A stretch of 64,000 bases of DNA from positions 763,177 through 827,176 of the forward strand of contig JAHBTX010000004.1 of assembly GCA_019638395.1 (NCBI GenBank), written 5' to 3'. The notes under the pieces were generated by a model that made no database searches, had not been told where the DNA came from, and saw only the letters and a list, made by a program, of their open reading frames with translations. Of the stretch, positions 1 through 64,000 are shown in pieces. This DNA is from Cyclobacteriaceae bacterium. Lineage in GTDB: Bacteria > Bacteroidota > Bacteroidia > Cytophagales > Cyclobacteriaceae. The translations under genes were made by a program, and so were the position numbers. Position 1 is the stretch's first letter, and each line of letters starts with the position of its first letter.

Positions 1-1355
1 TGCTGGCTCTTACGTTATCATATTTATTCTTTGAGATTATTCGTGATGAGGTACTGACGATTGCTGGTGAAACCAGTATTGTGGATCTGAATCCTTCGAT
101 AGGTACTTACACTGGATTTATTCTCTTTGCAATAGTGGTAGGTATTTTTTCAGGTATGGTGCCAGCATTACATTTTGCAAAACTCTCCCCGGTTAATGCA
201 TTGAAGGGAAAGGAACTTCACCCGATGGGAAATTCACGATTTTCGCTTCGGAGGATAGTAATCACCATGCAGTTTATGTTGTCGCTGGGATTTATCATGG
301 TGGTGGTGATAATGGTACAACAATATCGGTTTTCGGTTGATTATGATTTAGGTTTTAAACAAGAGGGAATACTCAATGTAGAGTTGCAACAAGCCAACCC
401 ACAGTTGGTTAAAAATGAATTCGGAAAATTGTCCTTTGTGCAGGGTATTTCAATGTCCTCGCACGCTATCGGGACCGGTGCTGTGTCTGAGCTTTATGTG
501 AGTAGGGTAGAAAATTCAGACTCCATCAACGTGAATAGCTTAGCCGTGGATGAAAACTTTATAACCAACCTGGGATTGAAACTATTAGGCGGTAGAAACT
601 TCACCAATAACGCAGCAGAAAATCAGCAATTGATACTGATCAATGAAGTGTTTGCCAGAAAACTGAATCCTAATGATCCATCGCGTGCCCTTGACCAAGT
701 TATTATTCTACCAGGTAAAAGAGAAGTAAAGATAGCAGGCATTGTGCAGGACTTTAATTATGCAAGTCTTTCATCGCAAATTGGGAACTTACTGTTTGAA
801 TACCAACCCAGCCGTTTTAAATATGCCAACATACATCTTGAAACAACTCATACCAGTCAGGCATTTTCAGAAATGGAAGCTGCCTGGAAGCATGTTGGTA
901 AAGGCGATAAATTCCAGTCGGCCTGGCTTACTGATCAGATTCGCGATGCGTATGGATTTTATTTTATGATGGTGAAGATTTGGGGCTTTTTCGGAACGCT
1001 TGCCATCACCATTGCGTGCCTGGGATTGCTGGGTACAGTAGTATTCACAATCAAAAACCGGGTGAAAGAGGTAAGCATTCGGAAAGTAATGGGTGCCTCA
1101 TCAGAAAGTTTGGTTTATCTGTTATCCAAAGATTTTATCCTACTCATGCTGATCGCCAGCATCATCACAGTACCAACGGTAAAATACTTAATGGAATGGG
1201 TGATGCTTACGGCTCAGTATTATAATGTTCCTATCGGAATAGTTGAGACTGGCATTAGCATAGTAATTGTGTTCGCGTTGGGGATGATTACCGTTTTATC
1301 GCAAACATTAAAGGCTGCCAATGCAAACCCGGTGGATAATTTAAGAGTAGAATGA
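1..1355 (+). CDS. ABC transporter permease, FtsX/MacB type (5'-truncated by window)
   Basis: This is the C-terminal part of an FtsX-like permease. The frame is open back to the first bases, so the real start lies outside the window; the GTG at 81 is probably internal. The visible protein has a membrane segment at the start, a cytoplasmic link ending in a PVNALKG-like motif, another membrane segment, a roughly 200-residue extracytoplasmic domain, and three C-terminal membrane helices around a VKEVSIRKVMGAS motif typical of MacB/FtsX permeases. Bacteroidota carry many such two-module permeases, usually paired with a separate ATPase that would lie upstream. The substrate cannot be told from sequence. 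The family call is solid. Confidence 0.85.
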   Translation, partial: LALTLSYLFFEIIRDEVLTIAGETSIVDLNPSIGTYTGFILFAIVVGIFSGMVPALHFAKLSPVNALKGKELHPMGNSRFSLRRIVITMQFMLSLGFIMVVVIMVQQYRFSVDYDLGFKQEGILNVELQQANPQLVKNEFGKLSFVQGISMSSHAIGTGAVSELYVSRVENSDSINVNSLAVDENFITNLGLKLLGGRNFTNNAAENQQLILINEVFARKLNPNDPSRALDQVIILPGKREVKIAGIVQDFNYASLSSQIGNLLFEYQPSRFKYANIHLETTHTSQAFSEMEAAWKHVGKGDKFQSAWLTDQIRDAYGFYFMMVKIWGFFGTLAITIACLGLLGTVVFTIKNRVKEVSIRKVMGASSESLVYLLSKDFILLMLIASIITVPTVKYLMEWVMLTAQYYNVPIGIVETGISIVIVFALGMITVLSQTLKAANANPVDNLRVE

Positions 1356-1456
1356 TTGTGTTCAGATAAAGTAATTGTAATGCTCAGATTACCCGCTTAT
1401 GGTTTTTCATGCTTGATGTATTTTTCTACTACAACAATTCGAATCAAATAAAATAA

Positions 1457-3367
1457 TCAAACCTCAAACGCACTTTTATAAAATCCATTTTGCTGAACAT
1501 AATTAAGCAGCGCCTCGTAGAACGGATGTGCTGCCAGCGTGGCGCTATCGCCAATCAATAGCAATTTCTTACGGGCGCGGGTCATGGCTACATTCGTTCT
1601 GCGAATGTCGGCCAGAAATCCAACTTCGGCCTTATCATTACTCCTGACAAAACTGATCACAATTGCATCGCGTTCTTGTCCTTGAAAGGCATCTACCGTG
1701 TGGATTGTTATTAGTGTGCCGAGTGGTTCGAGTATGGAAGATGCAGCGGCTAATTTATTCAGGTAGTCAACCTGTGCACGGTAAGGCGTAATAATTCCCA
1801 ATGTAATTTGTTGTTCGTTCCATTCATCTACACCATAATCTGCTACTAACTTTTCGGTTTCGCTAATTACCAATGCGGCTTCTTCTTCATTATATCGACT
1901 CAACGTTTCGGGGTCTTGTTTTTCAGTAAACCCACAGCCGGCAGTGTCGATAAACTCAACCGGTTGTTGATGTGGCTTTAGCAAACCTGCTTTAACGGAT
2001 GGATGCGCAATCAACTTGCCATCATAAAACCATTGCGAAGAAAACTTCATTATCGCCTCGTGCATACGATATTGAATCTGCAACAAGGAAGCTGCTTGCG
2101 GATGTTTTTCAATTCCGCGTTCAAACAGGGTAATGGCCAATCCGGCTTTGGCCGCTTCGTTCGATTTTATGGTAGGTGGTAACTGACAATGATCACCTGC
2201 CAATATTACCCGCTGCGCGCGCAACATTGGTATCCAACACGCAGCCTCCAACGATTGCGCGGCTTCATCAATAAAAACAGTTTTGAATTTTCGCCCGCGC
2301 AGTACTGGGTGAGAGGCTCCCACCAATGTGCAGCAAATAGCCTGCGCATGCTGCAATACATCGTTTACAATGTAAAACTCCAGCATATCCGCATCCGATT
2401 TTAATAACTTTACTTCCTCTTTTAATAACCTGCGGTGCTCCCGTTCGTGGTGGCCAAAGGTGCGTTTAAATTTGGAAGCTTCGGAGCGTATTTTTTCAAT
2501 ACGTTTGCGCAAGGCACGCAGCTCAGCGTAATGCGCATGCGTTGCAATGCGCGCATCCAGTGTTTTGGTTAAGGTTTGATCGGTAACACGTGCCGGATGG
2601 CCAATGCGTACCACATTCAATCCTTGTTCGCTCAGTTTCTCCACCAGCAAATCAATAGCCGCATTGCTGGGTGTGCTCACCAAAACCTGTCCTTCTATAC
2701 GCTGAGTTTGTAATATCGCCTGCACCAGAGTAGTGGTTTTACCTGTACCGGGTGGACCATGAATAAAAGCTAAATCCTGTGCTGCTAAAACTTGTTGTAA
2801 CGCAGCTTGCTGACTTTGATTTAATTGAGGAGCCGGTAACACTTCAACTGCTTGTGATAAAACAGGAGTGGCCCCAAGAAACAATTCGCGCAATTCAGCT
2901 ATGCGATTGCCTTGGGCCTGGCTTACCGATTTTAATGCGTACTCCATTTCCTTGTACGACATCTCGTCAAACATTACATCCACACCCAGCTTACCATCAT
3001 CCATCCATTCCGGAAGTTCATCGGGATTTATAGTAATTACCAGGGTATTGTTATGCACATAATTTATAACCCCTTGCAGGTGCTGCTTTTCGGGCTTGCC
3101 AAATGCGTTGCAGAATATATTTACAGATTTACCACTTTGAAAACTGTGCGGTTTGTCGGACGGATGAAGGCGTTCTACTTCAATGATTGTGCGTTCGCCT
3201 GTGCCCACATAATCGCGCACTACTTTTACCGGGTACCAGGTAACACCTTCTATTACCCGCTGTGTAAGCGATCGTAATAAAACCTTTTGCCGATACTGAT
3301 CAAGGTCGGCTGCCCGCTCCAGTTTAATTAGTTCGAGTTGGTATTGAAGATGCTGTGTTGAAGTCAT
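1457..3367 (-). CDS. Superfamily 1 DNA/RNA helicase, IGHMBP2/Upf1-like
   Basis: A 636-residue SF1 ATP-dependent helicase. An N-terminal beta-barrel-like domain (about residues 30-150) precedes the motor. Walker A GPPGTGKT is at about 204-211, followed by a STPSNAAIDLLVEKL motif Ia, a DEAAQ Walker B in the 360s, GDHCQLPPT (motif III), a QYRMHEAI motif (IV), VDAFQGQERDAIV (V) and TRARKKL (VI). Bacterial members of this group unwind 5'-to-3' on DNA or RNA, with roles inferred in nucleic-acid maintenance. It stands alone, reading toward the end of the upstream permease gene. Family assignment is confident; the cellular role is not known. Confidence 0.9.
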   Translation of the reverse strand: MTSTQHLQYQLELIKLERAADLDQYRQKVLLRSLTQRVIEGVTWYPVKVVRDYVGTGERTIIEVERLHPSDKPHSFQSGKSVNIFCNAFGKPEKQHLQGVINYVHNNTLVITINPDELPEWMDDGKLGVDVMFDEMSYKEMEYALKSVSQAQGNRIAELRELFLGATPVLSQAVEVLPAPQLNQSQQAALQQVLAAQDLAFIHGPPGTGKTTTLVQAILQTQRIEGQVLVSTPSNAAIDLLVEKLSEQGLNVVRIGHPARVTDQTLTKTLDARIATHAHYAELRALRKRIEKIRSEASKFKRTFGHHEREHRRLLKEEVKLLKSDADMLEFYIVNDVLQHAQAICCTLVGASHPVLRGRKFKTVFIDEAAQSLEAACWIPMLRAQRVILAGDHCQLPPTIKSNEAAKAGLAITLFERGIEKHPQAASLLQIQYRMHEAIMKFSSQWFYDGKLIAHPSVKAGLLKPHQQPVEFIDTAGCGFTEKQDPETLSRYNEEEAALVISETEKLVADYGVDEWNEQQITLGIITPYRAQVDYLNKLAAASSILEPLGTLITIHTVDAFQGQERDAIVISFVRSNDKAEVGFLADIRRTNVAMTRARKKLLLIGDSATLAAHPFYEALLNYVQQNGFYKSAFEV

Positions 3368-3728
3368 GCAAGGGGCAAATATGATTCGATAAATTGGTAC
3401 ATAAAAATTTGATCACTGTATAATCTATTTTCTACATTACCGGTATGTGAGTACCTTTGCCAGGCTGCTGCAATTGCAATAGCTTAGCTTGCGCATGATT
3501 AACATTCAGCACTACATCAAGGATACATTTTTGTTAGCCAGCTAACAATAAGAATGATTTAAAGGACTTATCGGTATTAAAAAACACAACCTCGTTCCTG
3601 GAGAAACGTTTCATTAGTGTATTTGATAATTTTAAACTCTAAGAGGCACCATTTGTGTGTGAATTGACTACTTCAACATCTGGTATAATTGTTGTTATTT
3701 TGCAGACCATTTTTAAACCCAAATTAAT
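3368..3728. other. Intergenic region with a short palindrome
   Basis: This 361-nt AT-rich gap lies between the divergent helicase and outer-membrane protein genes. It contains the near-perfect palindrome listed separately at 3531-3548. No convincing open frame or RNA gene was seen. Confidence 0.5.
3531..3548. promoter_or_regulatory. 18-bp palindrome, possible operator
   Basis: TTGTTAGC and GCTAACAA form perfect 8-nt inverted arms around a CA centre. It lies midway between two divergent genes, where an operator would be expected. A binding protein cannot be named, and there is no other copy to support it. Confidence 0.3.
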
Positions 3729-4331
3729 ATGAAACAAACAGGATTACTTTTAACAATGATGTTTTTGAGTGTTGGCTTATGGGCACAAACCACAGCCGGT
3801 AGCTTTACCCTGGCTGGCGGTTTGGAATATTCTTCTAACAAGAGTGAGAACGTGTACGGTAATGTTGATTACACTTCATCGTCATTAAACTTTAGGCCTG
3901 CTGCAGGTTATTTTGTTATAGATAACCTGGAGGTTGGTTTGCAGTTAGGAATTGGATCTGGTAAATCCCAATACGAAGGTTCTGCAGAAAGCAAAAGCAG
4001 TTCGTTTTTGTTCGGGCCTTATGCACGGTATTATAAATTTACATCGAACGAGCGGTTTGCTTTTACCGGCACGTTCAGCTTTCAGATTGGGTCAGGCACT
4101 ACAAGCAGCGGCCAGAATGAACTTAAAACAGGTAGTACAAGTTTTTCTATAGCCCCCGGATTTACCTATTTTCTATCGGATAAGTGGGCCCTTGATTTTC
4201 AGTTGCAAGGTATTGGCTTCACTTCGTACGACCCTAATAAAGATGTAGATAACAACAATCAGAACACATTTACTTTTGGAGCCAGCTCCTTAAGTCCTTC
4301 ATTGGGTTTCCGCTTCTTTATTAACAAGTAA
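3729..4331 (+). CDS. Outer membrane beta-barrel protein
   Basis: A 200-residue exported protein. The N-terminal signal peptide (about residues 1-20, ending LWAQ) is followed by alternating amphipathic strands. Features are GGLEYSSN at the start, repeated aromatic strand ends such as GPYARYYKF, and a C-terminal strand ending GFRFFINK with the terminal aromatic pattern of outer-membrane barrels. Predicted location is the outer membrane, probably as a small 8-stranded barrel. It forms a single-gene unit with its own terminator immediately downstream. No specific substrate or function can be assigned. Confidence 0.75.
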   Translation: MKQTGLLLTMMFLSVGLWAQTTAGSFTLAGGLEYSSNKSENVYGNVDYTSSSLNFRPAAGYFVIDNLEVGLQLGIGSGKSQYEGSAESKSSSFLFGPYARYYKFTSNERFAFTGTFSFQIGSGTTSSGQNELKTGSTSFSIAPGFTYFLSDKWALDFQLQGIGFTSYDPNKDVDNNNQNTFTFGASSLSPSLGFRFFINK

Positions 4332-4355
4332 GCTTTAGCTTAACTAAAATCATTG

Positions 4356-4393
4356 CCGTGTTTGATCGTGAGATTAAACACGGTTTTTTTTTT
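4356..4393 (+). terminator. Rho-independent terminator
   Basis: Arms CCGTGTTT and AAACACGG pair perfectly around a 12-nt loop and are followed by a run of ten T. It closes the outer-membrane protein gene. Confidence 0.85.
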
Positions 4394-4470
4394 GGTCGGA
4401 TTACCGCATGCATTTTTGCTGTGTATTGAATGAAAACTTGGCTAACTTGTGGCTAACAAATTTGAGGCAT

Positions 4471-5199
4471 ATGCACCCCAACCAAATTCTTGAACTTATT
4501 AGCCGAGGTCGCACAGATTTCATTTTCCAGTTTTTGAAGCTTTCCGATTGGAAAAGTCAATTACATGCGGGTAGTGTTAAACCGTTGCAATGGTTAATTT
4601 ATTACAATGATGTAACAGGTTTGCGGGCCGTGTTGGAAGCCGGTGGCGATTTAAGTAGCTTGAATATCGATGAAGAACTGGGAAATGCCGCTTTCTTTGG
4701 GCATTGGAAAGTTTGTGATTTTCTGATCAATCACGGAGCAAATGTAAATGCAGTTGTGCCTCTAACTCATGAAACTCCTTTGCATGCTGCGGTATCAAAA
4801 GCCGGAAGGCCACACTATTATTATGTTGTAAAACTATTGGTAGAGAAGGGAGCCAACGTAAATGCGCAAACCAAAGCCGGAAAAGAGACCGGTGCTTTTA
4901 TGCGCGATGTGCGCACCAAAGGCGAAACACCCTTGCATCGCGCTGCGGCTTATTGCGATGAACGCACTATAACTTTTTTGCTGGAACATGGAGCCAACAA
5001 AACATTGAAAGATGCACATGGTAATTCGCCCCTGAGCTGGGCAAGCGAACATTTACGACCGGGTTCTGTTTTGGCGCTATTGAGCTATGGTGATTATAAA
5101 ATCAGTGATAGCCATATAACAAAAAATACCAGCGATCATGGTGCCGGGTGGGGCACCGGTATGGATTGGAATCTGTTTGGGGACTACTTGCCTGAGTAA
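4471..5199 (+). CDS. Ankyrin repeat protein
   Basis: A protein of about 242 residues built largely of ankyrin repeats. Clear repeat cores are LGNAAFFGHWKVCDFLINHG, TPLHAAVSKAG with VVKLLVEKGANVNAQ, and TPLHRAAAYC with ITFLLEHGANKTLKD, plus NSPLSWASEH. The frame is open to an ATG at 4408, but the ATG at 4471 (MHPNQILEL) begins the recognisable sequence and clears the terminator just upstream, so it is preferred. No signal peptide is seen with this start, suggesting a cytoplasmic protein-binding scaffold. Its 3' end overlaps the convergent glycosylase gene by 16 nt. The partner is unknown. Confidence 0.8.
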   Translation: MHPNQILELISRGRTDFIFQFLKLSDWKSQLHAGSVKPLQWLIYYNDVTGLRAVLEAGGDLSSLNIDEELGNAAFFGHWKVCDFLINHGANVNAVVPLTHETPLHAAVSKAGRPHYYYVVKLLVEKGANVNAQTKAGKETGAFMRDVRTKGETPLHRAAAYCDERTITFLLEHGANKTLKDAHGNSPLSWASEHLRPGSVLALLSYGDYKISDSHITKNTSDHGAGWGTGMDWNLFGDYLPE

Positions 5200-5861
5200 T
5201 TCAATTTCTCCACATACAACTTTAAATACTCCTTCAGTTGCTTCCGTTTATACTGCATAATAAATCGCGGATGTGGCAATGGAATGATTTGCTGGAAGAA
5301 TTTCTCTTCTTGGTTCCATGCTGTCAGGAATTTATAGTTATCACCTTCGCCCAGGCAATATGCTACCTGTGTATTCAAGCCCCAACTCAATTGGGTACGC
5401 ATACAATTTTGCATAAAAGGCTTTAGCCGTTTTTGTAGTAGAGGAATATCATAATAGTTGAGGTTTTTTTCTTTTTTTGTGAAGCCCAGGGGTGAAACCG
5501 ATGTAAAGTAAAATTTATCATAGAATGCATGGGCACCACCGTATGCGTGTATCATTCGATATATAAAATCAGAAGAAAGTTCGGGTTTGCCAGGCAATGC
5601 GTTTTCAATTCCACAGATTTCTTTCAGCCGGGTCGGATCTGTAAAAGGAATACCCGTAAGGCCGCCTCCGAAGCGGCCTGGATTAATGCCGATGATTAGC
5701 GTGCGTGTATTGGTATCGTTATAATAGCGGGTGTAAAATTGCCTGCACAAGTTAAATACCTCAGGCTGCTGATAAGGATTTAGCACGCTAACACCACGGG
5801 GTATGGCTGTTGCAATGGTTAGTTGTTCCAAAAAATCTAAAATCCGATTCGCTAATGTCAT
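5184..5861 (-). CDS. SMUG2-type uracil-DNA glycosylase family protein
   Basis: A 225-residue protein of the uracil-DNA glycosylase superfamily. The motif LIIGINPGRFGGGLTGIPF at about residues 75-93 corresponds to the catalytic loop of SMUG-like enzymes. The C-terminal PLPHPRF segment fits the second active-site motif that carries a histidine. The family (formerly DUF4918) is predicted to excise damaged uracil-type bases, an inference from homology. It follows the histidine kinase gene with a 4-nt overlap, so the two are probably co-translated. Confidence 0.8.
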   Translation of the reverse strand: MTLANRILDFLEQLTIATAIPRGVSVLNPYQQPEVFNLCRQFYTRYYNDTNTRTLIIGINPGRFGGGLTGIPFTDPTRLKEICGIENALPGKPELSSDFIYRMIHAYGGAHAFYDKFYFTSVSPLGFTKKEKNLNYYDIPLLQKRLKPFMQNCMRTQLSWGLNTQVAYCLGEGDNYKFLTAWNQEEKFFQQIIPLPHPRFIMQYKRKQLKEYLKLYVEKLNYSGK

Positions 5862-7801
5862 GCATTAACTATAGAAGCCTGACTGTTTCGTGGAAATCTG
5901 ATTCTAAAAGTGGTACCCTTATCAGGAAAACTTTCAATTTCAATACTGCCGCTTAATGCATCTACCTGCGCTTTTACAAGATACAGGCCTAATCCACGTC
6001 CTTCCACATGGGTGTGAAAGCGCTGGTACAAGCCGTAAAGTTTATCGCGCACCAAGGGTAAATCTATACCTAAGCCATTATCGCGTACGTGAATAGCTAC
6101 CTGATTTTCGCTTGCATAAGTTTTTATGGTAACTACTGGTTTGCGCTCTGGCGAACGAAACTTAATGGCATTGGCTATAAGATTATACAAAATACTTTCG
6201 ATGTATGTGGGTATGGTTGATATAGTATCTACCTGTGTGTAGTCTTCCTGAAATACGGTGCCGGAATCCAGAATTAAATCTTTGAGTGTGCTTTTAATAC
6301 GCAATACACGCTTACTTAAAATAACCGGTTCGTAGGTGCTGGTACCAACGCGCTTAACATGCAAAACGTGACTCAGGTCATGCACAATGTTATCCAGATC
6401 AACTGTAGCCTGGGTAAGCTTATCAACTACTTCCTGATCGCGCGGCCATTGAAAAGAGTTTCCGTTTATAATATTAATGAGGCCCAGTATGCGGGCTACA
6501 GGGCCCCGCAGGTTATGGGCGGTAATAAACTGGTATTCTTCCAACTGATTGTTATGGCGGGCTAATTCAATGTTGGTTTTGGTAAGCTCCTGCGTTCGCT
6601 CCTGTACTTTATTTTTTAAATCGTGGTTGTAATTGCGCAACAGGTTGTTGGAACGGGTACGAAGCCTGTAGGCATAGAAAAGAGAAAAAGCCAGGGGAAT
6701 GGTTAGCAACGCAGCCAAGGCAATCATCCAAAGCATAAGTCGCTGTTGCCGCAAGCGCGCATCTTTTAGATCTGTTTCTCTGCGTAGGTTTTCATTCTCG
6801 CGGGTAATGTTTTGGTTTTCGATGTATTGCGTTAAGCTGGCATTAAAAACACTATCACGATAGGTAACAAACAACCGATAGTATTCAAATGCTTTTTTAA
6901 ATTCACCACGGGTTTCATAAATGGGGTAAAGCAATCCATAAGCTTCGCGGGTTTTATCGCGGTAAAAGTTTTTAAGCGAAATAGCCAGGCTGGCTTCCAG
7001 GGCGGCAATTGCTTTTTCGGGTTGTTGCTTGGCTTGGTAAATTTGTGCCAACCCGATTAAAGTAAAAGTTCTGCCATACAGGTTTGTACGGGCAGAATCA
7101 AGCGCAGCAGCCTGATTGTAAAAAAACAAGGCACTGTCATACTCTTTTTGATTCAGGTGTACTTCGCCCAGATTATTATAAATATAAGCCAGTGTGGCAC
7201 CCGGTTGTGGGTGCGCAATTTCCAGCCGCAGCGCATACTTAATCCATTGTTCGGCACTATCAAAACGCATGAGTTTTCCATGTGCCCGGCCAATGTAATT
7301 CATAATGTTGGCTTGCTGGGTCGATTTGGATTTTTGTGCCAGTGCCAAAGCTTTATGAAAATACAATTGAGCTTCGCCATAGTTTTCCATATTGGAGTTG
7401 ATATTGCCCATCGTAATGTACGTATCCAGCAACTGGGCTGTATCCATATCGTGTTCGGTACGTACCAGGTTATCGAGTGTGTATTCAAATGCTGTAGAAT
7501 ATACACCCATGCGCTGATTTACACGCTGCAAAATGTTAAGTGCATCTTTAATGCCGATGCTGTAATTATTGCGCGTGGCAATTTTCAGGGCGCTATCGCC
7601 ATAAACTAAAGATTTCTTTATATCCTCATCGTAATACAAACGTGCTAACCGGTTGTAAATGTCAACTTGAGTAGTACCTGTTGCTGTTTTTTGTAATTCA
7701 ACGGATAAGCTATCGGCTACAGCCTGATTAAATAGTTGGGCGGGTAGGGACTGAGAAATTCCCATACAGCCTGCAATTAAGATGGCGATGCCTGTTTTCA
7801 C
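5858..7801 (-). CDS. TPR sensor histidine kinase
   Basis: A 647-residue membrane kinase. A signal peptide (about 1-22) leads into tetratricopeptide repeats covering roughly 30-330. One transmembrane helix (LMLWMIALAALLTIPLAF, about 350-370) and a coiled-coil linker follow. The kinase core starts with an H-box-like AHNLRGPVARI at about 427, then the N box YNLIANAIKF, G1 DNGLGID and G2 GRGLGLYLVKAQ. This periplasmic-TPR plus kinase layout is common in Bacteroidota, where it often works with a response regulator encoded elsewhere. It overlaps both neighbours by 4 nt, forming a patatin-kinase-glycosylase transcription unit. The signal sensed is unknown. Confidence 0.88.
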   Translation of the reverse strand: MKTGIAILIAGCMGISQSLPAQLFNQAVADSLSVELQKTATGTTQVDIYNRLARLYYDEDIKKSLVYGDSALKIATRNNYSIGIKDALNILQRVNQRMGVYSTAFEYTLDNLVRTEHDMDTAQLLDTYITMGNINSNMENYGEAQLYFHKALALAQKSKSTQQANIMNYIGRAHGKLMRFDSAEQWIKYALRLEIAHPQPGATLAYIYNNLGEVHLNQKEYDSALFFYNQAAALDSARTNLYGRTFTLIGLAQIYQAKQQPEKAIAALEASLAISLKNFYRDKTREAYGLLYPIYETRGEFKKAFEYYRLFVTYRDSVFNASLTQYIENQNITRENENLRRETDLKDARLRQQRLMLWMIALAALLTIPLAFSLFYAYRLRTRSNNLLRNYNHDLKNKVQERTQELTKTNIELARHNNQLEEYQFITAHNLRGPVARILGLINIINGNSFQWPRDQEVVDKLTQATVDLDNIVHDLSHVLHVKRVGTSTYEPVILSKRVLRIKSTLKDLILDSGTVFQEDYTQVDTISTIPTYIESILYNLIANAIKFRSPERKPVVTIKTYASENQVAIHVRDNGLGIDLPLVRDKLYGLYQRFHTHVEGRGLGLYLVKAQVDALSGSIEIESFPDKGTTFRIRFPRNSQASIVNA

Positions 7802-10074
7802 TGGAGCAATTCAATTAGCTTATTTGTTTCAGACCGGTTTTGGGTAGATTGAATGTTGCGTACAATGCCATCTTTTTCGCGCGTTGTTAAACGCCAGCTA
7901 AGCGAAGCACGGGTGCTGTTTTGGCGAATGCTATCCATGTTTTGTAAAATGGGTACATAGTTTTCGGCCTGGTATTGTATATCCACCCGGTGTATGGGTA
8001 CCGTCATCCAACTATGTGCCTGGCCAATGAGTAAATCGCTGGTAATGTCCTGAAAGTTTTCAAAATTATTATATACACTGCTGATGGGCTGGGTCATATC
8101 ATCGATAATGGTTTGGCCTTTCTTAGCTAAAATGGTTCCCATCTTGGGCGAGTCGCGGATGGAAAGAAAAATTACGCCATTGGTGTTTTCTGAAACCCAT
8201 TCGCGGAAAGCATATAAAAAACGTACGGCATCTGATAATCCGAAGTTATCCGAAATGCCGGCATCCATAATCTGAATAGGCGGTTCGGTAGGCAATGTGG
8301 TGTTTGGTGTAATGTAGGGGAAGGTGGCACTCATGCGTAAGGCAGAAAGAAACCGTAAGTCTTCTGCATCCTGATTTTTGAAAAAACGATGGAAGTCCAC
8401 TCCGCTTAACTTTCGTTGTAAATAGCCAGGCATATTATTCAATTCGGCATTCATAAACGAAACCGGGCGCGAGGCTATGTACATTTTACGTCCATCGTTT
8501 ACAACGGTGGGTGTAAGTATTACCATGGGTATAATTCCTTCCAGTTCAGGTTGCAGGTAGCTTACAATGGGCCTGTCCATCAACCCTTCGGTAATTTGAT
8601 TCAGTTGATCTTCGAATGTAAAGGCACGGTCGCGTTGATAGGCTTTGCCTGCATACTCAAATTTGGTAAAGCCAACAAACAAATCGTTGGCAAGCAAACT
8701 GAAAATGAGTGGGTTTAAGTTATCGCTCGAAATTTTTTGGCGGTGGCTGTTACTGTAGGGGTATATGGGTTCGCCTTGTTTTTCGCGCAACTTCAGTTCG
8801 CGGAAATAACTGGCTCCAATTAACCCGCCTGATGCACCTGTAATCAACACACTGCTTTCCATCAGTTTGCCGTGGCTCAGGCTGTCGAGTGTTTGCAGTG
8901 CATTCAATGTCCATAACGAAGCACGTTTTCCACCTCCGCTTGCACACAGAAAAACCATTTTTGGTTTATGGGCACCAAACTTTTTACGCCAGTTAGCAAG
9001 TTGGGTAAGCACCTGCTGCCGGTCGGCTTCCATATTGGCGCTATCCAATTGCAGCGGTAATGTTTTTACGGAGTACTCGGCCGGCTGCACACCATAATCA
9101 AGTCCAAAAGCTTCATACTTTTTAGAGAAAAAATCTTCGCCCACTAAATGATTTAAAATCAAAAATAGTACAAGGCCGCTGGTGGCAGACCAACCCCCGA
9201 ACCAGTAGGAAAATGCGCCTGATAGCATTACAAAAATGGTAAGGAAGATCATAAAGCTGCAGGCAGCCGGAATCTGAAAGGCGGGATAATCTTTGAAAAT
9301 GCCAAGCACCAATACCATGGCAAAAATGAACAATTCAATAACTACCAGGTTAAAGTGGTTTTGATCAAACACTTGCAAAATGGTGGCCTTATCGTAAAAA
9401 GAACTTGCCTCTACCGGTTTAGCCCGCAGGTGTCCATCCAGATAATAATCAACCCGCACTTGTTTTTTGCGCACAATATCTAATTTGTGCATAGCGCTGG
9501 CCCGCGTAACTTTTACATTTTGTTTAATTTTTTCATCAATGCGGCACACCACATACTTAAAAATATCTTTGTTGGTAAACCGGAAGTATAACGAGAAGAT
9601 AACCGTCATGGTAACATAGCCCGTAAATAACCCGGCCAGATTTTTTAGTAAACCATATTCGCTGCTGTATTCATTGTTGATCTGAAAACCAATAATCTGA
9701 TACACATAGGTAATCAGAAACACCACCGGGATAATGGAGTTATTAATGGTAAACTTCTTAAACGGGTTAGGTAACGTACCAATAAATGAAAACCGGTGGC
9801 CATCGGCTATGTAGCCGGTAATATGAAAGGCCATGCTAAAGCCTGCCGTAAGCAAGCCCATCATAAAAAAGCTGGTGAAGCCCACTTTATTCAGATATTC
9901 CGGATCGAGAAACAGGTATGGAATGCCCAGGTATTTGCCAAAGTTGCCGGTAATCATGGCAAAGAGAATAATCCAGCACAGTACCAACACATGGTTGCGT
10001 CTGAAATTATTTAAGAGCAACTGTATTGGAAAAGAATAATAAAGCTTAGGTAGAAAGAAGTAAAGTTTGCGCAT
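7798..10074 (-). CDS. Membrane-anchored patatin-like phospholipase
   Basis: A 758-residue protein whose first 350 residues carry about six or seven hydrophobic helices and whose second half is a patatin-like hydrolase. The oxyanion-hole region is CASGGGKRA (about 378-386). The nucleophile elbow GASGG (about 411) gives the GxSxG serine. MDAGISDNFG (about 604) supplies the Asp of the Ser-Asp dyad, so the catalytic residues appear intact. Patatin enzymes cleave acyl groups from lipids. Here the activity would be on the cytoplasmic side of a membrane, by inference. It is first in the three-gene overlapping unit with the kinase and glycosylase. Confidence 0.8.
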   Translation of the reverse strand: MRKLYFFLPKLYYSFPIQLLLNNFRRNHVLVLCWIILFAMITGNFGKYLGIPYLFLDPEYLNKVGFTSFFMMGLLTAGFSMAFHITGYIADGHRFSFIGTLPNPFKKFTINNSIIPVVFLITYVYQIIGFQINNEYSSEYGLLKNLAGLFTGYVTMTVIFSLYFRFTNKDIFKYVVCRIDEKIKQNVKVTRASAMHKLDIVRKKQVRVDYYLDGHLRAKPVEASSFYDKATILQVFDQNHFNLVVIELFIFAMVLVLGIFKDYPAFQIPAACSFMIFLTIFVMLSGAFSYWFGGWSATSGLVLFLILNHLVGEDFFSKKYEAFGLDYGVQPAEYSVKTLPLQLDSANMEADRQQVLTQLANWRKKFGAHKPKMVFLCASGGGKRASLWTLNALQTLDSLSHGKLMESSVLITGASGGLIGASYFRELKLREKQGEPIYPYSNSHRQKISSDNLNPLIFSLLANDLFVGFTKFEYAGKAYQRDRAFTFEDQLNQITEGLMDRPIVSYLQPELEGIIPMVILTPTVVNDGRKMYIASRPVSFMNAELNNMPGYLQRKLSGVDFHRFFKNQDAEDLRFLSALRMSATFPYITPNTTLPTEPPIQIMDAGISDNFGLSDAVRFLYAFREWVSENTNGVIFLSIRDSPKMGTILAKKGQTIIDDMTQPISSVYNNFENFQDITSDLLIGQAHSWMTVPIHRVDIQYQAENYVPILQNMDSIRQNSTRASLSWRLTTREKDGIVRNIQSTQNRSETNKLIELLQ

Positions 10075-10162
10075 GTACTATAATTGTTCAAGGTAGCAAA
10101 ATTGTGGCTATGTTCAGTCATTCTAATTGTGTAAATAGTAACCGTAAACCGAATATATACTT

Positions 10163-13100
10163 TTGAGCAAACCATTCTCCATTTATCGCTCATCGGCCGG
10201 ATCGGGTAAAACCCGCACCCTTGCCAAACAATACCTGCTGTTGGCGTTGCGTTTCCGGGCCGATTATTTTAAGCACATTTTGGCGGTAACGTTTACCAAC
10301 AAGTCAACGCAGGAAATGAAAGACCGCATCCTCACTTACCTGGATGATTTTTCCAATGATCGCGAACCCGACCTGGCACTTGAACTTCAAAAAGAGTTAG
10401 GATTAGATGCACCTACCTTTAAAGAGCGTGCGCAGGAAATACGCAGCGAAGTGTTGCACAAGTATGCCCAGTTTTCTATCAGCACCATCGATGCATTTTT
10501 TCAACGGGTAATCCGGGCGTTTACACGCGAGGCCGGACTATCGGGTGATTACCGGCTGGAGGTTGAACACGATGAAGTGGTAGATGAAGTAATTAATAAC
10601 CTGATGGAGGAGTTGGGCACCAACAATGAACTTACCGAGTGGGTGGTGGAGTTTGCGCGACAAAATCTGGTTGAAGATAAGGGCTGGGATGTGCGGCCTG
10701 GCTTACGCGATTTCTCCAAAGAAATTTTTAAAGAAGATTTTAGATTGGTGGAGAGCGAAGTTATGAAAGCCACTGAGGCCTCAGACTTTTTTGATAACCT
10801 AAAAAAGTATTTAAGTACAGAGCGATATCAGTTTATTCAGGCAATCAGAAAGCGTGGCGAGATAGCTGTAGCAATTATTCAAAAAGAAGGCTGGGTTTAT
10901 AGTGACTTTAAATATGCCGGTGGTGGAGCTTTCTCGTTTATGCGCAAAATGAGCCAAATAAAAACTGTTGGCGATATTGATGAAAAAGGATTTGGCTCCA
11001 GGCCTTTGAATGAATATCAAAGCAGCACTAACTGGCCATCGAAAGACACGAAGCATAGTGCTAGAATGAAGCAAGTAGCAAGCGAGCAGTTGATTCCGCT
11101 ACTGCTGGAAATAGTTAAAATTCGAGAACAAGGTTATGCTCGTGCGATTAGTGCCGAAGCAGTACTTAATAATTTCTATGCCTTTGGATTGATAGCTGAT
11201 ATCTCGCGAAAGCTGAAGGAATACAAACAGGAAAATAACATGATGTTGCTTTCCGATGCACCTTATTTCCTTAACTCGGTAATTGGCGAAAGCGATACAC
11301 CTTTTGTATATGAGAAAGTGGGCTCGTTCTATAAAAATTTTCTCATTGACGAATTCCAGGATACATCGGTTCTGCAATGGAAAAATTTTAAACCGTTAAT
11401 TGTAAACAGCCTCGATTCGGGTTACCGCAGTATTATTGTAGGCGATGTGAAACAAGCCATTTACCGATGGCGTTCGGGCGATTTGTTTTTGCTTCAGACA
11501 CAAGTTGGTGATGAAATAGGAACCCATCGGGTTGAATCTTTTAACCTTGATAAAAACTACCGCAGCAGCAAACAGATTGTAGCCTTCAACAATGCTGTGT
11601 TTCAATCGGCTGTGCCGTTGGTTGCACACGAAACAGGAGCTGCTATTTCAATTGATGTTTACCAGGATGTGGCGCAAGGCATTGTTAAAAAATCAGAGGG
11701 GTTTGTTGACCTTACATTTCTGCACGATGAAGATGGTGTGAATTGGGAAACTTTTGCGCTACAACGCATACCAGTTTTTATGGAACGTCTTCAATTGCTG
11801 GGTGTAAGTTTAAAAGACATTGCCATATTGGTGCGCAGAAATGAAGAAGGGCAAAAAATTGTTTCGCACTTGCTCGCGTACAAACATTCCGAAGCGGCAA
11901 AAGAAAGTTTCAGATACGATGTTGTTTCAAACGAATCGTTGCGATTGGATGGTGTCGGTTCAATCAATTTTTTGATTGCCGCACTTACCTATTTACAAAA
12001 CCCGGATGATAATATTGCCTGCGCCCAACTTTCGTACGAACATGCACGATTAAAAAATACAGTAGCTGATTTACACCAGGTGTTTGCGGTATCAAACCGC
12101 GCTTTGATTGAAAGCAATCTGCCAGATGGCTTTACGAAGAATAAAGCCGGACTAAAAAAACTTCCCTTGTTTGAGTTAACCGAAACATTAGTAGAATTAT
12201 TTGGTTTGGGTAAACAACCAGGAGAGTTAGAGTACCTGCAAACATTTCAAAATGAGGTACTCAATTTTTCGAGTCGCGAACGCAACGATATTGGTGCCTT
12301 TCTGGAGTGGTGGGATGAAATCGGGCGTAAAAAATCCATCCAGGTTTCGGGCGATGTAGATGCGGCACAAATAATCACAATACATAAATCAAAAGGACTT
12401 CAGTTTAAATATGTAATCATTCCATTTTGCTCGTGGGAGTTAGACCATGGCTATAAGTCTCCTATGATGTGGGTAAAATCTGATCAGCCACCATTCGATC
12501 AAGCTGGTTTTTTACCTATTAACTACAACAGTAAATTGGATGAATCTTTTTTTGCAAATTATTACCACGAAGAGCGCACGCGTTGCTACCTCGATAACCT
12601 AAATTTATTATACGTAGCATTAACACGAGCGGAACATGGTTTAATCATAACTGCACCGTTCTCTAAAAGGAATGAAAAGTTAGGCAACGTAGGAAACCTT
12701 CTGCATAATATTGTACAGCAACCACAGTTTGGCGCGCAATGGAATAGCGGTGAGAAAATGTGGCGTGCGGGTGAGTGGTCCAGTTACGATGAGGAAAAAA
12801 AATCTCCGGTAGCCTCATTGCCTCTCAGCCACTATATATCTAATTCGTGGCGAACTAAATTGGTAATCCGCCATCATGCCGCGGGTCATTTTCAGCAGCA
12901 GGAAAATGAAACAACTATTCGCATCAAATACGGTATTCATCTGCATACAATTTTTTCACGCATCCGCTATCGCGAAGAGCTGGACGAAACTTTTAAGGTG
13001 TTGCAACATACCGGTGTAATCAACGAACAGGAAAAACTGGTTATCAGGCAATTGGTTGATGAACTTTTCAACAACGAAGTGATTGCCTCGTGGTTTAATA

Positions 13101-13399
13101 AAAATTGGGAGGTGCGAACCGAAGTGCCTGTGTTATTACCGGGTGGCGAAGAAAGTCGCATAGATAGGTTGTTGTTAAAAGGGCAACAAGCTGTAGTGAT
13201 TGATTTTAAAACGGGTAACCCTGCCAAAAGCGATTCGCAGCAGGTTAGCCGTTACCTCGATACATTACGTAAAATGAATTTTCAGAACGTGAAGGGTTAT
13301 TTATTGTATATCCGTACAGGCGAAGTTGTTCCCGTACCTTTTGGTAAACCTGCTAAATCAACAAAACAAGATAAAGACCAACTGCGCTTGGGTTTTTGA
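10163..13399 (+). CDS. AddA/RecB-like helicase-nuclease subunit
   Basis: A 1078-residue UvrD-type helicase with a C-terminal nuclease domain. Motifs in order are SSAGSGKTRT (Walker A, about 10-19), VTFTNKST (Ia, about 42), FLIDEFQDTS (Walker B, about 393), GDVKQAIYRWRSGD (about 425), NYRSS, IHKSKGLQF (about 739), LLYVALTRAE (about 815), and a PD-(D/E)XK core with SRIDRLLL and VIDFKTG (about 1012). The start is a TTG chosen because the Walker A lies only nine residues in. Three nt separate it from the AddB-like gene. Together they are expected to form the end-resection enzyme for recombinational repair of double-strand breaks. Confidence 0.9.
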   Translation: MSKPFSIYRSSAGSGKTRTLAKQYLLLALRFRADYFKHILAVTFTNKSTQEMKDRILTYLDDFSNDREPDLALELQKELGLDAPTFKERAQEIRSEVLHKYAQFSISTIDAFFQRVIRAFTREAGLSGDYRLEVEHDEVVDEVINNLMEELGTNNELTEWVVEFARQNLVEDKGWDVRPGLRDFSKEIFKEDFRLVESEVMKATEASDFFDNLKKYLSTERYQFIQAIRKRGEIAVAIIQKEGWVYSDFKYAGGGAFSFMRKMSQIKTVGDIDEKGFGSRPLNEYQSSTNWPSKDTKHSARMKQVASEQLIPLLLEIVKIREQGYARAISAEAVLNNFYAFGLIADISRKLKEYKQENNMMLLSDAPYFLNSVIGESDTPFVYEKVGSFYKNFLIDEFQDTSVLQWKNFKPLIVNSLDSGYRSIIVGDVKQAIYRWRSGDLFLLQTQVGDEIGTHRVESFNLDKNYRSSKQIVAFNNAVFQSAVPLVAHETGAAISIDVYQDVAQGIVKKSEGFVDLTFLHDEDGVNWETFALQRIPVFMERLQLLGVSLKDIAILVRRNEEGQKIVSHLLAYKHSEAAKESFRYDVVSNESLRLDGVGSINFLIAALTYLQNPDDNIACAQLSYEHARLKNTVADLHQVFAVSNRALIESNLPDGFTKNKAGLKKLPLFELTETLVELFGLGKQPGELEYLQTFQNEVLNFSSRERNDIGAFLEWWDEIGRKKSIQVSGDVDAAQIITIHKSKGLQFKYVIIPFCSWELDHGYKSPMMWVKSDQPPFDQAGFLPINYNSKLDESFFANYYHEERTRCYLDNLNLLYVALTRAEHGLIITAPFSKRNEKLGNVGNLLHNIVQQPQFGAQWNSGEKMWRAGEWSSYDEEKKSPVASLPLSHYISNSWRTKLVIRHHAAGHFQQQENETTIRIKYGIHLHTIFSRIRYREELDETFKVLQHTGVINEQEKLVIRQLVDELFNNEVIASWFNKNWEVRTEVPVLLPGGEESRIDRLLLKGQQAVVIDFKTGNPAKSDSQQVSRYLDTLRKMNFQNVKGYLLYIRTGEVVPVPFGKPAKSTKQDKDQLRLGF

Positions 13400-13402
13400 A
13401 CC

Positions 13403-16252
13403 ATGGAATCATTTTTAAAAGAACTAGCCCGAAAAATTAATGCCGAACCTCAGTTTGAGCAATTGACTTTTATTTTTCCTAACCGCAGGGCCGCGCTTTA
13501 CTTTCGTAAGCATTTGTCGGAAGTAATAACCAGGCCGGTGTTTGCTCCACGGTTAAATACCATTGAAGATTTTATTGCTTCGTTTTCGGTTTATCAGGTT
13601 CCCGATAAATTGGAATTAGTGCATCGGTTGCACACTATTTACAATGAAGTGATGAGTTCGCAGAAAGAGAGTTTCGATAAGTTTTATTTCTGGGGCGAAA
13701 TGCTGCTGCGCGATTTTAATGAGATTGACAAATACCTGGTAAATGCCGAACAATTGTTTCGCGATTTGCGAAATCAGAAAGAACTTGATTCCAGTTTCGA
13801 TTACCTGAGCGAAGGTCAGAAAAAATTTTTGCTTGACTTCTGGAACGAATTTGATGGCAACCTAACCAAAAACAAGCAACAGTTTCTGGACATGTGGGGC
13901 AAGTTGTTTACACTCTATAAAACCTACCGCCAGCAATTGCAGGCACAACAACTTGCGTATGAAGGTTTGGTACATCGCGAGGTTGCCGAAAACATCAACA
14001 CCCTGGCTACTGATCAGTATGTACCCGCACAAGTAAGGTTTGTGGGGTTCAATGCACTTACTAAAGCCGAGGAAAAAATTCTTTGCTACTTTGTTGAGCG
14101 GGGCAGCCAGATGATTTGGGATGGGGATGAGTATTACGTGAACAACGAAACACAGGAAGCAGGTGAATTTTTTCGGGAGTACCAACGTCATGAAATCTTA
14201 AAGCAAACGTTCACACAAGATTTTCCGGCTAATTTCAGAAGCAATAAGTCGGTTAAAGTTTTAGGGGCCGCTCAACCCATTGGGCAGGCAAAATTAGTAG
14301 GGCAAATTCTGCAACAAGAATTGGACAACGGATTAGTTCCGGAAGATACCTTAATTGTTTTGCCCGATGAAAAATTGTTGATGCCGGTTTTGTTTGGCTT
14401 ACCTAAGTCCATCGACAAGTTGAATGTAACCATGGGCTATTCACTGGGCAATACTTCTTTTTTTAACCTGGTGGAGCTGTTGGTTGAATTGCAGATCGGC
14501 AAACGAAATGATTATTATAATCACCGGCAGGTGTTGGCATTGTTGGCACATCCGTATATCATTGCTGCCGATGCTGCTTTGGCTAACACCAGGCGTAAGG
14601 AAATCCAGAAAAGCAATTGGGTTCAGATTCCACAAAATTACCTGGCCAGTGTTTCGCCCTTACACCGGGTTGTTTTTGGTAACATAAACAATGGCTTGTT
14701 GCCGTATCTGCAAAGTGTGCTGCGCGAGATAGGTAGTTTGGAATCTATTCTGGATTTAGACCGCGAGTTTGCATTTCAGTTTATAAAATTGCTCAATCGC
14801 ATTCAGGATATCGTGGGTGTTCAATCACCTGAAGCAGATCGGAAAGAATTTGTAAAATCGTTGCGATCGTTTTTACGCCTGCTGCGCCAATTAGCGCGAG
14901 CCGAAAAAATTCCGTTTAGTGGCGAACCGTTAAAAGGCCTTCAGATTATGGGGGTGTTGGAAACCCGTAACCTCGATTATAAAAATGTGTTTGTGTTATC
15001 GTTAAATGAAGGTGCGTTTCCCGCTTTTGGCGGTAAGGGTTCGTATGTTCCATTCAACATCCGAAAAGCATACGCGTTGCCAACAACCGAGCATCAGGAT
15101 GCCATGTATGCCTATTTGTTCTACCGCATGTTGCAGCGGGCCGAAAATGTTTTTCTGTTTTATAATACCGAAACCGATCAGTTAGGGCAGGGTGAGAAAA
15201 GCCGCTACCTGCAACAACTTATTTTTGAAAGTGGCTTGAAGTTACAATCGCAGGTGTTACACAATCCGCTTAAGCCGTTGGTGGTTGACCCGATTATTAT
15301 ACCAAAAACAGAAGAAGTTCTGCAGGCCATCTTAAAATTAAATGACGGAACACCCCAGCAACGCACCAAAGGGCTTTCGCCTTCTGCATTGGCAGCTTAC
15401 CTGGATTGTCGTTTGCAGTTTTATTTTAAACACGTATTGCGCATTCGCGAACCCAACGAAGTGGAAGATGAATTGGGTGCGCGCGAACTTGGAAATTTTT
15501 TGCATCAGGTAATGGAAAAGTTTTACAAATACCTGGCCGAACGCAAGCGAACTAAAAGTGTGGAGGCAGGCGATTTTGCCGATGCAAAGAAAACGGTTGA
15601 TATATTGATAGATGAAGCATTTGCTACCACGTTTAATATGGAGCCCGGAAAAAAAGTAACATACGAAGGACAAAGCGTGGTTATACAACAATTAGTACGA
15701 AGCTTTGCTGTTCGTATTTTAGAGAATGATAAGGAGATGGCTCCTTTTACAATGGAAGCTATTGAGCAAGACGGATTGTTGCATCGGATGAAGATTTCGC
15801 ATGCTCCCGGGTATGCAGTGCTGGGTGGCAAAATCGATCGGGTAGATCGAAAGGATAATGTAGTGCGGATTGTAGATTATAAAACCGGTGGCGATAAGCT
15901 CGATTTTGAAAGCGTGGCAGCACTGTTTGATCGTGCCGGCAAGAAGCGACAAAAGGCGGTATTCCAAACGCTGTTGTACGGTTTTCTTTACCAATCTAAC
16001 TTTCCGCTTAAAGTGGATGACCAGATGATAACCGGAATTATGAACCGCGAGTTGTTGTTTGGTAGCACTGAATTCGGATTAACGATAAATAAACAACCCG
16101 TGTACAATGTACTGCCATTCATGGAAGAGTTCAGTTTACACCTTACGGCTTTATTGGAAGAAATTTTTAATCCGGAGGTTCCATTTGATCAAACAACTGA
16201 AACCGCTACTTGTAAGTTTTGTCCTTACAAGGGTATTTGTTACCGAAATTAA
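13403..16252 (+). CDS. AddB-like PD-(D/E)XK nuclease with iron-sulfur cysteines
   Basis: A 949-residue partner of the preceding AddA-like protein. The N-terminal part is helicase-like but lacks a clear Walker A (FIFPNRRAALYF near residue 23). The C-terminal nuclease has a conserved GNFLHQVMEKF histidine region, then GGKIDRVDR and IVDYKTGGDK (about 808-830). Cysteines 669, 937, 940 and 946 bracket the nuclease in the pattern that binds a 4Fe-4S cluster in AddB, so a cluster is likely here. It ends just before a convergent membrane-protein gene. Role: processive resection of DNA ends together with AddA. Confidence 0.87.
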   Translation: MESFLKELARKINAEPQFEQLTFIFPNRRAALYFRKHLSEVITRPVFAPRLNTIEDFIASFSVYQVPDKLELVHRLHTIYNEVMSSQKESFDKFYFWGEMLLRDFNEIDKYLVNAEQLFRDLRNQKELDSSFDYLSEGQKKFLLDFWNEFDGNLTKNKQQFLDMWGKLFTLYKTYRQQLQAQQLAYEGLVHREVAENINTLATDQYVPAQVRFVGFNALTKAEEKILCYFVERGSQMIWDGDEYYVNNETQEAGEFFREYQRHEILKQTFTQDFPANFRSNKSVKVLGAAQPIGQAKLVGQILQQELDNGLVPEDTLIVLPDEKLLMPVLFGLPKSIDKLNVTMGYSLGNTSFFNLVELLVELQIGKRNDYYNHRQVLALLAHPYIIAADAALANTRRKEIQKSNWVQIPQNYLASVSPLHRVVFGNINNGLLPYLQSVLREIGSLESILDLDREFAFQFIKLLNRIQDIVGVQSPEADRKEFVKSLRSFLRLLRQLARAEKIPFSGEPLKGLQIMGVLETRNLDYKNVFVLSLNEGAFPAFGGKGSYVPFNIRKAYALPTTEHQDAMYAYLFYRMLQRAENVFLFYNTETDQLGQGEKSRYLQQLIFESGLKLQSQVLHNPLKPLVVDPIIIPKTEEVLQAILKLNDGTPQQRTKGLSPSALAAYLDCRLQFYFKHVLRIREPNEVEDELGARELGNFLHQVMEKFYKYLAERKRTKSVEAGDFADAKKTVDILIDEAFATTFNMEPGKKVTYEGQSVVIQQLVRSFAVRILENDKEMAPFTMEAIEQDGLLHRMKISHAPGYAVLGGKIDRVDRKDNVVRIVDYKTGGDKLDFESVAALFDRAGKKRQKAVFQTLLYGFLYQSNFPLKVDDQMITGIMNRELLFGSTEFGLTINKQPVYNVLPFMEEFSLHLTALLEEIFNPEVPFDQTTETATCKFCPYKGICYRN

Positions 16253-16263
16253 GCTTCAATAGG

Positions 16264-16878
16264 TTAGTTATCTTTAAACTTCCGCGAAAGCGCCACCGTG
16301 CTTAAACCGAGCAAAACGTAAACAACAAGTAACATCAGGCTGTTGAGCAAAACTTGGGGATAACCCCAGGTGGTAACATCAATAAACGGATATGGGTAGG
16401 AATGTACAATTAGTCCCCGCAACAAAGCATAAATAAAATATACTAAGGGATAAATGAGCCACAGAATGGAATAGCTGTAGGCAAGCCTGGCTTTAGTTGC
16501 AAAGAATAACCAGTACACACAATAAATAATCGGAACGGCATAATGCAGTAAAACATCAGCCACATATTGCAAACCCGTGGGCGACCAGATATGCGCTAAT
16601 AGAAAATGATAAGCAACACCTACTACTATTATATAGATGAAAGTGCCAGCCTGAACTTCAGGTTTTTTAAAATAGAAAAGTTTACCAGTAAATACCATTG
16701 CTGCAAAGCAGAGTGTAACTAAGATATTACTCCAGATGGTCATGTAACTGAAATAGCGCCATACTTCACTTAACACATGTTGGTTTGCGGCAAGTGCTTT
16801 AGCGATAATAAGATAAAGTTGTAGCACAAGTGCGAAAGTGCCAGTTGCAACGCCAATCAGTATTATTAATTTTTTCAT
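16264..16878 (-). CDS. Pr6Pr-type integral membrane protein
   Basis: About 204 residues with six predicted membrane helices. Family-like features are FSYMTIWSNILV after the first helix, and conserved His and Trp residues in LLAHIWSPTG and LLHYAVPIIYCVYWLFF. These match Pr6Pr (FAR-17a/AIG1-like) proteins, some of whose eukaryotic relatives hydrolyse fatty-acid esters. Activity in bacteria is not established. The frame extends nine codons upstream, but MKKLIILIG at 16878 is the natural start. Confidence 0.7.
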   Translation of the reverse strand: MKKLIILIGVATGTFALVLQLYLIIAKALAANQHVLSEVWRYFSYMTIWSNILVTLCFAAMVFTGKLFYFKKPEVQAGTFIYIIVVGVAYHFLLAHIWSPTGLQYVADVLLHYAVPIIYCVYWLFFATKARLAYSYSILWLIYPLVYFIYALLRGLIVHSYPYPFIDVTTWGYPQVLLNSLMLLVVYVLLGLSTVALSRKFKDN

Positions 16879-16913
16879 ATTTTGAATATAGTTACAACTC
16901 ACCAAACAACAAA

Positions 16914-16939
16914 GCCCCGCCTTCTTCCGAAGCCGGGGC
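16914..16939 (-). terminator. Terminator of the YceI gene
   Basis: An 11-bp GC-rich hairpin with one mismatch and a 4-nt loop. Read leftward it is followed by TTTGTTGTTT, as expected for termination of the minus-strand YceI transcript. Confidence 0.75.
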
Positions 16940-16964
16940 CCGCAAAAATCAACTGAGTTGCTGA

Positions 16965-17501
16965 TTAACCTTTTGCCAATTCAACGTTAATATGAAGCTT
17001 AACATCTTCACTCACCACCAAGCCACCGGCTTCGGTAAGTGCATTCCAGTTTAAGCCAAACTCCTTGCGGTTTATTTTTCCGTTGATTTCAAAACCAGCT
17101 TTGGTATTTCCCCAAGGGTCAACCATAATGCCACCAAACTCGGCATTTAATACCACAGCTTTGGTAGTACCGCGAATGGTTAATGCACCATCTACCTTAT
17201 ATTCTGAGCCAGTAACCTTTTTTAAAGTTCCGGTAAAATCAATTGTTGGATATTGATCGGCTGCAAAAAAGTCAGCCGACTTCAGGTGCGTATCGCGATC
17301 AGGCTGGTTGGTATCAATGCTGTTTACATCCAGGCTAAACGAAACATCCGCGCCATCAAAATCTTCGGTTTCACTTTCTACGCTGCCGCTGAATTTTTTA
17401 AAGAAGCCCGTAACAGTGCTAATCACCAAATGCTTTACTTTAAATTGTACTTCGGTGTGGGTAGTATCAATAGCCCACTTGGTTGTTGTTAAGGTTGACA
17501 T
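16965..17501 (-). CDS. YceI family lipid-binding protein
   Basis: A 178-residue YceI-domain protein, a lipocalin-like barrel that binds isoprenoid-type lipids in characterised relatives. Hallmarks are WAIDTTHTEVQFKVKHL at the start, DVNSIDTNQPDRDTHLKSADFF in the middle, and GLNWNALTEAGGLVVSEDV near the end. No signal peptide is visible, so this copy may be cytoplasmic, unlike the exported E. coli protein. It has a -7 type promoter box about 70 nt upstream and its own terminator. Confidence 0.9.
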   Translation of the reverse strand: MSTLTTTKWAIDTTHTEVQFKVKHLVISTVTGFFKKFSGSVESETEDFDGADVSFSLDVNSIDTNQPDRDTHLKSADFFAADQYPTIDFTGTLKKVTGSEYKVDGALTIRGTTKAVVLNAEFGGIMVDPWGNTKAGFEINGKINRKEFGLNWNALTEAGGLVVSEDVKLHINVELAKG

Positions 17502-17567
17502 AAGTTTTTAAATTTTAAGTTTCTGATTTGTATTTAATCGTGGTTATTCTTTCCGCAATTCGTAAAG

Positions 17568-17575
17568 CAAAGGTA
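17568..17575 (-). promoter_or_regulatory. Putative -7 promoter box for YceI gene
   Basis: On the minus strand this reads TACCTTTG, an exact fit to the Bacteroidota TAnnTTTG box. No good upstream TTG element was found at the usual spacing, so support is partial. Confidence 0.4.
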
Positions 17576-17670
17576 GGTTAGCAATCAGGCAGCACACCTT
17601 AAACCAGGTTAAGAAGGGTGGGGTAGTGGCTTGAACTAGATTAAGAAATTGAAGTAGGCAGTACACAGGT

Positions 17671-17719
17671 GGCAGTAAGCAGTAATTATTTTACTTCTCA
17701 TTGTTTACTGCTTACTGCC
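17671..17719. repeat. GCAGTA-type inverted repeat / probable terminator
   Basis: GGCAGTAAGCAGTAA and its exact 15-nt complement flank a 19-nt spacer. Related GGCAGTA/ACTGCC pieces sit just outside (near 17657 and 17721). It lies 17 nt after the stop of the minus-strand Crp-family gene, so it may act as a terminator while also being a dispersed intergenic repeat. Confidence 0.6.
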
Positions 17720-17735
17720 GACTGCCTTCTGCTTA

Positions 17736-18323
17736 CTATTTCTTTCTACGGATTTTACTCAAAAACTCTGGCGTTATGCCGAGGTAAGAGGCAATGTACT
17801 TAAGTGGCACATACTGCTCCATTTGCGGATATTTTTTTTGAAAGTTGTGGTACCGTTCTTCGGCTGTAGCTGTAAAAGCTTCGATAATGCGGTTCTGATG
17901 TGTTACCAGCGAATTCTGAAACATGATTCTGAAATAGCGCTCAAACTTAGGGTAGCGTTCCAGCAATTCTTCCATCCGTACTTTGGGTAGTTGCAGTATT
18001 TCGCTATCGGCCAAAGCCCGGGTGGTATAAATAGAGGGTTGTTGCGAAGTAAGGCTGTGTAAATCGCCTGTCCACCAGCCTGCGGTGGCAAATTGAATCA
18101 CCTGGTCGGTGCCTTGTTTGTTGGTATAGTACGTCATCAAGCAACCTGACGTAACATGTATAAAATTGTAAGTAACCTCGCCAGCTATCTCAGCGAACTC
18201 TCCTTGCCTCAATTTGAGTGGATTTAATAAAGACACAAAAAACTGCTCCTCTTCAGGAGTGGGGCTTATATTCTTCCGGATGTGAAAAAGAATCTGGTTT
18301 GAATGCGGAGTCATGTTCTTCAA
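17736..18323 (-). CDS. Crp/Fnr-family transcriptional regulator
   Basis: A 195-residue regulator. Residues about 25-120 form a cyclic-nucleotide-binding fold (LKLRQGEFAEIAGEVTYNFI and a TGDLHSLTSQQPS segment). The C-terminus LKYIASYLGITPEFLSKIRRKK is a short helix-turn-helix ending the protein. No cysteine cluster of the Fnr type is present. Members of this Bacteroidota subgroup usually sit beside the gene they regulate, and the YceI gene is next downstream on the same strand. The effector is unknown. Confidence 0.85.
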   Translation of the reverse strand: MKNMTPHSNQILFHIRKNISPTPEEEQFFVSLLNPLKLRQGEFAEIAGEVTYNFIHVTSGCLMTYYTNKQGTDQVIQFATAGWWTGDLHSLTSQQPSIYTTRALADSEILQLPKVRMEELLERYPKFERYFRIMFQNSLVTHQNRIIEAFTATAEERYHNFQKKYPQMEQYVPLKYIASYLGITPEFLSKIRRKK

Positions 18324-18424
18324 ATGAAAGAAAAATTTACGTTTTTATCGTTCTGCATCAGTAAATAATTAATATTCAAAAAAGTGTTGTAATACCGGGT
18401 AGTATTTTTTAAGGTAGCTTCTAC

Positions 18425-18432
18425 TAACTTTG
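18425..18432 (+). promoter_or_regulatory. -7 promoter box upstream of the YkgJ-family gene
   Basis: TAACTTTG is an exact match to the TAnnTTTG box. It ends only 4 nt before the ATG, so the transcript would start at or near the start codon (leaderless or almost so). No clear upstream TTG element was seen. Confidence 0.45.
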
Positions 18433-18436
18433 AATA

Positions 18437-18922
18437 ATGGAATTAGATCGCTTTCGCGAAGTAGCTAAAAATAAATCGGCTGAGAACCGGAAATTTCTTC
18501 AAAGCCTGAAGAAGAAAGATGCGCGAGTGGTGGATAATGCCTTTCATGAAATACATTCAGAAGTTTTTGAGGAAGTTGATTGCCTGGCATGTGCCAATTG
18601 TTGTAAAACCACCAGCCCCATTTTTTACCAAACCGATATTGAACGGGTAGCAAAAGCCTTACGCATAAAGCCAGGCGATTTTATTGAAACCTATTTGCGT
18701 GTGGATGAAGACAAAGATTTTGTTTTGAAATCCTCGCCTTGCCCGTTTTTAGCTGATGATAACTATTGCAAAGTGTATGACAGTCGCCCCAAGGCTTGTC
18801 GCGAGTATCCGCATACCGATCGCAAAAAGATGGTACAAATTACTGAGCTAACGTATAAAAACACGCTCGTGTGCCCGGCTGTATTGGAAATGGTAGAACG
18901 ATTAAAAAAGATTGCTTTATGA
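18437..18922 (+). CDS. YkgJ family cysteine-cluster protein
   Basis: A 161-residue cytoplasmic protein with the YkgJ cysteine signature. CLACANCCK (about 53-61) is followed by CPFLADDNYCKVYDSRPKACREYP (about 95-118), eight cysteines in the pattern thought to bind a metal or Fe-S cluster. The biochemical role of the family is unresolved. Its stop overlaps the start of the peptidase gene in an ATGA, indicating translational coupling. Confidence 0.85.
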   Translation: MELDRFREVAKNKSAENRKFLQSLKKKDARVVDNAFHEIHSEVFEEVDCLACANCCKTTSPIFYQTDIERVAKALRIKPGDFIETYLRVDEDKDFVLKSSPCPFLADDNYCKVYDSRPKACREYPHTDRKKMVQITELTYKNTLVCPAVLEMVERLKKIAL

Positions 18923-20040
18923 GGTATTTGATTTTTCTATTATTGGCTATAACCTGTTCTTCATACGCGCAAAAGCGTGCCCGCGATATCGGAATAAAAA
19001 TAGGTGTGCTTTCACCCGGTAAGTTTAATGCCATTACCGATGTAGCTGGGGTAAAAGTAGGGCACAAAACTTTAATTGTGGGAGCTAACATCCGTACCGG
19101 AGTAACCGTTATTCTGCCGCATGCAAGTAACGTGTTTCAGGAAAAAGTACCGGCTGCCATTTTTGTAGGCAATGGTTTTGGCAAATTGGCAGGCACCACG
19201 CAGGTAGTGGAGTTGGGAAACATTGAAACACCCATTGTGCTCACCAACACCTTAAGTATAGCGGCAGGCATTGAGGGTGTAGTTCAATACATGCTTAGCC
19301 TTCCTGGAAATGAAAATGTACAATCGGTAAATGCGATAGTTGGCGAAACCAATGATGGCTACCTAAACGACATTCGGGGCATGCATGTTACTGCGCAACA
19401 TGTAAAAGATGCTATTGCACAGGCGCAAAGCGGCCCCGTTGCCGAAGGTAACGTGGGTGCCGGAACCGGAACTATTTGTTTTGGTTTTAAAGGTGGAATC
19501 GGAACTGCTTCGCGTGTACTTCCACAGCAAGTTGGTGGTTATACGGTAGGCGTGTTGGTGCAAACCAATTTTGGTGGTGTGTTGCAGATCGATGGTGTGC
19601 CCGTAGGCGAAGCATTAAAAAAATACTTTATGAGCGATGTGTTGCAAAACAACTCCGATGGTTCGTGTATGATGGTTGTGGCAACCGATGCCCCATTGGA
19701 TGCACGCAACCTGGAACGCTTGGCTAAGCGTGCATTTATGGGGCTGGCCAAAACCGGTGGCATTGCTTCCAATGGTAGTGGCGATTATATTATTGCGTTT
19801 TCAACACACACCGCTGTACGTGTAAAGCATAATCCGGATGATCGTACCTATAACACCATCCAATTAATTAATGATGCCACCTCACCCTTATTTATGGCAG
19901 CCATCGAAGCAACAGAAGAAGCCATCATCAACTCGTTGTGGGCAGCCGAAACGATGACAGGTAAGGACGGACACACCATACAGGCGCTACCACGCGAGGA
20001 AGTGATCAGGCTCATGAAGCAACACGGTGTGGTGAAATGA
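18919..20040 (+). CDS. P1 family peptidase (DmpA/BapA type)
   Basis: A 373-residue exported Ntn-type hydrolase. The ATG at 18919 overlaps the preceding stop by 4 nt and starts a clean signal peptide (residues 1-18, ending SSYAQ). Signature stretches are GKFNAITDVAGVKVGHKTL, NTLSIAAGIEGVVQY, VVGETNDG-like AIVGETNDGYLND, and NGSGDYIIAF at about 285-294. The serine of the last motif is the expected autoprocessing nucleophile. Characterised relatives cleave D- or beta-amino-acid amides and peptides from the N-terminus. The periplasmic location is inferred from the signal peptide. Confidence 0.88.
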   Translation: MRYLIFLLLAITCSSYAQKRARDIGIKIGVLSPGKFNAITDVAGVKVGHKTLIVGANIRTGVTVILPHASNVFQEKVPAAIFVGNGFGKLAGTTQVVELGNIETPIVLTNTLSIAAGIEGVVQYMLSLPGNENVQSVNAIVGETNDGYLNDIRGMHVTAQHVKDAIAQAQSGPVAEGNVGAGTGTICFGFKGGIGTASRVLPQQVGGYTVGVLVQTNFGGVLQIDGVPVGEALKKYFMSDVLQNNSDGSCMMVVATDAPLDARNLERLAKRAFMGLAKTGGIASNGSGDYIIAFSTHTAVRVKHNPDDRTYNTIQLINDATSPLFMAAIEATEEAIINSLWAAETMTGKDGHTIQALPREEVIRLMKQHGVVK

Positions 20041-20152
20041 TTACATTACTCCAATACGTTCAAGAAAAATTTAATGAATTAAAGACCTGGTAGCCAATAG
20101 TTAAAATGCGCTTACTTTACGAACTTGTCTTTGCGTGAAAAAAATCTGAAGT

Positions 20153-20959
20153 ATGTATTCCTTTCTCAATAATGAATTTCTACCTGCCGAGAAAACGCTC
20201 GTGCACGTTAGCGATCTGGCCGTGCAACGTGGGTATGGTATCTTCGATTTCTTTAAAACCATAAATGGGAAAATCCCATTTTTTGATAACTACCTTGATC
20301 GGTTTTATCGTTCGGCAGAATTTATGCACTTGCCGGTAACGCTTTCGCGTGACGAATTGAAAAAAGTAGTGTTTGAATTATTGAAAAAAAATGGTGCTAC
20401 CGATGCCGGAATCAAAATGGTGCTCACCGGTGGCTACTCGCCCGATGGTTACGAAATAGCAACGCCCAACCTGATTATTACACAACATGCGTTAACCATG
20501 CCTTCACCTAAGGTACTGGAACAGGGCGTTAAGATTATTACCCACGAGTTCAGGCGCGAAATGCCAATGGTTAAATCAATTAACTATACTACCGGTGTGT
20601 GGCTGCAACAAAAGGTAAAAGCAGCCAACGCCTATGATGTGTTGTATCATTTGAATGGTGAGGTAAGTGAGTTTCCGCGCTGTAACCTGTTTGTAGTAAA
20701 GGCAGATGGTGCAATGGTTACACCCCAGGCACATGTATTGGAAGGGATTACCCGAAAAAATATTTTATCCATGCAGCGGGTTATCGCATGCAAAGTAACG
20801 TTGGAAGATGTGCTGCTGGCCCGCGAAGTATTTTTAACCAGTACTACCAAACGCGCGGTACCCATTGTGCAGGTAAATGATATGCGCATTGGTACCGGCA
20901 AACCCGGGCCGGTTGTGCAGCAGGTGTTGGAGGAGTTGTTGAATAGGGAAGTGCTATAA
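20153..20959 (+). CDS. Class IV aminotransferase (BCAT/D-amino-acid type)
   Basis: A 268-residue PLP enzyme of fold type IV. The N-terminal VHVSDLAVQRGYGIFDFFKT carries the conserved RG(Y/F)G(I/V)F(E/D) motif. MVKSINYTTGVW (about 140-151) holds the expected PLP lysine, and EVSEFPRCNLFVV the conserved Glu and Asn. The family covers branched-chain aminotransferase, D-amino-acid aminotransferase and 4-amino-4-deoxychorismate lyase, and substrate cannot be decided from sequence alone. A truncated group II intron end begins two bases after its stop codon. Confidence 0.85.
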   Translation: MYSFLNNEFLPAEKTLVHVSDLAVQRGYGIFDFFKTINGKIPFFDNYLDRFYRSAEFMHLPVTLSRDELKKVVFELLKKNGATDAGIKMVLTGGYSPDGYEIATPNLIITQHALTMPSPKVLEQGVKIITHEFRREMPMVKSINYTTGVWLQQKVKAANAYDVLYHLNGEVSEFPRCNLFVVKADGAMVTPQAHVLEGITRKNILSMQRVIACKVTLEDVLLAREVFLTSTTKRAVPIVQVNDMRIGTGKPGPVVQQVLEELLNREVL

Positions 20960-20961
20960 GC

Positions 20962-21010
20962 ACGGTTCTGTGAGAGGTTTAGGGGTGAAACTCCCCTTTA
21001 CCTACTCGAT
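20962..21010 (+). mobile_element. 5'-truncated group II intron fragment (last 49 nt)
   Basis: This stretch is identical over 48 nt to 28083-28130, the end of domain V and all of domain VI of the full intron in this window; the next base also matches. It starts inside the 3' strand of domain V, so everything upstream is missing. It sits between the aminotransferase stop and the stop of the antitoxin-like gene. Perfect identity suggests recent origin. A 5'-truncated copy is what incomplete target-primed reverse transcription would leave. Confidence 0.8.
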
Positions 21011-21172
21011 CTATCGTCCCACTGTTTTTAGGTTGGAATTTTTTAATCTGTCCGCAATGTACTTTTTCAATTGTTCTAAAGTCATGTTTTGGGTCTCTTC
21101 ACTAATCTTGTCGCGAATGTCCCGCATCATTTTAACTGCGTCAAATGTCTTTGTTTTCTCTTTAGTCGCCAT
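21011..21172 (-). CDS. Small antitoxin-like protein next to PIN gene
   Basis: A 53-residue frame starting MATKEKTKTFDAVKMMRDIR and containing ISEETQNMTLEQLKKYI. It is short, charged and helical, and resembles small partners encoded beside PIN-domain toxins (the TFDAVKMMRDIRDKI pattern). It starts 11 nt inside the 3' end of the PIN gene, so the two were translationally coupled with the toxin first. Its stop codon directly abuts the intron fragment. The antitoxin role is inferred from context and general pattern. Confidence 0.6.
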   Translation of the reverse strand: MATKEKTKTFDAVKMMRDIRDKISEETQNMTLEQLKKYIADRLKNSNLKTVGR

Positions 21173-21587
21173 ATCTCACTAATTCTTGTGGTGTTCTAAT
21201 CTCAATTGTCGGGTAACCCAGTCTCAAATTTACTGAATTATAACCTTTTATTCTATCAAGGTTTACAATGTGTTTAAAGTTCCAACTCGCCAGTACATCT
21301 ACCCGGTTTATTGTCGCTAGGGCAATATGTCGGCAATCTTCAAGGCTAGTTCGCCCAACAACTTTCTCGATAATGTATCTGTCGGCCAGATTCATTATTT
21401 CTTCAGTCAATTCGATTCTTTCAAATCTGTCAGTCGGATATTTTAAAAGTAACTCATTCACATGTTTTGGAGCTTGAATTAACTCTAATTCAAGTAAGTC
21501 CGATATTACAAATTTAACTTCGTTGTCCTCAAGTCTTTTAAAGAGTCTTTGGGTAGGGTCTTTGAATTCTTCATCGAAAAATCCACC
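21162..21587 (-). pseudogene. PIN-domain toxin gene lacking its N-terminus
   Basis: The frame from GGFFDEEFKDPTQRLF to the stop encodes about 141 residues of a VapC-like PIN protein. It includes the acidic segment TSLEDCRHIALATINRVDVLASWNFKHIVN that carries later catalytic acids. A stop codon lies immediately upstream, where sequence from the adjoining IS110 transposase takes over. The first dozen or so residues are missing, including the usual first active-site Asp (a DTS motif in this family). An ATG at 21461 could give a shorter product, but it would lack the catalytic N-terminus. Probably inactive. Confidence 0.7.
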
Positions 21588-22534
21588 TTATTGATTCCGT
21601 GTCCTACTTCACTCATCAATGTCAATACTGTAGAGTGGCTTACGCCTTCAATGGCGAGTAGATCAACTCCCTCGAAGTATTGATAAGAAAGTAAGTTGAT
21701 GTTGATATCCGGGTTGTTCTTGTTGATGCGTTTATGAACTTTACCTTCAATGTGATGTTGTTTTTTATTATCATCCTTATTGATTTGTTCATTAAGAAGC
21801 TTTTGTATCTGCTTGTCGCACTCACTGATCTTTCCTTGAAAGATTAGATACAACTCATATTCATGGTTCAACGAAAACAGCAAGTCTTTCCTTCCATTAC
21901 TTTGCAAGGCTTTAGCTATTTCCTGTTCTGATTTTTTACAGTTCCCATGTCGCAGTGAAGCAAGCTTTTCAGGATTCATTTCGCCTTTACAGATGGCATC
22001 GATAATGCTTAGTCCGGTGAGTCCGGTTACATCTTTCACCACAACGTCCAATCGAAGATTGAGTAATCGCAAATACTTTTGCATTTTGCGTGACGTGTCA
22101 GCAGCTTGCTCAAGCAAATTAGCCCGGTGTCTGCAATAGGTTCGGAGTTGTTCGGTGGCTTCATCGGGAAGGAAACTTCCACTTAAAAGTCCAAGGGTGT
22201 GAAGTTTTTGAATCTATTGGCAATCCTTTACGTCCGTCTTTTTCCCCTTGATGTTCTTGGTGAATTTTCCATTGCAAAGAATGACTTCAAGTCCAACACC
22301 TTGTAGGGTGGTGAAAAGACTTTGCCAGTAAGTACCGGTACTTTCCATGGCTACCGTCTTAACTTCATTGTCCAGCAGCCATTGTGCAAGCGCCAGGAGG
22401 TCTTCATTATACACACCAAATTCTTTCACATCTTCATCGCACTGGCCAATAGCCACGTAATGAGAACGACTACCCACATCAATACCTGCAGCCTGTGGGT
22501 TTACTACATCGAGAGCCATTTTTTCCTTTTTCAT
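21588..22534 (-). pseudogene. IS110-family transposase, interrupted and 3'-truncated
   Basis: The start MKKEKMALDVVNPQAAGIDVG leads into the DEDD-type N-terminal domain (VAMESTGTYW, NGKFTKNIKGKKTDVKDCQ). An in-frame TAG at 22214-22216 then stands where relatives have Trp (CQ-stop-IQKLHTLGLL). The same frame continues through the linker to the C-terminal domain (LLAIEGVSHSTVLTLMSEVGHGI) and breaks off at the PIN gene. The last part of the Transposase_20 domain, with its catalytic Ser, and the element's right end are missing. IS110 enzymes recombine DNA under guidance of a bridge RNA. This copy is dead. Confidence 0.85.
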
Positions 22535-22643
22535 AATTAAAGGGTTAAGGGTTTGAAAAAATGCTCTAAGGAAATGTATTTTCGTATAGAAATTATTCTG
22601 AACGGGGTTCATGCTTAAGCGTGACCACCAATTAAATTGTCCT

Positions 22644-22671
22644 AAAGTCCCGATTTGCTGATCGGGACTTT
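22644..22671 (-). ncRNA. Strong hairpin upstream of IS110 transposase, possible bridge-RNA 5' stem-loop
   Basis: Perfect 11-bp arms AAAGTCCCGAT / ATCGGGACTTT surround a 6-nt loop, about 110 nt upstream of the transposase start, where IS110 elements encode their bridge RNA. The following sequence was not resolved into target and donor loops. On the plus strand it also ends in a T run and could simply be a terminator. Confidence 0.35.
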
Positions 22672-22804
22672 TTACATTTCAACCAGAATTACGCTCGGGT
22701 TTTTACACGCCATTGGGCCAACGGTCTTTCATAGAGCACAACTAAGGTACGGTGTGTCCGTTAGCTTTCGAAATTGATTTTCGTCCCGGAAATGGGATGA
22801 ATTG

Positions 22805-22935
22805 CCTACAACGTTGGTATATGCGAAGTTGCTGGTTTAGTAAAGTTAAATTGTCAACCGTAACAAAACTTTATTTGAAAACTAAACTAACAATTTAAAC
22901 TGTACCCAGCAATTTTGCATATATTTTGTTGGCGG
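22805..22935. repeat. 131-bp imperfect palindrome
   Basis: The outer arms begin CCTACAAC and end GTTGGCGG. Within them TATATGCGAAGTTGCTGG pairs with CCAGCAATTTTGCATATA, and inner arms AGTTAAATTGT / ACAATTTAAACT continue the pairing to a loop of about 30 nt. It lies just 3' of the minus-strand accessory gene block. It has no open frame. It could be a MITE-like element or an integron attC-like site, though strict attC core boxes are not present. Confidence 0.6.
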
Positions 22936-22973
22936 TTTGTGCCTGTTGCTGTTCCACATTCTCTTAAATGAGA

Positions 22974-22995
22974 AGAGCTGTCATAAAACAGCTCT
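22974..22995. other. Short hairpin downstream of the accessory block
   Basis: AGAGCTGT and ACAGCTCT pair perfectly over 8 bp around a 6-nt loop, 31 nt beyond the stop of the minus-strand PH-like gene. There is no clear T run, so termination is only a possibility. Confidence 0.35.
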
Positions 22996-23026
22996 CCTTC
23001 ATAAATTAATTTCTAGGGTGTTATTG

Positions 23027-23407
23027 TCAGGTGCTCGCCATTTGCTCCCTTGTAATTTTAATAATCTTTCTTTTTTTATAAGTAAACAACCTATAAGTCG
23101 CTCCGGTTTCCGTTTTTATTTTAATCCTATTGGGTATAACGAAACCATAGAAAGGCCTTATACTTTTTATTTGACTGTAAGGAATCGAGAAATCAAAACG
23201 TGAGTGATTTGGTCTCTTACTTTTGAATTCCATTTTTTGACTAGTCAATAATAATGTCCCCCGTTTTGCTCTCCAGACGTCTTCAAACATCTTATCATCT
23301 CTCACAACTTTTTGGCTAAACAGCACACTATCCTTAACTACATTACCCTGTGCGTTTAAAGTGCCAATCATCAGAATCAAAAAAGCTATAGTAATTCTGG
23401 AATTCAT
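23027..23407 (-). CDS. Small exported protein with PH/GRAM-like domain
   Basis: A 126-residue protein with a signal peptide (about 1-19, ending LNAQ). The rest looks like a small PH/GRAM-like barrel: RGTLLLTSQKMEFKSKR, then FSIPYSQIKSIRPFYGFVIPNRIKIKT and YRLFTYKKRKII. The pattern of a strand pair, an S-x-I-K-S-I turn and a basic end is typical of bacterial PH-like domains that bind membranes or proteins. It is third in an AT-rich minus-strand block with the lipoprotein and HTH genes, 30 nt after the lipoprotein stop. Function unknown. Confidence 0.6.
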   Translation of the reverse strand: MNSRITIAFLILMIGTLNAQGNVVKDSVLFSQKVVRDDKMFEDVWRAKRGTLLLTSQKMEFKSKRPNHSRFDFSIPYSQIKSIRPFYGFVIPNRIKIKTETGATYRLFTYKKRKIIKITREQMAST

Positions 23408-23437
23408 AACTAATATGTTTTTATTTTAGACTCAGTA

Positions 23438-24244
23438 CTAAATAACGTATGGCGCGCAATTTCCAGTTGAGCATTCCTGTCGCCAACCTCCGTCACATTG
23501 AAATGCAAAATGACAGTAATCGTTTGCCCACGCATCTGTGATTGCAACAACACCCATGACGATAGCACCTACTATCGCACCGGGGCCACTAATGGTAGCT
23601 CCAATAATAGCTCCAACTGCAGCTGTTAAAACTACTGACCTTACAATTCTCCATGCAGTCCTAAACCAACCTTTTGTTCTGGCTATTGCCATTATTTCTC
23701 CATTGGCTATGGAATAGGACACATCCACCAATCCATTATAATTGGAAGTTAAGGCGTCCCATGTATTAAGGAGATTACTCCTCTCAGAAGCTGACATTGA
23801 ATAATTATTTGAAATTTCATTTCGCATTTGAGAAATAATATTTTGTACCTCCCATTGTTCATAAATACCATTTTCAAAAATTACTGACAACCTGTTGAGA
23901 TAATCATATGAGTAGCTTCCATAAGCAATTCCATTACTGTTAAGAATCTCCTGAAAATTGTACAGATCAATTTCTTGTGTTCTAGCAGAAGGATGATTGT
24001 CCTGCTTCCCAGACACGAACTTCGGTTTTAATTTTTGAAATTCTGCGTCAAAATTAAAGTTGTACTGATTAGCAAAGTAATCCGAGACGTTTTTCATAGA
24101 TGCATTTCCATCACCTATAAACGCTTTCAAACCTTCAGAAATTGCAGTGATTTCTATTTCTTTTTCTTTTTTTAGTTTTTGTACATTTTCTTCGCAATGT
24201 GTGAATACGAAAAGTAAGGTTAGGCTCAACAAAACAAATTTCAT
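23438..24244 (-). CDS. Accessory lipoprotein with hydrophobic Gly-rich C-terminal segment
   Basis: About 268 residues from MKFVLLSLTLLFVFTHC, a lipoprotein signal with the lipid-modified Cys at 17 (the frame also allows starts at 24274 and 24319). The middle is polar and helical. Near the C-terminus lies a long Gly/Ala-rich hydrophobic stretch (VLTAAVGAIIGATISGPG followed by AIVGAIVMGVVAITDAW) and then a tail with four cysteines (DYCHFAFQCDGGWRQEC, GNC). Such a glycine-zipper segment can insert in membranes. I do not recognise the family. It is encoded between the small HTH gene and the PH-like gene on the same strand, within mobile surroundings. Confidence 0.55.
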   Translation of the reverse strand: MKFVLLSLTLLFVFTHCEENVQKLKKEKEIEITAISEGLKAFIGDGNASMKNVSDYFANQYNFNFDAEFQKLKPKFVSGKQDNHPSARTQEIDLYNFQEILNSNGIAYGSYSYDYLNRLSVIFENGIYEQWEVQNIISQMRNEISNNYSMSASERSNLLNTWDALTSNYNGLVDVSYSIANGEIMAIARTKGWFRTAWRIVRSVVLTAAVGAIIGATISGPGAIVGAIVMGVVAITDAWANDYCHFAFQCDGGWRQECSTGNCAPYVI

Positions 24245-24347
24245 AGGCCTACTTGATTGGGGTAATTTTTTCATAGTAAGATTGGATTTAGTTTTAACAT
24301 TGTTGGTTCCTTTGACCATTAATACCCTAATAACGATTTTGACACGG

Positions 24348-24566
24348 TCAATTTTTGGCCGTCTGCTTATTTCTCAAAAAATATTTTTTCGTTTTCTTAC
24401 AATAGACTACGTCATGTCCCAGCATTCGCAAACTACTTATCATTCTACGTGCCGTCCTTTCAGAGATATTATACTTTTCAACAAGGTAATTTGGAGATTG
24501 GAGAAATCCTTTTTCAATCAAGGAAAGAATGTATTCAAGCCTTTCGGAGTAAGTTAGAAAATCCAT
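24348..24566 (-). CDS. Small helix-turn-helix protein
   Basis: A 72-residue protein consisting of a single winged-helix-like HTH: MDFLTYSERLEYILSLIEKG, then YLVEKYNISERTARRMISSLR, where the recognition helix is expected, and a basic C-terminal tail. It resembles the N-terminal HTH of DeoR/WYL-type regulators but has no effector domain. It is the first gene of the three-gene accessory block, so it is a candidate local regulator. No operator was identified. Confidence 0.6.
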   Translation of the reverse strand: MDFLTYSERLEYILSLIEKGFLQSPNYLVEKYNISERTARRMISSLRMLGHDVVYCKKTKKYFLRNKQTAKN

Positions 24567-24686
24567 AAATAAATTTTTACAACATGAAATTCGGTTAACG
24601 CTTTATTATCCTATGGATGGTGCCTGGCATAACCGCCAACCTTTAGATTTACTTCAACATAATTTATCGTAGTAATCGTAACTTTT

Positions 24687-24870
24687 GTGGGTAAGTGGGT
24701 AACCGCTTCGGTTATCCAGCTTATCCACAAAAAAAGCAGCCGGAGCACTATGCCGCCAACCAGGTTGAGGGCTTATCAAACGATTCAGTCCGGCTGCTAA
24801 TTTAAGTTGTGAGAGGGGATCAAATAGATATTCAAGGCTGCGGGCCTATTATAAAGGTTTCGATCCAATG
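24687..24870 (+). ncRNA. Candidate IS110 bridge RNA
   Basis: Three hairpins occur in the order known for IS621-type bridge RNAs. A long 5' stem-loop is at 24687-24728 (arms of about 20 nt). A hairpin with 10-bp arms AGCAGCCGGA / TCCGGCTGCT and a 44-nt loop is at 24735-24798. A hairpin with GGATC / GATCC arms and a 40-nt loop is at 24817-24866. In loop one, CCGCCAACC (24753-24761) equals the left flank 24633-24641, and CAAACGAT (24777-24784) is complementary to the right flank 25959-25966. In loop two, ATAGATAT (24824-24831) equals the element's right end 25953-25960, and TAAAGGTT (24852-24859) is complementary to its left end 24638-24645. These fit target and donor guides. Confidence 0.65.
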
Positions 24871-24903
24871 CTCATTTTAGTTTAATTACCTAAACCAAAA
24901 GCT

Positions 24904-25936
24904 ATGGAAAACCATCACCAAAATCAACCGTACCATTGGATACTCGGTATTGATGTATCCAAAGAAAGTATTGATGCCTGTCTAATCCGTCAACAAGATG
25001 GGCAGCTTGCTGGAGAACAAGTTCTTCACAACAACGTATCGGGATTCAAACAATTCCTCAAAGCCTGGTGTAAACAAATGGAATGTGAATGCGACCATCA
25101 CACTCTTTGTTGTATGGAACACACTGGCTTGTATACACGCCTCGCTGGTACACTACCTGCTCAGCCGTGATGTGCACGTTTATTGGAAAGCTCTGCAGAT
25201 CAAACGCAGCCAGGACTGGTAAGAGGAAAGTCTGATAAAATTGATGCCCAGCGTATCGCCCGATATGCATCGTTTAGAACAGATAAAGCCCAGATCATGC
25301 AAATAAAGTGTATTAACGCTGGAAAAACTGAAAGATCTTCAGGCTAACGTGAAGACGCCTGCTCAAATCATTACAAACCATTCGAACAAGCTCCGAAGAG
25401 TTAAAAACAATTTGGATACCTCAACAAAGCAAAATTAATGGACAAGATAAAACCGGAAGCTATTCGCGGGTTGGAAAGAGTTTGGATAAAGTAGATGAAC
25501 AAATCCTCACTTTCATCGGTGAAGACGAAACTTTAAAACAGAAGTATGATCTGATGTTGTCAATAAAGGGCGTAGGCAAGGTACTGGCTGCAATGTTGTT
25601 GGTTTACACACATGGTTTCAACCGCCTGGCTGATAGCCGAAAACCTTGTTGTTACAGTGGCGTAGCACCCTTTACCTACGAAAGCGTACATCCATACGAG
25701 GTAAGACAGGTGTATCTCAATTTGCAAATGGAGAACTTAAACGAGTCTTGCACATGGCTGCTGTAAGCAGTGTACAACACAACCCCGAATTACACGACTA
25801 TTACAAACGCAAGGTGGAAGAAGGCAAGAATAAAATGTCTGTTATTAATGCCGTAAGAAACAAGTTACTACACCGGATTGTCGCTGTTATAAAACGCGGA
25901 ACACCTTATGAATTGAACCTGAAAAATAATTTATGA
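24904..25936 (+). pseudogene. IS110-family transposase with several frameshifts
   Basis: Pieces of one IS110 transposase lie in different frames. The N-terminus (WILGIDVSKESIDACLI, then CCMEHTGLYT) runs to a stop near 25170. After a poorly preserved middle comes LTFIGEDETLKQKYDLMLSIKGVGKVLAAMLLVYTHGF, then after another shift FANGELKRVLHMAAVSSVQH and VINAVRNKLLHRIVAVIKRG to the stop. The catalytic DEDD and Ser-bearing halves are both recognisable, but no continuous frame exists. It belongs to a different subgroup from the element at 21588-22534. Confidence 0.85.
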
Positions 25937-25960
25937 AACGTTAGTTTTAATCATAGATAT

Positions 25961-26089
25961 CGTTTGGCTATAAAACGTGGCGGCTTTTGAAACCTAATTT
26001 CTCCACCGACACAAAGTTAAGTTAGAAGTTTTATCTTAATTGGCAGTCAGTCACCCGCCATGTTTTTATAGCTTTTGTTGTAGGGCGTT
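25961..26089. repeat. Inverted-repeat element interrupted by the group II intron
   Basis: GCTATAAAACGTGGCGG (25967-25983) pairs with CCGCCATGTTTTTATAGC (26055-26072), with one bulged base, around a spacer of about 70 nt. The outer flank begins CGTTTGGC. The right end (TTTTGTTG then GGGCGTT) resembles the right end of the palindrome at 22805-22935. The intron begins directly after it, and the second IS110 element ends directly before it. Confidence 0.55.
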
Positions 26090-26779
26090 GTGTGCCCTGA
26101 ATGTCTACCAAGGGTACAATATAATGACTTGTTCATTGAATGGTAGGCAATGTTGTAACAAAGATGAGAGACTTTCATCAGGAAGTTGTCTTAGTATGGA
26201 AACGAGCCGGCCACTCTATATATAATGTCGGAGGTCTCACGAAATTCTCGGTCAATGAAATGTTGAAAGAGTGTGCTCTCGACAAGGAGAGAACAGGCTT
26301 ACTTGTCAAACCACCACAAGGTGCTTTGCTTTCAAGGCGTAGGTACTGAGCGTTGTGGAAACGGATTTACTTTCAGTTGTAGGAAAGACAAATTCAGGTG
26401 AGGTCTAAGGAGATGAATGAGAAGAGAGTGAACCATCGTAGAGGTGTCGTAACTAACCTTGTTGTTGCTCAAAACCCGAGGGATCAGCGCCCCGAAGAGA
26501 TAAGTCATAAGCGATACCTGTATTGCGGCTTATGATGAGCGACCGGCACAAAGATGGCATGACCTTAGACTGGGCTTTGTTATGAAACAGGGGAACCTTG
26601 CTGTTGGTGCGAAAGGAAAAGTTATAAGTCCCGTAGGGATAAGACGAATACCGAAACAACAGACAAGGGGCAGATTAGTCCGTAGTAGTGAAGATGCTCT
26701 TGGAAACTTGAGTGGAGCGAAGGGGCTAACATGGTTAGTTTTTTTTTCAAGTCAACGTTAAGTCGAACGATTTACACGA

Positions 26780-28042
26780 ATGAATTTAGAAGAGAAACAA
26801 AAGTCATTTCCCATCACCAAAGAACAGGTGTGGGAATCGTTTAAGCTGGTAAAAGCGAAAGGAGGCGCAGCAGGTGTTGATGGTATAACCGTTAACGGCA
26901 TTGCTGTGAATCCCCGGAAACATCTTTACCCGGTGTGGAACCGTTTAGCCAGTGGAAGTTACATTCCGCCAGCCGTGAGGCGCGTGGAAATACCAAAGAG
27001 AGATGGAGGTATAAGATTGTTGGGAATCCCCACAGTCGCAGACCGCGTTGCACAAATGGTTATAGCTAAAGAGTTGGAGGAAATAGTGGATAGACGCTTT
27101 TCACCAAGTTCATTTGGGTATCGGCCAAACAAAAGTGCGCATGAAGCCATCGAGCAAGCCCGCGAAAATTGCTGGCGTTATCCGTGGGTGATAGATGTTG
27201 ACATCAAAGGATTCTTTGACAACATAGACCATCGGTTATTGATTCGTGCCGTTCGCAAATTCACAGACAAGAAGCATATCATCTTGTATGTAAAGCGGTG
27301 GTTGAAAGCTCCCATACAGTTGAAGGATGGTACCCAAATTCAGAATCTGGAAAAGGGTACACCTCAAGGAGGAGTAATCAGTCCATTGCTGGCGAACATC
27401 TTTCTTCACTTCGTATTTGACAAATGGATGGAAGAGAACTTCTCCAACAATCCGTTTGAACGTTATGCGGATGATATTATCATCCATGCGAAGAACGAAC
27501 CTGAAGCACGGCACTTATTAAAGTCATTGAGGGCACGGTTTGAGCGTTGCAAACTTGAACTACACCCAGAGAAGACCAAGTTAGTGTACTGTAACCGAAA
27601 AGGGAGACGCAAACGAAAAGAAGCGAGAGAAAGACAATTTGATTTTCTTGGATACACGTTTCGTTCACGCAGTGTAAAGACAAAAGATGGGGCACTCATC
27701 TTTGGATTTAGTCCGTCCATCAGCCGCAAGTCCACGCAACGCATAGTGGAAGAAGGCAGAAGATTACGTCTTCACCGCTGGACGCACCTGGACATTGTTG
27801 GTTTGTCAAACATGTTGCGTAGCAAGATTCTGGGTTGGCTCCACTACTATGGTAAATTTCATAAGTCAGCGATGAAGGTTGCCTTTCGCAACCTGAACCG
27901 CAGATTAGTGAAATGGACTTTCAACAAGTACAAACGATTTAAGCGAAGTAAAGCATTGAGGCCAGCGCGTTTATGGTTACGGCAAGTCGCCAAAGATTTT
28001 CCGTATCTGTTTCCGATGTGGCAGCATGGATTTACTCCGTAG
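26780..28042 (+). CDS. ltrA: Group II intron reverse transcriptase/maturase
   Basis: A 420-residue intron-encoded protein. RT motifs run from KGGAAGVDGITV through IPKRDGGIRLLGIPTVADRVAQ, FGYRPNKSAHEAI, DVDIKGFFDNIDH and GTPQGGVISPLLANI to the catalytic FERYADDIIIHA, then FDFLGYTF. The C-terminal maturase (X) domain includes HYYGKFHKSAM and the group II maturase-specific region to WQHGFTP. No HNH endonuclease domain is present, so insertion likely uses a nicked or single-stranded target. The sequence looks closest to endonuclease-less class D/E-type proteins. The frame is intact, so the intron may be active. Confidence 0.92.
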   Translation: MNLEEKQKSFPITKEQVWESFKLVKAKGGAAGVDGITVNGIAVNPRKHLYPVWNRLASGSYIPPAVRRVEIPKRDGGIRLLGIPTVADRVAQMVIAKELEEIVDRRFSPSSFGYRPNKSAHEAIEQARENCWRYPWVIDVDIKGFFDNIDHRLLIRAVRKFTDKKHIILYVKRWLKAPIQLKDGTQIQNLEKGTPQGGVISPLLANIFLHFVFDKWMEENFSNNPFERYADDIIIHAKNEPEARHLLKSLRARFERCKLELHPEKTKLVYCNRKGRRKRKEARERQFDFLGYTFRSRSVKTKDGALIFGFSPSISRKSTQRIVEEGRRLRLHRWTHLDIVGLSNMLRSKILGWLHYYGKFHKSAMKVAFRNLNRRLVKWTFNKYKRFKRSKALRPARLWLRQVAKDFPYLFPMWQHGFTP

Positions 28043-28055
28043 GCTTAACCATGAA

Positions 28056-28089
28056 GAGCCGTATGACGGGAGACTGTCAAGTACGGTTC
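28056..28089 (+). ncRNA. Group II intron domain V
   Basis: The 34-nt catalytic hairpin with arms GAGCCGTAT and GTACGGTTC begins 13 nt after the reverse transcriptase stop. It holds the catalytic triad positions near its base. Its 3' strand is where the truncated copy at 20962 begins. Confidence 0.85.
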
Positions 28090-28155
28090 TGTGAGAGGTT
28101 TAGGGGTGAAACTCCCCTTTACCTACTCGATTCTATCAACCGATTCATATTTGAA

Positions 28156-28614
28156 CTATTCAAAAAACCAGTCGTAATTCTTTTGCACAAGATGCCATCT
28201 TGGTCTCAATTCCTTATATGTTCCGTTTTGAAGTATATTTTTCTTAAGTTCATTTGTCACGCAAGATGAATAGATTACATACAAGTATTTTACTGAGTCA
28301 ATTTTGTCCATTTGAAAAGTAAGTCTATCTTGTTCTTTATTGTCAAAATTACTGCATTCAGTTTTACTAATTAAAATCCTTTTTATTCCTAACTTTTTTG
28401 CCAGTCCTTGTGCGTCTGTTGGCAAAGTATTGTCGTCAACGAATAAATAATTGTCAGTCTGAAAGTTGTCTGTAAGAAAATGTGCCAATGAATCAAATGA
28501 ATCTAATTCGGCTAAAAATTTTCCTTCCAAGGTGGCCCAGTCAGTCCAACTTTTCTTCTCTGTCTGTGAACAAGAAAATATAGTCACGATTAATATTGTC
28601 AATAATGTTCTCAT
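28156..28614 (-). CDS. Small accessory lipoprotein
   Basis: A 152-residue protein with a lipoprotein signal (MRTLLTILIVTIFSC, Cys at 15). The mature part is mixed helix/strand with FLTDNFQTDNYLFVDDNTLP and IKRILISKTECSNF. I do not recognise a family. Base composition is AT-rich like the other accessory genes. It lies between the group II intron's 3' end (24 nt from its stop) and a small hairpin repeat just upstream of its start, a layout like that of a gene cassette. Confidence 0.65.
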   Translation of the reverse strand: MRTLLTILIVTIFSCSQTEKKSWTDWATLEGKFLAELDSFDSLAHFLTDNFQTDNYLFVDDNTLPTDAQGLAKKLGIKRILISKTECSNFDNKEQDRLTFQMDKIDSVKYLYVIYSSCVTNELKKNILQNGTYKELRPRWHLVQKNYDWFFE

Positions 28615-28628
28615 CGTCTTAACGCATT

Positions 28629-28677
28629 GGCGGCAACGTTTGGCTTTAAGCCACTCTATCGCTTATAGCCACCTTGC
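28629..28677. repeat. Hairpin repeat related to the other accessory-region elements
   Basis: TGGCTTTAAGC and GCTTATAGCCA pair over 11 bp with one mismatch around a 9-nt loop, with an outer GCAA/TTGC pairing. The CGTTTGGCT(T/A)TAA sequence is shared with the left arm of the element at 25961. It lies 14 nt upstream of the small lipoprotein gene. Confidence 0.5.
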
Positions 28678-28765
28678 AGATGTAAGATATAAGAAACTCC
28701 CCTTATCAAACAAATCAATCCCGGAACTTTATTTTGCTGTAATGAAGTTAGGACTTCAAGTGGTT

Positions 28766-29497
28766 TTAAAAAGCCGCATTTGCCCGCTCCAAATCTTCTG
28801 GAGTGTCAATACCCATCGTCTCCAATTGTGTTTCGGCTACTTTAATTTTAAAACCATTTTCTAACCAGCGCAATTGTTCCAATGACTCAGCTTTTTCCAA
28901 TCTCGAAACGGGCAGTTGCGTAATCTGTTTTAATACATCGGCCCGGTAGGCATACATACCAATGTGTTTGTAATAAATGTGTTGTGTTGTCCAATCGGTG
29001 CTTGAACCGCGCAGGAAGGGAACTGGCGAGCGACTAAAGTAAAGCGCTTCGTTATATTTATTCAGTACTGCCTTTACCACATTGGGGTTATGGAGTTGGT
29101 GCGACTCAGCAATTTTTTTTACCAACGTAGCAAGTTCGGTTTCACCATTCAATAACGAAGCAAGTAGTTCAATCTGTTCGGGGGCAATAAAGGGTTCATC
29201 GCCTTGTATATTAACAACGTAGTCGTATGTTTCATTTTGTTGTGTTAACACTTCGTAGCACCGATCGGTACCACTTACGTGCGTTTCGGCTGTCATACCT
29301 ACTTCGCCTCCAAAACTTTTTACATGTTCAAAAATTTTAGTGTTATCGGTGGCAACCACAACCTTGCGTAAGGCACTGGCTTTACTGGCTTGTTCATATA
29401 CGCGTTGAATCATGGAAACCCTGCCAATCAATGCCAGTGGTTTGCCAGGGAAACGGGTAGAAGCAAAACGTGCAGGAATAATACCGATTATTTTCAT
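28766..29497 (-). CDS. kdsB: 3-deoxy-manno-octulosonate cytidylyltransferase
   Basis: A 243-residue KdsB, of normal length for the family. It activates Kdo by forming CMP-Kdo for lipopolysaccharide inner-core synthesis in the cytoplasm. Key motifs are IIPARFASTRFPGKPL at residues 5-20 (nucleotide binding), VNIQGDEPFI at about 94-103, HIGMYAYRADVL, and the C-terminal IDTPEDLERA. All expected residues appear present. It stands at the boundary where core chromosome resumes after the accessory island. Confidence 0.95.
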   Translation of the reverse strand: MKIIGIIPARFASTRFPGKPLALIGRVSMIQRVYEQASKASALRKVVVATDNTKIFEHVKSFGGEVGMTAETHVSGTDRCYEVLTQQNETYDYVVNIQGDEPFIAPEQIELLASLLNGETELATLVKKIAESHQLHNPNVVKAVLNKYNEALYFSRSPVPFLRGSSTDWTTQHIYYKHIGMYAYRADVLKQITQLPVSRLEKAESLEQLRWLENGFKIKVAETQLETMGIDTPEDLERANAAF

Positions 29498-29569
29498 TTA
29501 AGCGTTTGGCAGGAATTTAGTTTAGTTGATTCTTTTCACCTCTCGTGTTAAGAGACACTTGGATGAAAG

Positions 29570-30910
29570 TTACACCTTCTTCACGCGCAACGTTATACCT
29601 TCCGTACCAATTACTTCAATCGGTTCACCCTTCTCAATAAAATCACCGCGGGTAAAGGCATCGTAAACTTCACCGTTAATCAACACTTTACCGCTGGGCC
29701 GTAATACCGTTTGGGCGGTTCCGTGTTTGCCTATCAAACCTTTCTGGTTGTTAACAATATAACCGCTGCTTGCATCTTGGGTATCGGTAAGTGCTAGGCG
29801 CTGAAAGGCTTTGGTTTGTGTTAGTCGTGCACCACCTGCAAACAGTAACACGGCACCACCCACCAATCCGCCTAACGTAGCAAAGGTAGCCACAATAATA
29901 TCACCCAGCGGTACAAACTCGAAGTTGAAGAAATCGTTGTTGAGCATAATTAACACCAGCGATACAATAGTTAACGTAATACCACTTACCCCGGCAATAC
30001 CAAACCCCGGAATAAAAAACAGCTCTGCAATAATCAGCAGTACACCTAAAAACAAGGCAAGTATCTCCCAATAGGCAGCAAGACCATTCAGGTAATACGG
30101 TACCAGGTACAATACCAATGCAACAATGGCAGCAGCTAATGGAAAACCAACACCAGGAGTTTGCAACTCGAAATAAATTCCACCCATAATAACCAGAATC
30201 AACAAACCGCTTATAAATGGATTGAGGAAGAAGGCAATGATTTTTTCTACTGCACCAAGCCGAAAGGTTTCGATGTGATAATCAACTACGTTGTTGCGTT
30301 TCAGAATGTCAGCTATTGATTCTACTTTGGCCTCGCAATAGCCGTTTTCAATTGCTTCGGAAGTTGTAAACGTGATTACTTTGCCGGCTTGTTTTAAACT
30401 GTCGATCACAATATTTTCATCTACCATGCCTTCTGCAATGCGTGGATCGCGGCCATTTTCTTCGGCTGTTGCACGCATGATGGAGCGCATGTACGATTGA
30501 TATTTATCAGGAGCGGCTGCACCACTGCCATCTACTACTGTGGCCGCACCAATGGTGGCACCGGGTGCCATGTAAATGCTATCGCACGCAATAGAAATCA
30601 ATGCACCGGCCGAAGCAGCATCGGAGTTGATAAACACCCACACAGGAATTTTCAATTCCATCAGTTGATCTACAATTTCTTTGGTATCGTTTAGTGCACC
30701 GCCAAACGTATCCATGTCTATAATCAAATAATCGGCTTTTATTTTTTCTGCATGTTGCAAGGCCAGTTTAACATAGCGGCCCATGCGCGGATCAATCTCC
30801 GCGCGGATCTCCATTACCAGTACCTTCTTTTTTGTTTGTTGTGCCCGCGTGGGCAATCCCAGCGTTTGAATCAGCAGCACCATACCGAAAATCCTCAACA
30901 GCGTTCGCAT
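29570..30910 (-). CDS. NfeD/SppA-like membrane-bound serine protease
   Basis: A 446-residue long-form NfeD protein. A signal peptide (1-23) is followed by a ClpP-like protease domain with DMDTFGGALNDTKEIVDQL and SDAASAGALISIACD, whose Ser in the ASAG motif is the likely nucleophile. Four or five membrane helices follow (about 230-360). A C-terminal OB-fold domain ends in VLINGEVYDAFTRGDFIEKG. Archaeal relatives cleave the hydrophobic tail of stomatin partners, but no stomatin gene is next to it here. Confidence 0.88.
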   Translation of the reverse strand: MRTLLRIFGMVLLIQTLGLPTRAQQTKKKVLVMEIRAEIDPRMGRYVKLALQHAEKIKADYLIIDMDTFGGALNDTKEIVDQLMELKIPVWVFINSDAASAGALISIACDSIYMAPGATIGAATVVDGSGAAAPDKYQSYMRSIMRATAEENGRDPRIAEGMVDENIVIDSLKQAGKVITFTTSEAIENGYCEAKVESIADILKRNNVVDYHIETFRLGAVEKIIAFFLNPFISGLLILVIMGGIYFELQTPGVGFPLAAAIVALVLYLVPYYLNGLAAYWEILALFLGVLLIIAELFFIPGFGIAGVSGITLTIVSLVLIMLNNDFFNFEFVPLGDIIVATFATLGGLVGGAVLLFAGGARLTQTKAFQRLALTDTQDASSGYIVNNQKGLIGKHGTAQTVLRPSGKVLINGEVYDAFTRGDFIEKGEPIEVIGTEGITLRVKKV

Positions 30911-30944
30911 GATTGTTTGTATTTTGCATTAAAAATAGCAACTC

Positions 30945-31601
30945 TTGATCGAAAAAACCTGTGTTGTATATCAAACACCTGCGGGCTTTGTAATCTGGCA
31001 TGTGTGGCCGGCTGGGGCCGATCGTGTGGTGCTGGAAGAACGTAATGAGCAAAAACGCAAGGTTGCCATCGTTTGTATTACCATAGCAGGCAATGTACAA
31101 TGGCGAAATACCAGTTTACCCGATTCGTGGTGGATAAACTTAAACAGTGTTACCGCCACACAAGTTTTATTACGCCTTTTCGAAAACACAACCAACCCTG
31201 ATGTGGTAAAGGAATTAACCCTGAGTTTAGAAACAGGTCTGGAGATTGCACTGCAGCCCGAAGCACATACGATAACAGCACTTCGGCCGTTTGTGTATGT
31301 GCAAGGCGAACCAGATTTTGAAACCATTCAAACATTTATCCGGCAACAATTGAAACAAGAAATATTTTTAGGAGCTGAGTACCTGGAAACAAAACACCTG
31401 ATTTTAATCTCGTACTACACTGGCCAGCCAGCAGCTTTTAACAATGTATTGGCCTGCTTTAGTCGCGAGGGGTTGTTTTATTGGAGCCAGGAAATTGGCA
31501 CGAATTTGAAAGGAATGGGCATCGGTACTTTTTTTATTGCAACCAACACCTTGTTTTTTGTGAAGAACAAAACAGAATTGGTAACTTTTCGCATTGTTTA
31601 A
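30945..31601 (+). CDS. DUF4905-like protein
   Basis: A 218-residue protein found, from memory, mainly in Cytophagales. It begins at a TTG (MIEKTCVVYQT). Features are IWHVWPAGADRVVLEERN, NVQWRNTSLPDSWWINL and a C-terminal FLAGEYLE-like stretch FLGAEYLETKHLILISYYTG. No signal peptide or membrane segment is visible. The LysM gene starts 5 nt after its stop, so the two form an operon with the OmpA and TIGR02757 genes. No function is established. Confidence 0.55.
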   Translation: MIEKTCVVYQTPAGFVIWHVWPAGADRVVLEERNEQKRKVAIVCITIAGNVQWRNTSLPDSWWINLNSVTATQVLLRLFENTTNPDVVKELTLSLETGLEIALQPEAHTITALRPFVYVQGEPDFETIQTFIRQQLKQEIFLGAEYLETKHLILISYYTGQPAAFNNVLACFSREGLFYWSQEIGTNLKGMGIGTFFIATNTLFFVKNKTELVTFRIV

Positions 31602-31605
31602 ACTT

Positions 31606-32625
31606 ATGATAAAGGTAATTTTTTTAACTCTTGGTATGTGGAACTCACCCGGCCCTGCGAGTGCCACGGTAGCTGATTCGCTTCGCATGGAAACCATAGC
31701 CGGCAAACAGTTTATCATTCATCAGATAGATGAGAAAGAAACACTGTATGCTATCTCCAGGCGCTACGGGGTGCCGGTTACAGCAATATTAGAACATAAT
31801 CCCACTGCCGATGGTGGTTTGGCAGTAGGGCAATTGTTAAAGGTTCCATACGTACCCAAATCAAAACCCGCAATCGTTTCTGGTGGCGAGCGGATTCATC
31901 GGGTAGCAGCAAAAGAAACCTTGTTTTCCATTTCGCGGTTGTACGATGTTTCGGTTGATGAAATAAAAACCTGGAATAACCTGAAAGATAATGCACTCGC
32001 TTTGGGGCAAGAGTTGGTTATCAAAAATAAATCCACAAACACGGTTGCAACTACCCAGGCACTACATGGTGTACATATGGTAGCCGCAAAAGAAACCTTG
32101 TATTCCATTGCGCGCCAATACAATATTTCGGTTCAGCAATTGCGCGAGTGGAATTCGCTTAACGCGGATGAAGTTAAAATTGGGCAAACGCTTTTTGTTA
32201 CACAGCCCATGTATCAAAAGCAAGATGAGGTAAAAACACCTGAAGTAGTAAGTAAACCCGAAGTAAAAGAAACGGTTGTTACTACCGCAAAGCAAGATAC
32301 AAAACCCGAAATAAAGGAAAGCACCATTCGTATATCCGAAAATGTGGCTGGTACAGATGAAGTAAAAGAAGGCGGGCTTGCCGAACTGATTGATGGCACC
32401 GATGGCAACCGGAAATACCTGGCCTTACACCGCACAGCTAAAGTAGGCACCATTTTAAAAGTTCGTAACGAATTAAATAACCGCGAAGTATTTGTGCGCG
32501 TAGCAGGTACGCTACCCAATATTGCAGCTAACACTAACATTGTCATTAAAATCTCTAAGTCAGCTTATGATCGGTTGGGAGCTATCGATCCGCGATTTCG
32601 TGTAGAAGTTACCTATTATAAATAG
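31606..32625 (+). CDS. Secreted protein with three LysM domains
   Basis: About 339 residues from the ATG at 31606, preferred because it begins a signal peptide just after the preceding gene. Three LysM repeats bind peptidoglycan glycan: around residues 44-85 (HQIDEKETLYAISRRYGV), 99-140 (HRVAAKETLFSISRLYDV) and 157-198 (HMVAAKETLYSIARQYNI). The C-terminal 90 residues form a barrel-like domain (YLALHRTAKVGTILKVRNE, VFVRVAGTLPNI) seen in septation or envelope proteins of this phylum. It is probably periplasmic and cell-wall associated. It is followed after 1 nt by the OmpA-family gene. Confidence 0.85.
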   Translation: MIKVIFLTLGMWNSPGPASATVADSLRMETIAGKQFIIHQIDEKETLYAISRRYGVPVTAILEHNPTADGGLAVGQLLKVPYVPKSKPAIVSGGERIHRVAAKETLFSISRLYDVSVDEIKTWNNLKDNALALGQELVIKNKSTNTVATTQALHGVHMVAAKETLYSIARQYNISVQQLREWNSLNADEVKIGQTLFVTQPMYQKQDEVKTPEVVSKPEVKETVVTTAKQDTKPEIKESTIRISENVAGTDEVKEGGLAELIDGTDGNRKYLALHRTAKVGTILKVRNELNNREVFVRVAGTLPNIAANTNIVIKISKSAYDRLGAIDPRFRVEVTYYK

Positions 32626-32626
32626 T

Positions 32627-33715
32627 ATGCGCACAGGGCTGGTGGTATGCTTCATGATACTCAGCCACCTGGGGCACACGCAAAACCTCGTGGTTAATCC
32701 GGGGTTTGAACAGTATTATAAATGCCCGGGCTCCTATACTTCCAATGCTGCAGGTGAGATTGCACCCGGCTGGACATCGCCCACCACGGGCACACCCGAT
32801 ATGTTCCACATGTGCAGTTTGGGCGAAGCCGGTGTACCCACCAATTGGGCCGGATACTCAAAAGCTTATGTCGGTTCGGGTTATGCTGGAATTTATGGCT
32901 ACCTGCTGCGCGAAGCCAAAGAATACCGCGAATACCTGCAAACAGAATTAAAAACTCCACTTGAGCCCGGAGGCGAATACCTGGTGGAGTTTTATTTCAA
33001 ACTTTCTTCTAATTCTAAATACAGCATTGATCGTATCGGTTTTTTGCTTTCAGACTCTACTCACAAAATGGCTAGTGATGGTGTGTTTCCCGTGGCAGCA
33101 ACATATGAGCGTATTAATAGAACAATCTACTCGAGAGCTACAGGTTTATGGACGCGCTTTGCCTATACCCACCTGGCAACAGGCGGAGAAAAGTACCTTA
33201 CTATTGGTAATTTCTCCAACAGCAGTAAAACGCGCACGCAATACATTACCAACTCGCAGGCAACAGAACCCATGCTGGCAACGGCCGCTTACTTTTATAT
33301 TGACGAGGTAAAAGTAATTAAAGTAGGTGGCGGCACACCGCCAGTTCTTACCGGTTACCCGGAACTTAAAACGGATGAAACGTATGTATTGAAAAACATT
33401 CAGTTTAAGTACAACGATTTTGCCTTGCTCGATCAATCGTTTCCAGAGCTTAAAAAGTTAGTGGAAGTTTTGCGCTATCATAAAACCTGGAAAGTAGTAG
33501 TAAGCGGCCATACCGATGATATCGGCTCAGATAGTTTCAACAATGAACTTTCTATGTTACGGGCCGGCAGTGTGGCCGATTACCTGATTGATGCCGGTAT
33601 AGAACCGACCCGCATTAAAACAATGGGTTTCGGTAAACAAACGCCTTTGGTAAAAGGCACAGACGAAACTTCGCGCGCCACTAACCGCAGGGTAGAACTG
33701 CGTTTTTTAAACTAA
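32627..33715 (+). CDS. OmpA-family protein with N-terminal carbohydrate-binding-like domain
   Basis: A 362-residue exported protein. A signal peptide (about 1-19) precedes a roughly 200-residue beta-sandwich beginning NLVVNPGFEQYYKCPG, a jelly-roll-like pattern. The C-terminal 110 residues are an OmpA peptidoglycan-binding domain: VVSGHTDDIGSDSFNNELSM, RAGSVADYLIDAGI and SRATNRRVELRF, with the Asp and Arg that contact diaminopimelate. Likely role: tethering the outer membrane or a surface structure to the cell wall. The stop overlaps the next start by one base (TAATG). Confidence 0.87.
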   Translation: MRTGLVVCFMILSHLGHTQNLVVNPGFEQYYKCPGSYTSNAAGEIAPGWTSPTTGTPDMFHMCSLGEAGVPTNWAGYSKAYVGSGYAGIYGYLLREAKEYREYLQTELKTPLEPGGEYLVEFYFKLSSNSKYSIDRIGFLLSDSTHKMASDGVFPVAATYERINRTIYSRATGLWTRFAYTHLATGGEKYLTIGNFSNSSKTRTQYITNSQATEPMLATAAYFYIDEVKVIKVGGGTPPVLTGYPELKTDETYVLKNIQFKYNDFALLDQSFPELKKLVEVLRYHKTWKVVVSGHTDDIGSDSFNNELSMLRAGSVADYLIDAGIEPTRIKTMGFGKQTPLVKGTDETSRATNRRVELRFLN

Positions 33716-34518
33716 TGCCGGGCCAAAAGTTACCGATCGATCAACTTCGCGATTTTCTGAATGCGAAAGCCTGGCATTACAACACTATAAATTTTATTGA
33801 GTCCGATCCCATTTCAATTCCACATCGGTTTAAACGGAAGCAGGATATCGAAATTGCCGGCTTCTTTGCGGCTACATTAGCATGGGGGCAACGCGCAACC
33901 ATCATTAACAAATGCAACGAGTTGTTGGCTATGATGGATAACCAACCGCATGCGTTTATGTTGCACCATCAGCTAAGCGATCTTAAACCCTTTACAAAGT
34001 TTAAACATCGCACCTTCAACGCAACCGATGCCTTGTACTTTATTGAAAGACTTTCAACTTTTTATCGTGCGCATGCTTCGTTAGAAGTAGCCTTTGTTCA
34101 AAACCTGAACTTAACGCAACCCGCTTTGCGCGATGTATTCCTCATTGAGCAAGCTTTGATTCAATTCAATAAAATGTTTTTTGATTTGCCCGATGCACCC
34201 GTCCGCACGCAAAAGCATGTAAGTACTCCGGCACGTAAATCGGCTTGTAAAAGATTAAACATGTTTCTGCGCTGGATGGTACGACAAGATACGCGTGGTG
34301 TCGATTTTGGAATCTGGAAAAATATTTCGCCCTCGCAGTTGGTTTGCCCGTGCGATGTGCATGTGGAACGGATAGCCCGAAAACTTAAACTGATTTCCCG
34401 TAAGGGAATGAATTGGCAAACGGCAATTGAGCTAACTACAAACCTGCGCAAACTCGATGCTACCGATCCGGTGCTGTATGATTTTGCTTTGTTTGGCATG
34501 GGTGTGATGGAGCGGTAG
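33715..34518 (+). CDS. TIGR02757 family protein
   Basis: A 267-residue cytoplasmic protein matching the TIGR02757 family, which is found mostly in Bacteroidota. Recognisable segments are HRFKRKQDIEIAGFFAATLAWGQR, FKHRTFNATDALYF, KRLNMFLRWMVRQD and VDFGIWKNISPSQLVCPCDVHV. The central region resembles the helix-hairpin-helix DNA glycosylase fold (MFLRWMVR and DVHVERIARKL), which suggests but does not prove a DNA-repair role. It is translationally coupled to the OmpA gene. Confidence 0.8.
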   Translation: MPGQKLPIDQLRDFLNAKAWHYNTINFIESDPISIPHRFKRKQDIEIAGFFAATLAWGQRATIINKCNELLAMMDNQPHAFMLHHQLSDLKPFTKFKHRTFNATDALYFIERLSTFYRAHASLEVAFVQNLNLTQPALRDVFLIEQALIQFNKMFFDLPDAPVRTQKHVSTPARKSACKRLNMFLRWMVRQDTRGVDFGIWKNISPSQLVCPCDVHVERIARKLKLISRKGMNWQTAIELTTNLRKLDATDPVLYDFALFGMGVMER

Positions 34519-34625
34519 TCCATACTTTCAACAATTCCAAATAAATTGACGAACGGTATCACCATTGTTCTGAAAATATTTCTAATTTTCTTTCTCATTT
34601 TAACACACACCGAACTACACTTCTT

Positions 34626-36347
34626 ATGAATTTAAACATCGATGCAGAAAAGCAACTTACCTACGATGCCATTGTGGTAGGTACGGGAATCAGCGGAGGC
34701 TGGGCTGCAAAAGAACTCACCGAAAAGGGTTTAAAAACCCTGGTGCTGGAGCGCGGCCGAATGGTAGAGCACCCCAATTACCCAACGGCCACAAAGGACA
34801 TTTGGGAGTTTGAAAATGCTGATCGGCCCACTGTGGAAGATTTGCAGAAACAAGGCGTGCAAAACCGCACGGGTTATACCATTCGCCAATCAACCAAACA
34901 TTGGTTTGTTAACGATCTTGAGAATCCTTATACCGAAAAAGAAGGTAAACGGTTCGATTGGATGCGCGGCTATCATGTGGGTGGGCGTTCTATTATGTGG
35001 GGCCGGCAAAGCTATCGCTGGGGCGATTTTGACTTTGAAGCAAATTTACGCGAAGGTATTTCCATCGATTGGCCCGTTCGCTATAAAGAAATTGCACCGT
35101 GGTACGATTATGTAGAAACCTTTGCTGGCATCAGTGGCCAGGCCGAAGGTTTGGATTACCTACCCGATAGCAAATTTCTTCCACCGATGGAGTTGAACTG
35201 TGTGGAGAAGGAATTGAAACAATCCATGAAAGATAAATTCGGTCGGTTGTTAACCATCGGCCGGGTAGCGCATATTACTTCACCATTATCGCACAACAAC
35301 AGTGCACAACGGGGCCAGTGTCAGTATCGCAACTTGTGTAGCCGTGGTTGTCCGTATGGTGCTTACTTCAGCAGTAACTCATCTACGTTACCGGCTGCAG
35401 CCAAAACCGGTAACATGACGTTGCGCCCTAATTCAATTGCGTATGAATTGATTTACGATGAAGCAAAAGGTAAAGCTACCGGTGTAAAAGTGTTGGATGC
35501 CGAAACCGGTGAGCAACTTGAGTTTTATGCGAAAGTTATTTTCTTATGCGCATCTACTATGGGTTCAACCTATATTATGATGAATTCTATTTCCAAACGT
35601 TTCCCGAACGGCTTCGGAAATGATAGCGATCAGTTAGGTCGTAATATTATGGATCATCACTTAGGTGTAGGCGCCAGTGGCGAGTGGGAAGGCTTCGAAG
35701 ACCAATATTATTTCGGTCGCAGAGCCAATGGTATTTACATACCGCGTTTCCGCAACATGGGTAAGGAGAAACGCGATTACCTGCGGGGCTTCGGTTACCA
35801 GGGTGGCGCAAGCCGGCAAGGCTGGCAGAGTTTAATTGCCGAAATGAGTATTGGTGCTGAATTGAAAGACGCAGTAACCACACCGGGTAAATGGACATTG
35901 GGTATGGGTGGCTTTGGTGAAGTATTGCCGTATCAGGATAACAGGGTAACCATTAATCGCGATAAGACAGACAAGCATGGTTTACCAACACTTACATTCG
36001 ATACTGAATTAAAAGAGAATGAATTTAAAATGCGCAAGGATATGGCCAACGATGCTGCCGAAATGCTGGAAGCAGCGGGCTTTAAAAATGTGCGCTCGTA
36101 CGATAGACCCAGCCAACATGGTTTAGGGTTGGGTATTCACGAAATGGGTACTGCCCGCATGGGTAAAGACCCTAAAACCTCGGTGTTGAATAAATACAAC
36201 CAGGTGCATGCTAGTAAGAATGTATTTGTAACAGATGGTTCGTTTATGACATCGGCCAACTGCGTAAATCCATCGCTTACGTACATGGCCTTTACAGCAC
36301 GGGCTGCCGATTTTGCTGTTAGCGAATTGAAAAAAGGAAATCTGTAA
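34626..36347 (+). CDS. GMC family FAD-dependent oxidoreductase
   Basis: A 573-residue glucose-methanol-choline oxidoreductase. The FAD-binding motif VVGTGISGGWAAKEL is at about 17-31, LERG at about 43, and MRGYHVGGRSIMWGRQS contacts the flavin. CQYRNLCSRGCPYGAY has clustered cysteines. The C-terminal catalytic region has HEMGTARMG (His) and CVNPSLTYMAFTARAAD (Asn). No signal peptide is apparent. With the small subunit encoded 19 nt downstream it resembles membrane-associated sugar dehydrogenases such as gluconate 2-dehydrogenase. The partner's Tat-like signal could carry the complex to the periplasm. Confidence 0.88.
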   Translation: MNLNIDAEKQLTYDAIVVGTGISGGWAAKELTEKGLKTLVLERGRMVEHPNYPTATKDIWEFENADRPTVEDLQKQGVQNRTGYTIRQSTKHWFVNDLENPYTEKEGKRFDWMRGYHVGGRSIMWGRQSYRWGDFDFEANLREGISIDWPVRYKEIAPWYDYVETFAGISGQAEGLDYLPDSKFLPPMELNCVEKELKQSMKDKFGRLLTIGRVAHITSPLSHNNSAQRGQCQYRNLCSRGCPYGAYFSSNSSTLPAAAKTGNMTLRPNSIAYELIYDEAKGKATGVKVLDAETGEQLEFYAKVIFLCASTMGSTYIMMNSISKRFPNGFGNDSDQLGRNIMDHHLGVGASGEWEGFEDQYYFGRRANGIYIPRFRNMGKEKRDYLRGFGYQGGASRQGWQSLIAEMSIGAELKDAVTTPGKWTLGMGGFGEVLPYQDNRVTINRDKTDKHGLPTLTFDTELKENEFKMRKDMANDAAEMLEAAGFKNVRSYDRPSQHGLGLGIHEMGTARMGKDPKTSVLNKYNQVHASKNVFVTDGSFMTSANCVNPSLTYMAFTARAADFAVSELKKGNL

Positions 36348-36366
36348 ACTGAAAGCAATAAACACT

Positions 36367-36960
36367 ATGAACCAATTAATGGATAGAAGAGAAGCCTTAC
36401 GCAAAACAGCTTTGCTAATGGGTGCTGCCGTTTCAGCCACTGCGCTTGCAGGAATAATGCAAGGTTGCAAGGCTATGCCTGAGCTTACCTATACACCTTC
36501 ATTCTTTACAGAAGATCAGGCACGGGTTATAAGCGAGCTTGCGCAAACCATTATTCCGAAAACCGATACACCCGGTGCCAAAGAAGCCGGTGTGCCTGGG
36601 TTCATCGATCAAATTCTGAAAGAATGCTATAAGAAGGAAGATCAGGACAAGTTTATAACCGGCCTTACCGAGTTTGAAGCTGCTGCCAAAGCCGCACATG
36701 GCGACAGTTTTATATACCTCGATCCGGAAAAGCAGTTGGCCTTTGTAAAGGCACAGAACGAAGCTGCGGTAAATGCAGTAAAAGCTGATCCTTCACAACC
36801 ACGGCCGTTTATACTTTCAGCCAAGGAATTAACCTTGTTGGGTTTCTTTACAAGCGAACCCGGTGCCACGCAAGTATTGCAATACGAAGCTGTGCCTGGC
36901 TCTTATAAAGGTTGTATTCCACTAACTGAAGCCGGCAATGGAAAGACCTGGGCTTCTTAA
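36367..36960 (+). CDS. Gluconate 2-dehydrogenase subunit 3-like protein
   Basis: A 197-residue small subunit. The N-terminus has a twin-arginine-like signal (DRREALRKTALLMGAAVSA) ending near a Cys (MQGC, about 37), so it may be a Tat-exported lipoprotein. The family core is AQTIIPKTDTPGAKEAGVPGFIDQIL and LLGFFTSEPGATQVLQYEAVPG with a conserved YKGC. It partners the GMC oxidoreductase encoded immediately upstream. The pair forms a complete operon closed by a strong terminator. Confidence 0.85.
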   Translation: MNQLMDRREALRKTALLMGAAVSATALAGIMQGCKAMPELTYTPSFFTEDQARVISELAQTIIPKTDTPGAKEAGVPGFIDQILKECYKKEDQDKFITGLTEFEAAAKAAHGDSFIYLDPEKQLAFVKAQNEAAVNAVKADPSQPRPFILSAKELTLLGFFTSEPGATQVLQYEAVPGSYKGCIPLTEAGNGKTWAS

Positions 36961-36980
36961 GTTTTTAGGATTGCTCGAAT

Positions 36981-37012
36981 AAAAAAGTCGTGGTGCAAGC
37001 CACGACTTTTTT
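36981..37012. terminator. Bidirectional terminator
   Basis: AAAAGTCGTGG pairs with CCACGACTTTT around a 6-nt loop, flanked by A and T runs. It lies between the convergent dehydrogenase operon and sigma/anti-sigma operon and could serve both. Confidence 0.85.
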
Positions 37013-37034
37013 GTTGGTATATTTTTGAAAGATG

Positions 37035-37550
37035 TTAATGCGATGCTTCCGCTCTTTGCTGAAAAAACGGTTTGAGAATCGTGCGATCAAGCAGCACAAG
37101 TAGCAAACCAAGGTTTAGAAAAATTATTCCATTGATAAGCACCTTGGTATTAAATGGAATAGAAATTTTGGGTACTTCGATAAATTTAGTTTGAACAGAA
37201 GGCTCAATGAGTAACGATGTGGAGGTATCAAATGCACCCAGCGAAAGTAACCCCAATGCTATACCCGATGCTACAAGTGATCCGACCAACAATAGTAATC
37301 CCCGCTTTACCGAAATACCCGGTGCTTTTATACGATCCAAGCCATGCATTACCGAGGCAGTAAAACTAGTCCCCGGATTTTGAAGCATACTGGTTTGCCT
37401 CAGGTAAGTATGCACAATTAGCAATTCATCCAATCGGTGTTGCAAGTCGTTACTTTCGGTAATTTGATTTTTAAATGCGAGAATCTCTTGCGCACTTAAT
37501 TCACCATTCAGGTAGCGCAGCAGGTATTCGTCTGTTATGGGTAACTTCAT
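37035..37550 (-). CDS. Putative anti-sigma factor (zinc-less)
   Basis: A 171-residue membrane protein encoded 4 nt after an ECF sigma gene. The N-terminal 50 residues (TDEYLLRYLNGELSAQEILAFKNQI) look like an anti-sigma domain but lack the His-x3-Cys-x2-Cys zinc motif. Two hydrophobic helices (about 97-115 and 140-158) flank a short extracytoplasmic loop. The anti-sigma role is inferred from gene order and the N-terminal pattern. Confidence 0.65.
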   Translation of the reverse strand: MKLPITDEYLLRYLNGELSAQEILAFKNQITESNDLQHRLDELLIVHTYLRQTSMLQNPGTSFTASVMHGLDRIKAPGISVKRGLLLLVGSLVASGIALGLLSLGAFDTSTSLLIEPSVQTKFIEVPKISIPFNTKVLINGIIFLNLGLLLVLLDRTILKPFFQQRAEASH

Positions 37551-37554
37551 GATC

Positions 37555-38115
37555 TTATAAAGTTATAGCTTCTTGTTTTAAAATTCTTTTTAATTCTTCA
37601 GCCAATCGTTGTCGAGCCCGATGCACCCGTACTTTTACAGTGTTTACATTCTGTGCGGTTATACCGGCAACTTCTTCCAATGATAGCTCATTCAGGTAAA
37701 ACAACTGCAATGCAAGCCGATCGGCCTCGTTAAGTGATTGCATGGCCTGATGTACAAATTGAAGTTTATCGGATTGCTCCAATTCCTGTTCAGCCATACC
37801 AGCTTGCGGAATTACCGTTTGCTCTACCGATTGAAACACGGGTTTCTGTTTTCGTTTATAGCTGATGGCCGTGTTAAAGGTTATTCTGTAAAGCCAGGTA
37901 CTAAACCGCGCCTGTCGGTTAAAATTTTTTAAATAATGAAAGGCTTTGATAAAAGCATCCTGAGTCGCTTCCTCAGCTTCGGGCCGGTTATCCAATACCT
38001 TCATCGCAATTGTAAACGCAAAACTCTTGTGCTTATCAACCAAGCGGGCATAGGCCTGTTTATCTCCGGCTAAAATCCGGTCCAGCAAAAGGTTTTCGTC
38101 CTCTAAAGTGATCAC
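37555..38115 (-). CDS. ECF RNA polymerase sigma factor
   Basis: A 186-residue sigma-70 family ECF factor. Region 2 spans about 20-90 with LVDKHKSFAFTIAMKVL, EEATQDAFIKAFHYL and FSTWLYRITFNTAIS. Region 4 spans about 125-175 with ADRLALQLFYLNELSLEEVAGITAQNVNTVK and VHRARQRLAEEL. The start is a GTG (MITLEDE). An ECF-type promoter lies directly in front, so it probably transcribes its own gene. The anti-sigma gene follows after 4 nt. Confidence 0.92.
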   Translation of the reverse strand: MITLEDENLLLDRILAGDKQAYARLVDKHKSFAFTIAMKVLDNRPEAEEATQDAFIKAFHYLKNFNRQARFSTWLYRITFNTAISYKRKQKPVFQSVEQTVIPQAGMAEQELEQSDKLQFVHQAMQSLNEADRLALQLFYLNELSLEEVAGITAQNVNTVKVRVHRARQRLAEELKRILKQEAITL

Positions 38116-38123
38116 GGCTCTTT

Positions 38124-38150
38124 GACGCAGGTTAGGTTGATCAAGTTACA
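38124..38150 (-). promoter_or_regulatory. ECF-type promoter for the sigma factor gene
   Basis: On the minus strand TGTAAC (38150-38145) and CGTC (38127-38124) are separated by 17 nt, a form typical of ECF sigma promoters. The -10 element ends 8 nt before the GTG start codon, implying a leaderless or near-leaderless message. Confidence 0.6.
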
Positions 38151-38170
38151 GGTATTTTTTTGAAGATTGC

Positions 38171-38198
38171 TGTAACCTGCTGTAGCGAGGCCTGCGTC
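38171..38198 (+). promoter_or_regulatory. ECF-type promoter for the DUF6249 gene
   Basis: TGTAAC (38171-38176) and CGTC (38195-38198) are separated by 18 nt, mirroring the promoter facing the other way. The start codon is 28 nt further on. Confidence 0.55.
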
Positions 38199-38226
38199 AA
38201 AAGGGGCAGATTAAAACAAAAATGTT

Positions 38227-38583
38227 ATGAGCGAAGAAGAAATCATCATTCCGGTATTAGGCATCATGCTGCCCATTATTATTACCCTGGGTGCATTTGT
38301 AATGATTGTATATGTGCGCAAGTTCGAAAACCTGGAACGCATGGCTATTATCGACAAAGGCCTTACTCCGGACTTATTCAAAAAGGAACGTTCAACCTCT
38401 GGGGCATTACGAGCATCGTTGCTGTTGATTGGTGGCGGCTTTGGTTTATTGATGGGCTATTGGCTGGATGAAGTCTTCCGGATGGAAGAAGTAGCTTACT
38501 TTTCGATGATATTAATTTTTGGTGGAGCTGGCTTAGGATTAGCCTACCTGATTGAAGAAAGAAAAAACAAATCGAATTCCTGA
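38227..38583 (+). CDS. DUF6249-type small membrane protein
   Basis: A 118-residue integral membrane protein with three predicted helices: IPVLGIMLPIIITLGAFVMI near the N-terminus, ASLLLIGGGFGLLMGYWL, and SMILIFGGAGLGLAYLI. The first loop carries YVRKFENLERMAIIDKGL, the characteristic cytoplasmic segment of this family. The function is unknown. The mirror-image promoter arrangement with the adjacent ECF sigma gene suggests it belongs to that regulon. Its stop is followed after 1 nt by the convergent transporter gene's stop. Confidence 0.7.
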   Translation: MSEEEIIIPVLGIMLPIIITLGAFVMIVYVRKFENLERMAIIDKGLTPDLFKKERSTSGALRASLLLIGGGFGLLMGYWLDEVFRMEEVAYFSMILIFGGAGLGLAYLIEERKNKSNS

Positions 38584-38584
38584 C

Positions 38585-40039
38585 TTAAAGAATAAGTGGG
38601 ATCAGCAATTTGGCTCCCACGTAGATTAAGATGAGGGCCAGGATGTTCATAACAAAACCGGCCTTCATCATATCCTTCACCTTCATGTGGCCGCTGGAGA
38701 AAACAATGGCATTGGGCGGAGTTGCCACCGGAAACATGAATGCCATGCTGGCACCAAATGCAACCGGCATCCCTAACAAAATTGGATCAATACCCAGGTT
38801 GGTAGCTATACCAAAGACTACGGGAATAAAAATCTGAACCAAGGCTACGTTGCTCATGAGTTCGGTAATAAAAATTGAAGCTGTAATTAATCCGAACAAA
38901 AGCCAGTTTACCGACTGGCTTTGTTGCGCAATGTAGCCACCTACTGCCTGAATAATTCCGGCACTCGATAAGCCTTGTGCCAGGCAAAGTCCACCACCAA
39001 ATAAAATCAAAATACCCCACGAAAGTTTTTCGGTGTCTTTCCAAACCAATAAAAATTTGAATTGCGTAAAGTTTGAAGGTACAATAAACATAAGCGCACC
39101 ACCGGCCATACCAATGTTGGTATCGTTCAACAAGTCATTCCCTAACAGCAGGTTTAAGGGTTGTTGAAAAATCCACAACAACGAGGTAAGTGTAAAAATG
39201 ATGAGTACTAATTTTTCTTCGCTGCGCATGGGGCCGAGATCGGTAAGCCGGTTTTTAATCAATGCATCAGCACCTGAAATTTCCGTTAGTCCATTCGGAA
39301 AAATAAATCGGGTGATTATAAAGTAACCTAATCCCAGGGTTGTTGCACTAAGTGGTAGCCCTACTAACATCCACTTTCCAAATGCAATTTTTTCGTGGGT
39401 AAATTGATCCAGCAGTCCAACTAAAACCACGTTAGGGGGAGTACCGATAATGGTAGCTACCCCGCCAATGTTAGCAGCGTATGCAATTACCAGCATCAAA
39501 GCAATTCCAAAATTGCGTTCGCCAGGGGTTATGCTGTCGGTTGTGGTTCTTCGCAGCAGGTTAATAACGGATATGGCAATGGGCAACATCATCATGGCGG
39601 TAGCGGTGTTGCTTATCCACATACTGATAAAACCTGTAGCGATTGTAAAGCCCAGAATTATTCCATTGCCGGAGGTACCGGTAATGCGTACCAGATTAAG
39701 TGCAATACGTTCGTGCAACTTGTGCTTTTCTAATGCCAACGCAATCATAAAGCCACCCATAAATAGAAAGATGATGGGGTTGGCATAGGGGGCAGCAGCT
39801 TCACCCATCTTCATGATGCCGAGAAACGGAAACGTGATTAACGGCAACAAAGCTGTAACGGGTACCGGAGCAGCTTCTGCAATCCACCAGATGATCATCC
39901 AGGAAGCAACGGCTAACACTTTGCCGGCTTGTGGTGAAATAAAATCGGGACTAATCCAGTTAACTAGTATCAGAAAAGTGAGCGGCCCGGCAACAAAACC
40001 AATTTGTTTTATGCGTGGATGACTATTGCTTTCTTCCAT
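38585..40039 (-). CDS. SLC13/DASS family anion transporter
   Basis: About 484 residues with some 11-12 membrane helices. DASS signatures include SNTATAMMMLPIAISV (an SNT motif in the first half) and a matching motif SNVALVQIFIPVVFGIA in the second half, near the inverted-repeat substrate site. IIGTPPNVVLVG and ATPPNAIVFSSG are the paired re-entrant loops. The family imports di- and tricarboxylates or sulfate with sodium. The start MEESNSHPRIK (40039) is preferred over an ATG three codons upstream. Confidence 0.88.
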   Translation of the reverse strand: MEESNSHPRIKQIGFVAGPLTFLILVNWISPDFISPQAGKVLAVASWMIIWWIAEAAPVPVTALLPLITFPFLGIMKMGEAAAPYANPIIFLFMGGFMIALALEKHKLHERIALNLVRITGTSGNGIILGFTIATGFISMWISNTATAMMMLPIAISVINLLRRTTTDSITPGERNFGIALMLVIAYAANIGGVATIIGTPPNVVLVGLLDQFTHEKIAFGKWMLVGLPLSATTLGLGYFIITRFIFPNGLTEISGADALIKNRLTDLGPMRSEEKLVLIIFTLTSLLWIFQQPLNLLLGNDLLNDTNIGMAGGALMFIVPSNFTQFKFLLVWKDTEKLSWGILILFGGGLCLAQGLSSAGIIQAVGGYIAQQSQSVNWLLFGLITASIFITELMSNVALVQIFIPVVFGIATNLGIDPILLGMPVAFGASMAFMFPVATPPNAIVFSSGHMKVKDMMKAGFVMNILALILIYVGAKLLIPLIL

Positions 40040-40056
40040 GATGTGCAATAAAATAA

Positions 40057-40081
40057 AAATAGCGGGTCATTCCCGCTATTT
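40057..40081 (-). terminator. Terminator of the RRM gene
   Basis: AAATAGCGGG pairs with CCCGCTATTT around a 5-nt loop. Read leftward it runs into a T-rich stretch, as expected for the minus-strand transcript. Confidence 0.8.
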
Positions 40082-40102
40082 GCCGAAGTATGTACGGGGA
40101 TA

Positions 40103-40360
40103 TTAGCCTTCTGTTGGAGCCTTAGGATTGGCCGGCTTAACTACAATGGTTCTGCCATCCAATTCGGTTTCATTCAAGGCAGCAATGGCTTGCCGGGCTT
40201 CTTCATCGTTTGGCATTTCAACAAATCCAAAACCTTTCGAACGCCCTGTTTCACGATCTTTTACAATCTTAGCTGAAGTTACCTGACCAAACCTGGCAAA
40301 GGCAGCCTGAAGTTCTTCCGAGCGAGTCTTAAAATTTAAACGAGCAACGAAAATGTTCAT
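40103..40360 (-). CDS. RRM-domain RNA-binding protein
   Basis: An 85-residue single RNA-recognition motif. RNP2 is NIFVARLNF at residues 2-10 and RNP1 is SKGFGFVEM at about 43-51; RNP1 retains two aromatics for RNA stacking, and RNP2 has one Phe. A short tail (KPANPKAPTEG) follows. Small RRM proteins of this kind are common in Bacteroidota and cyanobacteria and behave as cold-responsive RNA chaperones in studied cases. A leader of over 100 nt without a gene precedes it, which could carry regulation. Confidence 0.9.
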   Translation of the reverse strand: MNIFVARLNFKTRSEELQAAFARFGQVTSAKIVKDRETGRSKGFGFVEMPNDEEARQAIAALNETELDGRTIVVKPANPKAPTEG

Positions 40361-40486
40361 AATACAGCAATAATTAAGTAGTAAAATCTTTGTTTAAACG
40401 AAGAAAACCATAACGGGTCGCTTCATCCATGAACCAAAATAGAAATTAATCTGAAGTTTTCAAACCGAAAGTAACCTTATAGATTT

Positions 40487-40507
40487 AAAAGACCTGTCAG
40501 GTCTTTT
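40487..40507 (-). terminator. Terminator of recN
   Basis: AAAAGACCTG and CAGGTCTTTT form a near-perfect hairpin that ends in T in both directions. A second GACCTGACAGGT unit lies at 40522-40533, between this hairpin and the recN stop. Confidence 0.7.
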
Positions 40508-40537
40508 TGCGTTAGTAATAAGACCTGACAGGTATTA

Positions 40538-42187
40538 TTAACCGATCAATTCGCGGGCATTTTGCAGGGCGAGGGTGGAAGGAGTGGAGCCGCCAATCAT
40601 CTTCGCAATTTCTGTAACCCGTTCTTCCATATTAAGATTTTTGATTGCTGTTACCGTGCGCGATGCTTTTGTTTCTTTATACACAAAAAGATGGGCTTCT
40701 GCTTTTGCAGCGATTTGGGGCAGATGACTAATCGCTATTACCTGATGGCGGGCGGCCATCTCTTTCATGCGATTACCCATTTGAATGGCTATCTCTCCGG
40801 ATATTCCGGTATCAATTTCATCTAACACTAATGTTGGTAACGCGGTGCGCTCGGCCATTACATATTTAACACTAAACATAACGCGTGCAAACTCACCACC
40901 CGAAGCAACCTGAGCCAATGGTTTTGGAATAACACCTTTATTGGCACTAAAAAGCAGTTCGATGGCATCAATACCTCGTGGGCCGGGTGCGGCAATCTGA
41001 TGATCGATGGATAATACAGCATCGGGAATACCCAGTTCTTTCAAAAGCTTAACTAATTGCTTACTAAGTGGTACAAATACTTTTTGCCGGCTTTGACTCA
41101 ATGCAGTAGCTGCTACCGTTAACTGTTTTTCTGTTTCAATAACAGCGGTTGATGCCTGTTGCAGCAAGGCATCTAGGTTGTTGGTTTTGTAAGCTTGTTC
41201 CTGCAAATTGTTGCGTAACGAAATTAGCTGCGCAACGGCTTTTACCTGATGTTTTTTGAGCAATTGGTAAATTGCACTAATTCGGTCTTTTATTTTTTCC
41301 GTCCGGCTGGCATCAAATTCTACTTGCTCTTCGGCTTGCTCAACTTCTGCTGCAATATCATTCAACTCAATGCGGGTGCTCTCCAGTCGTTGTAGTAATT
41401 CCTGGTAAGTAATGGAGTAAGGTGCAATTGACTGTAATTGATTTCGCACAGTAGTTAACGCCCCGATTATCGAAAAATCAGATTGTGAAAGTTGCTGCAA
41501 AGATGCGTTTAAGTTGCTCTTGATTTCTTCAGTATGCTCGGCAATCTTCAATTCTTCTTCCAGTATTTCCAGTTCGCCTTCGGTAAGGTTGGCTTTCGTT
41601 AGTTCATCTAACTGAAAGTTAATAAAGTCCGATTCTTTCTTAAGTTGTTGGCTCTCGCGTTGCAACTGCTGAAAAGTTGTTACAGCTTTTTGGTGTTCGA
41701 GCCAGGCAGCCGAATATTTTTTTAACAGGTTGGCATTGCCGGCAAACGAATCGATCAACTCCAACTGAAATTGTTTGTTACCTAACTCTAATGTTTCATG
41801 CTGCGAATGAATGTCCATTAATTGCGATCCAATTTTTCGCATCACATCCAGCGTAACAGGAGTATCGTTAATAAAGGCCCGGCTTTTTCCGGTAGGTGCT
41901 ATTTCTCTGCGCAGCACAGTTTGTTCATCATAATCAAGATATTCGGCTTCAAACAGTTTTTGTAAATTATAATTACCAATGGCAAAAACTCCTTCGGTAA
42001 TGCACTTCTCGTTTTCATCCCACAGTGCTTTGCTATCGGCCCGGTTACCTAATAGCAAACCAATAGCACCTAGTAAAATTGATTTACCTGCTCCGGTTTC
42101 GCCTGTAATTACATTCAGGCCGTTAGCCGGAGTAAGTTCCAGGTGTTTAATCAAAGCATAGTTTTGTATGGTAAGATGGGTAAGCAT
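40538..42187 (-). CDS. recN: DNA repair protein RecN
   Basis: A 549-residue SMC-like ATPase of normal RecN length, acting early in double-strand-break repair in the cytoplasm. The N-terminal Walker A GETGAGKSILLGAIGLLLG is at about 30-48. Two long coiled-coil arms occupy about 150-370. The C-terminal part has the ABC signature region (VASGGEFARVMFSVKYV), Walker B LPTLVLDEIDTGISG and an SHLPQIAAKA H-loop. It is the last gene of the bamD-rpoZ-coaBC-porD-recN cluster. Confidence 0.95.
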   Translation of the reverse strand: MLTHLTIQNYALIKHLELTPANGLNVITGETGAGKSILLGAIGLLLGNRADSKALWDENEKCITEGVFAIGNYNLQKLFEAEYLDYDEQTVLRREIAPTGKSRAFINDTPVTLDVMRKIGSQLMDIHSQHETLELGNKQFQLELIDSFAGNANLLKKYSAAWLEHQKAVTTFQQLQRESQQLKKESDFINFQLDELTKANLTEGELEILEEELKIAEHTEEIKSNLNASLQQLSQSDFSIIGALTTVRNQLQSIAPYSITYQELLQRLESTRIELNDIAAEVEQAEEQVEFDASRTEKIKDRISAIYQLLKKHQVKAVAQLISLRNNLQEQAYKTNNLDALLQQASTAVIETEKQLTVAATALSQSRQKVFVPLSKQLVKLLKELGIPDAVLSIDHQIAAPGPRGIDAIELLFSANKGVIPKPLAQVASGGEFARVMFSVKYVMAERTALPTLVLDEIDTGISGEIAIQMGNRMKEMAARHQVIAISHLPQIAAKAEAHLFVYKETKASRTVTAIKNLNMEERVTEIAKMIGGSTPSTLALQNARELIG

Positions 42188-42227
42188 GTCGAAATGCTAA
42201 AGTAAAAATCAGCCCTTACAAACTGTA

Positions 42228-43118
42228 TTAGTTGGCTATGATTTTTTGATAAATATTGCGTTTCGGATCGATAGAGGTTAGAATATCATAGGCTTCTCTG
42301 CGTACATTCAGATTACCTTCCGAAAATACGTTAACCAATTCATTCGATTTGGCATCGAAAAATGATATAACTGAAATGGCGTTGGGGTAAATGGTCCAAA
42401 CCTTTTTAATGTTTTTTAAAACATCTAAAATAATTTCGCGGCTTTTGTCAGGGTTTTTATCGAATGCATCCAACGCTAACCGATGGTATCGGTAGCTGTC
42501 CTTGCGCAAATCAACCATTTGTGGGTTGTTCAGGTTTTCAACTAATGCAAACCGGTTGCGGGGGTTGCCCAGTGCAGCCCAACCGGCCTGGTTACCGGGT
42601 TGCGCGTTATTCACAACCTGCAAGGCTTTTTGAACGTAGGGGTTGCCCCCCAATTCACTAAAAGAATCATAATCGGCAGCTAATACCACATACGCATAAA
42701 AGGCTAACATAGAAGTTAGATTGGTAATGTAGGTATTATCGTTGTACTCCAACGGTAGCGATTCGATGTATTCAAATTCCCAATCACGATCGGCAAAGTT
42801 GAATAGCACGCTTTCGTAGTTACTGTTGTACACTGGTCTTGCCACCGTAATTTGGGCGTTGGCAACAAAACTGCCAATAGAAGGCATCTTACCAATATTC
42901 AGAAATAGTGAACAGTTTATTTTTTCATGATTCTTGTATGAATCGTTGGTCCATTTTCGGGTATTTAAAAAGTTGGCGAAGGCGCGTTCCATATCTTTAA
43001 AAACCCCCCGGTCGGTAGTCTGAATCTGATCGGCATTAATAGTAACTTTAAAGAACAATTCTTGTGCAGCCGATTGCCGGCAAATGATCAACAGTGCACC
43101 TAACAACAAGCTACGCAT
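42228..43118 (-). CDS. porD: PorD-like type IX secretion protein (DUF4835)
   Basis: About 296 residues from the ATG at 43118; a TTG four codons upstream is less likely. A signal peptide ending RQSAAQ precedes ELFFKVTINADQIQTTDRGVF. Further family segments are CSLFLNIGKMPSIGSFVANAQITVARPVY, WEFEYIESLPLEYNDNTY and MLAFYAYVVLAADYDSF. The family (DUF4835) is annotated from memory as PorD, an outer-membrane-associated component needed for type IX secretion. The position between coaBC and recN matches conserved gene order in Bacteroidota. It overlaps coaBC by 8 nt. Confidence 0.8.
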   Translation of the reverse strand: MRSLLLGALLIICRQSAAQELFFKVTINADQIQTTDRGVFKDMERAFANFLNTRKWTNDSYKNHEKINCSLFLNIGKMPSIGSFVANAQITVARPVYNSNYESVLFNFADRDWEFEYIESLPLEYNDNTYITNLTSMLAFYAYVVLAADYDSFSELGGNPYVQKALQVVNNAQPGNQAGWAALGNPRNRFALVENLNNPQMVDLRKDSYRYHRLALDAFDKNPDKSREIILDVLKNIKKVWTIYPNAISVISFFDAKSNELVNVFSEGNLNVRREAYDILTSIDPKRNIYQKIIAN

Positions 43119-44307
43119 GGATGTATTCAATTATAGCTGTAACGATATCAGCGGCCACTTCTTTTTTGGACTTAAGATTAAATTCTTTCGAGGCACTGGC
43201 ACTTATGATTGAGATTTTGTTGGTGTCATACCCAAAACCGGCTCCGGTATCGTTTAGCGAGTTAAGCACAATCAAATCAAAATTTTTTGACTTTAACTTG
43301 GCTTGCGCGTTTATCGTTTCATTTTCGGTTTCCAATGCGAAACCCACCGTTACTTGCCCCGGTTTTTTTTGGTTGCCAAGTTCTGCAGCTATGTCGTAGG
43401 TTTTCACCAATTCAATGTGCATTGGGGTATTACCTTTTTTTATTTTCTGATCGGCCTTGTGTGCAGGTCGATAGTCGGCCACAGCAGCTGAGAATATGGT
43501 AATGTCGGCATGACTAAAATGTTGTTGACTCGCGTGAAACATTTCTTCGGCTGAGGTAACTTTTACCACTGTAACTCCGACAGGTGCCGTCAGGTGCGTA
43601 GGGCCCGACACCAATGTAACATCCGCTCCCTGTAGCAACAATTCTTCGGCAAGGGCATAACCCATTTTGCCGGTGCTATGGTTTCCGATAAACCGAACGG
43701 GATCGAGTGCTTCATACGTAGGCCCCGCGGTTACCAAAGCTTTTTTACCGGTAAGTTTGCCCGGTTTAAATAAGTTTTCAATTGTTTCAACAATTTGCCC
43801 GGGCTCGGCCATTCTTCCTGTACCAATCAGGCCACTGGCCAATTCGCCATGCGTGGGCTCTATTAATTTATTACCAAAGGCAGCCAAACTTTTGAGATTA
43901 CGTTGGGTGGCGGGGTGTTGCCACATATCCAAATCCATTGCTGGTGCAAAAAGTACCGGGCAACGGGCCGATAGGTAGGTGGCTAATAACAAATTATCGC
44001 ACAAGCCATTGGCCATTTTAGCTAAGGTGTTAGCACTGGCCGGTGCAATAATCATTACATCGGCCCAAAGGGCTAACTCAACATGATTATTCCATTGGCC
44101 GGTTTCGTCTTTACTAAAGTTGGTAAGAACCGGATGTTTAGAGAGTGTGGCGAGCGTAAGGGGCGTAGTAAAATCATGTGCCGAGACGGTCATGATTACT
44201 TTAACATCGGCTCCATTTTTAACTAAAAGCCGGATGATCAATGCCGATTTGTATGCAGCAATACTGCCGCATACACCCAGCAGAACTTTTTTTCCGGCAA
44301 GCGGCAT
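43111..44307 (-). CDS. coaBC: Bifunctional phosphopantothenoylcysteine decarboxylase / phosphopantothenate-cysteine ligase
   Basis: A 398-residue two-domain enzyme of coenzyme A synthesis. The CoaC half (1-180) is a flavoprotein decarboxylase with VCGSIAAYKSALIIRLL, PASANTLAKMANGLCDNLL and PAMDLDMWQHPATQRN, including the active-site segment. The CoaB half (about 185-398) is the CTP-dependent ligase with VTAGPTYEALDPVRFIGNHSTGKMG and IFSAAVADYRPA. The start overlaps the rpoZ stop by one base and the 3' end overlaps porD, so the genes are tightly coupled. Confidence 0.95.
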   Translation of the reverse strand: MPLAGKKVLLGVCGSIAAYKSALIIRLLVKNGADVKVIMTVSAHDFTTPLTLATLSKHPVLTNFSKDETGQWNNHVELALWADVMIIAPASANTLAKMANGLCDNLLLATYLSARCPVLFAPAMDLDMWQHPATQRNLKSLAAFGNKLIEPTHGELASGLIGTGRMAEPGQIVETIENLFKPGKLTGKKALVTAGPTYEALDPVRFIGNHSTGKMGYALAEELLLQGADVTLVSGPTHLTAPVGVTVVKVTSAEEMFHASQQHFSHADITIFSAAVADYRPAHKADQKIKKGNTPMHIELVKTYDIAAELGNQKKPGQVTVGFALETENETINAQAKLKSKNFDLIVLNSLNDTGAGFGYDTNKISIISASASKEFNLKSKKEVAADIVTAIIEYIHA

Positions 44308-44636
44308 TACTCAGGTTTTACTTCCGTCTCTGCTTCTGTCGAACGCATGCGGTAACTTAATTTACCTTCCAGAAACTCTTCAATAGCGGTACTGGTTGGC
44401 TTTGGCATACGCTCATAATAACGTGAAATTTCTATCTGTTCTCGGTTTTCAAATACTTCTTCAAGATTATCAACCGTAGTAGCAAACTCAGCAAGTTTGT
44501 TATTTAATTCTTCTTTCAGGTTAACAGCAATCTGGCGTGCGCGCTTAGAAATTACCACAACCGATTCGTACAAGTTTCCGGTAGGGGCTGCGATTTTATC
44601 GATATCGCGGGTAACAATTGATGGTTGAATAGCCAT
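44307..44636 (-). CDS. rpoZ: DNA-directed RNA polymerase omega subunit, Bacteroidota type
   Basis: A 109-residue RpoZ-like protein. GNLYESVVVISKRARQIAVNLKEEL is the conserved core that clamps the beta' subunit, preceded by VTRDIDKIAAPT. It is followed by a phylum-specific tail (IEEFLEGKLSYRM and acidic residues). Omega helps assemble and stabilise RNA polymerase. It is encoded 4 nt after bamD and overlaps coaBC, a gene order typical of the phylum. Confidence 0.9.
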   Translation of the reverse strand: MAIQPSIVTRDIDKIAAPTGNLYESVVVISKRARQIAVNLKEELNNKLAEFATTVDNLEEVFENREQIEISRYYERMPKPTSTAIEEFLEGKLSYRMRSTEAETEVKPE

Positions 44637-44640
44637 AAGG

Positions 44641-45450
44641 TTAAATTTTATTGCTTTTTAATTTATTAACGCGTTCTAAACTTTCGGTGTAATAGCGCTC
44701 GGCTTCTTTCAGGTAATTGCTGTTAGGAAAGTTATCCACCAACTCTTTATAATAGTCAACGGTAAGATTAAATCTTTCTAATTGCTTAGTGCGGATGCTT
44801 ACCGTGGCCAACTCAAATTCAGCAATTACTTTTAAATAGGCACTTTCTTCCAGGTACTTTGAATCGGGAAAGTTCTTTTTGAAGTTATCCAATGAGATTA
44901 CGGCAGCTTCATACATCTTTAGTTTCAGATAATGTTTTGCATTATCAAACCCCTTCTTTTCTAATTTTTGCTGGCTAACAGTAATAACCTCTACAGCCCG
45001 GTTTAAAAACTGACTGCCAGGATAGCGATTCAAAAAATTTTGCATGGCATTCATGGCTTCAATGCTGCTGTGTTGATCTTTGCTCGAATCGGGCGAAGAA
45101 GCATACAAACAATAGGCATACATGAATGTGGCTTCCTCAGCCAGGCTACTGCGGCCATACGTTTCGTAAAATGTCTTAAACTGATCGGAAGCCAATAAGT
45201 ATAGCTTTTCGTGGTATTGGCAGTAGGCCAGATTAAATTCAATCTTTTCGCCTTCGGGCAAGCCCCGTACTATCGGTAGAATTTGTTCAAAAAGTATGGA
45301 AGCCCGGTAATAATCTTTCTTGGCATAATAGTTAAGGCCGGCCTCGTATTTTACGCGCCAGTCTTCACTCTTTTCTATCCGCCTGAATTTACTGCAGCCA
45401 ACAGCCACCAGCGCAAGCAGGGTAAGTGCCACGAGGCTTTTCTTAAACAT
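44641..45450 (-). CDS. bamD: Outer membrane assembly lipoprotein BamD
   Basis: About 269 residues from MFKKSLVALTLLALVAVGC, a lipoprotein signal with the lipidated Cys at 19 (the frame extends 12 codons further upstream). Five TPR-like repeats follow, including YEAGLNYYAKKDYYRASILFEQI and FNLAYCQYHEKLYLLASDQFKTF. BamD is the essential periplasm-facing lipoprotein of the BAM complex that inserts outer-membrane barrels. It leads the cluster with rpoZ, coaBC, porD and recN and has a promoter just upstream. Confidence 0.92.
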   Translation of the reverse strand: MFKKSLVALTLLALVAVGCSKFRRIEKSEDWRVKYEAGLNYYAKKDYYRASILFEQILPIVRGLPEGEKIEFNLAYCQYHEKLYLLASDQFKTFYETYGRSSLAEEATFMYAYCLYASSPDSSKDQHSSIEAMNAMQNFLNRYPGSQFLNRAVEVITVSQQKLEKKGFDNAKHYLKLKMYEAAVISLDNFKKNFPDSKYLEESAYLKVIAEFELATVSIRTKQLERFNLTVDYYKELVDNFPNSNYLKEAERYYTESLERVNKLKSNKI

Positions 45451-45509
45451 TGGTTGAAAGGATTTTAAAATTTTCAAAAAATTCAATGCCTACGGCTTAT
45501 TTAAGCCTG

Positions 45510-45539
45510 CAAATATACTACAGGGCAACTAATTAGCAA
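45510..45539 (-). promoter_or_regulatory. Promoter of the bamD cluster
   Basis: On the minus strand, TTG (45539-45537) and TATATTTG (45517-45510) are separated by 19 nt. This matches the TTG / TAnnTTTG consensus of the primary sigma factor of Bacteroidota. The bamD start is about 60 nt downstream. Confidence 0.65.
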
Positions 45540-45577
45540 TTTGATGTTTGCTTGTTAAAACGTAAAAAACACCTGGT

Positions 45578-46282
45578 TTATTTTCGAATGATGAGCTTTC
45601 GTGTTATGATGCCGTTACCATCCAGGTATAACGTGTAAAAATAAATGCCTGCCGTGTACTCTTCTGTTTGCAGTTTTACGCGTGTTTCGGACGTGGGGAG
45701 TTCGAATTCATCCATTGGTTTGCCCAGGATGTTATGAATTATAAGCTTGGCCTTTGCATTTTCGTTATGGAGGCGATATTCGATAAAGGCATAATCCTGA
45801 ACCGGGTTGGGGTAAACGTCCTGTATGGTAATATCTTTGGAGTGAAATAAAACCGGCTTTTCAATTCGCTCTTGTACCTGAATATTTACCTGATACTCTT
45901 TCATTTCGGCATTATTCCCTTTCGGATACACCTGAAATTTGAGGGTGTGCTGGCCGGCAATCAGTCCGGTCTCAAGTACAAAGGCCAGTTTCTGTAGTGT
46001 TTCGCCAGGCTCAACTCGCTTGGAAAACTCTGTAAATGTAGTTTCAAGGCAATTTTTATCGAGACAGAAATACCCTTTCTGACTTTCGCCCAAATCAGTT
46101 TGCGCCTTGCGAATAATGTAAAAAACCGGTTTATCGGAGTGGTTGGTAATTTTTATGGGGATACGCAGGGTTTCACCAATCATTGTCTGATAATTTTCCT
46201 GAATATCGGGCAGGTCAAATTGCTGCGCCTTTGCAACCAGGCTGGTAATCGCAATGCAAACAAGCAAGGCCCAGACTTTCAT
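45578..46282 (-). CDS. Exported protein with T9SS type A sorting domain
   Basis: About 234 residues. The signal peptide (MKVWALLVCIAITSLVAKAQ) is preferred over a start four codons upstream. The body is an immunoglobulin-like beta domain (TLRIPIKITNHSDKPVFY). The last 80 residues are the type IX C-terminal signal: VYPNPVQDYAFIEYRLH, LIIHNILGKPM and YTAGIYFYTLYLDG ending TRKLIIRK. The protein should be carried across the outer membrane by the same system PorD belongs to. Substrate or ligand unknown. Confidence 0.88.
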   Translation of the reverse strand: MKVWALLVCIAITSLVAKAQQFDLPDIQENYQTMIGETLRIPIKITNHSDKPVFYIIRKAQTDLGESQKGYFCLDKNCLETTFTEFSKRVEPGETLQKLAFVLETGLIAGQHTLKFQVYPKGNNAEMKEYQVNIQVQERIEKPVLFHSKDITIQDVYPNPVQDYAFIEYRLHNENAKAKLIIHNILGKPMDEFELPTSETRVKLQTEEYTAGIYFYTLYLDGNGIITRKLIIRK

Positions 46283-46375
46283 AAACAGACACACTAATTC
46301 AAATGAAATGTAATTAGAAAATTGTGCTTTTCCCTATCGATTGCGAAAAAAAATATTTCAATACACAATTATTGG

Positions 46376-47923
46376 TTAGTTGTCTTCGTTAAGCGGGCGT
46401 TTTACAACATCTTGGCGGGCGGGCCGAAGTTTACCTTTCCAATCAAAACCCTTCAACAATCGGTCGGCTTCTTTAATTTCGTGGGGTGGGGTAAAGGTAG
46501 CATCGGGTTTTACATAGGCCGACACATTGTTAACCCGGCCATTCAAAAAGTTGATGCGCATATTGCTGCATATCATTTTGTTCATTCCGGTGGTATAGGT
46601 AATCAATAGCTTGCCCTTGTCTGTTTCGATTTCTTTTTCCTGTAAGGCATGGTAAATACTTTCGCCATTACCATTAACTGCTACAAAGTTGATTTGGCTG
46701 CCACTGAAATGGGCCACCATTCTACGGCCCTTTATCTGATTGAAATTACGGAGCGAATCCTGGGAGGCTACAAATGAATTGGCAATCATATACAACCGAT
46801 CTATCTTTTTGTTTTTCATCACCATGTAAATCGAATCGGCTGTCATCTGGTTTTCATTGTTCCATAAAATGGGTTGGGTGTACATGTGTAAGGTAGAATC
46901 GCTGGCTATATAGGCAAGTGAATCGGCTACGCCTTGCATATCGCTTTTGAAGATTTTTACATGATTATACGCTAACAATCTTTTCTTTTTCGGATTGGGG
47001 TTTTCGATGGATACCAGGGTATCGGCTGTTATAAAAAGAGTGTCGGCATCATCGCCAATTTTTGCTACGAAAGCGTTGCCAAACACTTTGGAGATACCTT
47101 TCTGTTTATCGTAAAAACTGTTATCGCCAAAAATCAACATGTTTTCTTCTTTGGATGTCATTACCACGCGGCCTTTAGCCCGATAGAATTTTCGCACATC
47201 GTCAATCTGGTATTCATCGCCTTTTATCTTGTATTCGGCTGTTTCCATTTGGCCAACATTCAGGGCCGAGGCTTTCAGATTGGTATTGTAAAAACCACTT
47301 TTATAAACTGCGGTGCTGCCATCTTTGTTGGTTACTGTTGTATTATCCCGAAAGTAGATGATCTTGGTGGTAGAGTTGTATTGCAAGGTGTCCGATTCCA
47401 TTGTATAGTCAGGATTTTTACCGGTTACTTCCGTTTTAAAAGAAGCCATGTTTGTGCGGGTGTCGTAGTAACCTTTTTTGCTGGTGAGCACATTGGTGGA
47501 GTCAACCAGGCGGCCGCCATTAAAGTAGCGGGCCTCACCTTTAAGTCGATCGTAATCCAGAAAGTCGGTATAAAGTGTAGCTATTCCTTTCTTTGTAAAC
47601 ACTACGTTTTTTCGCAGATAGGCAATGCGTTTGTTGCCATCGTAGCTCAGGCTGCGCGATACTACATCTACCGAGTCGCCATCGGTAATGTGCACCCGGC
47701 CAAAGGCTTCTACCCGATTATTTTTTTTGAAAAAGTGTGCCGAATCGCAATAGATGGTGGTATTGTTCTGAATAAAAATTACGTTGCCAATTACCCGATC
47801 AAACCGCTCGCCATCCTTCATAGCCCCAAACAGGTTATCGGCTTTTTTTAGTTTTACCTGCCGCTGGGCAACCGAAAGTTGGGCACTCACCACCAAAAAC
47901 AAGATCAATACAATACGTATCAT
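46376..47923 (-). CDS. OstA/LptA-like protein
   Basis: A 515-residue exported protein with a signal peptide (1-19) and repeated OstA-type beta-strand units, for example VIGNVIFIQNNTTIYCDSAHFFKKNNRVEAFG and YTMESDTLQYNSTTKIIYFRDN. The repeats fit the beta-jellyroll fold that carries lipopolysaccharide across the periplasm. It is longer than LptA and of the type that replaces it in Bacteroidota. It is divergent from tilS across 35 bp that hold both promoters. Confidence 0.82.
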   Translation of the reverse strand: MIRIVLILFLVVSAQLSVAQRQVKLKKADNLFGAMKDGERFDRVIGNVIFIQNNTTIYCDSAHFFKKNNRVEAFGRVHITDGDSVDVVSRSLSYDGNKRIAYLRKNVVFTKKGIATLYTDFLDYDRLKGEARYFNGGRLVDSTNVLTSKKGYYDTRTNMASFKTEVTGKNPDYTMESDTLQYNSTTKIIYFRDNTTVTNKDGSTAVYKSGFYNTNLKASALNVGQMETAEYKIKGDEYQIDDVRKFYRAKGRVVMTSKEENMLIFGDNSFYDKQKGISKVFGNAFVAKIGDDADTLFITADTLVSIENPNPKKKRLLAYNHVKIFKSDMQGVADSLAYIASDSTLHMYTQPILWNNENQMTADSIYMVMKNKKIDRLYMIANSFVASQDSLRNFNQIKGRRMVAHFSGSQINFVAVNGNGESIYHALQEKEIETDKGKLLITYTTGMNKMICSNMRINFLNGRVNNVSAYVKPDATFTPPHEIKEADRLLKGFDWKGKLRPARQDVVKRPLNEDN

Positions 47924-47928
47924 CGGGT

Positions 47929-47936
47929 CAAAAATA
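47929..47936 (-). promoter_or_regulatory. -7 promoter box for the OstA-like gene
   Basis: Minus-strand TATTTTTG matches TAnnTTTG and ends 5 nt before the start codon, so the message would be almost leaderless. No upstream TTG at ideal spacing was seen. Confidence 0.4.
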
Positions 47937-47945
47937 GATAAAAGT

Positions 47946-47953
47946 TATCTTTG
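47946..47953 (+). promoter_or_regulatory. -7 promoter box for tilS
   Basis: TATCTTTG is an exact fit to TAnnTTTG and ends 5 nt before the GTG start, mirroring the box facing the OstA-like gene. Confidence 0.45.
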
Positions 47954-47958
47954 GCTTT

Positions 47959-49269
47959 GTGAAGCAATCCTTTCTCACTCATCTGCATCGGTATGGCGTA
48001 ACACACGCAACCAAATTGCTGCTGGCCGTAAGTGGCGGGCTTGATTCGATGGTGATGCTGCATTTGTTTCATTCGTTGAAATTTGAGGTGGCTGTAGCTC
48101 ATGTGAATTTTGGACTGCGTGGTTCTGAATCGGATGCAGATCAGCAGTTTGTTAAAAATTGGTGTGCCGAATATCAGATTCCGTTTTTTACTACCCGTCT
48201 TGAAACCAACAATTATGCCACCGAGCAAGGGCTTTCCATTCAAATGGCTGCGCGCGAGTTGCGCTATCAATGGTTTGATGCCTTACTATTGCAACACCGG
48301 TATCAGTTTATTGCCACCGCTCATCACCTTAACGATTCGCTCGAAACTGCCTTGTTAAACCTAGCTCGTGGAGGTGGTTTGGAAGGTTTAACAGGTATAG
48401 CGCCCCTTTCGGGTAATCGGTTTCGGCCACTCATGTTTGCAACCCGTGCTGAGATAGAAATATATGCAGCCAAAAATGAAATTGCATGGCGCGAAGACAG
48501 CAGTAATCAAACCGATGCCTATCAGCGCAACCTCATTCGCCATCGGGTAATTCCGGAATTAAAAAAAATTAATCCCGCATTGGAGATGGGCTACGCATCT
48601 ACGGTATTAAAAATCAACCACGATCTTGCTATTCTAACGGCTGAGTGGCAACAGTGGTGTTCTACTTATACTCAATCTACCGGTGCGGAGGTTAAAATCT
48701 TCAAAGAAGGTGTGCAACCGGCTACCTTGCCGCACTTGTGGCGTATCCTTCGCACCTATGGTTTTGGTTGGGAACAAACCGAAAGCATACAGCAAGCGGC
48801 TGTTGGCCAACCTGGAAAAATATTTTACAGTGCCACGCATTCTTTAACAGTTGATCGTGCCTATTTAATCATTACCAAACTTACAACACCGATTGAGGCT
48901 GTTACCCTTCAACTTAGCAGTGGAAAATATAGGACGGTTGATCAAGAAATGGCGGTACAGGTAGATCAGGTTCCGTTTATTGTGGCCGATCAAACGGTGG
49001 CTGTATTAGATCACGACAAGCTTGCGCATGAGTTGGTTTGGCGGAGTTGGCAACCGGGCGATTCATTTATTCCGTTGGGTATGAATCAGCGAAAAAAAAT
49101 CAGCGACTTTCTGGTTGATGCGAAAGTACCGCTTGGGCTAAAGCGCAATGTAACCGTGCTGGAAAGCGATGGAGAGATTGCCTGGTTAGTAGGTTTTAGA
49201 ATTGACAATCGGTTTAAAATTACCACCAATACGCGAAAAGCCGTTGTTTTTAGCATAACACAATTGTGA
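47959..49269 (+). CDS. tilS: tRNA(Ile)-lysidine synthetase
   Basis: A 436-residue TilS, which attaches lysine to C34 of the AUA-decoding tRNA-Ile so that it reads AUA and is charged with isoleucine. The PP-loop ATP motif SGGLDSMVML is at about 25-34, and TAHHLNDSLETALLNLARG at about 118-136. GLTGI and REDSSNQTDAYQRNLIRH complete the N-terminal catalytic domain. The C-terminal TilS domains extend to the end (WQPGDSFIPLGMNQRKKISDFLVD). The start is a GTG. No frame break is seen. Confidence 0.95.
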   Translation: MKQSFLTHLHRYGVTHATKLLLAVSGGLDSMVMLHLFHSLKFEVAVAHVNFGLRGSESDADQQFVKNWCAEYQIPFFTTRLETNNYATEQGLSIQMAARELRYQWFDALLLQHRYQFIATAHHLNDSLETALLNLARGGGLEGLTGIAPLSGNRFRPLMFATRAEIEIYAAKNEIAWREDSSNQTDAYQRNLIRHRVIPELKKINPALEMGYASTVLKINHDLAILTAEWQQWCSTYTQSTGAEVKIFKEGVQPATLPHLWRILRTYGFGWEQTESIQQAAVGQPGKIFYSATHSLTVDRAYLIITKLTTPIEAVTLQLSSGKYRTVDQEMAVQVDQVPFIVADQTVAVLDHDKLAHELVWRSWQPGDSFIPLGMNQRKKISDFLVDAKVPLGLKRNVTVLESDGEIAWLVGFRIDNRFKITTNTRKAVVFSITQL

Positions 49270-49343
49270 GTTTACCTTTTCTTTTGCGCGATGGAGTTAT
49301 AAATTGCGCCCCGATTTCAACGTTCTAAATTAATTTTTGTATT

Positions 49344-50276
49344 ATGAAAATAGCCGTGGTAGGTGCCGGCAATGTGGGCGCCACTTGTGCCGATGTGTTG
49401 GCTTACAAGGAAATTGCAAACGAGATTGTATTGGTAGATATCCGCGAAGGCTTTGCCGAGGGTAAAGCACTTGATATTTGGCAAAAGGCTCCGATTGATT
49501 TGTACGATACCCGAACCATCGGTTCTACCAACGACTATACTAAAACTGCCGGTTCTGAAGTGGTGGTGATTACCTCTGGTCTTCCACGTAAGCCCGGCAT
49601 GACCCGCGATGATTTGATTAATACCAATGCTGGTATTGTAAAATCAGTTACTGAAAATGTGATTAAGCATTCGCCTGATGCAATTATCATAGTGGTATCG
49701 AATCCATTAGATGTAATGACATACCAGGCGCACATTACCTCCAAACTGCCCCGCACACGCGTAATGGGTATGGCCGGTATTCTCGATACAGCACGCTACC
49801 GCGCATTTTTGGCGGAGGCTTTAAATGTTTCACCAAAAGATATTCAGGCTATGTTGCTAGGTGGCCATGGCGATACCATGGTGCCGCTTCCGCGCTATAC
49901 TACCGTAGGCGGAATTCCGGTAACAGAGTTGATTAGCAAAGACAAGTTGAATGCAATTATTGAGCGTACTAAAGTTGGAGGTGGTGAATTAGTAAAACTG
50001 ATGGGCACTTCGGCCTGGTATGCACCGGGCTCGGCCGCTGCACAAATGGTGGAGGCAATTGTTCGTGATCAAAAACGTGTGTTGCCGGTTTGTATCCGGT
50101 TAGATGGCGAGTATGGAATTAAAGATTGTTACCTGGGAGTGCCGGTTATTCTGGGAAAAGCCGGTGTGGAAAAAATAATAGAGCTTGAGCTTAACAGCGA
50201 AGAGAAAGCGCTGATGGAAACCAGCCGCAAGCACGTGAAGGAAGTGATGGATGTACTGGATAAAATTGGTGGTTAA
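49344..50276 (+). CDS. mdh: Malate dehydrogenase
   Basis: A 310-residue LDH-like malate dehydrogenase of the TCA cycle. The NAD-binding glycine motif AVVGAGNVGATCADVLA is at residues 4-20. The substrate-binding arginines lie in SGLPRKPGMTRDDLI, and MAGILDTARYRAFLAEAL and GGHGDTMVPLPRYT carry the catalytic Asp and His. The second active-site residue after RKP is Met rather than the Gln of LDH, consistent with malate specificity. It is a single-gene unit with a strong terminator. Confidence 0.95.
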   Translation: MKIAVVGAGNVGATCADVLAYKEIANEIVLVDIREGFAEGKALDIWQKAPIDLYDTRTIGSTNDYTKTAGSEVVVITSGLPRKPGMTRDDLINTNAGIVKSVTENVIKHSPDAIIIVVSNPLDVMTYQAHITSKLPRTRVMGMAGILDTARYRAFLAEALNVSPKDIQAMLLGGHGDTMVPLPRYTTVGGIPVTELISKDKLNAIIERTKVGGGELVKLMGTSAWYAPGSAAAQMVEAIVRDQKRVLPVCIRLDGEYGIKDCYLGVPVILGKAGVEKIIELELNSEEKALMETSRKHVKEVMDVLDKIGG

Positions 50277-50303
50277 TCCGCATTAACTTTTGAATATTAA
50301 AAC

Positions 50304-50334
50304 AAAACTCCGGTCGTAAAGGCCGGAGTTTTTT
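50304..50334 (+). terminator. Terminator of mdh
   Basis: AAAACTCCGG and CCGGAGTTTT pair over 10 bp around a 9-nt loop, followed by T residues. Confidence 0.88.
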
Positions 50335-50493
50335 ATTTCTGTCCAACGCCACCCCACAAAGCAGACCCTATTGAGTTGGTACAGAAACGGGTGAGAACCA
50401 TGACGTGCCCACAGCTTTATTAACGATAAACTTTCGATTTAATTTCTTAACCAGTATTTTTTTGAGGTTAACCGGCTGAATGTGCAGATAAGC

Positions 50494-51183
50494 TTAGCGT
50501 TGAAAACGTTTGAGGAATTCTTGCTCGTAGCTTGCCCCTATGGGTACATCTACACCTTGTAGCGAAATAATTTTATTGCGCACGTTATCCACACGTTTAA
50601 ACGGCACAATGTACGAACGGTGTACACGAATAAAATCGGCAGACGATAATTTATCCAGTACGGTCTTCATCGTCATGCGGGCAATTACCGGGCGTTGATC
50701 TTTAATGTGAATTCGGATGTAATCATCCAGGCCTTCAATAAACAAAATCTGATCGGTGGGAATTTTGATTAATTTATAGTCGGCTCGTACAAACAAGTTA
50801 TTATCGGCCGGGTTTGAAGATTGATTTCTTAACTCGTATTGTTCTTTTGCGCGCACTATGGCTTGTTCAAAACGCTGGTAGGTAAAGGGTTTTAATAAGT
50901 AGTCGGTTGCTTTTAAGTTAAAGCCTTCTACTGCAAACTCGCTATAAGCAGTTGTAAAAATTACCTGCGTATTTTGTTGAATACGGGTTGAAAATTCTAA
51001 TCCCGAAATGGAAGGCATCTGAATATCGAGAAATAAAATATCAACCGGAAATTGCTCCAGGTGTTTGAGTGCCAGTGAAGGTTGCGTAAAGCTTTTCTCC
51101 AATTGAAGCCAACCAGTTTGCTTACAAAATGTTTCAAGTACCTGCAGGCCAGGAAACTCATCGTCTAATGCTATTGCTTTCAT
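50494..51183 (-). CDS. LytTR-family response regulator
   Basis: A 229-residue two-domain regulator. The receiver (1-120) has the acidic pair DDE at 7-9, the phospho-acceptor Asp in VDILFLDIQMPSISGLEF (about 57), TTAYSEFAVEGF and a KPF Lys near 98. The C-terminal LytTR domain (about 130-229) has IPTDQILFIEGLDDYIRIH and RVHRSYIVPFKRVDNV. It binds DNA as a dimer in studied relatives. The stop-start overlap of one base with the kinase gene marks them as a cognate pair. Confidence 0.93.
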   Translation of the reverse strand: MKAIALDDEFPGLQVLETFCKQTGWLQLEKSFTQPSLALKHLEQFPVDILFLDIQMPSISGLEFSTRIQQNTQVIFTTAYSEFAVEGFNLKATDYLLKPFTYQRFEQAIVRAKEQYELRNQSSNPADNNLFVRADYKLIKIPTDQILFIEGLDDYIRIHIKDQRPVIARMTMKTVLDKLSSADFIRVHRSYIVPFKRVDNVRNKIISLQGVDVPIGASYEQEFLKRFQR

Positions 51184-52253
51184 TATTCAAGTATAATTGA
51201 AAGGTAAACGGCAAATTCGTGCTCTGATTGTTTAAGGGCTAAGGTATGTTTTTGCGGATAAAGCATCTGCAACCTGTGCTGCACATTTTTAATACCTACT
51301 TCGGTTTTGTTACCATTGCCCGAACTTACTTTTTGATTAGAGATGATGCAAAAAAGTAACTGAAATTCCAGCTTTATCTCGATGCTTATGTGCGATGGTT
51401 GCTCTGGATTTACTCCGTACTTAAAGGCGTTTTCTATAAACGGAATAATTAACATAGGCGCAATGCGCTCATCGTGTTGAGGACTATCCATTTTTACGGT
51501 AAGACTTACCGAAGCAGGAAGGCGCAGCCGTTGCAGTTCTACGTAATTGTTCAGGTACTCCAATTCTTTTGCAAGCGAGACCCGTTCGTGAACGGTATCG
51601 GTAAGTACATACCGCATCATATTTGAGAGTTTTACAACAGCCTGCGCAGTTGCATCTGCTTTTTGAAGTGCCAGCGAGTAAATACTATTGAGGGTATTGA
51701 AAAGAAAATGAGGATTGATTTGTGCGTGCAGGTAAGCTACTTCTGCTTTTTGCCGGGCTGTTTCTGTTTCGCGCAAGCGCGCATTGATGCGCAACATCAG
51801 TGAAAACATAAATACCAAAGTAAAGGGCAACGCATGGCGACCTGCCCTGAATCCTAAACCTTTCGACATGGGGGGTGGTGGCATAACCCGTGGATTCACA
51901 AGTGGTGTTTGTGCACCCGGTTTTTCATCCGGCAGTGTGTTAACCTTTTGCATCGGAAATCCTTCATCGGGTGCTACTGCTTCGGTAGTAAAGGCAATAA
52001 AAAGAAAAACGCCAATGGTTATAATTGTAAACCGCCAGTATTTTTTCGTGAAGAAAAAACGAACGGTTAGCCAATGATAGTTTAGGTAGAAATAGCCAAT
52101 CAGAAATGCATCTCTTGTTAGCGTGTTTAATCCACCAGCACCCTTAAAGAAAAATAATACATCTGCTTTAGGCCCCGGAAAAAATAAAATGGGAAGGGTA
52201 ATAAAAATGGCCCAACCGGCTAAATGCAAAACGATTTGCGGAATGCGGCTCAT
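51183..52253 (-). CDS. LytS-type sensor histidine kinase
   Basis: A 356-residue membrane kinase of the His_kinase (PF06580) family. Roughly four membrane helices occupy 1-160: GWAIFITLPILFF, the region around LIGYFYLNYHWL, ITIGVFLFIAFTT and HALPFTLVFMFSLML. The phospho-acceptor His is in LHAQINPHFLFNTLNSIYSLAL (about 199). The ATP-binding N box is MLIIPFIENAFKYG, and a short C-terminal part lacks an obvious strong G2 box. It probably phosphorylates the adjacent LytTR regulator. The signal is unknown. Confidence 0.9.
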   Translation of the reverse strand: MSRIPQIVLHLAGWAIFITLPILFFPGPKADVLFFFKGAGGLNTLTRDAFLIGYFYLNYHWLTVRFFFTKKYWRFTIITIGVFLFIAFTTEAVAPDEGFPMQKVNTLPDEKPGAQTPLVNPRVMPPPPMSKGLGFRAGRHALPFTLVFMFSLMLRINARLRETETARQKAEVAYLHAQINPHFLFNTLNSIYSLALQKADATAQAVVKLSNMMRYVLTDTVHERVSLAKELEYLNNYVELQRLRLPASVSLTVKMDSPQHDERIAPMLIIPFIENAFKYGVNPEQPSHISIEIKLEFQLLFCIISNQKVSSGNGNKTEVGIKNVQHRLQMLYPQKHTLALKQSEHEFAVYLSIILE

Positions 52254-52254
52254 C

Positions 52255-53028
52255 TCAACTTGCCTTACGCCCGATATAAAGAACCTCCTGTTCCATAACA
52301 GACGCCCGCGTTACAATCTCTTTCGATAAATGCTGGGCAAATCGATTTTCTTCTGCTACCAGGCCGCTGGCATTAATACGGGTTGGGTAGTCGCGACCGT
52401 ATTTGCGCACATGGTCGTCTTGCCCAAATACTTTTTCACGTTCGCTTTTGTTTGTAATGCTGTTATCTTCAAAAGTTGTATCGGGTATTGGCGAAAAGAA
52501 AGGTACTTGCAAGATGGCCCATCCGCCTGGTTTTAGCACCCGCTTTAATTCGCGCATGGCTTGTATGTCATCGGCTACGTGTTCCAATACATGATTGCAC
52601 AGCACCACATCGAAGGTGTTATCGGCAAAAGGCAATTGATGAATATCAGCTTTTACTTTGGCTAAAGGCGATTCAATATCGGTGGTGATGTACCGGTTGC
52701 CATGCTGTTGTTCGAATCGTTTCATAAAACAAACTTCGGGTGCTATGTGCAACACCTGAAGTTGCGCTTTGAAAAAATCAGTTTGCGTTTGCAAATACAT
52801 CCAGATTAAACGGTGCCGTTCCAGGCTCAGGCAGTTGGGGCAAAGTGCATTGGGCCGTGGGTTAATTCGCCCGTAAGGCATAAATTTTTTAAACCGGCTA
52901 TTGCAAACGGGGCATTCTACTGTGTTGCCAGCATAAAATAAACCCACCACTTTTAAGCCAGTGCCGGCCATGCGCTGTAGCCAGGGGCGTGGAACAAAGC
53001 GGATAAGGAACGAAATGATTTTTTTCAT
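52255..53028 (-). CDS. SAM-dependent methyltransferase with N-terminal zinc-ribbon-like motif
   Basis: About 257 residues. Near the start are two CxxC pairs (CPVCNSRFKKFMPYGRI, then CPNCLSLERHRLIW) that could bind zinc. The class I methyltransferase fold follows with VLHIAPEVCFMKRFE as motif I, YITTDIESPLAKVKADIHQLPF, DVVLCNHVLEHVADD and ELKRVLKPGGWAILQVPFF. The N-terminus is hydrophobic and basic. The substrate is unknown; similar proteins occur near glycan-synthesis genes. It lies 1 nt from the kinase gene. Confidence 0.82.
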   Translation of the reverse strand: MKKIISFLIRFVPRPWLQRMAGTGLKVVGLFYAGNTVECPVCNSRFKKFMPYGRINPRPNALCPNCLSLERHRLIWMYLQTQTDFFKAQLQVLHIAPEVCFMKRFEQQHGNRYITTDIESPLAKVKADIHQLPFADNTFDVVLCNHVLEHVADDIQAMRELKRVLKPGGWAILQVPFFSPIPDTTFEDNSITNKSEREKVFGQDDHVRKYGRDYPTRINASGLVAEENRFAQHLSKEIVTRASVMEQEVLYIGRKAS

Positions 53029-53370
53029 TGGGCGCAAAGATAGGTAAAGCGGTGTTTGTGTAAGCGCTTGATAGAATTGGCTGCGGCAGATGCTTTTTAA
53101 ATAGCGGTGAAAATTACTTTACAATCCATACAATTTCAGTATTATCAAAAACGCATGTTTAAGTGGCGCTGCGCCAAGGAGAAAACATTTCAATTAGCAG
53201 CTCAGGCTGATAAAATTTAAAGCTCAAATCGTACTAATTTTAAGCTTGATTTTGCTATGCGATGAGCCACAAAACCAGATCATTTTTTCAGCATCAATAA
53301 AACTATTTTGGCTAATCAACCATCTTTAAACCCGAAAGCAATTGAATTGAGCTCAAATTAAGCGTTTTCT
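53029..53370. other. Intergenic region without recognisable features
   Basis: This 342-nt AT-rich gap between divergent genes must contain the promoters of the methyltransferase and sigma factor genes. No confident consensus box, hairpin or open frame was found. Confidence 0.5.
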
Positions 53371-54000
53371 GTGGCCGAAACCTTACCTGATAGTGTTATG
53401 ATGCATTCTGATGCCCTGCTGGAGCGGGCTCGACAGGGCGATAAGAATGCCCAGGGCAAACTGGTGCAATTGTGGTACAAGCGCATCTACAATTTTGCCT
53501 ACAAGTTTTTCTTCGATCACGACATGGCTATGGAAGTTGCGCAGAAAACATTCATCAGCATGCATCGAAACTTAACAGGTTTGCAAGAAGTAGCCCGATT
53601 TAAATCGTGGCTCTACACCATAGCTGTTAATTACTGTCGCGAAGAGTTGCGCAAACGTAAAGCCAGCCGGTCGGTTTCTTTAAATGAATTTCCAACTGCC
53701 GATGGCGAAGTAAGCTTTAAATGGGAAGCCAGCAACGGCCGGGCTGATAACCCTGAAAGGCAACTCAGGCAAACAGAACTTTCGGACTTGCTGCAGCAAT
53801 GTTTGATGGAACTGAGTGTAGAGCAACGCGAAGTAGTAATTATGAAAGAGTATGAGGGACTGAAATTCAGAGAGATTGCTGATGCCTTGCAGATTTCGGA
53901 AAACACGGTAAAGTCCAGAATGTATTATGGGCTGGATGGTCTGAAAAAGATTTTGATAAAAAGAAATATAACTAAAGAAGCACTGGGCTATGAATTATAA
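53371..54000 (+). CDS. ECF RNA polymerase sigma factor
   Basis: A 209-residue sigma-70 family factor. Region 2 is LVQLWYKRIYNFAYKFFFDHDMAMEVAQKTF with FKSWLYTIAVNYCREELRKRK (about 28-95). Region 4 is VEQREVVIMKEYEGLKFREIADALQISENTVKS (about 148-180). A GTG at 53371 opens the frame; ATG codons at 53398 and 53401 are alternatives. It overlaps the anti-sigma gene by 11 nt, and the secreted-protein gene follows in the same operon. It lacks the TGTAAC-type promoter of the other sigma gene. Confidence 0.9.
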   Translation: MAETLPDSVMMHSDALLERARQGDKNAQGKLVQLWYKRIYNFAYKFFFDHDMAMEVAQKTFISMHRNLTGLQEVARFKSWLYTIAVNYCREELRKRKASRSVSLNEFPTADGEVSFKWEASNGRADNPERQLRQTELSDLLQQCLMELSVEQREVVIMKEYEGLKFREIADALQISENTVKSRMYYGLDGLKKILIKRNITKEALGYEL

Positions 54001-54832
54001 ACCAGATGAAGGCACCTTAATGGCTTACTTGTATGGTGAGCTGGATGCCCCCGAAGCGGAAAAAGTTCAACACTACCTGCAGCAACACCCTGAAGCATTG
54101 CACCACGTGCAGCAATTGAGGAATGTGCGCACAGCGTTGGAGAGTTTAACCGATGTAGAGGTAATTGCACCGCCCGTTTTTGTCGATCACGAAAGTAAAA
54201 GTATTCCTTTCTGGAAGGCTGGGTATTTTAAAGTTACACTGGGCATTGCCGCTTCACTGTTATTCTTACTGGTGGCTGCGCGTTTAATTGGCCCCGAAGT
54301 AACATATTCAAATGGCGAACTGCGGATTAGTTTCAGGCAAACCCCGGTTAATACAGTTTCGGAACAAACACTCACGGCAAGTGAAGTACAGGAAATGATT
54401 AACCATTCGCTGGTAAAAAATAACGAAACCATTGCGTCAAGCTGGGAGGCCAGTAATCAGGAAATTCAGGAATCGTTGCGGCAAAACCTTAGCAACAACT
54501 CGGCTCGCATCGATAAGTTGATTGCTGTGGCCTCGCAGGCTTCGCAAGACCAGGTGCGCACGTTTGTTGCCGGTATGCAAGAAGAAAATCTGAAACTGAT
54601 GAAGGATTATTTTCAGTTATCATCGAAAGATCAGCAAATGTATGTTGAAAATCTGTTGGTTGATTTTACAAAATACCTGCACGAGCAACGCAAACAGGAT
54701 TTAATGCTCTTTCAAACCCGTATGAACAGCATTGAAAAAAATACCGATCAATTTAAACAGGAAACAGAACAGATACTGGCCAGTATTATTTCAAACCCTG
54801 AAGGAACAATTAAAAAAGTAAACAACTATTAA
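53990..54832 (+). CDS. Putative anti-sigma factor with periplasmic coiled coil
   Basis: A 280-residue single-pass membrane protein. The cytoplasmic N-terminus (DEGTLMAYLYGELDAPEAEKVQHYL, 6-30) looks like a zinc-less anti-sigma domain. One helix (VTLGIAASLLFLLVAARLIG) is at about 78-97. The extracytoplasmic part is long and helical, rich in Gln, Asn and Ser, with heptad-like spacing (about 130-275). It overlaps the sigma gene, so coupling is tight. The role is inferred from gene order and topology. Confidence 0.7.
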   Translation: MNYKPDEGTLMAYLYGELDAPEAEKVQHYLQQHPEALHHVQQLRNVRTALESLTDVEVIAPPVFVDHESKSIPFWKAGYFKVTLGIAASLLFLLVAARLIGPEVTYSNGELRISFRQTPVNTVSEQTLTASEVQEMINHSLVKNNETIASSWEASNQEIQESLRQNLSNNSARIDKLIAVASQASQDQVRTFVAGMQEENLKLMKDYFQLSSKDQQMYVENLLVDFTKYLHEQRKQDLMLFQTRMNSIEKNTDQFKQETEQILASIISNPEGTIKKVNNY

Positions 54833-54844
54833 AAATAGCCTGAT

Positions 54845-56023
54845 ATGAAAAGAGCAATTAGAAGTTGGATGTTAGTGTTTGGTTTAATGGTTATGATAAC
54901 CGTACAAACGCTGGCTCAAAAAGATGAAGAGCGGATGAATCGCGATTTGGCAGTAGCAGAAAACATTCTAAGCACGCTGATCAAACAAAAGTTAGAGAAA
55001 CGGAATTTTTTTCCGGTAGAGATCAGCAGCGATTACAGGGCCGGATATGGAGTTACATTCAGATTACCGTATAACCTCACTGGACCTTTTGTGTGGGGCT
55101 TTGGAGCGCAAGACATTGCAATTAATGGAAATACCTACCAATATTTTGTTGAACCATCTCAACAGGTTGATGTGGCGCGCGTATATGATGAACGGGGGCG
55201 CACCCTTACGGAAACACTCAGAGGCAAAGCAACCGCTGGCCGTTCGGTTAATGCGGATAGTATTCAAAAAGCCACTACCGAAAAACTATTGGAAGCCTGC
55301 AAAGAGTTTGTGGCTGATTATGGCGATCTGATTTCGCAATTGCAGCCTACAGAAAAAATTATTATCACCAACAAGGGCGATGGCAACCGCAATTGGCTCA
55401 TTACATTTCCTGAAAATCAAAAGCCTTCTTACCTGTCAATAGAAACCACCAAAGGTGATGTTACGCAACTGAAACAAGGGAAAGTAAGTCGCGAGCAATT
55501 CATGAAAAACCTGAAAGTGGTAAACAGTCAGATGGACAATGATCTGCAACCCGACCTGGAATTACTTACCAGTATTTTCAATCGGTTATATCAACGCGAT
55601 TTGTCCAAAACTTTCTTTACAGACGAGAATATTTATTACGAACGCTTGAAAGATTATGGTGTAATCTATTACATGAATGTTTTCTCCAGTAACCAGGCTA
55701 ATTACGATCGTTGGGTAATGCCTACACAGCGATTAACTAATCTCACCAAGGATGAACGCGACAAAAAAGTGAAAGAACTTTACCCCGTGTTTGAGCGCGA
55801 CATAAAGAACGATTTATTGGAATACGGTCGCACCGTTAAAAGCCTGAAAACAGACGAGGTATTGGTGTTTAATATTGCCCTTACCAAATGCCAGGGATGT
55901 GGTATTCCGGCCACACTCGAACTTACCGTTAAAGCAAGTGTATTAAACGATTACACGACTGGCAAAATTTCGAAAGAGGCTGCCCTTGCAAAGGTGGAGG
56001 TAAAGAAAGGTAACAATCAATAA
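54845..56023 (+). CDS. Secreted protein of unknown function in a sigma-factor operon
   Basis: A 392-residue exported protein with a signal peptide (about 1-24, ending TLAQ). It is largely soluble and polar. Segments such as AGYGVTFRLPYNL, IITNKGDGNRNWLITFPENQK and ALTKCQGCGIPATLELTVKAS stand out, the latter with a CxxC. I do not recognise a family. It is third in the operon with the sigma and anti-sigma genes, 12 nt after the latter, and a terminator follows, so it is probably the operon's effector or sensor component. Confidence 0.65.
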   Translation: MKRAIRSWMLVFGLMVMITVQTLAQKDEERMNRDLAVAENILSTLIKQKLEKRNFFPVEISSDYRAGYGVTFRLPYNLTGPFVWGFGAQDIAINGNTYQYFVEPSQQVDVARVYDERGRTLTETLRGKATAGRSVNADSIQKATTEKLLEACKEFVADYGDLISQLQPTEKIIITNKGDGNRNWLITFPENQKPSYLSIETTKGDVTQLKQGKVSREQFMKNLKVVNSQMDNDLQPDLELLTSIFNRLYQRDLSKTFFTDENIYYERLKDYGVIYYMNVFSSNQANYDRWVMPTQRLTNLTKDERDKKVKELYPVFERDIKNDLLEYGRTVKSLKTDEVLVFNIALTKCQGCGIPATLELTVKASVLNDYTTGKISKEAALAKVEVKKGNNQ

Positions 56024-56040
56024 GCAAATGTAAACAAGTA

Positions 56041-56068
56041 GGGTGGAAGGCTGCCTTTCACCCTTTTT
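56041..56068 (+). terminator. Terminator of the sigma/anti-sigma operon
   Basis: GGGTGGAAGGC and GCCTTTCACCC pair over 11 positions with one mismatch and are followed by TTTTT. Confidence 0.8.
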
Positions 56069-56182
56069 ATTTGCCTTTTACAATTTTTTACACACTGCTT
56101 GTAACCTAAATCTTTAGTTACAAGTACTAACCCTATAATAATTTCAGTTTTTAAGTGTTAACCTTTTATTAAACCTCACCAC

Positions 56183-57514
56183 ATGAAGAAGAATCAGATA
56201 CTTATTGGAGTCGGGATAATTGCAGCCGCAGTTGTTTATTTTTTTTGGAGAGGAGGAGGAGAGACAGATGCAGCGCGAATTTTAACGGATGTAAAATTTG
56301 GCGAGTTTAAAGTTGAGATTGAAACAACAGGCGAACTGGAGGCAAAAAACTCTGTAAATATAATGGGGCCCTCTGCTTTGCGCGATTTTCGCATTTATGA
56401 AGTTACAATACAAAGCATTGTTGATGAAGGTGTGGTTGTAAAAAAAGGCGATTGGGTGGCCAATCTGGATCGCTCTGACTTTCAGGGGAAATTTAGCGAT
56501 AAACAAATAGAGTTAGAGAAGGCTAATTCGAAATACACACAAACACAATTGGATACAACTCTTACCATGCGGCAATCGCGCGATGAACTGATCAATTTGA
56601 AATATTCAGTTGATGAAAGAAAGATTGTATTAGAACAATCGAAGTTTGAACCTCCGGCAACGATTAAGCAAAACGAAATAGAATTGGAAAAAGCAGAGCG
56701 TGCCTACCAACAAGCTATTGAGAATTATAAAATCAAAAAAAATCAGAACATTGAAAAGATGCGCGAAGTAGCCGCAGAACTACGCAAGGTCAAAAACGAA
56801 ACCGATAATATGGCTAAAATGGGCGAAAGCTTTACGGTTTTGGCACCCGAAGGCGGCATGGTAATTTATACCAAAGACTGGAACGGAAAGCCCATTAAAG
56901 GAGGTTCGCGCATTGGCGTGTGGGACCCTGTGGTTGCCAAGTTGCCCGACCTTACTTCTATGATTTCGAAAACCTATGTAAATGAAGTGGATGTAAGGAA
57001 AATCAAGGCTGGTCAATTAGTAGATGTTGGGTTAGATGCTTACCCGGATAAAAAGTTAAAAGGGAAAGTAGTTCGTGTAGCCAATGTAGGTGAGCAGCGC
57101 CCAAACTCCGATGCAAAAGTTTTTGAGGTTACCATTCAAATTGAAGGAAGTGATCCTTCGCTACGGCCCGCTATGACCACCAGTAATAAAATTATAGCCA
57201 GCAAACTTGATAGCGTATTATATATTCCGTTGGAGTGCCTCCACAGCCAAAATGATAGTATTACATATGTGTATAGAAGTGAGGGGCTTAATGTGGTAAA
57301 GCAAGAGGTAATTGTAGATGTAGCCAATGCTAACGATGTAGTGATAAAGGCAGGTCTTTCTGCCAGTGACAAAGTGTACATTTCAAATCCTACCGGTTAT
57401 CAAAATAAAGAGGTTAAACTTTTACCCGAAATGAACGGCAAACGAAAAAAACAGGATGCGGATACAACCGATAAAAAGCTGGCGGCACAGGAAAGTGTTA
57501 TTAACCGACAATAA
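56183..57514 (+). CDS. MacA/HlyD-like periplasmic adaptor
   Basis: A 443-residue membrane-fusion protein. An N-terminal anchor (IGVGIIAAAVVYFFW, about 8-22) is followed by a barrel/lipoyl half (VKFGEFKVEIETTGELEAK). A coiled-coil hairpin (about 105-215) comes next, then the second lipoyl half and a beta-barrel (FTVLAPEGGMVIYTKDW, KLKGKVVRVANVGE). It bridges the inner-membrane permease encoded next and the TolC-like channel after that. The tail (KRKKQDADTTDKK) is charged. Substrate unknown. Confidence 0.88.
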   Translation: MKKNQILIGVGIIAAAVVYFFWRGGGETDAARILTDVKFGEFKVEIETTGELEAKNSVNIMGPSALRDFRIYEVTIQSIVDEGVVVKKGDWVANLDRSDFQGKFSDKQIELEKANSKYTQTQLDTTLTMRQSRDELINLKYSVDERKIVLEQSKFEPPATIKQNEIELEKAERAYQQAIENYKIKKNQNIEKMREVAAELRKVKNETDNMAKMGESFTVLAPEGGMVIYTKDWNGKPIKGGSRIGVWDPVVAKLPDLTSMISKTYVNEVDVRKIKAGQLVDVGLDAYPDKKLKGKVVRVANVGEQRPNSDAKVFEVTIQIEGSDPSLRPAMTTSNKIIASKLDSVLYIPLECLHSQNDSITYVYRSEGLNVVKQEVIVDVANANDVVIKAGLSASDKVYISNPTGYQNKEVKLLPEMNGKRKKQDADTTDKKLAAQESVINRQ

Positions 57515-57520
57515 CCGGCC

Positions 57521-58897
57521 ATGTTTTCGCAACGCATAATGGCTAACCTTTACATTGCTATAGGTGCCGTGTTAACTAATAAAATCCGATCGCTGCTTAC
57601 AGCTCTTGGTATTATTTTCGGAGTGGCCGCTGTAATTGCCATGCTGGCCATTGGCAATGGTGCACAGCAGGAAATATTGGCGCAGATTAAGTTGGTGGGT
57701 GTAAACAATATTGTAATTAAACCCATTATCGAACAGGAAGAGGAAAAAATAGCCGAGAGCACTGGTGGAAAGAAAGAGAAAAAGAAGTTTTCACCGGGCC
57801 TTACTGTGCGTGATTTAAACAGCATCAAACATACTATTCCGGGTATTACCAAAATAAGCCCTGAAATTATCCTGAATACATACGTAATACGCACCGGTGT
57901 GCGCAGGTCAGCTAAATTAGTAGGTGTTAATCCTTCGTATTTTGATATTTATAATTTTGAATTATACCAGGGTAAACATTTTAGCGAGGAGCAATTGAAA
58001 ATTGGTGCACCTGTTTGTTTAATTGGCAGTGCCATTAAATCAAAATTTTTTCCAACCGAAGATCCAATCGGTAAGACTATTAAGGTAGGGCCACACTGGT
58101 TAACCATTGTTGGTGTTTTGAAAGAGCGCTTAGTATCCAAAAACAGCATCAGCAAGTTGGGTATTCGCGATTTTAACATGGACATCTATGCTCCTTTACA
58201 AACTGTTTTGGTACGGTATCGCAACCGCGATGTTATATCAGCAGAGGCATTGCGTAAGGAGGCTCAGAAAAGTGGTGGTATGGTAGTAATAATTGGTGGC
58301 AATACCGAAGATGAATCAGACGAGCAACAGGCAGAATCAAAAAATTATCACCAGTTAGACAGGCTTGTTATTCAGGTTGATGAAACGGAAAAATTACAAT
58401 CGGTAGCTGAAATAATTTCGCGCATGCTTACACGCAGGCATTACGAAGTGGTTGATTTTGAAATTGAAATTCCGGAATTGTTATTAAAGCAACAACAACG
58501 CACCAATGATATTTTTAATTATGTGCTGGGTGCCATAGCGGGTATCTCGCTGCTGGTGGGGGGTATTGGTATTATGAATATCATGCTGGCCTCGGTGCTG
58601 GAGCGAATTAAAGAAATTGGCTTACGCCTTTCTATTGGCGCGCAGAAAAGTGATGTAGTACAACAGTTTTTATTCGAAGCGGTAATGATCAGCGTTTCGG
58701 GTGGATTAATTGGAGTAGTGTTAGGTGTAACATTAGCCTACCTGGTTTCTGCTTTTGCCGGAATCCCCACCATCATTAGTTTCACTTCTATATTACTTTC
58801 ATTTGGTGTAGCTGCCACGGTAGGTTTAATTTTTGGAATTGCACCCGCCCGCAGAGCTGCCAGTCAAGACCCCATAACCTCATTACGACATGAATAA
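57521..58897 (+). CDS. MacB-like ABC transporter permease (no ATPase domain)
   Basis: A 458-residue FtsX/MacB-type permease: one N-terminal helix (LLTALGIIFGVAAVIAMLAIG), a periplasmic domain of about 290 residues, and three C-terminal helices with IGIMNIMLASVLERIKEIGLRLSIGA and the coupling-helix region. Full MacB has an N-terminal ATPase domain that is absent here, so a separate ATPase is required. None is encoded in this stretch. It overlaps the TolC-like gene by 8 nt and follows the adaptor by 6 nt. Confidence 0.9.
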   Translation: MFSQRIMANLYIAIGAVLTNKIRSLLTALGIIFGVAAVIAMLAIGNGAQQEILAQIKLVGVNNIVIKPIIEQEEEKIAESTGGKKEKKKFSPGLTVRDLNSIKHTIPGITKISPEIILNTYVIRTGVRRSAKLVGVNPSYFDIYNFELYQGKHFSEEQLKIGAPVCLIGSAIKSKFFPTEDPIGKTIKVGPHWLTIVGVLKERLVSKNSISKLGIRDFNMDIYAPLQTVLVRYRNRDVISAEALRKEAQKSGGMVVIIGGNTEDESDEQQAESKNYHQLDRLVIQVDETEKLQSVAEIISRMLTRRHYEVVDFEIEIPELLLKQQQRTNDIFNYVLGAIAGISLLVGGIGIMNIMLASVLERIKEIGLRLSIGAQKSDVVQQFLFEAVMISVSGGLIGVVLGVTLAYLVSAFAGIPTIISFTSILLSFGVAATVGLIFGIAPARRAASQDPITSLRHE

Positions 58898-60347
58898 TTT
58901 TAAATACATAATTTTAATTACCGCTGTTGTTTTTTCTTTTAGCACATCGGCACAAGAAAAATTCAGTATGGAAGATGTAGTGAGCCGTGCGCTAACGCAG
59001 TCACCAGCCTTTAAACAAGCTGAAACCCGTAAGGAGAATCGCTACTGGCAATACCGGTATTTTAAAACCAACTACAATCCGCAATTGCGCATGAGTAGTA
59101 ATAATGCGGGTTCGTTATACAACAATAGTTTTACTCCGGTTCGTCAGCCTGATGGTTCGATTCGGTATTTGCCCCTTAATCAGCTTAACCCCGGTGTAAA
59201 CTTTGGCTTGCAGCAGCCTATACAATGGACAGGCGGGATGATTTATGTAAACTCTACCTATAACTATTTCAATAACATTACGGATGATACCCGGCAATGG
59301 AATGGTGCACCCTTTAATATTTTTGTGAACCAACCGTTGTTTGCATTCAACCCCTATAAGTGGGATCGAAAGATTGAACCTATCCGGTACGAAGAATCGA
59401 AACGTGAATATGCGGAAAGTATGGAGCAGATCAGCAGCGAGGCAGTTGGTGCTTTTTTTAACGTGTTACAGGCTCAGATAAACTCGCAGATTGCTAAATT
59501 TAACTTAGCCAATAATGATACAATCTATAAAATAGAACAAGGTCGGTACAATATAGGAACAACTTCGCAAGACAAGCTTTTGCAGGTTGAACTTCAGTTA
59601 CTTCGTTCCAGACAAGATGTGGCGCAAGCCGATTTGGACTTACAAACGGCAAGCTTGCAGTTACGCACCTTTATTGGTTTGCGAAATAATGAACGCTTCG
59701 ATTTAAACTTACCCGATGCTATTCCTCAATTTGATATTACCGAAGAAGAAGCCTTGCAATTTGCCAGACAAAATCGTGCTGCATTTATAGCTTTTGAAAG
59801 ACGCAAGATCGAAGCAGAACAGGCAGTTGCGCAGGCTAGGGGTGAACGCTACCAGGTAGGACTTACTGCTTCGTATGGAACCAACAACGTAGGCGGTGCT
59901 TTGGGCGATTTATATCAAAACCCAGCCCGGCAGCAAATGGCGAACGTAACATTTAACGTACCGTTAGTAGATTGGGGTAGGCGCAAGGCTTTGATGCGCA
60001 CGGCAATTGCAAACAAAAGATTAAACGATTATGTTATTGCGCAGGATGAAGTAACATTCGAACAAGAAATTGTAACGCAAGTGCGACAGTTTGAAATGCT
60101 GCGCTTACAGATTGAGATTACCAAAAAAGCTGATGAAGTAGCACAGCAGCGCTACATGGTAGCTCAAAACCGGTACCTGATTGGTAAGATTGATATTACC
60201 AATCTTAATATAGCATTAAATGAAAAAGATACTGCCAAACGCAGTTACATCGAAGCTTTGAAGTCATTCTGGACAGCCTATTACGATTTGCGCAGATTAA
60301 CATTGTATGATTTTGCAGGTAAGCGGTTGTTGTATTTGGCGGATTGA
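58890..60347 (+). CDS. TolC-family outer membrane efflux channel
   Basis: A 485-residue protein with a signal peptide (about 1-21, ending TSAQ). TolC-type helical segments include EDVVSRALTQSPAFKQAETRKENR at the start, IEQGRYNIGTTSQDKLLQVELQLLRSRQDVAQADLDL in the middle, and QRYMVAQNRYLIGKIDITNLNIALNEKDTAKRSYIEAL near the end, matching the two-repeat helix-barrel fold. It completes a MacA-permease-TolC set and ends 54 nt before the RND adaptor gene, which may share it. Confidence 0.9.
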   Translation: MNNFKYIILITAVVFSFSTSAQEKFSMEDVVSRALTQSPAFKQAETRKENRYWQYRYFKTNYNPQLRMSSNNAGSLYNNSFTPVRQPDGSIRYLPLNQLNPGVNFGLQQPIQWTGGMIYVNSTYNYFNNITDDTRQWNGAPFNIFVNQPLFAFNPYKWDRKIEPIRYEESKREYAESMEQISSEAVGAFFNVLQAQINSQIAKFNLANNDTIYKIEQGRYNIGTTSQDKLLQVELQLLRSRQDVAQADLDLQTASLQLRTFIGLRNNERFDLNLPDAIPQFDITEEEALQFARQNRAAFIAFERRKIEAEQAVAQARGERYQVGLTASYGTNNVGGALGDLYQNPARQQMANVTFNVPLVDWGRRKALMRTAIANKRLNDYVIAQDEVTFEQEIVTQVRQFEMLRLQIEITKKADEVAQQRYMVAQNRYLIGKIDITNLNIALNEKDTAKRSYIEALKSFWTAYYDLRRLTLYDFAGKRLLYLAD

Positions 60348-60401
60348 GATAAAGACTTTTTAAATTTAGTATTATCTTGTAATCGGTAAATAATGTAACC
60401 G

Positions 60402-61439
60402 ATGCAAGCGAGGAACATATTTATAGGTATTTTACTAACAGCGTGTTCGGCTAAACAACAAACTGTTGAACCAGACCCCCAGCAACTACGCAATGAAGTA
60501 CCGCCAACGGAAGTGCAGATTGTACCCGCCCGCAAAGCACCTTTTGAATACTTGATTCATGCAGTCGGTAAAATTCAACCGCAAAGCGACATAGAATTAC
60601 AAGGGCAAACCAGTGGTGTAGTTGAAAAAGTATGGGTGCAGAATGGTATGCAGGTTTTACAGGGGCAAACAATAGTTACTTTAGTTAATGCCCACCAGAC
60701 ATTAGCCCGCGACAAAGCCCGCCTGCTACTACAAGAGCGCGAAATCGCTTACCAGGATGCAATGTTAGGTTATAGTAATTCTGATTCGGTGCGGCATAAG
60801 CAAGCACGGCAAAATATTCGCATCAGTAGTGGGTTAGCCGCTGCCGAAATTGCTTTTAAAGAAGCGCAGTTGGCTTGGGAACAGACAATAGTTAAGGCTC
60901 CGGTAAATGGAATTATTTCCGACCTGGAAGTACATGCCGGAAGTACCATAACGGCAAACCAAACGATATGCCGCATTCATAGCACCCGCGAACTGTTGGT
61001 AGCCACAGAACTTTTAGAAGCCGATGCCTTATTGCTGAAACCTGGTATGGTGGCTGAACTGAAAGCATTGGGTATGGATAAAACAATTGCGGCCATTGTT
61101 TATCAAATAAATCCGCGCGTAGCTGAAAAGACTAATTTGATTAAGGTTTTGTTAAAAGTAACAGGTACAGCACAACTATTACCCGGTATGACCACTCAAC
61201 TCACCATAAAAGTACCGCATCAAAAAGTAATTGTGATACCACGTGAAGCAGTAGTAATACGCAGCGGCCGCCACGTAGTATTTACTTTTGAAAATCGACT
61301 AGCCAAATGGAACTACGTAACTGTTGGGCGCGAAAACGGGAAAGAAATTGAAATACTCGATGGCCTTAAAGAAGGACAACAGGTAATTATTACGAATAAC
61401 CTGCAGTTGGCACACGATGCGGTTGTGAAATTAAACTAA
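60402..61439 (+). CDS. RND-type efflux periplasmic adaptor lipoprotein
   Basis: A 345-residue membrane-fusion protein with a lipoprotein signal (IFIGILLTACS, Cys about 15). The order is a lipoyl half (GKIQPQSDIELQGQTSGVV), a short coiled coil (about 90-145), a second lipoyl half (VKAPVNGIISDLEVHAGSTI), a beta-barrel and a membrane-proximal domain (VIPREAVVIRSGRHVVFTF). It normally pairs with an RND permease. The only permease nearby is on the opposite strand about 1.5 kb away and is broken. Its stop overlaps the convergent lipoprotein gene's stop. Confidence 0.88.
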   Translation: MQARNIFIGILLTACSAKQQTVEPDPQQLRNEVPPTEVQIVPARKAPFEYLIHAVGKIQPQSDIELQGQTSGVVEKVWVQNGMQVLQGQTIVTLVNAHQTLARDKARLLLQEREIAYQDAMLGYSNSDSVRHKQARQNIRISSGLAAAEIAFKEAQLAWEQTIVKAPVNGIISDLEVHAGSTITANQTICRIHSTRELLVATELLEADALLLKPGMVAELKALGMDKTIAAIVYQINPRVAEKTNLIKVLLKVTGTAQLLPGMTTQLTIKVPHQKVIVIPREAVVIRSGRHVVFTFENRLAKWNYVTVGRENGKEIEILDGLKEGQQVIITNNLQLAHDAVVKLN

Positions 61440-62521
61440 TTGGCTAGCGGAAGACTACTCAAATCATAGATAATAATTGGATAATCCTCCATGTCTTCTC
61501 CATAATTAATAGAGTAAAGTTTTTTGTTCTTTTCGCTTACAGCAAATGGCCCAAGATTAGGCCGTTCTAACTTCCATTTGCCAATAAATTCTTGATTCCA
61601 GTTGAAAACATATAGCTCATAGTTTGTATTGGATGGAATAGACTGATCTGCTTTTTTATTTTGACATAAAGCAAAGAAAAAATTGGAAGATGAATAGGTG
61701 CGCCCAAAGTAGAAGGTATAATCTGGTGGAAATAGTGGCCCATCATCCTTGAATTGAGGATGAGGTTTATCCTTTTCAAACTTAAATGTTTTGCTCAAAG
61801 AACCATTTGAGTCGAAGAAGTCCACTTGTTTGAATGTCTGCATAGCAGATGCAAACACTTTTTTTTTGCGATTATAACCTCCAAAATTGGAATAAAAATA
61901 TCCTACCTTATCCATTGAAAGCGGTATTGATGTTTTTGGAAAATTCGGAGTGAACTTTACTGTTTGACTAACTCTATCCCAGATAAAAACTCTTCCATTT
62001 CCGTACCACAAGTTTCCAATTACACTTCTGTCATCAACAGGATACAACTCCTGCCAGCCGGGAGCAATTTCGTGGTGGATGTCATCAATCTTTTCAAAAT
62101 GATTTAGTCTTCCGAGAAGCAGTTTGGATATATTTAAACGGTATAAAATATGAGCATTAAAGTCTGAAACATAGATATACAATGAATCATTTAGGTTAAA
62201 GACAGAGCTTTCAAGTTTAGGAGAAATGAATTCAAACGGACCTTTACCCCGTTTACCAGTTGTCGCAAGCTTTTTTTTGTTGTGTATGGAGTATATAGCC
62301 ATTGCTGGATCAGCATTCCGATCTGCCAGAAGCAGTAACGAATCGGAAATTAATTCAATCCAATCCGGAGTTATCTCGTCAAAGCCGCCCAACAATTCCG
62401 ATTGAATGTTACCGGATGTTTGAACGTCATATAATCTGACTATAGATTCGCTACTTTGATTAACCTGGCTACATGAGAAAATGAAATAGGATAGTATATA
62501 GATAATGTAATTCGAACGCAT
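61436..62521 (-). CDS. BF3164-like beta-propeller lipoprotein
   Basis: About 361 residues from MRSNYIIYILSYFIFSC, a lipoprotein signal (Cys at 17); the frame extends 14 codons upstream into a hairpin and that part is not believed. The body resembles the TolB-like six-bladed propeller family typified by BF3164: ITPDWIELISDSLLLLADRNADPAMAIYSI, KRGKGPFEFISPKL and YVSDFNAHILYRLNIS. In Bacteroidota such lipoproteins often follow small exported peptide genes, as here. Function unknown. Confidence 0.7.
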   Translation of the reverse strand: MRSNYIIYILSYFIFSCSQVNQSSESIVRLYDVQTSGNIQSELLGGFDEITPDWIELISDSLLLLADRNADPAMAIYSIHNKKKLATTGKRGKGPFEFISPKLESSVFNLNDSLYIYVSDFNAHILYRLNISKLLLGRLNHFEKIDDIHHEIAPGWQELYPVDDRSVIGNLWYGNGRVFIWDRVSQTVKFTPNFPKTSIPLSMDKVGYFYSNFGGYNRKKKVFASAMQTFKQVDFFDSNGSLSKTFKFEKDKPHPQFKDDGPLFPPDYTFYFGRTYSSSNFFFALCQNKKADQSIPSNTNYELYVFNWNQEFIGKWKLERPNLGPFAVSEKNKKLYSINYGEDMEDYPIIIYDLSSLPLAN

Positions 62522-62538
62522 AAAATTAATTATTTGGC

Positions 62539-62570
62539 AGGTGCCACATCCTTTGAAAGACATGGCACCT
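62539..62570 (-). promoter_or_regulatory. Hairpin between peptide and lipoprotein genes
   Basis: AGGTGCCA and TGGCACCT pair over 8 bp around a 16-nt loop, just after the small peptide gene and before the lipoprotein start. It could partially terminate or stabilise the message, making more peptide than lipoprotein. No strong T run follows. Confidence 0.45.
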
Positions 62571-62579
62571 TAATATTGA

Positions 62580-62804
62580 TTAAAATCTACATGAACCTGA
62601 ATCACTTGGATTCTGAACATTGGTTACGGACTGACATGTGCCACAGCGCCAGATGGTAGTATTTCCGTTACCTTGATAGGTTGAATAACAGGTTGCTTTT
62701 TGCCCATCACCTTCCAATCCGGGTAGCTCTGGTTCTGTTGCGTTAATTTCATCACTCAAAAAGAGTAGTATAAAAATAACCATAATGGAAAGTACATTTT
62801 TCAT
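62580..62804 (-). CDS. Small exported Cys-rich peptide (NVEALA-like context)
   Basis: A 74-residue precursor from MKNVLSIMVIFILLFLSDE; the ATG 11 codons upstream is unlikely. After a signal peptide of about 22 residues the mature peptide carries EPELPGLEGDGQKATC and then three more cysteines (RCGTCQ and SGSC near the end), enough for two disulfides. It precedes a BF3164-like lipoprotein gene, the same pairing seen for NVEALA-family peptides. The NVEALA motif itself is not seen, so family membership is only suggested. Confidence 0.55.
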   Translation of the reverse strand: MKNVLSIMVIFILLFLSDEINATEPELPGLEGDGQKATCYSTYQGNGNTTIWRCGTCQSVTNVQNPSDSGSCRF

Positions 62805-62930
62805 AACCTTATAAATTTTGTTTCTGCCATATAGCATTACAATAAAATTATAGACTTATTTTTTTTCAAATCAAACTAGGAAGTTTATCTTCAAAAGACC
62901 AGTGGATGTAAGGTTGATGTGCTTTCTCAG

Positions 62931-64000
62931 TTAGCTTTTACGAGAATGGATGTACCAATATAATAACGGCACAAAATACAAAGCCGTAACCGTGCCCACT
63001 ACCAACCCACCAATAGTAGTAATTGCTACCGGCCGTTGTAGGTCCGCACCAATGCCAGAAGAGAAAATAATAGGCGTAATAGCCAATACATTGGTAAAGG
63101 TGTTCATTACAATTGGTTTTAGCCGGTCAATTCCTGCTTGCTGAATAGCCACTTCAAGCGGCAATATTTTGCGTAACCGATTTATTCGGTCAATCTTCAA
63201 AATGGCGTCATTATCCAACACACCCAGCACTACTATTAAACCTATTCCCGACATGATGTTGAGTGTTCCCCCTGTAACCCACAATAGAATTAAGCTTCCG
63301 GCTAAACCTAATGGTAGGGTGAGCATAACCAACACAGGTTGTTTTAAGGATTCAAATTCGGCTGTAAGAATAAAATACATCAAGGCTACGGATACAAGCA
63401 GAATAAATCCTAATTGCTGAAATGTTTCCTGGTTGGTAAACCATTGGCCATTGTAATCAGCAACAAGGCCTGTTGCATCGGTCAGACTTGAAATGGATTC
63501 TTTAAAAGTATTAAGATCATCAGTTTCTGTTGCTAACGATTGGTAAACACCACCTGCATCGGCTGTTATATATTTGTAGTTTTCCTGCAGTTTCATGGCA
63601 ACGAATTCCCGTAAGGGATAAGGCTTTGCGTCTGTTCCAGGTACAGTAAGTTCGCGAAGTGCTTGCGATAAATCGCCACTAAAAGGTGTAAACAAAACCG
63701 GAGTTACCGCGCCAAAATCAGTAAAGTTGGTAATCTCATAATTACCAAAAGCGATCTTGAGCTTATCTAACACAGTGGTATAAGTAATTCCATACAGTTG
63801 CATTTTCTCAGTATTGAGCCTAACAACCATCATGGTTTCTTTTTCAAAACCCTTTCCGATTTTTATAACTAAGGGTTTGTTAATTGCTGTAATAAACTAT
63901 CGGCCCGGTTAACGGTAACCGGTCTTTTTGATTTTACATCGCGAAGGCGAGCCATTAGCTGAGGTTGATTATCTGCAAATAATTGTTCAAACGCATTGGG
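62931..64000 (-). pseudogene. RND efflux permease, C-terminal part, frame broken (truncated by window)
   Basis: Entering from the right edge, one frame encodes FEQLFADNQPQLMARLRDVK and RADSLLQQLTNP and stops at TAG (63871-63869). The -1 frame continues the protein with LVIKIGKGFEKETMMVVRL and runs 300 residues from Met 63833 to the end. It includes membrane helices FILLVSVALMYFILTAEF, SGIGLIVVLGVLDNDAILK and a last helix before HSRKS. These are the second half of an AcrB/CzcA-type pump. The switch falls exactly on A-AAC-CCT (63878-63872). A one-base deletion is the simplest explanation; programmed slippage is possible. Confidence 0.7.

Follow-up and report, generated by a model that had tools for sequence, protein, structure and literature searches.

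An IS110-group element of Bacteroidota with a predicted upstream bridge RNA whose target half appears set for integron attC sites

Bridge RNAs are established in the IS110 group of insertion sequences (Durrant 2024, PMC11208160; Hiraizumi 2024, PMC11208158). The window analysed here, a stretch of 64,000 nucleotides from a Cyclobacteriaceae bacterium, contains an IS110-group element, and a sequence-only reading had proposed that a bridge RNA with four guide segments can be read upstream of its broken transposase gene. This raises the question of whether these segments are indeed the guides of an RNA and, if so, at which kind of site they are aimed. Our results indicate, with a probability of roughly nine in ten, that this is an IS110-group element with an upstream bridge RNA whose target half would be set for the attC sites of integrons.

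The ends of the element were set from copies located at different sites and from empty sites, and they delimit the following features:

24641-25961, + strand: IS110-group element, left end CTTTAG, right end CATAGATATC
24904-25936, + strand: transposase gene, frameshifted in the window copy, with intact copies elsewhere in the genome

The C at 25961 corresponds to the C at 24640, and one of the two belongs to the target. The same genome carries two more copies of 97% identity (C2:6578-7904 and C21:483134-484460), both with an intact open frame of 341 aa, as well as two left-end fragments of the element at contig ends. The protein of the C2 copy matches PF01548 (DEDD_Tnp_IS110, 78.3 bits) and PF02371 (Transposase_20, 74.5 bits), in both cases above the cut-offs, and the element's transposase scores 179.8 bits with the NF033542 profile (cut-off 140). 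The nearest element outside this genome (L118, 99%) was found in a Cyclobacteriaceae MAG.

As had been read from the letters, the transposase of the window copy is broken; its gene carries frameshifts. Its 29 substitutions and 12 indel events relative to the C2 copy are all located within 24902-25685, and therefore none of them affects the bridge-RNA hairpins; in the bridge-RNA region the window and C2 copies are identical, and the C21 copy is one stem base off, outside the guides. It seems that the window copy combines an intact RNA and intact ends with a broken enzyme, and it could move in trans alone, if at all. As an alternative to real decay, an assembly fault could explain why the indels lie together in the middle part of a transposase gene that is repeated in the genome. 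Remains of a different broken IS110-family transposase, with NF033542 matches in two ORFs, are present at 22612-21506 (- strand).

The 258-nt non-coding region of the element has a minimum free energy of -79.1 kcal/mol, versus -57.4 +/- 4.7 for shuffled sequences (z -4.7), in agreement with the proposed 5' stem-loop and two hairpins upstream of the transposase gene. The predicted parts of the RNA are:

24683-24731, + strand: 5' stem-loop of the bridge RNA, from the fold; by eye not evident in the relative L121
24735-24798, + strand: target-binding hairpin, stem 24735-24744 with 24789-24798
24809-24875, + strand: donor-binding hairpin, stems 24809-24813/24871-24875 and 24817-24821/24862-24866
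24753-24761, + strand: left target guide (LTG), CCGCCAAC(C), match to the left flank
24777-24784, + strand: right target guide (RTG), CAAACGAT, reverse complement of 25959-25966
24824-24831, + strand: left donor guide (LDG), ATAGATAT, identical to the right end at 25953-25960
24852-24859, + strand: right donor guide (RDG), TAAAGGTT, reverse complement of 24638-24645

The word CCGCCAACC is present twice, in the left flank (24633-24641) and in the first loop (24753-24761). All four matches listed by the sequence-only reading are exact and stand in the order of the IS621 guides. Chance matches in a decayed element, an idea to which the broken transposase of the window copy lends something, were rejected, and we give them practically no probability: with the junctions fixed, two or more of the four words occurred in none of 20,000 shuffles of the 258-nt region, and with the junctions left free, all four guides in order occurred in 0/4,000. 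Furthermore, two intact copies carry identical guides, and the guides co-vary over 31 elements (see below).

The junctions themselves, marked here with a slash, read AAC/CTTTAG on the left and ATAGATATC/GTTTG on the right, and the empty site reads CCAACGTTTG (e.g. C2:11638-11648). Five left flanks are visible in the own genome of the element, CCGCCAAC in four cases and CCCCCAAC in one, and the three visible right flanks all begin with CGTTTG. Target and donor have a single C in common, without flank duplication beyond it, and a CT core dinucleotide of the IS621 type is absent.

Of the two right guides, the RTG (reverse complement AT-CG-TTTG) fits the product junction on the right, and the RDG (AA-CC-TTTA) fits the one on the left. 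In IS621, as described in PMC11208158, handshake guides occupy the corresponding right-guide positions and pair with the incoming strand. The AT of the RTG is placed where IS621 has the handshake positions reading the donor, and the TT of the RDG matches the target AA, as a handshake guide would. Since the right guides read product junctions and one C is common, the junctions do not need a shared core dinucleotide. The sequence-only reading had noticed that the two junctions lack one identical dinucleotide, which left the crossover unsettled; the former is confirmed, and the latter can be explained by product-junction guides together with the common C, with a predicted rather than observed exact cut.

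The site split by the element has the organization of an integron attC site:

24633-24640, + strand: left target, attC R' box (CCGCCAAC)
25961-25966, + strand: right target, spacer side of the attC R' box (CGTTTG)
25965-26084, - strand: rest of the split attC site, with L' at 25965-25984, L'' at 26054-26074 and R'' at 26077-26084

The element splits the R' box at AAAC/GTT, no more than one base away from the point at which integrons recombine. When the window flanks are joined, they fold into an attC hairpin. On the right, the window, C2 and C21 copies are flanked by members of a repeat family of which empty representatives also occur on small contigs, and these repeats follow the attC plan, R''-L''-L'-R' with an unpaired spacer, as judged by the box consensus given in PMC7923331. 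In twelve uninterrupted attC sites the consensus fold comprises 20 pairs, and in 15 of these both partners have changed. Both boxes were found in six sites on contig C2, and each of these sites starts 11-20 bases 3' of the end of a + strand ORF. All three insertions of the element with two visible flanks in its own genome are in attC-type sites, and so is L118, the 99% copy from another genome.

The neighbourhood of this attC site contains further features:

26090-28126, + strand: group II intron (RF01999 and RF00029 matches; predicted ends), with a maturase ORF at 26780-28042
20958-21015, + strand: 58-base copy (97%) of the intron 3' end, probably a remnant
28614-28156, - strand: ORF of 152 aa without family, flanking the attC site in cassette orientation
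24566-24348, - strand: ORF of 72 aa with an HTH_11 domain, likewise flanking the site in cassette orientation
28634-28642: second R'-like motif, CAACGTTTGG

The intron starts approximately 6 nt past the R'' box of the attC site whose R' box is split by the IS110 element, and thus one attC site carries two mobile elements. At its predicted 5' end, the intron does not show the TTGT/T insertion word, and a search for a full attC partner of the R'-like motif at 28634 did not find one.

Whether the loops act as guides can be judged from relatives of the element, which were taken from a genome scan starting from a protein alignment (best 80 of 158 loci, with organism names). The co-variation test comprised 31 elements (30 for the left flank) out of 113, the window's included. 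It excluded duplicates from one and the same locus (L089, L091, L092), copies that hardly differ from the window element (L118, L088, L003), elements that were truncated or remained unparsed (L134, L135, L141, L142, L148, L156, L094, L152, L107) and the more distant elements, which had no anchors defined, and it included L054 (39%). Some positions are fixed or favoured by the parsing patterns, namely LTG positions 6-8, RTG position 9, the handshake letters, the LDG/right-end pattern and the AA of the left flank; RTG positions 10-13 and LTG positions 1-5 are free. The parses of L054 and L129 (RTG) and of L125 (left flank) were set by rule or by hand with the flanks in view.

At RTG positions 10-13, 103/124 letters agree with the right flank over the 31 elements, compared with 42.2 for mispaired guides and flanks (P 2e-5) and 59.0 expected when permuting within clades (P 2e-5). 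When each distinct guide is represented by one row, 63/76 agree versus 25.4. Examples of such pairs of guide and flank are CCAGCGAT/ATCGCTGG (L121), GGGGCGAT/ATCGCCCC (L090) and CGGGCGAT/ATCGCCCG (L093), and 5/31 rows are weak, matching at most two of the four positions. The LDG agrees with the element's own right end in 245/248 letters versus 225.3 when mispaired, and its variants ATAGATAT, ATAGATTT, ATGGATAT and ATAGAAAT change together with the right end.

On the left, 86/150 letters at LTG positions 1-5 agree with the flank in 30 elements, versus 69.6 (P 6e-4), or 74.8 expected with permutation within clades (P 0.0098); beyond AAC, the LTG predicts the left flank weakly. The co-variation of loop segments with flanks, proposed as a check by the sequence-only reading, is thus clear for the RTG and weak for the LTG. 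Loops that stay constant at differing sites, which would have spoken against the guide roles, were found on the left only, where the same LTG stands at flanks that differ upstream of AAC (L118 and six copies in genome G107), and the RTG follows the right flank.

The hairpins are kept in the relatives as well. In an alignment of 22 sequences, 88% of the cells in the helices are paired and 16/24 pairs show compensatory changes on both sides; rows that are partly out of register, such as L137, count against the alignment in these figures. None of 500 shuffles reaches any of five stem measures, all of which drop strongly when the partners are shifted against each other. The guide roles, which had been borrowed from IS621, are supported by these changes and by the co-variation of RTG with right flank and of LDG with right end, and a bridge RNA upstream of the transposase gene, with putative target and donor loops, is supported by the comparison of sequences.

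The same results bear on the idea that the matches between guides and flanks are DNA-level leftovers, i.e. short target duplications or insertion homology, with no RNA guide involved. Both flanks do resemble words inside the loops, as such leftovers would. These words, however, sit in two hairpins kept by compensatory changes, the matches on the right-hand side are in reverse complement, in keeping with what strand-specific pairing by an RNA demands, and the donor guides follow the element's own ends. We rejected a DNA-level duplication, as none extends beyond the one common C, and regard leftovers in general as very improbable.

Among the parsed elements, the AA read by the RDG agrees with the target AA in 30/30 and RTG position 7 agrees with the donor T in 30/31, in both cases with most letters fixed by the parsing anchors. 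RTG position 6, which the anchors constrain less, agrees in 21/31; all five guide T face a donor T, and ten A face T. The handshake letters vary too little among these elements for an independent test. In L125 and L146, a T occupies the shared position of the left junction and is matched by a T in the left guide, and the right junction retains C, a pattern that favours an exchange just 3' of the shared base. Two registers of the core are conceivable, namely CN, where both handshakes would be those of IS621, and NC, where the cut would follow the C; L125 and L146 would favour the exchange on the 3' side.

L054, a 39% paralogue in the same genome (G000 contig C26, 3442-4431), has a left guide, GGCTTAAC, identical to its left flank and an LDG, ATAGAAAT, identical to its own right end. 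By eye, it lies inside the variable part of an attC-like repeat, not at R'.

A second cassette array is provided by G107, which contains six copies of a 53% relative (the L090 sub-line) with another right guide than that of the window element. The right flank is CGCCCCTGTAAGGC in all six copies, one of which is visible only that far, and three of the copies lie within a 20 kb stretch holding 14 copies of a long repeat. The flank motif occurs 27 times in four 20-kb stretches (L201-L204), 5 times occupied and 22 times empty, and before the crossover the empty sites end with ...AA, which is preceded by variable letters. At a distance of some 230 bases from there, many of the sites have an arm TTACA...(A/G)T, then GTT and letters complementary to the beginning of the next cassette (e.g. 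GTTGTATGCT and next AGCATACAA). The attC-like sites measure approximately 240 bases, one side of them being almost the same throughout, and they are separated by ORFs; judging from this arrangement, the repeats represent the attC plan in a longer form. The left flanks are TGCACAAC, ATGCTAAC, CGGCTAAC, CCGCCAAC, TGCACAAC and CCGCCAAC under one left guide, which indicates that the left side is read loosely.

Lineage-wide, right flanks were examined by a structural attC test (an arm and an anchored GTT box, site limit 190 bases) with a threshold passed by 5% of 870 control windows, which are nearby windows and may themselves hold attC sites. It was passed by 18/33 lineage flanks (15/30 with the window element counted once; P 1e-12 versus these controls) and by 2/29 more distant elements; L138 was too short for it. 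The remaining 15/33 are below the threshold, including L139, L143, L145, L136 and others; in the case of L090 of G107, this is due to a site length above the limit of the test. A free duplex search gave a strong arm followed by GTT in 18/33 flanks, versus 27/404 controls and 3/34 other elements, with some short arms misplaced, L054 counted within the 33, and the lineage members L152 and L156 among the others. These flank sequences show apparent attC targeting for much of the lineage, not for all of it.

In a tree of 54 proteins, which left out rows with stops, rows shorter than 300 aa and chosen near-duplicates, the 25 rows of the AAC/CG type are on one side of a branch with support 100/99; as the label attC_type rests on junction type and kinship, a single origin is partly built into this result. 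The hosts of the AAC/CG lineage are Bacteroidota (Cyclobacteriaceae, Hymenobacteraceae, Rhodocytophagaceae, Reichenbachiellaceae and others) and one Chlorobiota MAG. The more distant elements have other junction types.

These data also allow us to weigh a simpler explanation, according to which a general bridge-RNA element of the IS110 group is found in attC here merely because such sites are abundant, with no specialised lineage. The permissive left guide, the 15/33 relatives below the attC threshold and the right guides that differ between sub-lines would fit it. On the other hand, all three two-flank insertions in this genome and all six in G107 are at the recombination point of a cassette site, and the AAC/CG type forms one clade over several families, with other junctions in the distant elements. 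We therefore consider abundance alone an unlikely explanation, and that of a lineage committed to attC the better one.

An integron would have its integrase near the array. A tyrosine recombinase of 371 aa (L069; C21:3132-4247, - strand) heads an integron-like array with attC sites at 1615-1746 and 2218-2349. It scores 182.6 bits with TIGR02249 (cut-off 265) and 208.7 with NF040815 (cut-off 220), and its profile match skips positions 178-243. None of the 24 genomes searched, mostly lineage hosts, gave a single TIGR02249 match above the cut-off, with pieces of a match scored apart. As the matches in these genomes come in two separately scored pieces, this negative result is soft evidence; Bacteroidota integrons may use a divergent integrase. 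The paper on IntegronFinder 2.0 (PMC9024848) reports a complete integron in one Bacteroidetes genome, that of Salinibacter ruber. Two IS copies (G116:C1:2159844 and G042:C37:112613) lie within about 2-6 kb of such recombinases (G116:C1:2153693-2154511, and C37:115616-116422 on what is apparently the same contig as that of G042, under the handle G211).

IS621 inserts into REP sequences. The present element resembles it in the placement of its predicted bridge RNA, which lies 5' within the left end, in the two hairpins with loops and the order LTG-RTG-LDG-RDG, in right guides that match the product junctions at what would be the handshake positions, and in the DEDD and Tnp domains of IS110 and a short right end. 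It differs from IS621, as far as the latter is described in the two papers cited at the outset, in that a single common C takes the place of the CT core, with target and donor differing at the bases on both sides. Moreover, the right guide reads approximately 4-5 target bases, and the target is attC.

An IS1111-attC group (ISKpn4, ISPst6, ISPa21) was reportedly recognised by Tetu and Holmes in 2008 and by Post and Hall in 2009. Targeting of attC by the IS1111 group is described in PMC11187229, PMC11616780 and PMC11089894; the abstract of PMC11616780 places IS110 in attC sites, and its body names ISPa21 of the IS1111 group. As in the IS1111-attC elements of PMC11187229, one end of attC sites is targeted via an RNA encoded by the element. 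In those elements, according to the same account, the RNA lies downstream of the transposase gene and is accompanied by subterminal inverted repeats, whereas here it lies upstream, and a search for inverted repeats of 12 nt or more in 24500-26100 gave four, none of which joins both ends. Membership in IS1111 was rejected on these two grounds. Like the group IIC-attC introns, which use the R'' side (PMC7923331), the element is a mobile element homing on attC, but the introns are described there as retroelements that recognise the folded bottom strand, and ours would be a DNA recombinase. Our survey of literature on IS110/IS1111, bridge RNA and attC met no upstream-RNA IS110-group element at attC; such an element may stand unnamed in supplementary tables.

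Based on our observations, we suggest the following course of insertion. A bridge RNA encoded upstream of the transposase gene would be transcribed and would form a complex with the recombinase. The left guide of the target loop would pair with the bottom strand and read the R' box (...YAAC), and the right guide would pair with the top strand and read the adjacent spacer. The donor loop would pair with the joined ends of an excised circle, which is presumably formed beforehand. The recombinase would then exchange strands beside the single C common to target and circle, leaving no longer target duplication. Reading of the R' box and spacer would lead to insertion at the integron recombination point, which splits the attC site. 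The chemistry, the exact cut and a loss of cassette mobility are likewise predicted steps of this scheme.

As a bridge RNA, the one described here is ordinary; what is new is that its target half is set for attC, that the shared core has one base and that the lineage is a separate one. We find it probable that a single IS110-group lineage of Bacteroidota and Chlorobiota is committed to the attC core, reached it apart from the IS1111-attC elements and uses a one-base shared core instead of CT. Its separate origin is suggested by the RNA being on the opposite side of the transposase gene.

The element offers a complete readable RNA guide aimed at the crossover point of another recombination system. 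An attC site that mutated its R' box in order to escape would hardly retain integrase function. In the engineering of bridge RNAs, a natural one-base shared core combined with a longer right guide would be a useful test of the strictness of the core rule. Together with the IS1111-attC elements, it suggests that RNA-guided recombinases have reached integrons more than once, and insertions of this kind may explain frozen cassettes in the integrons of Bacteroidota.
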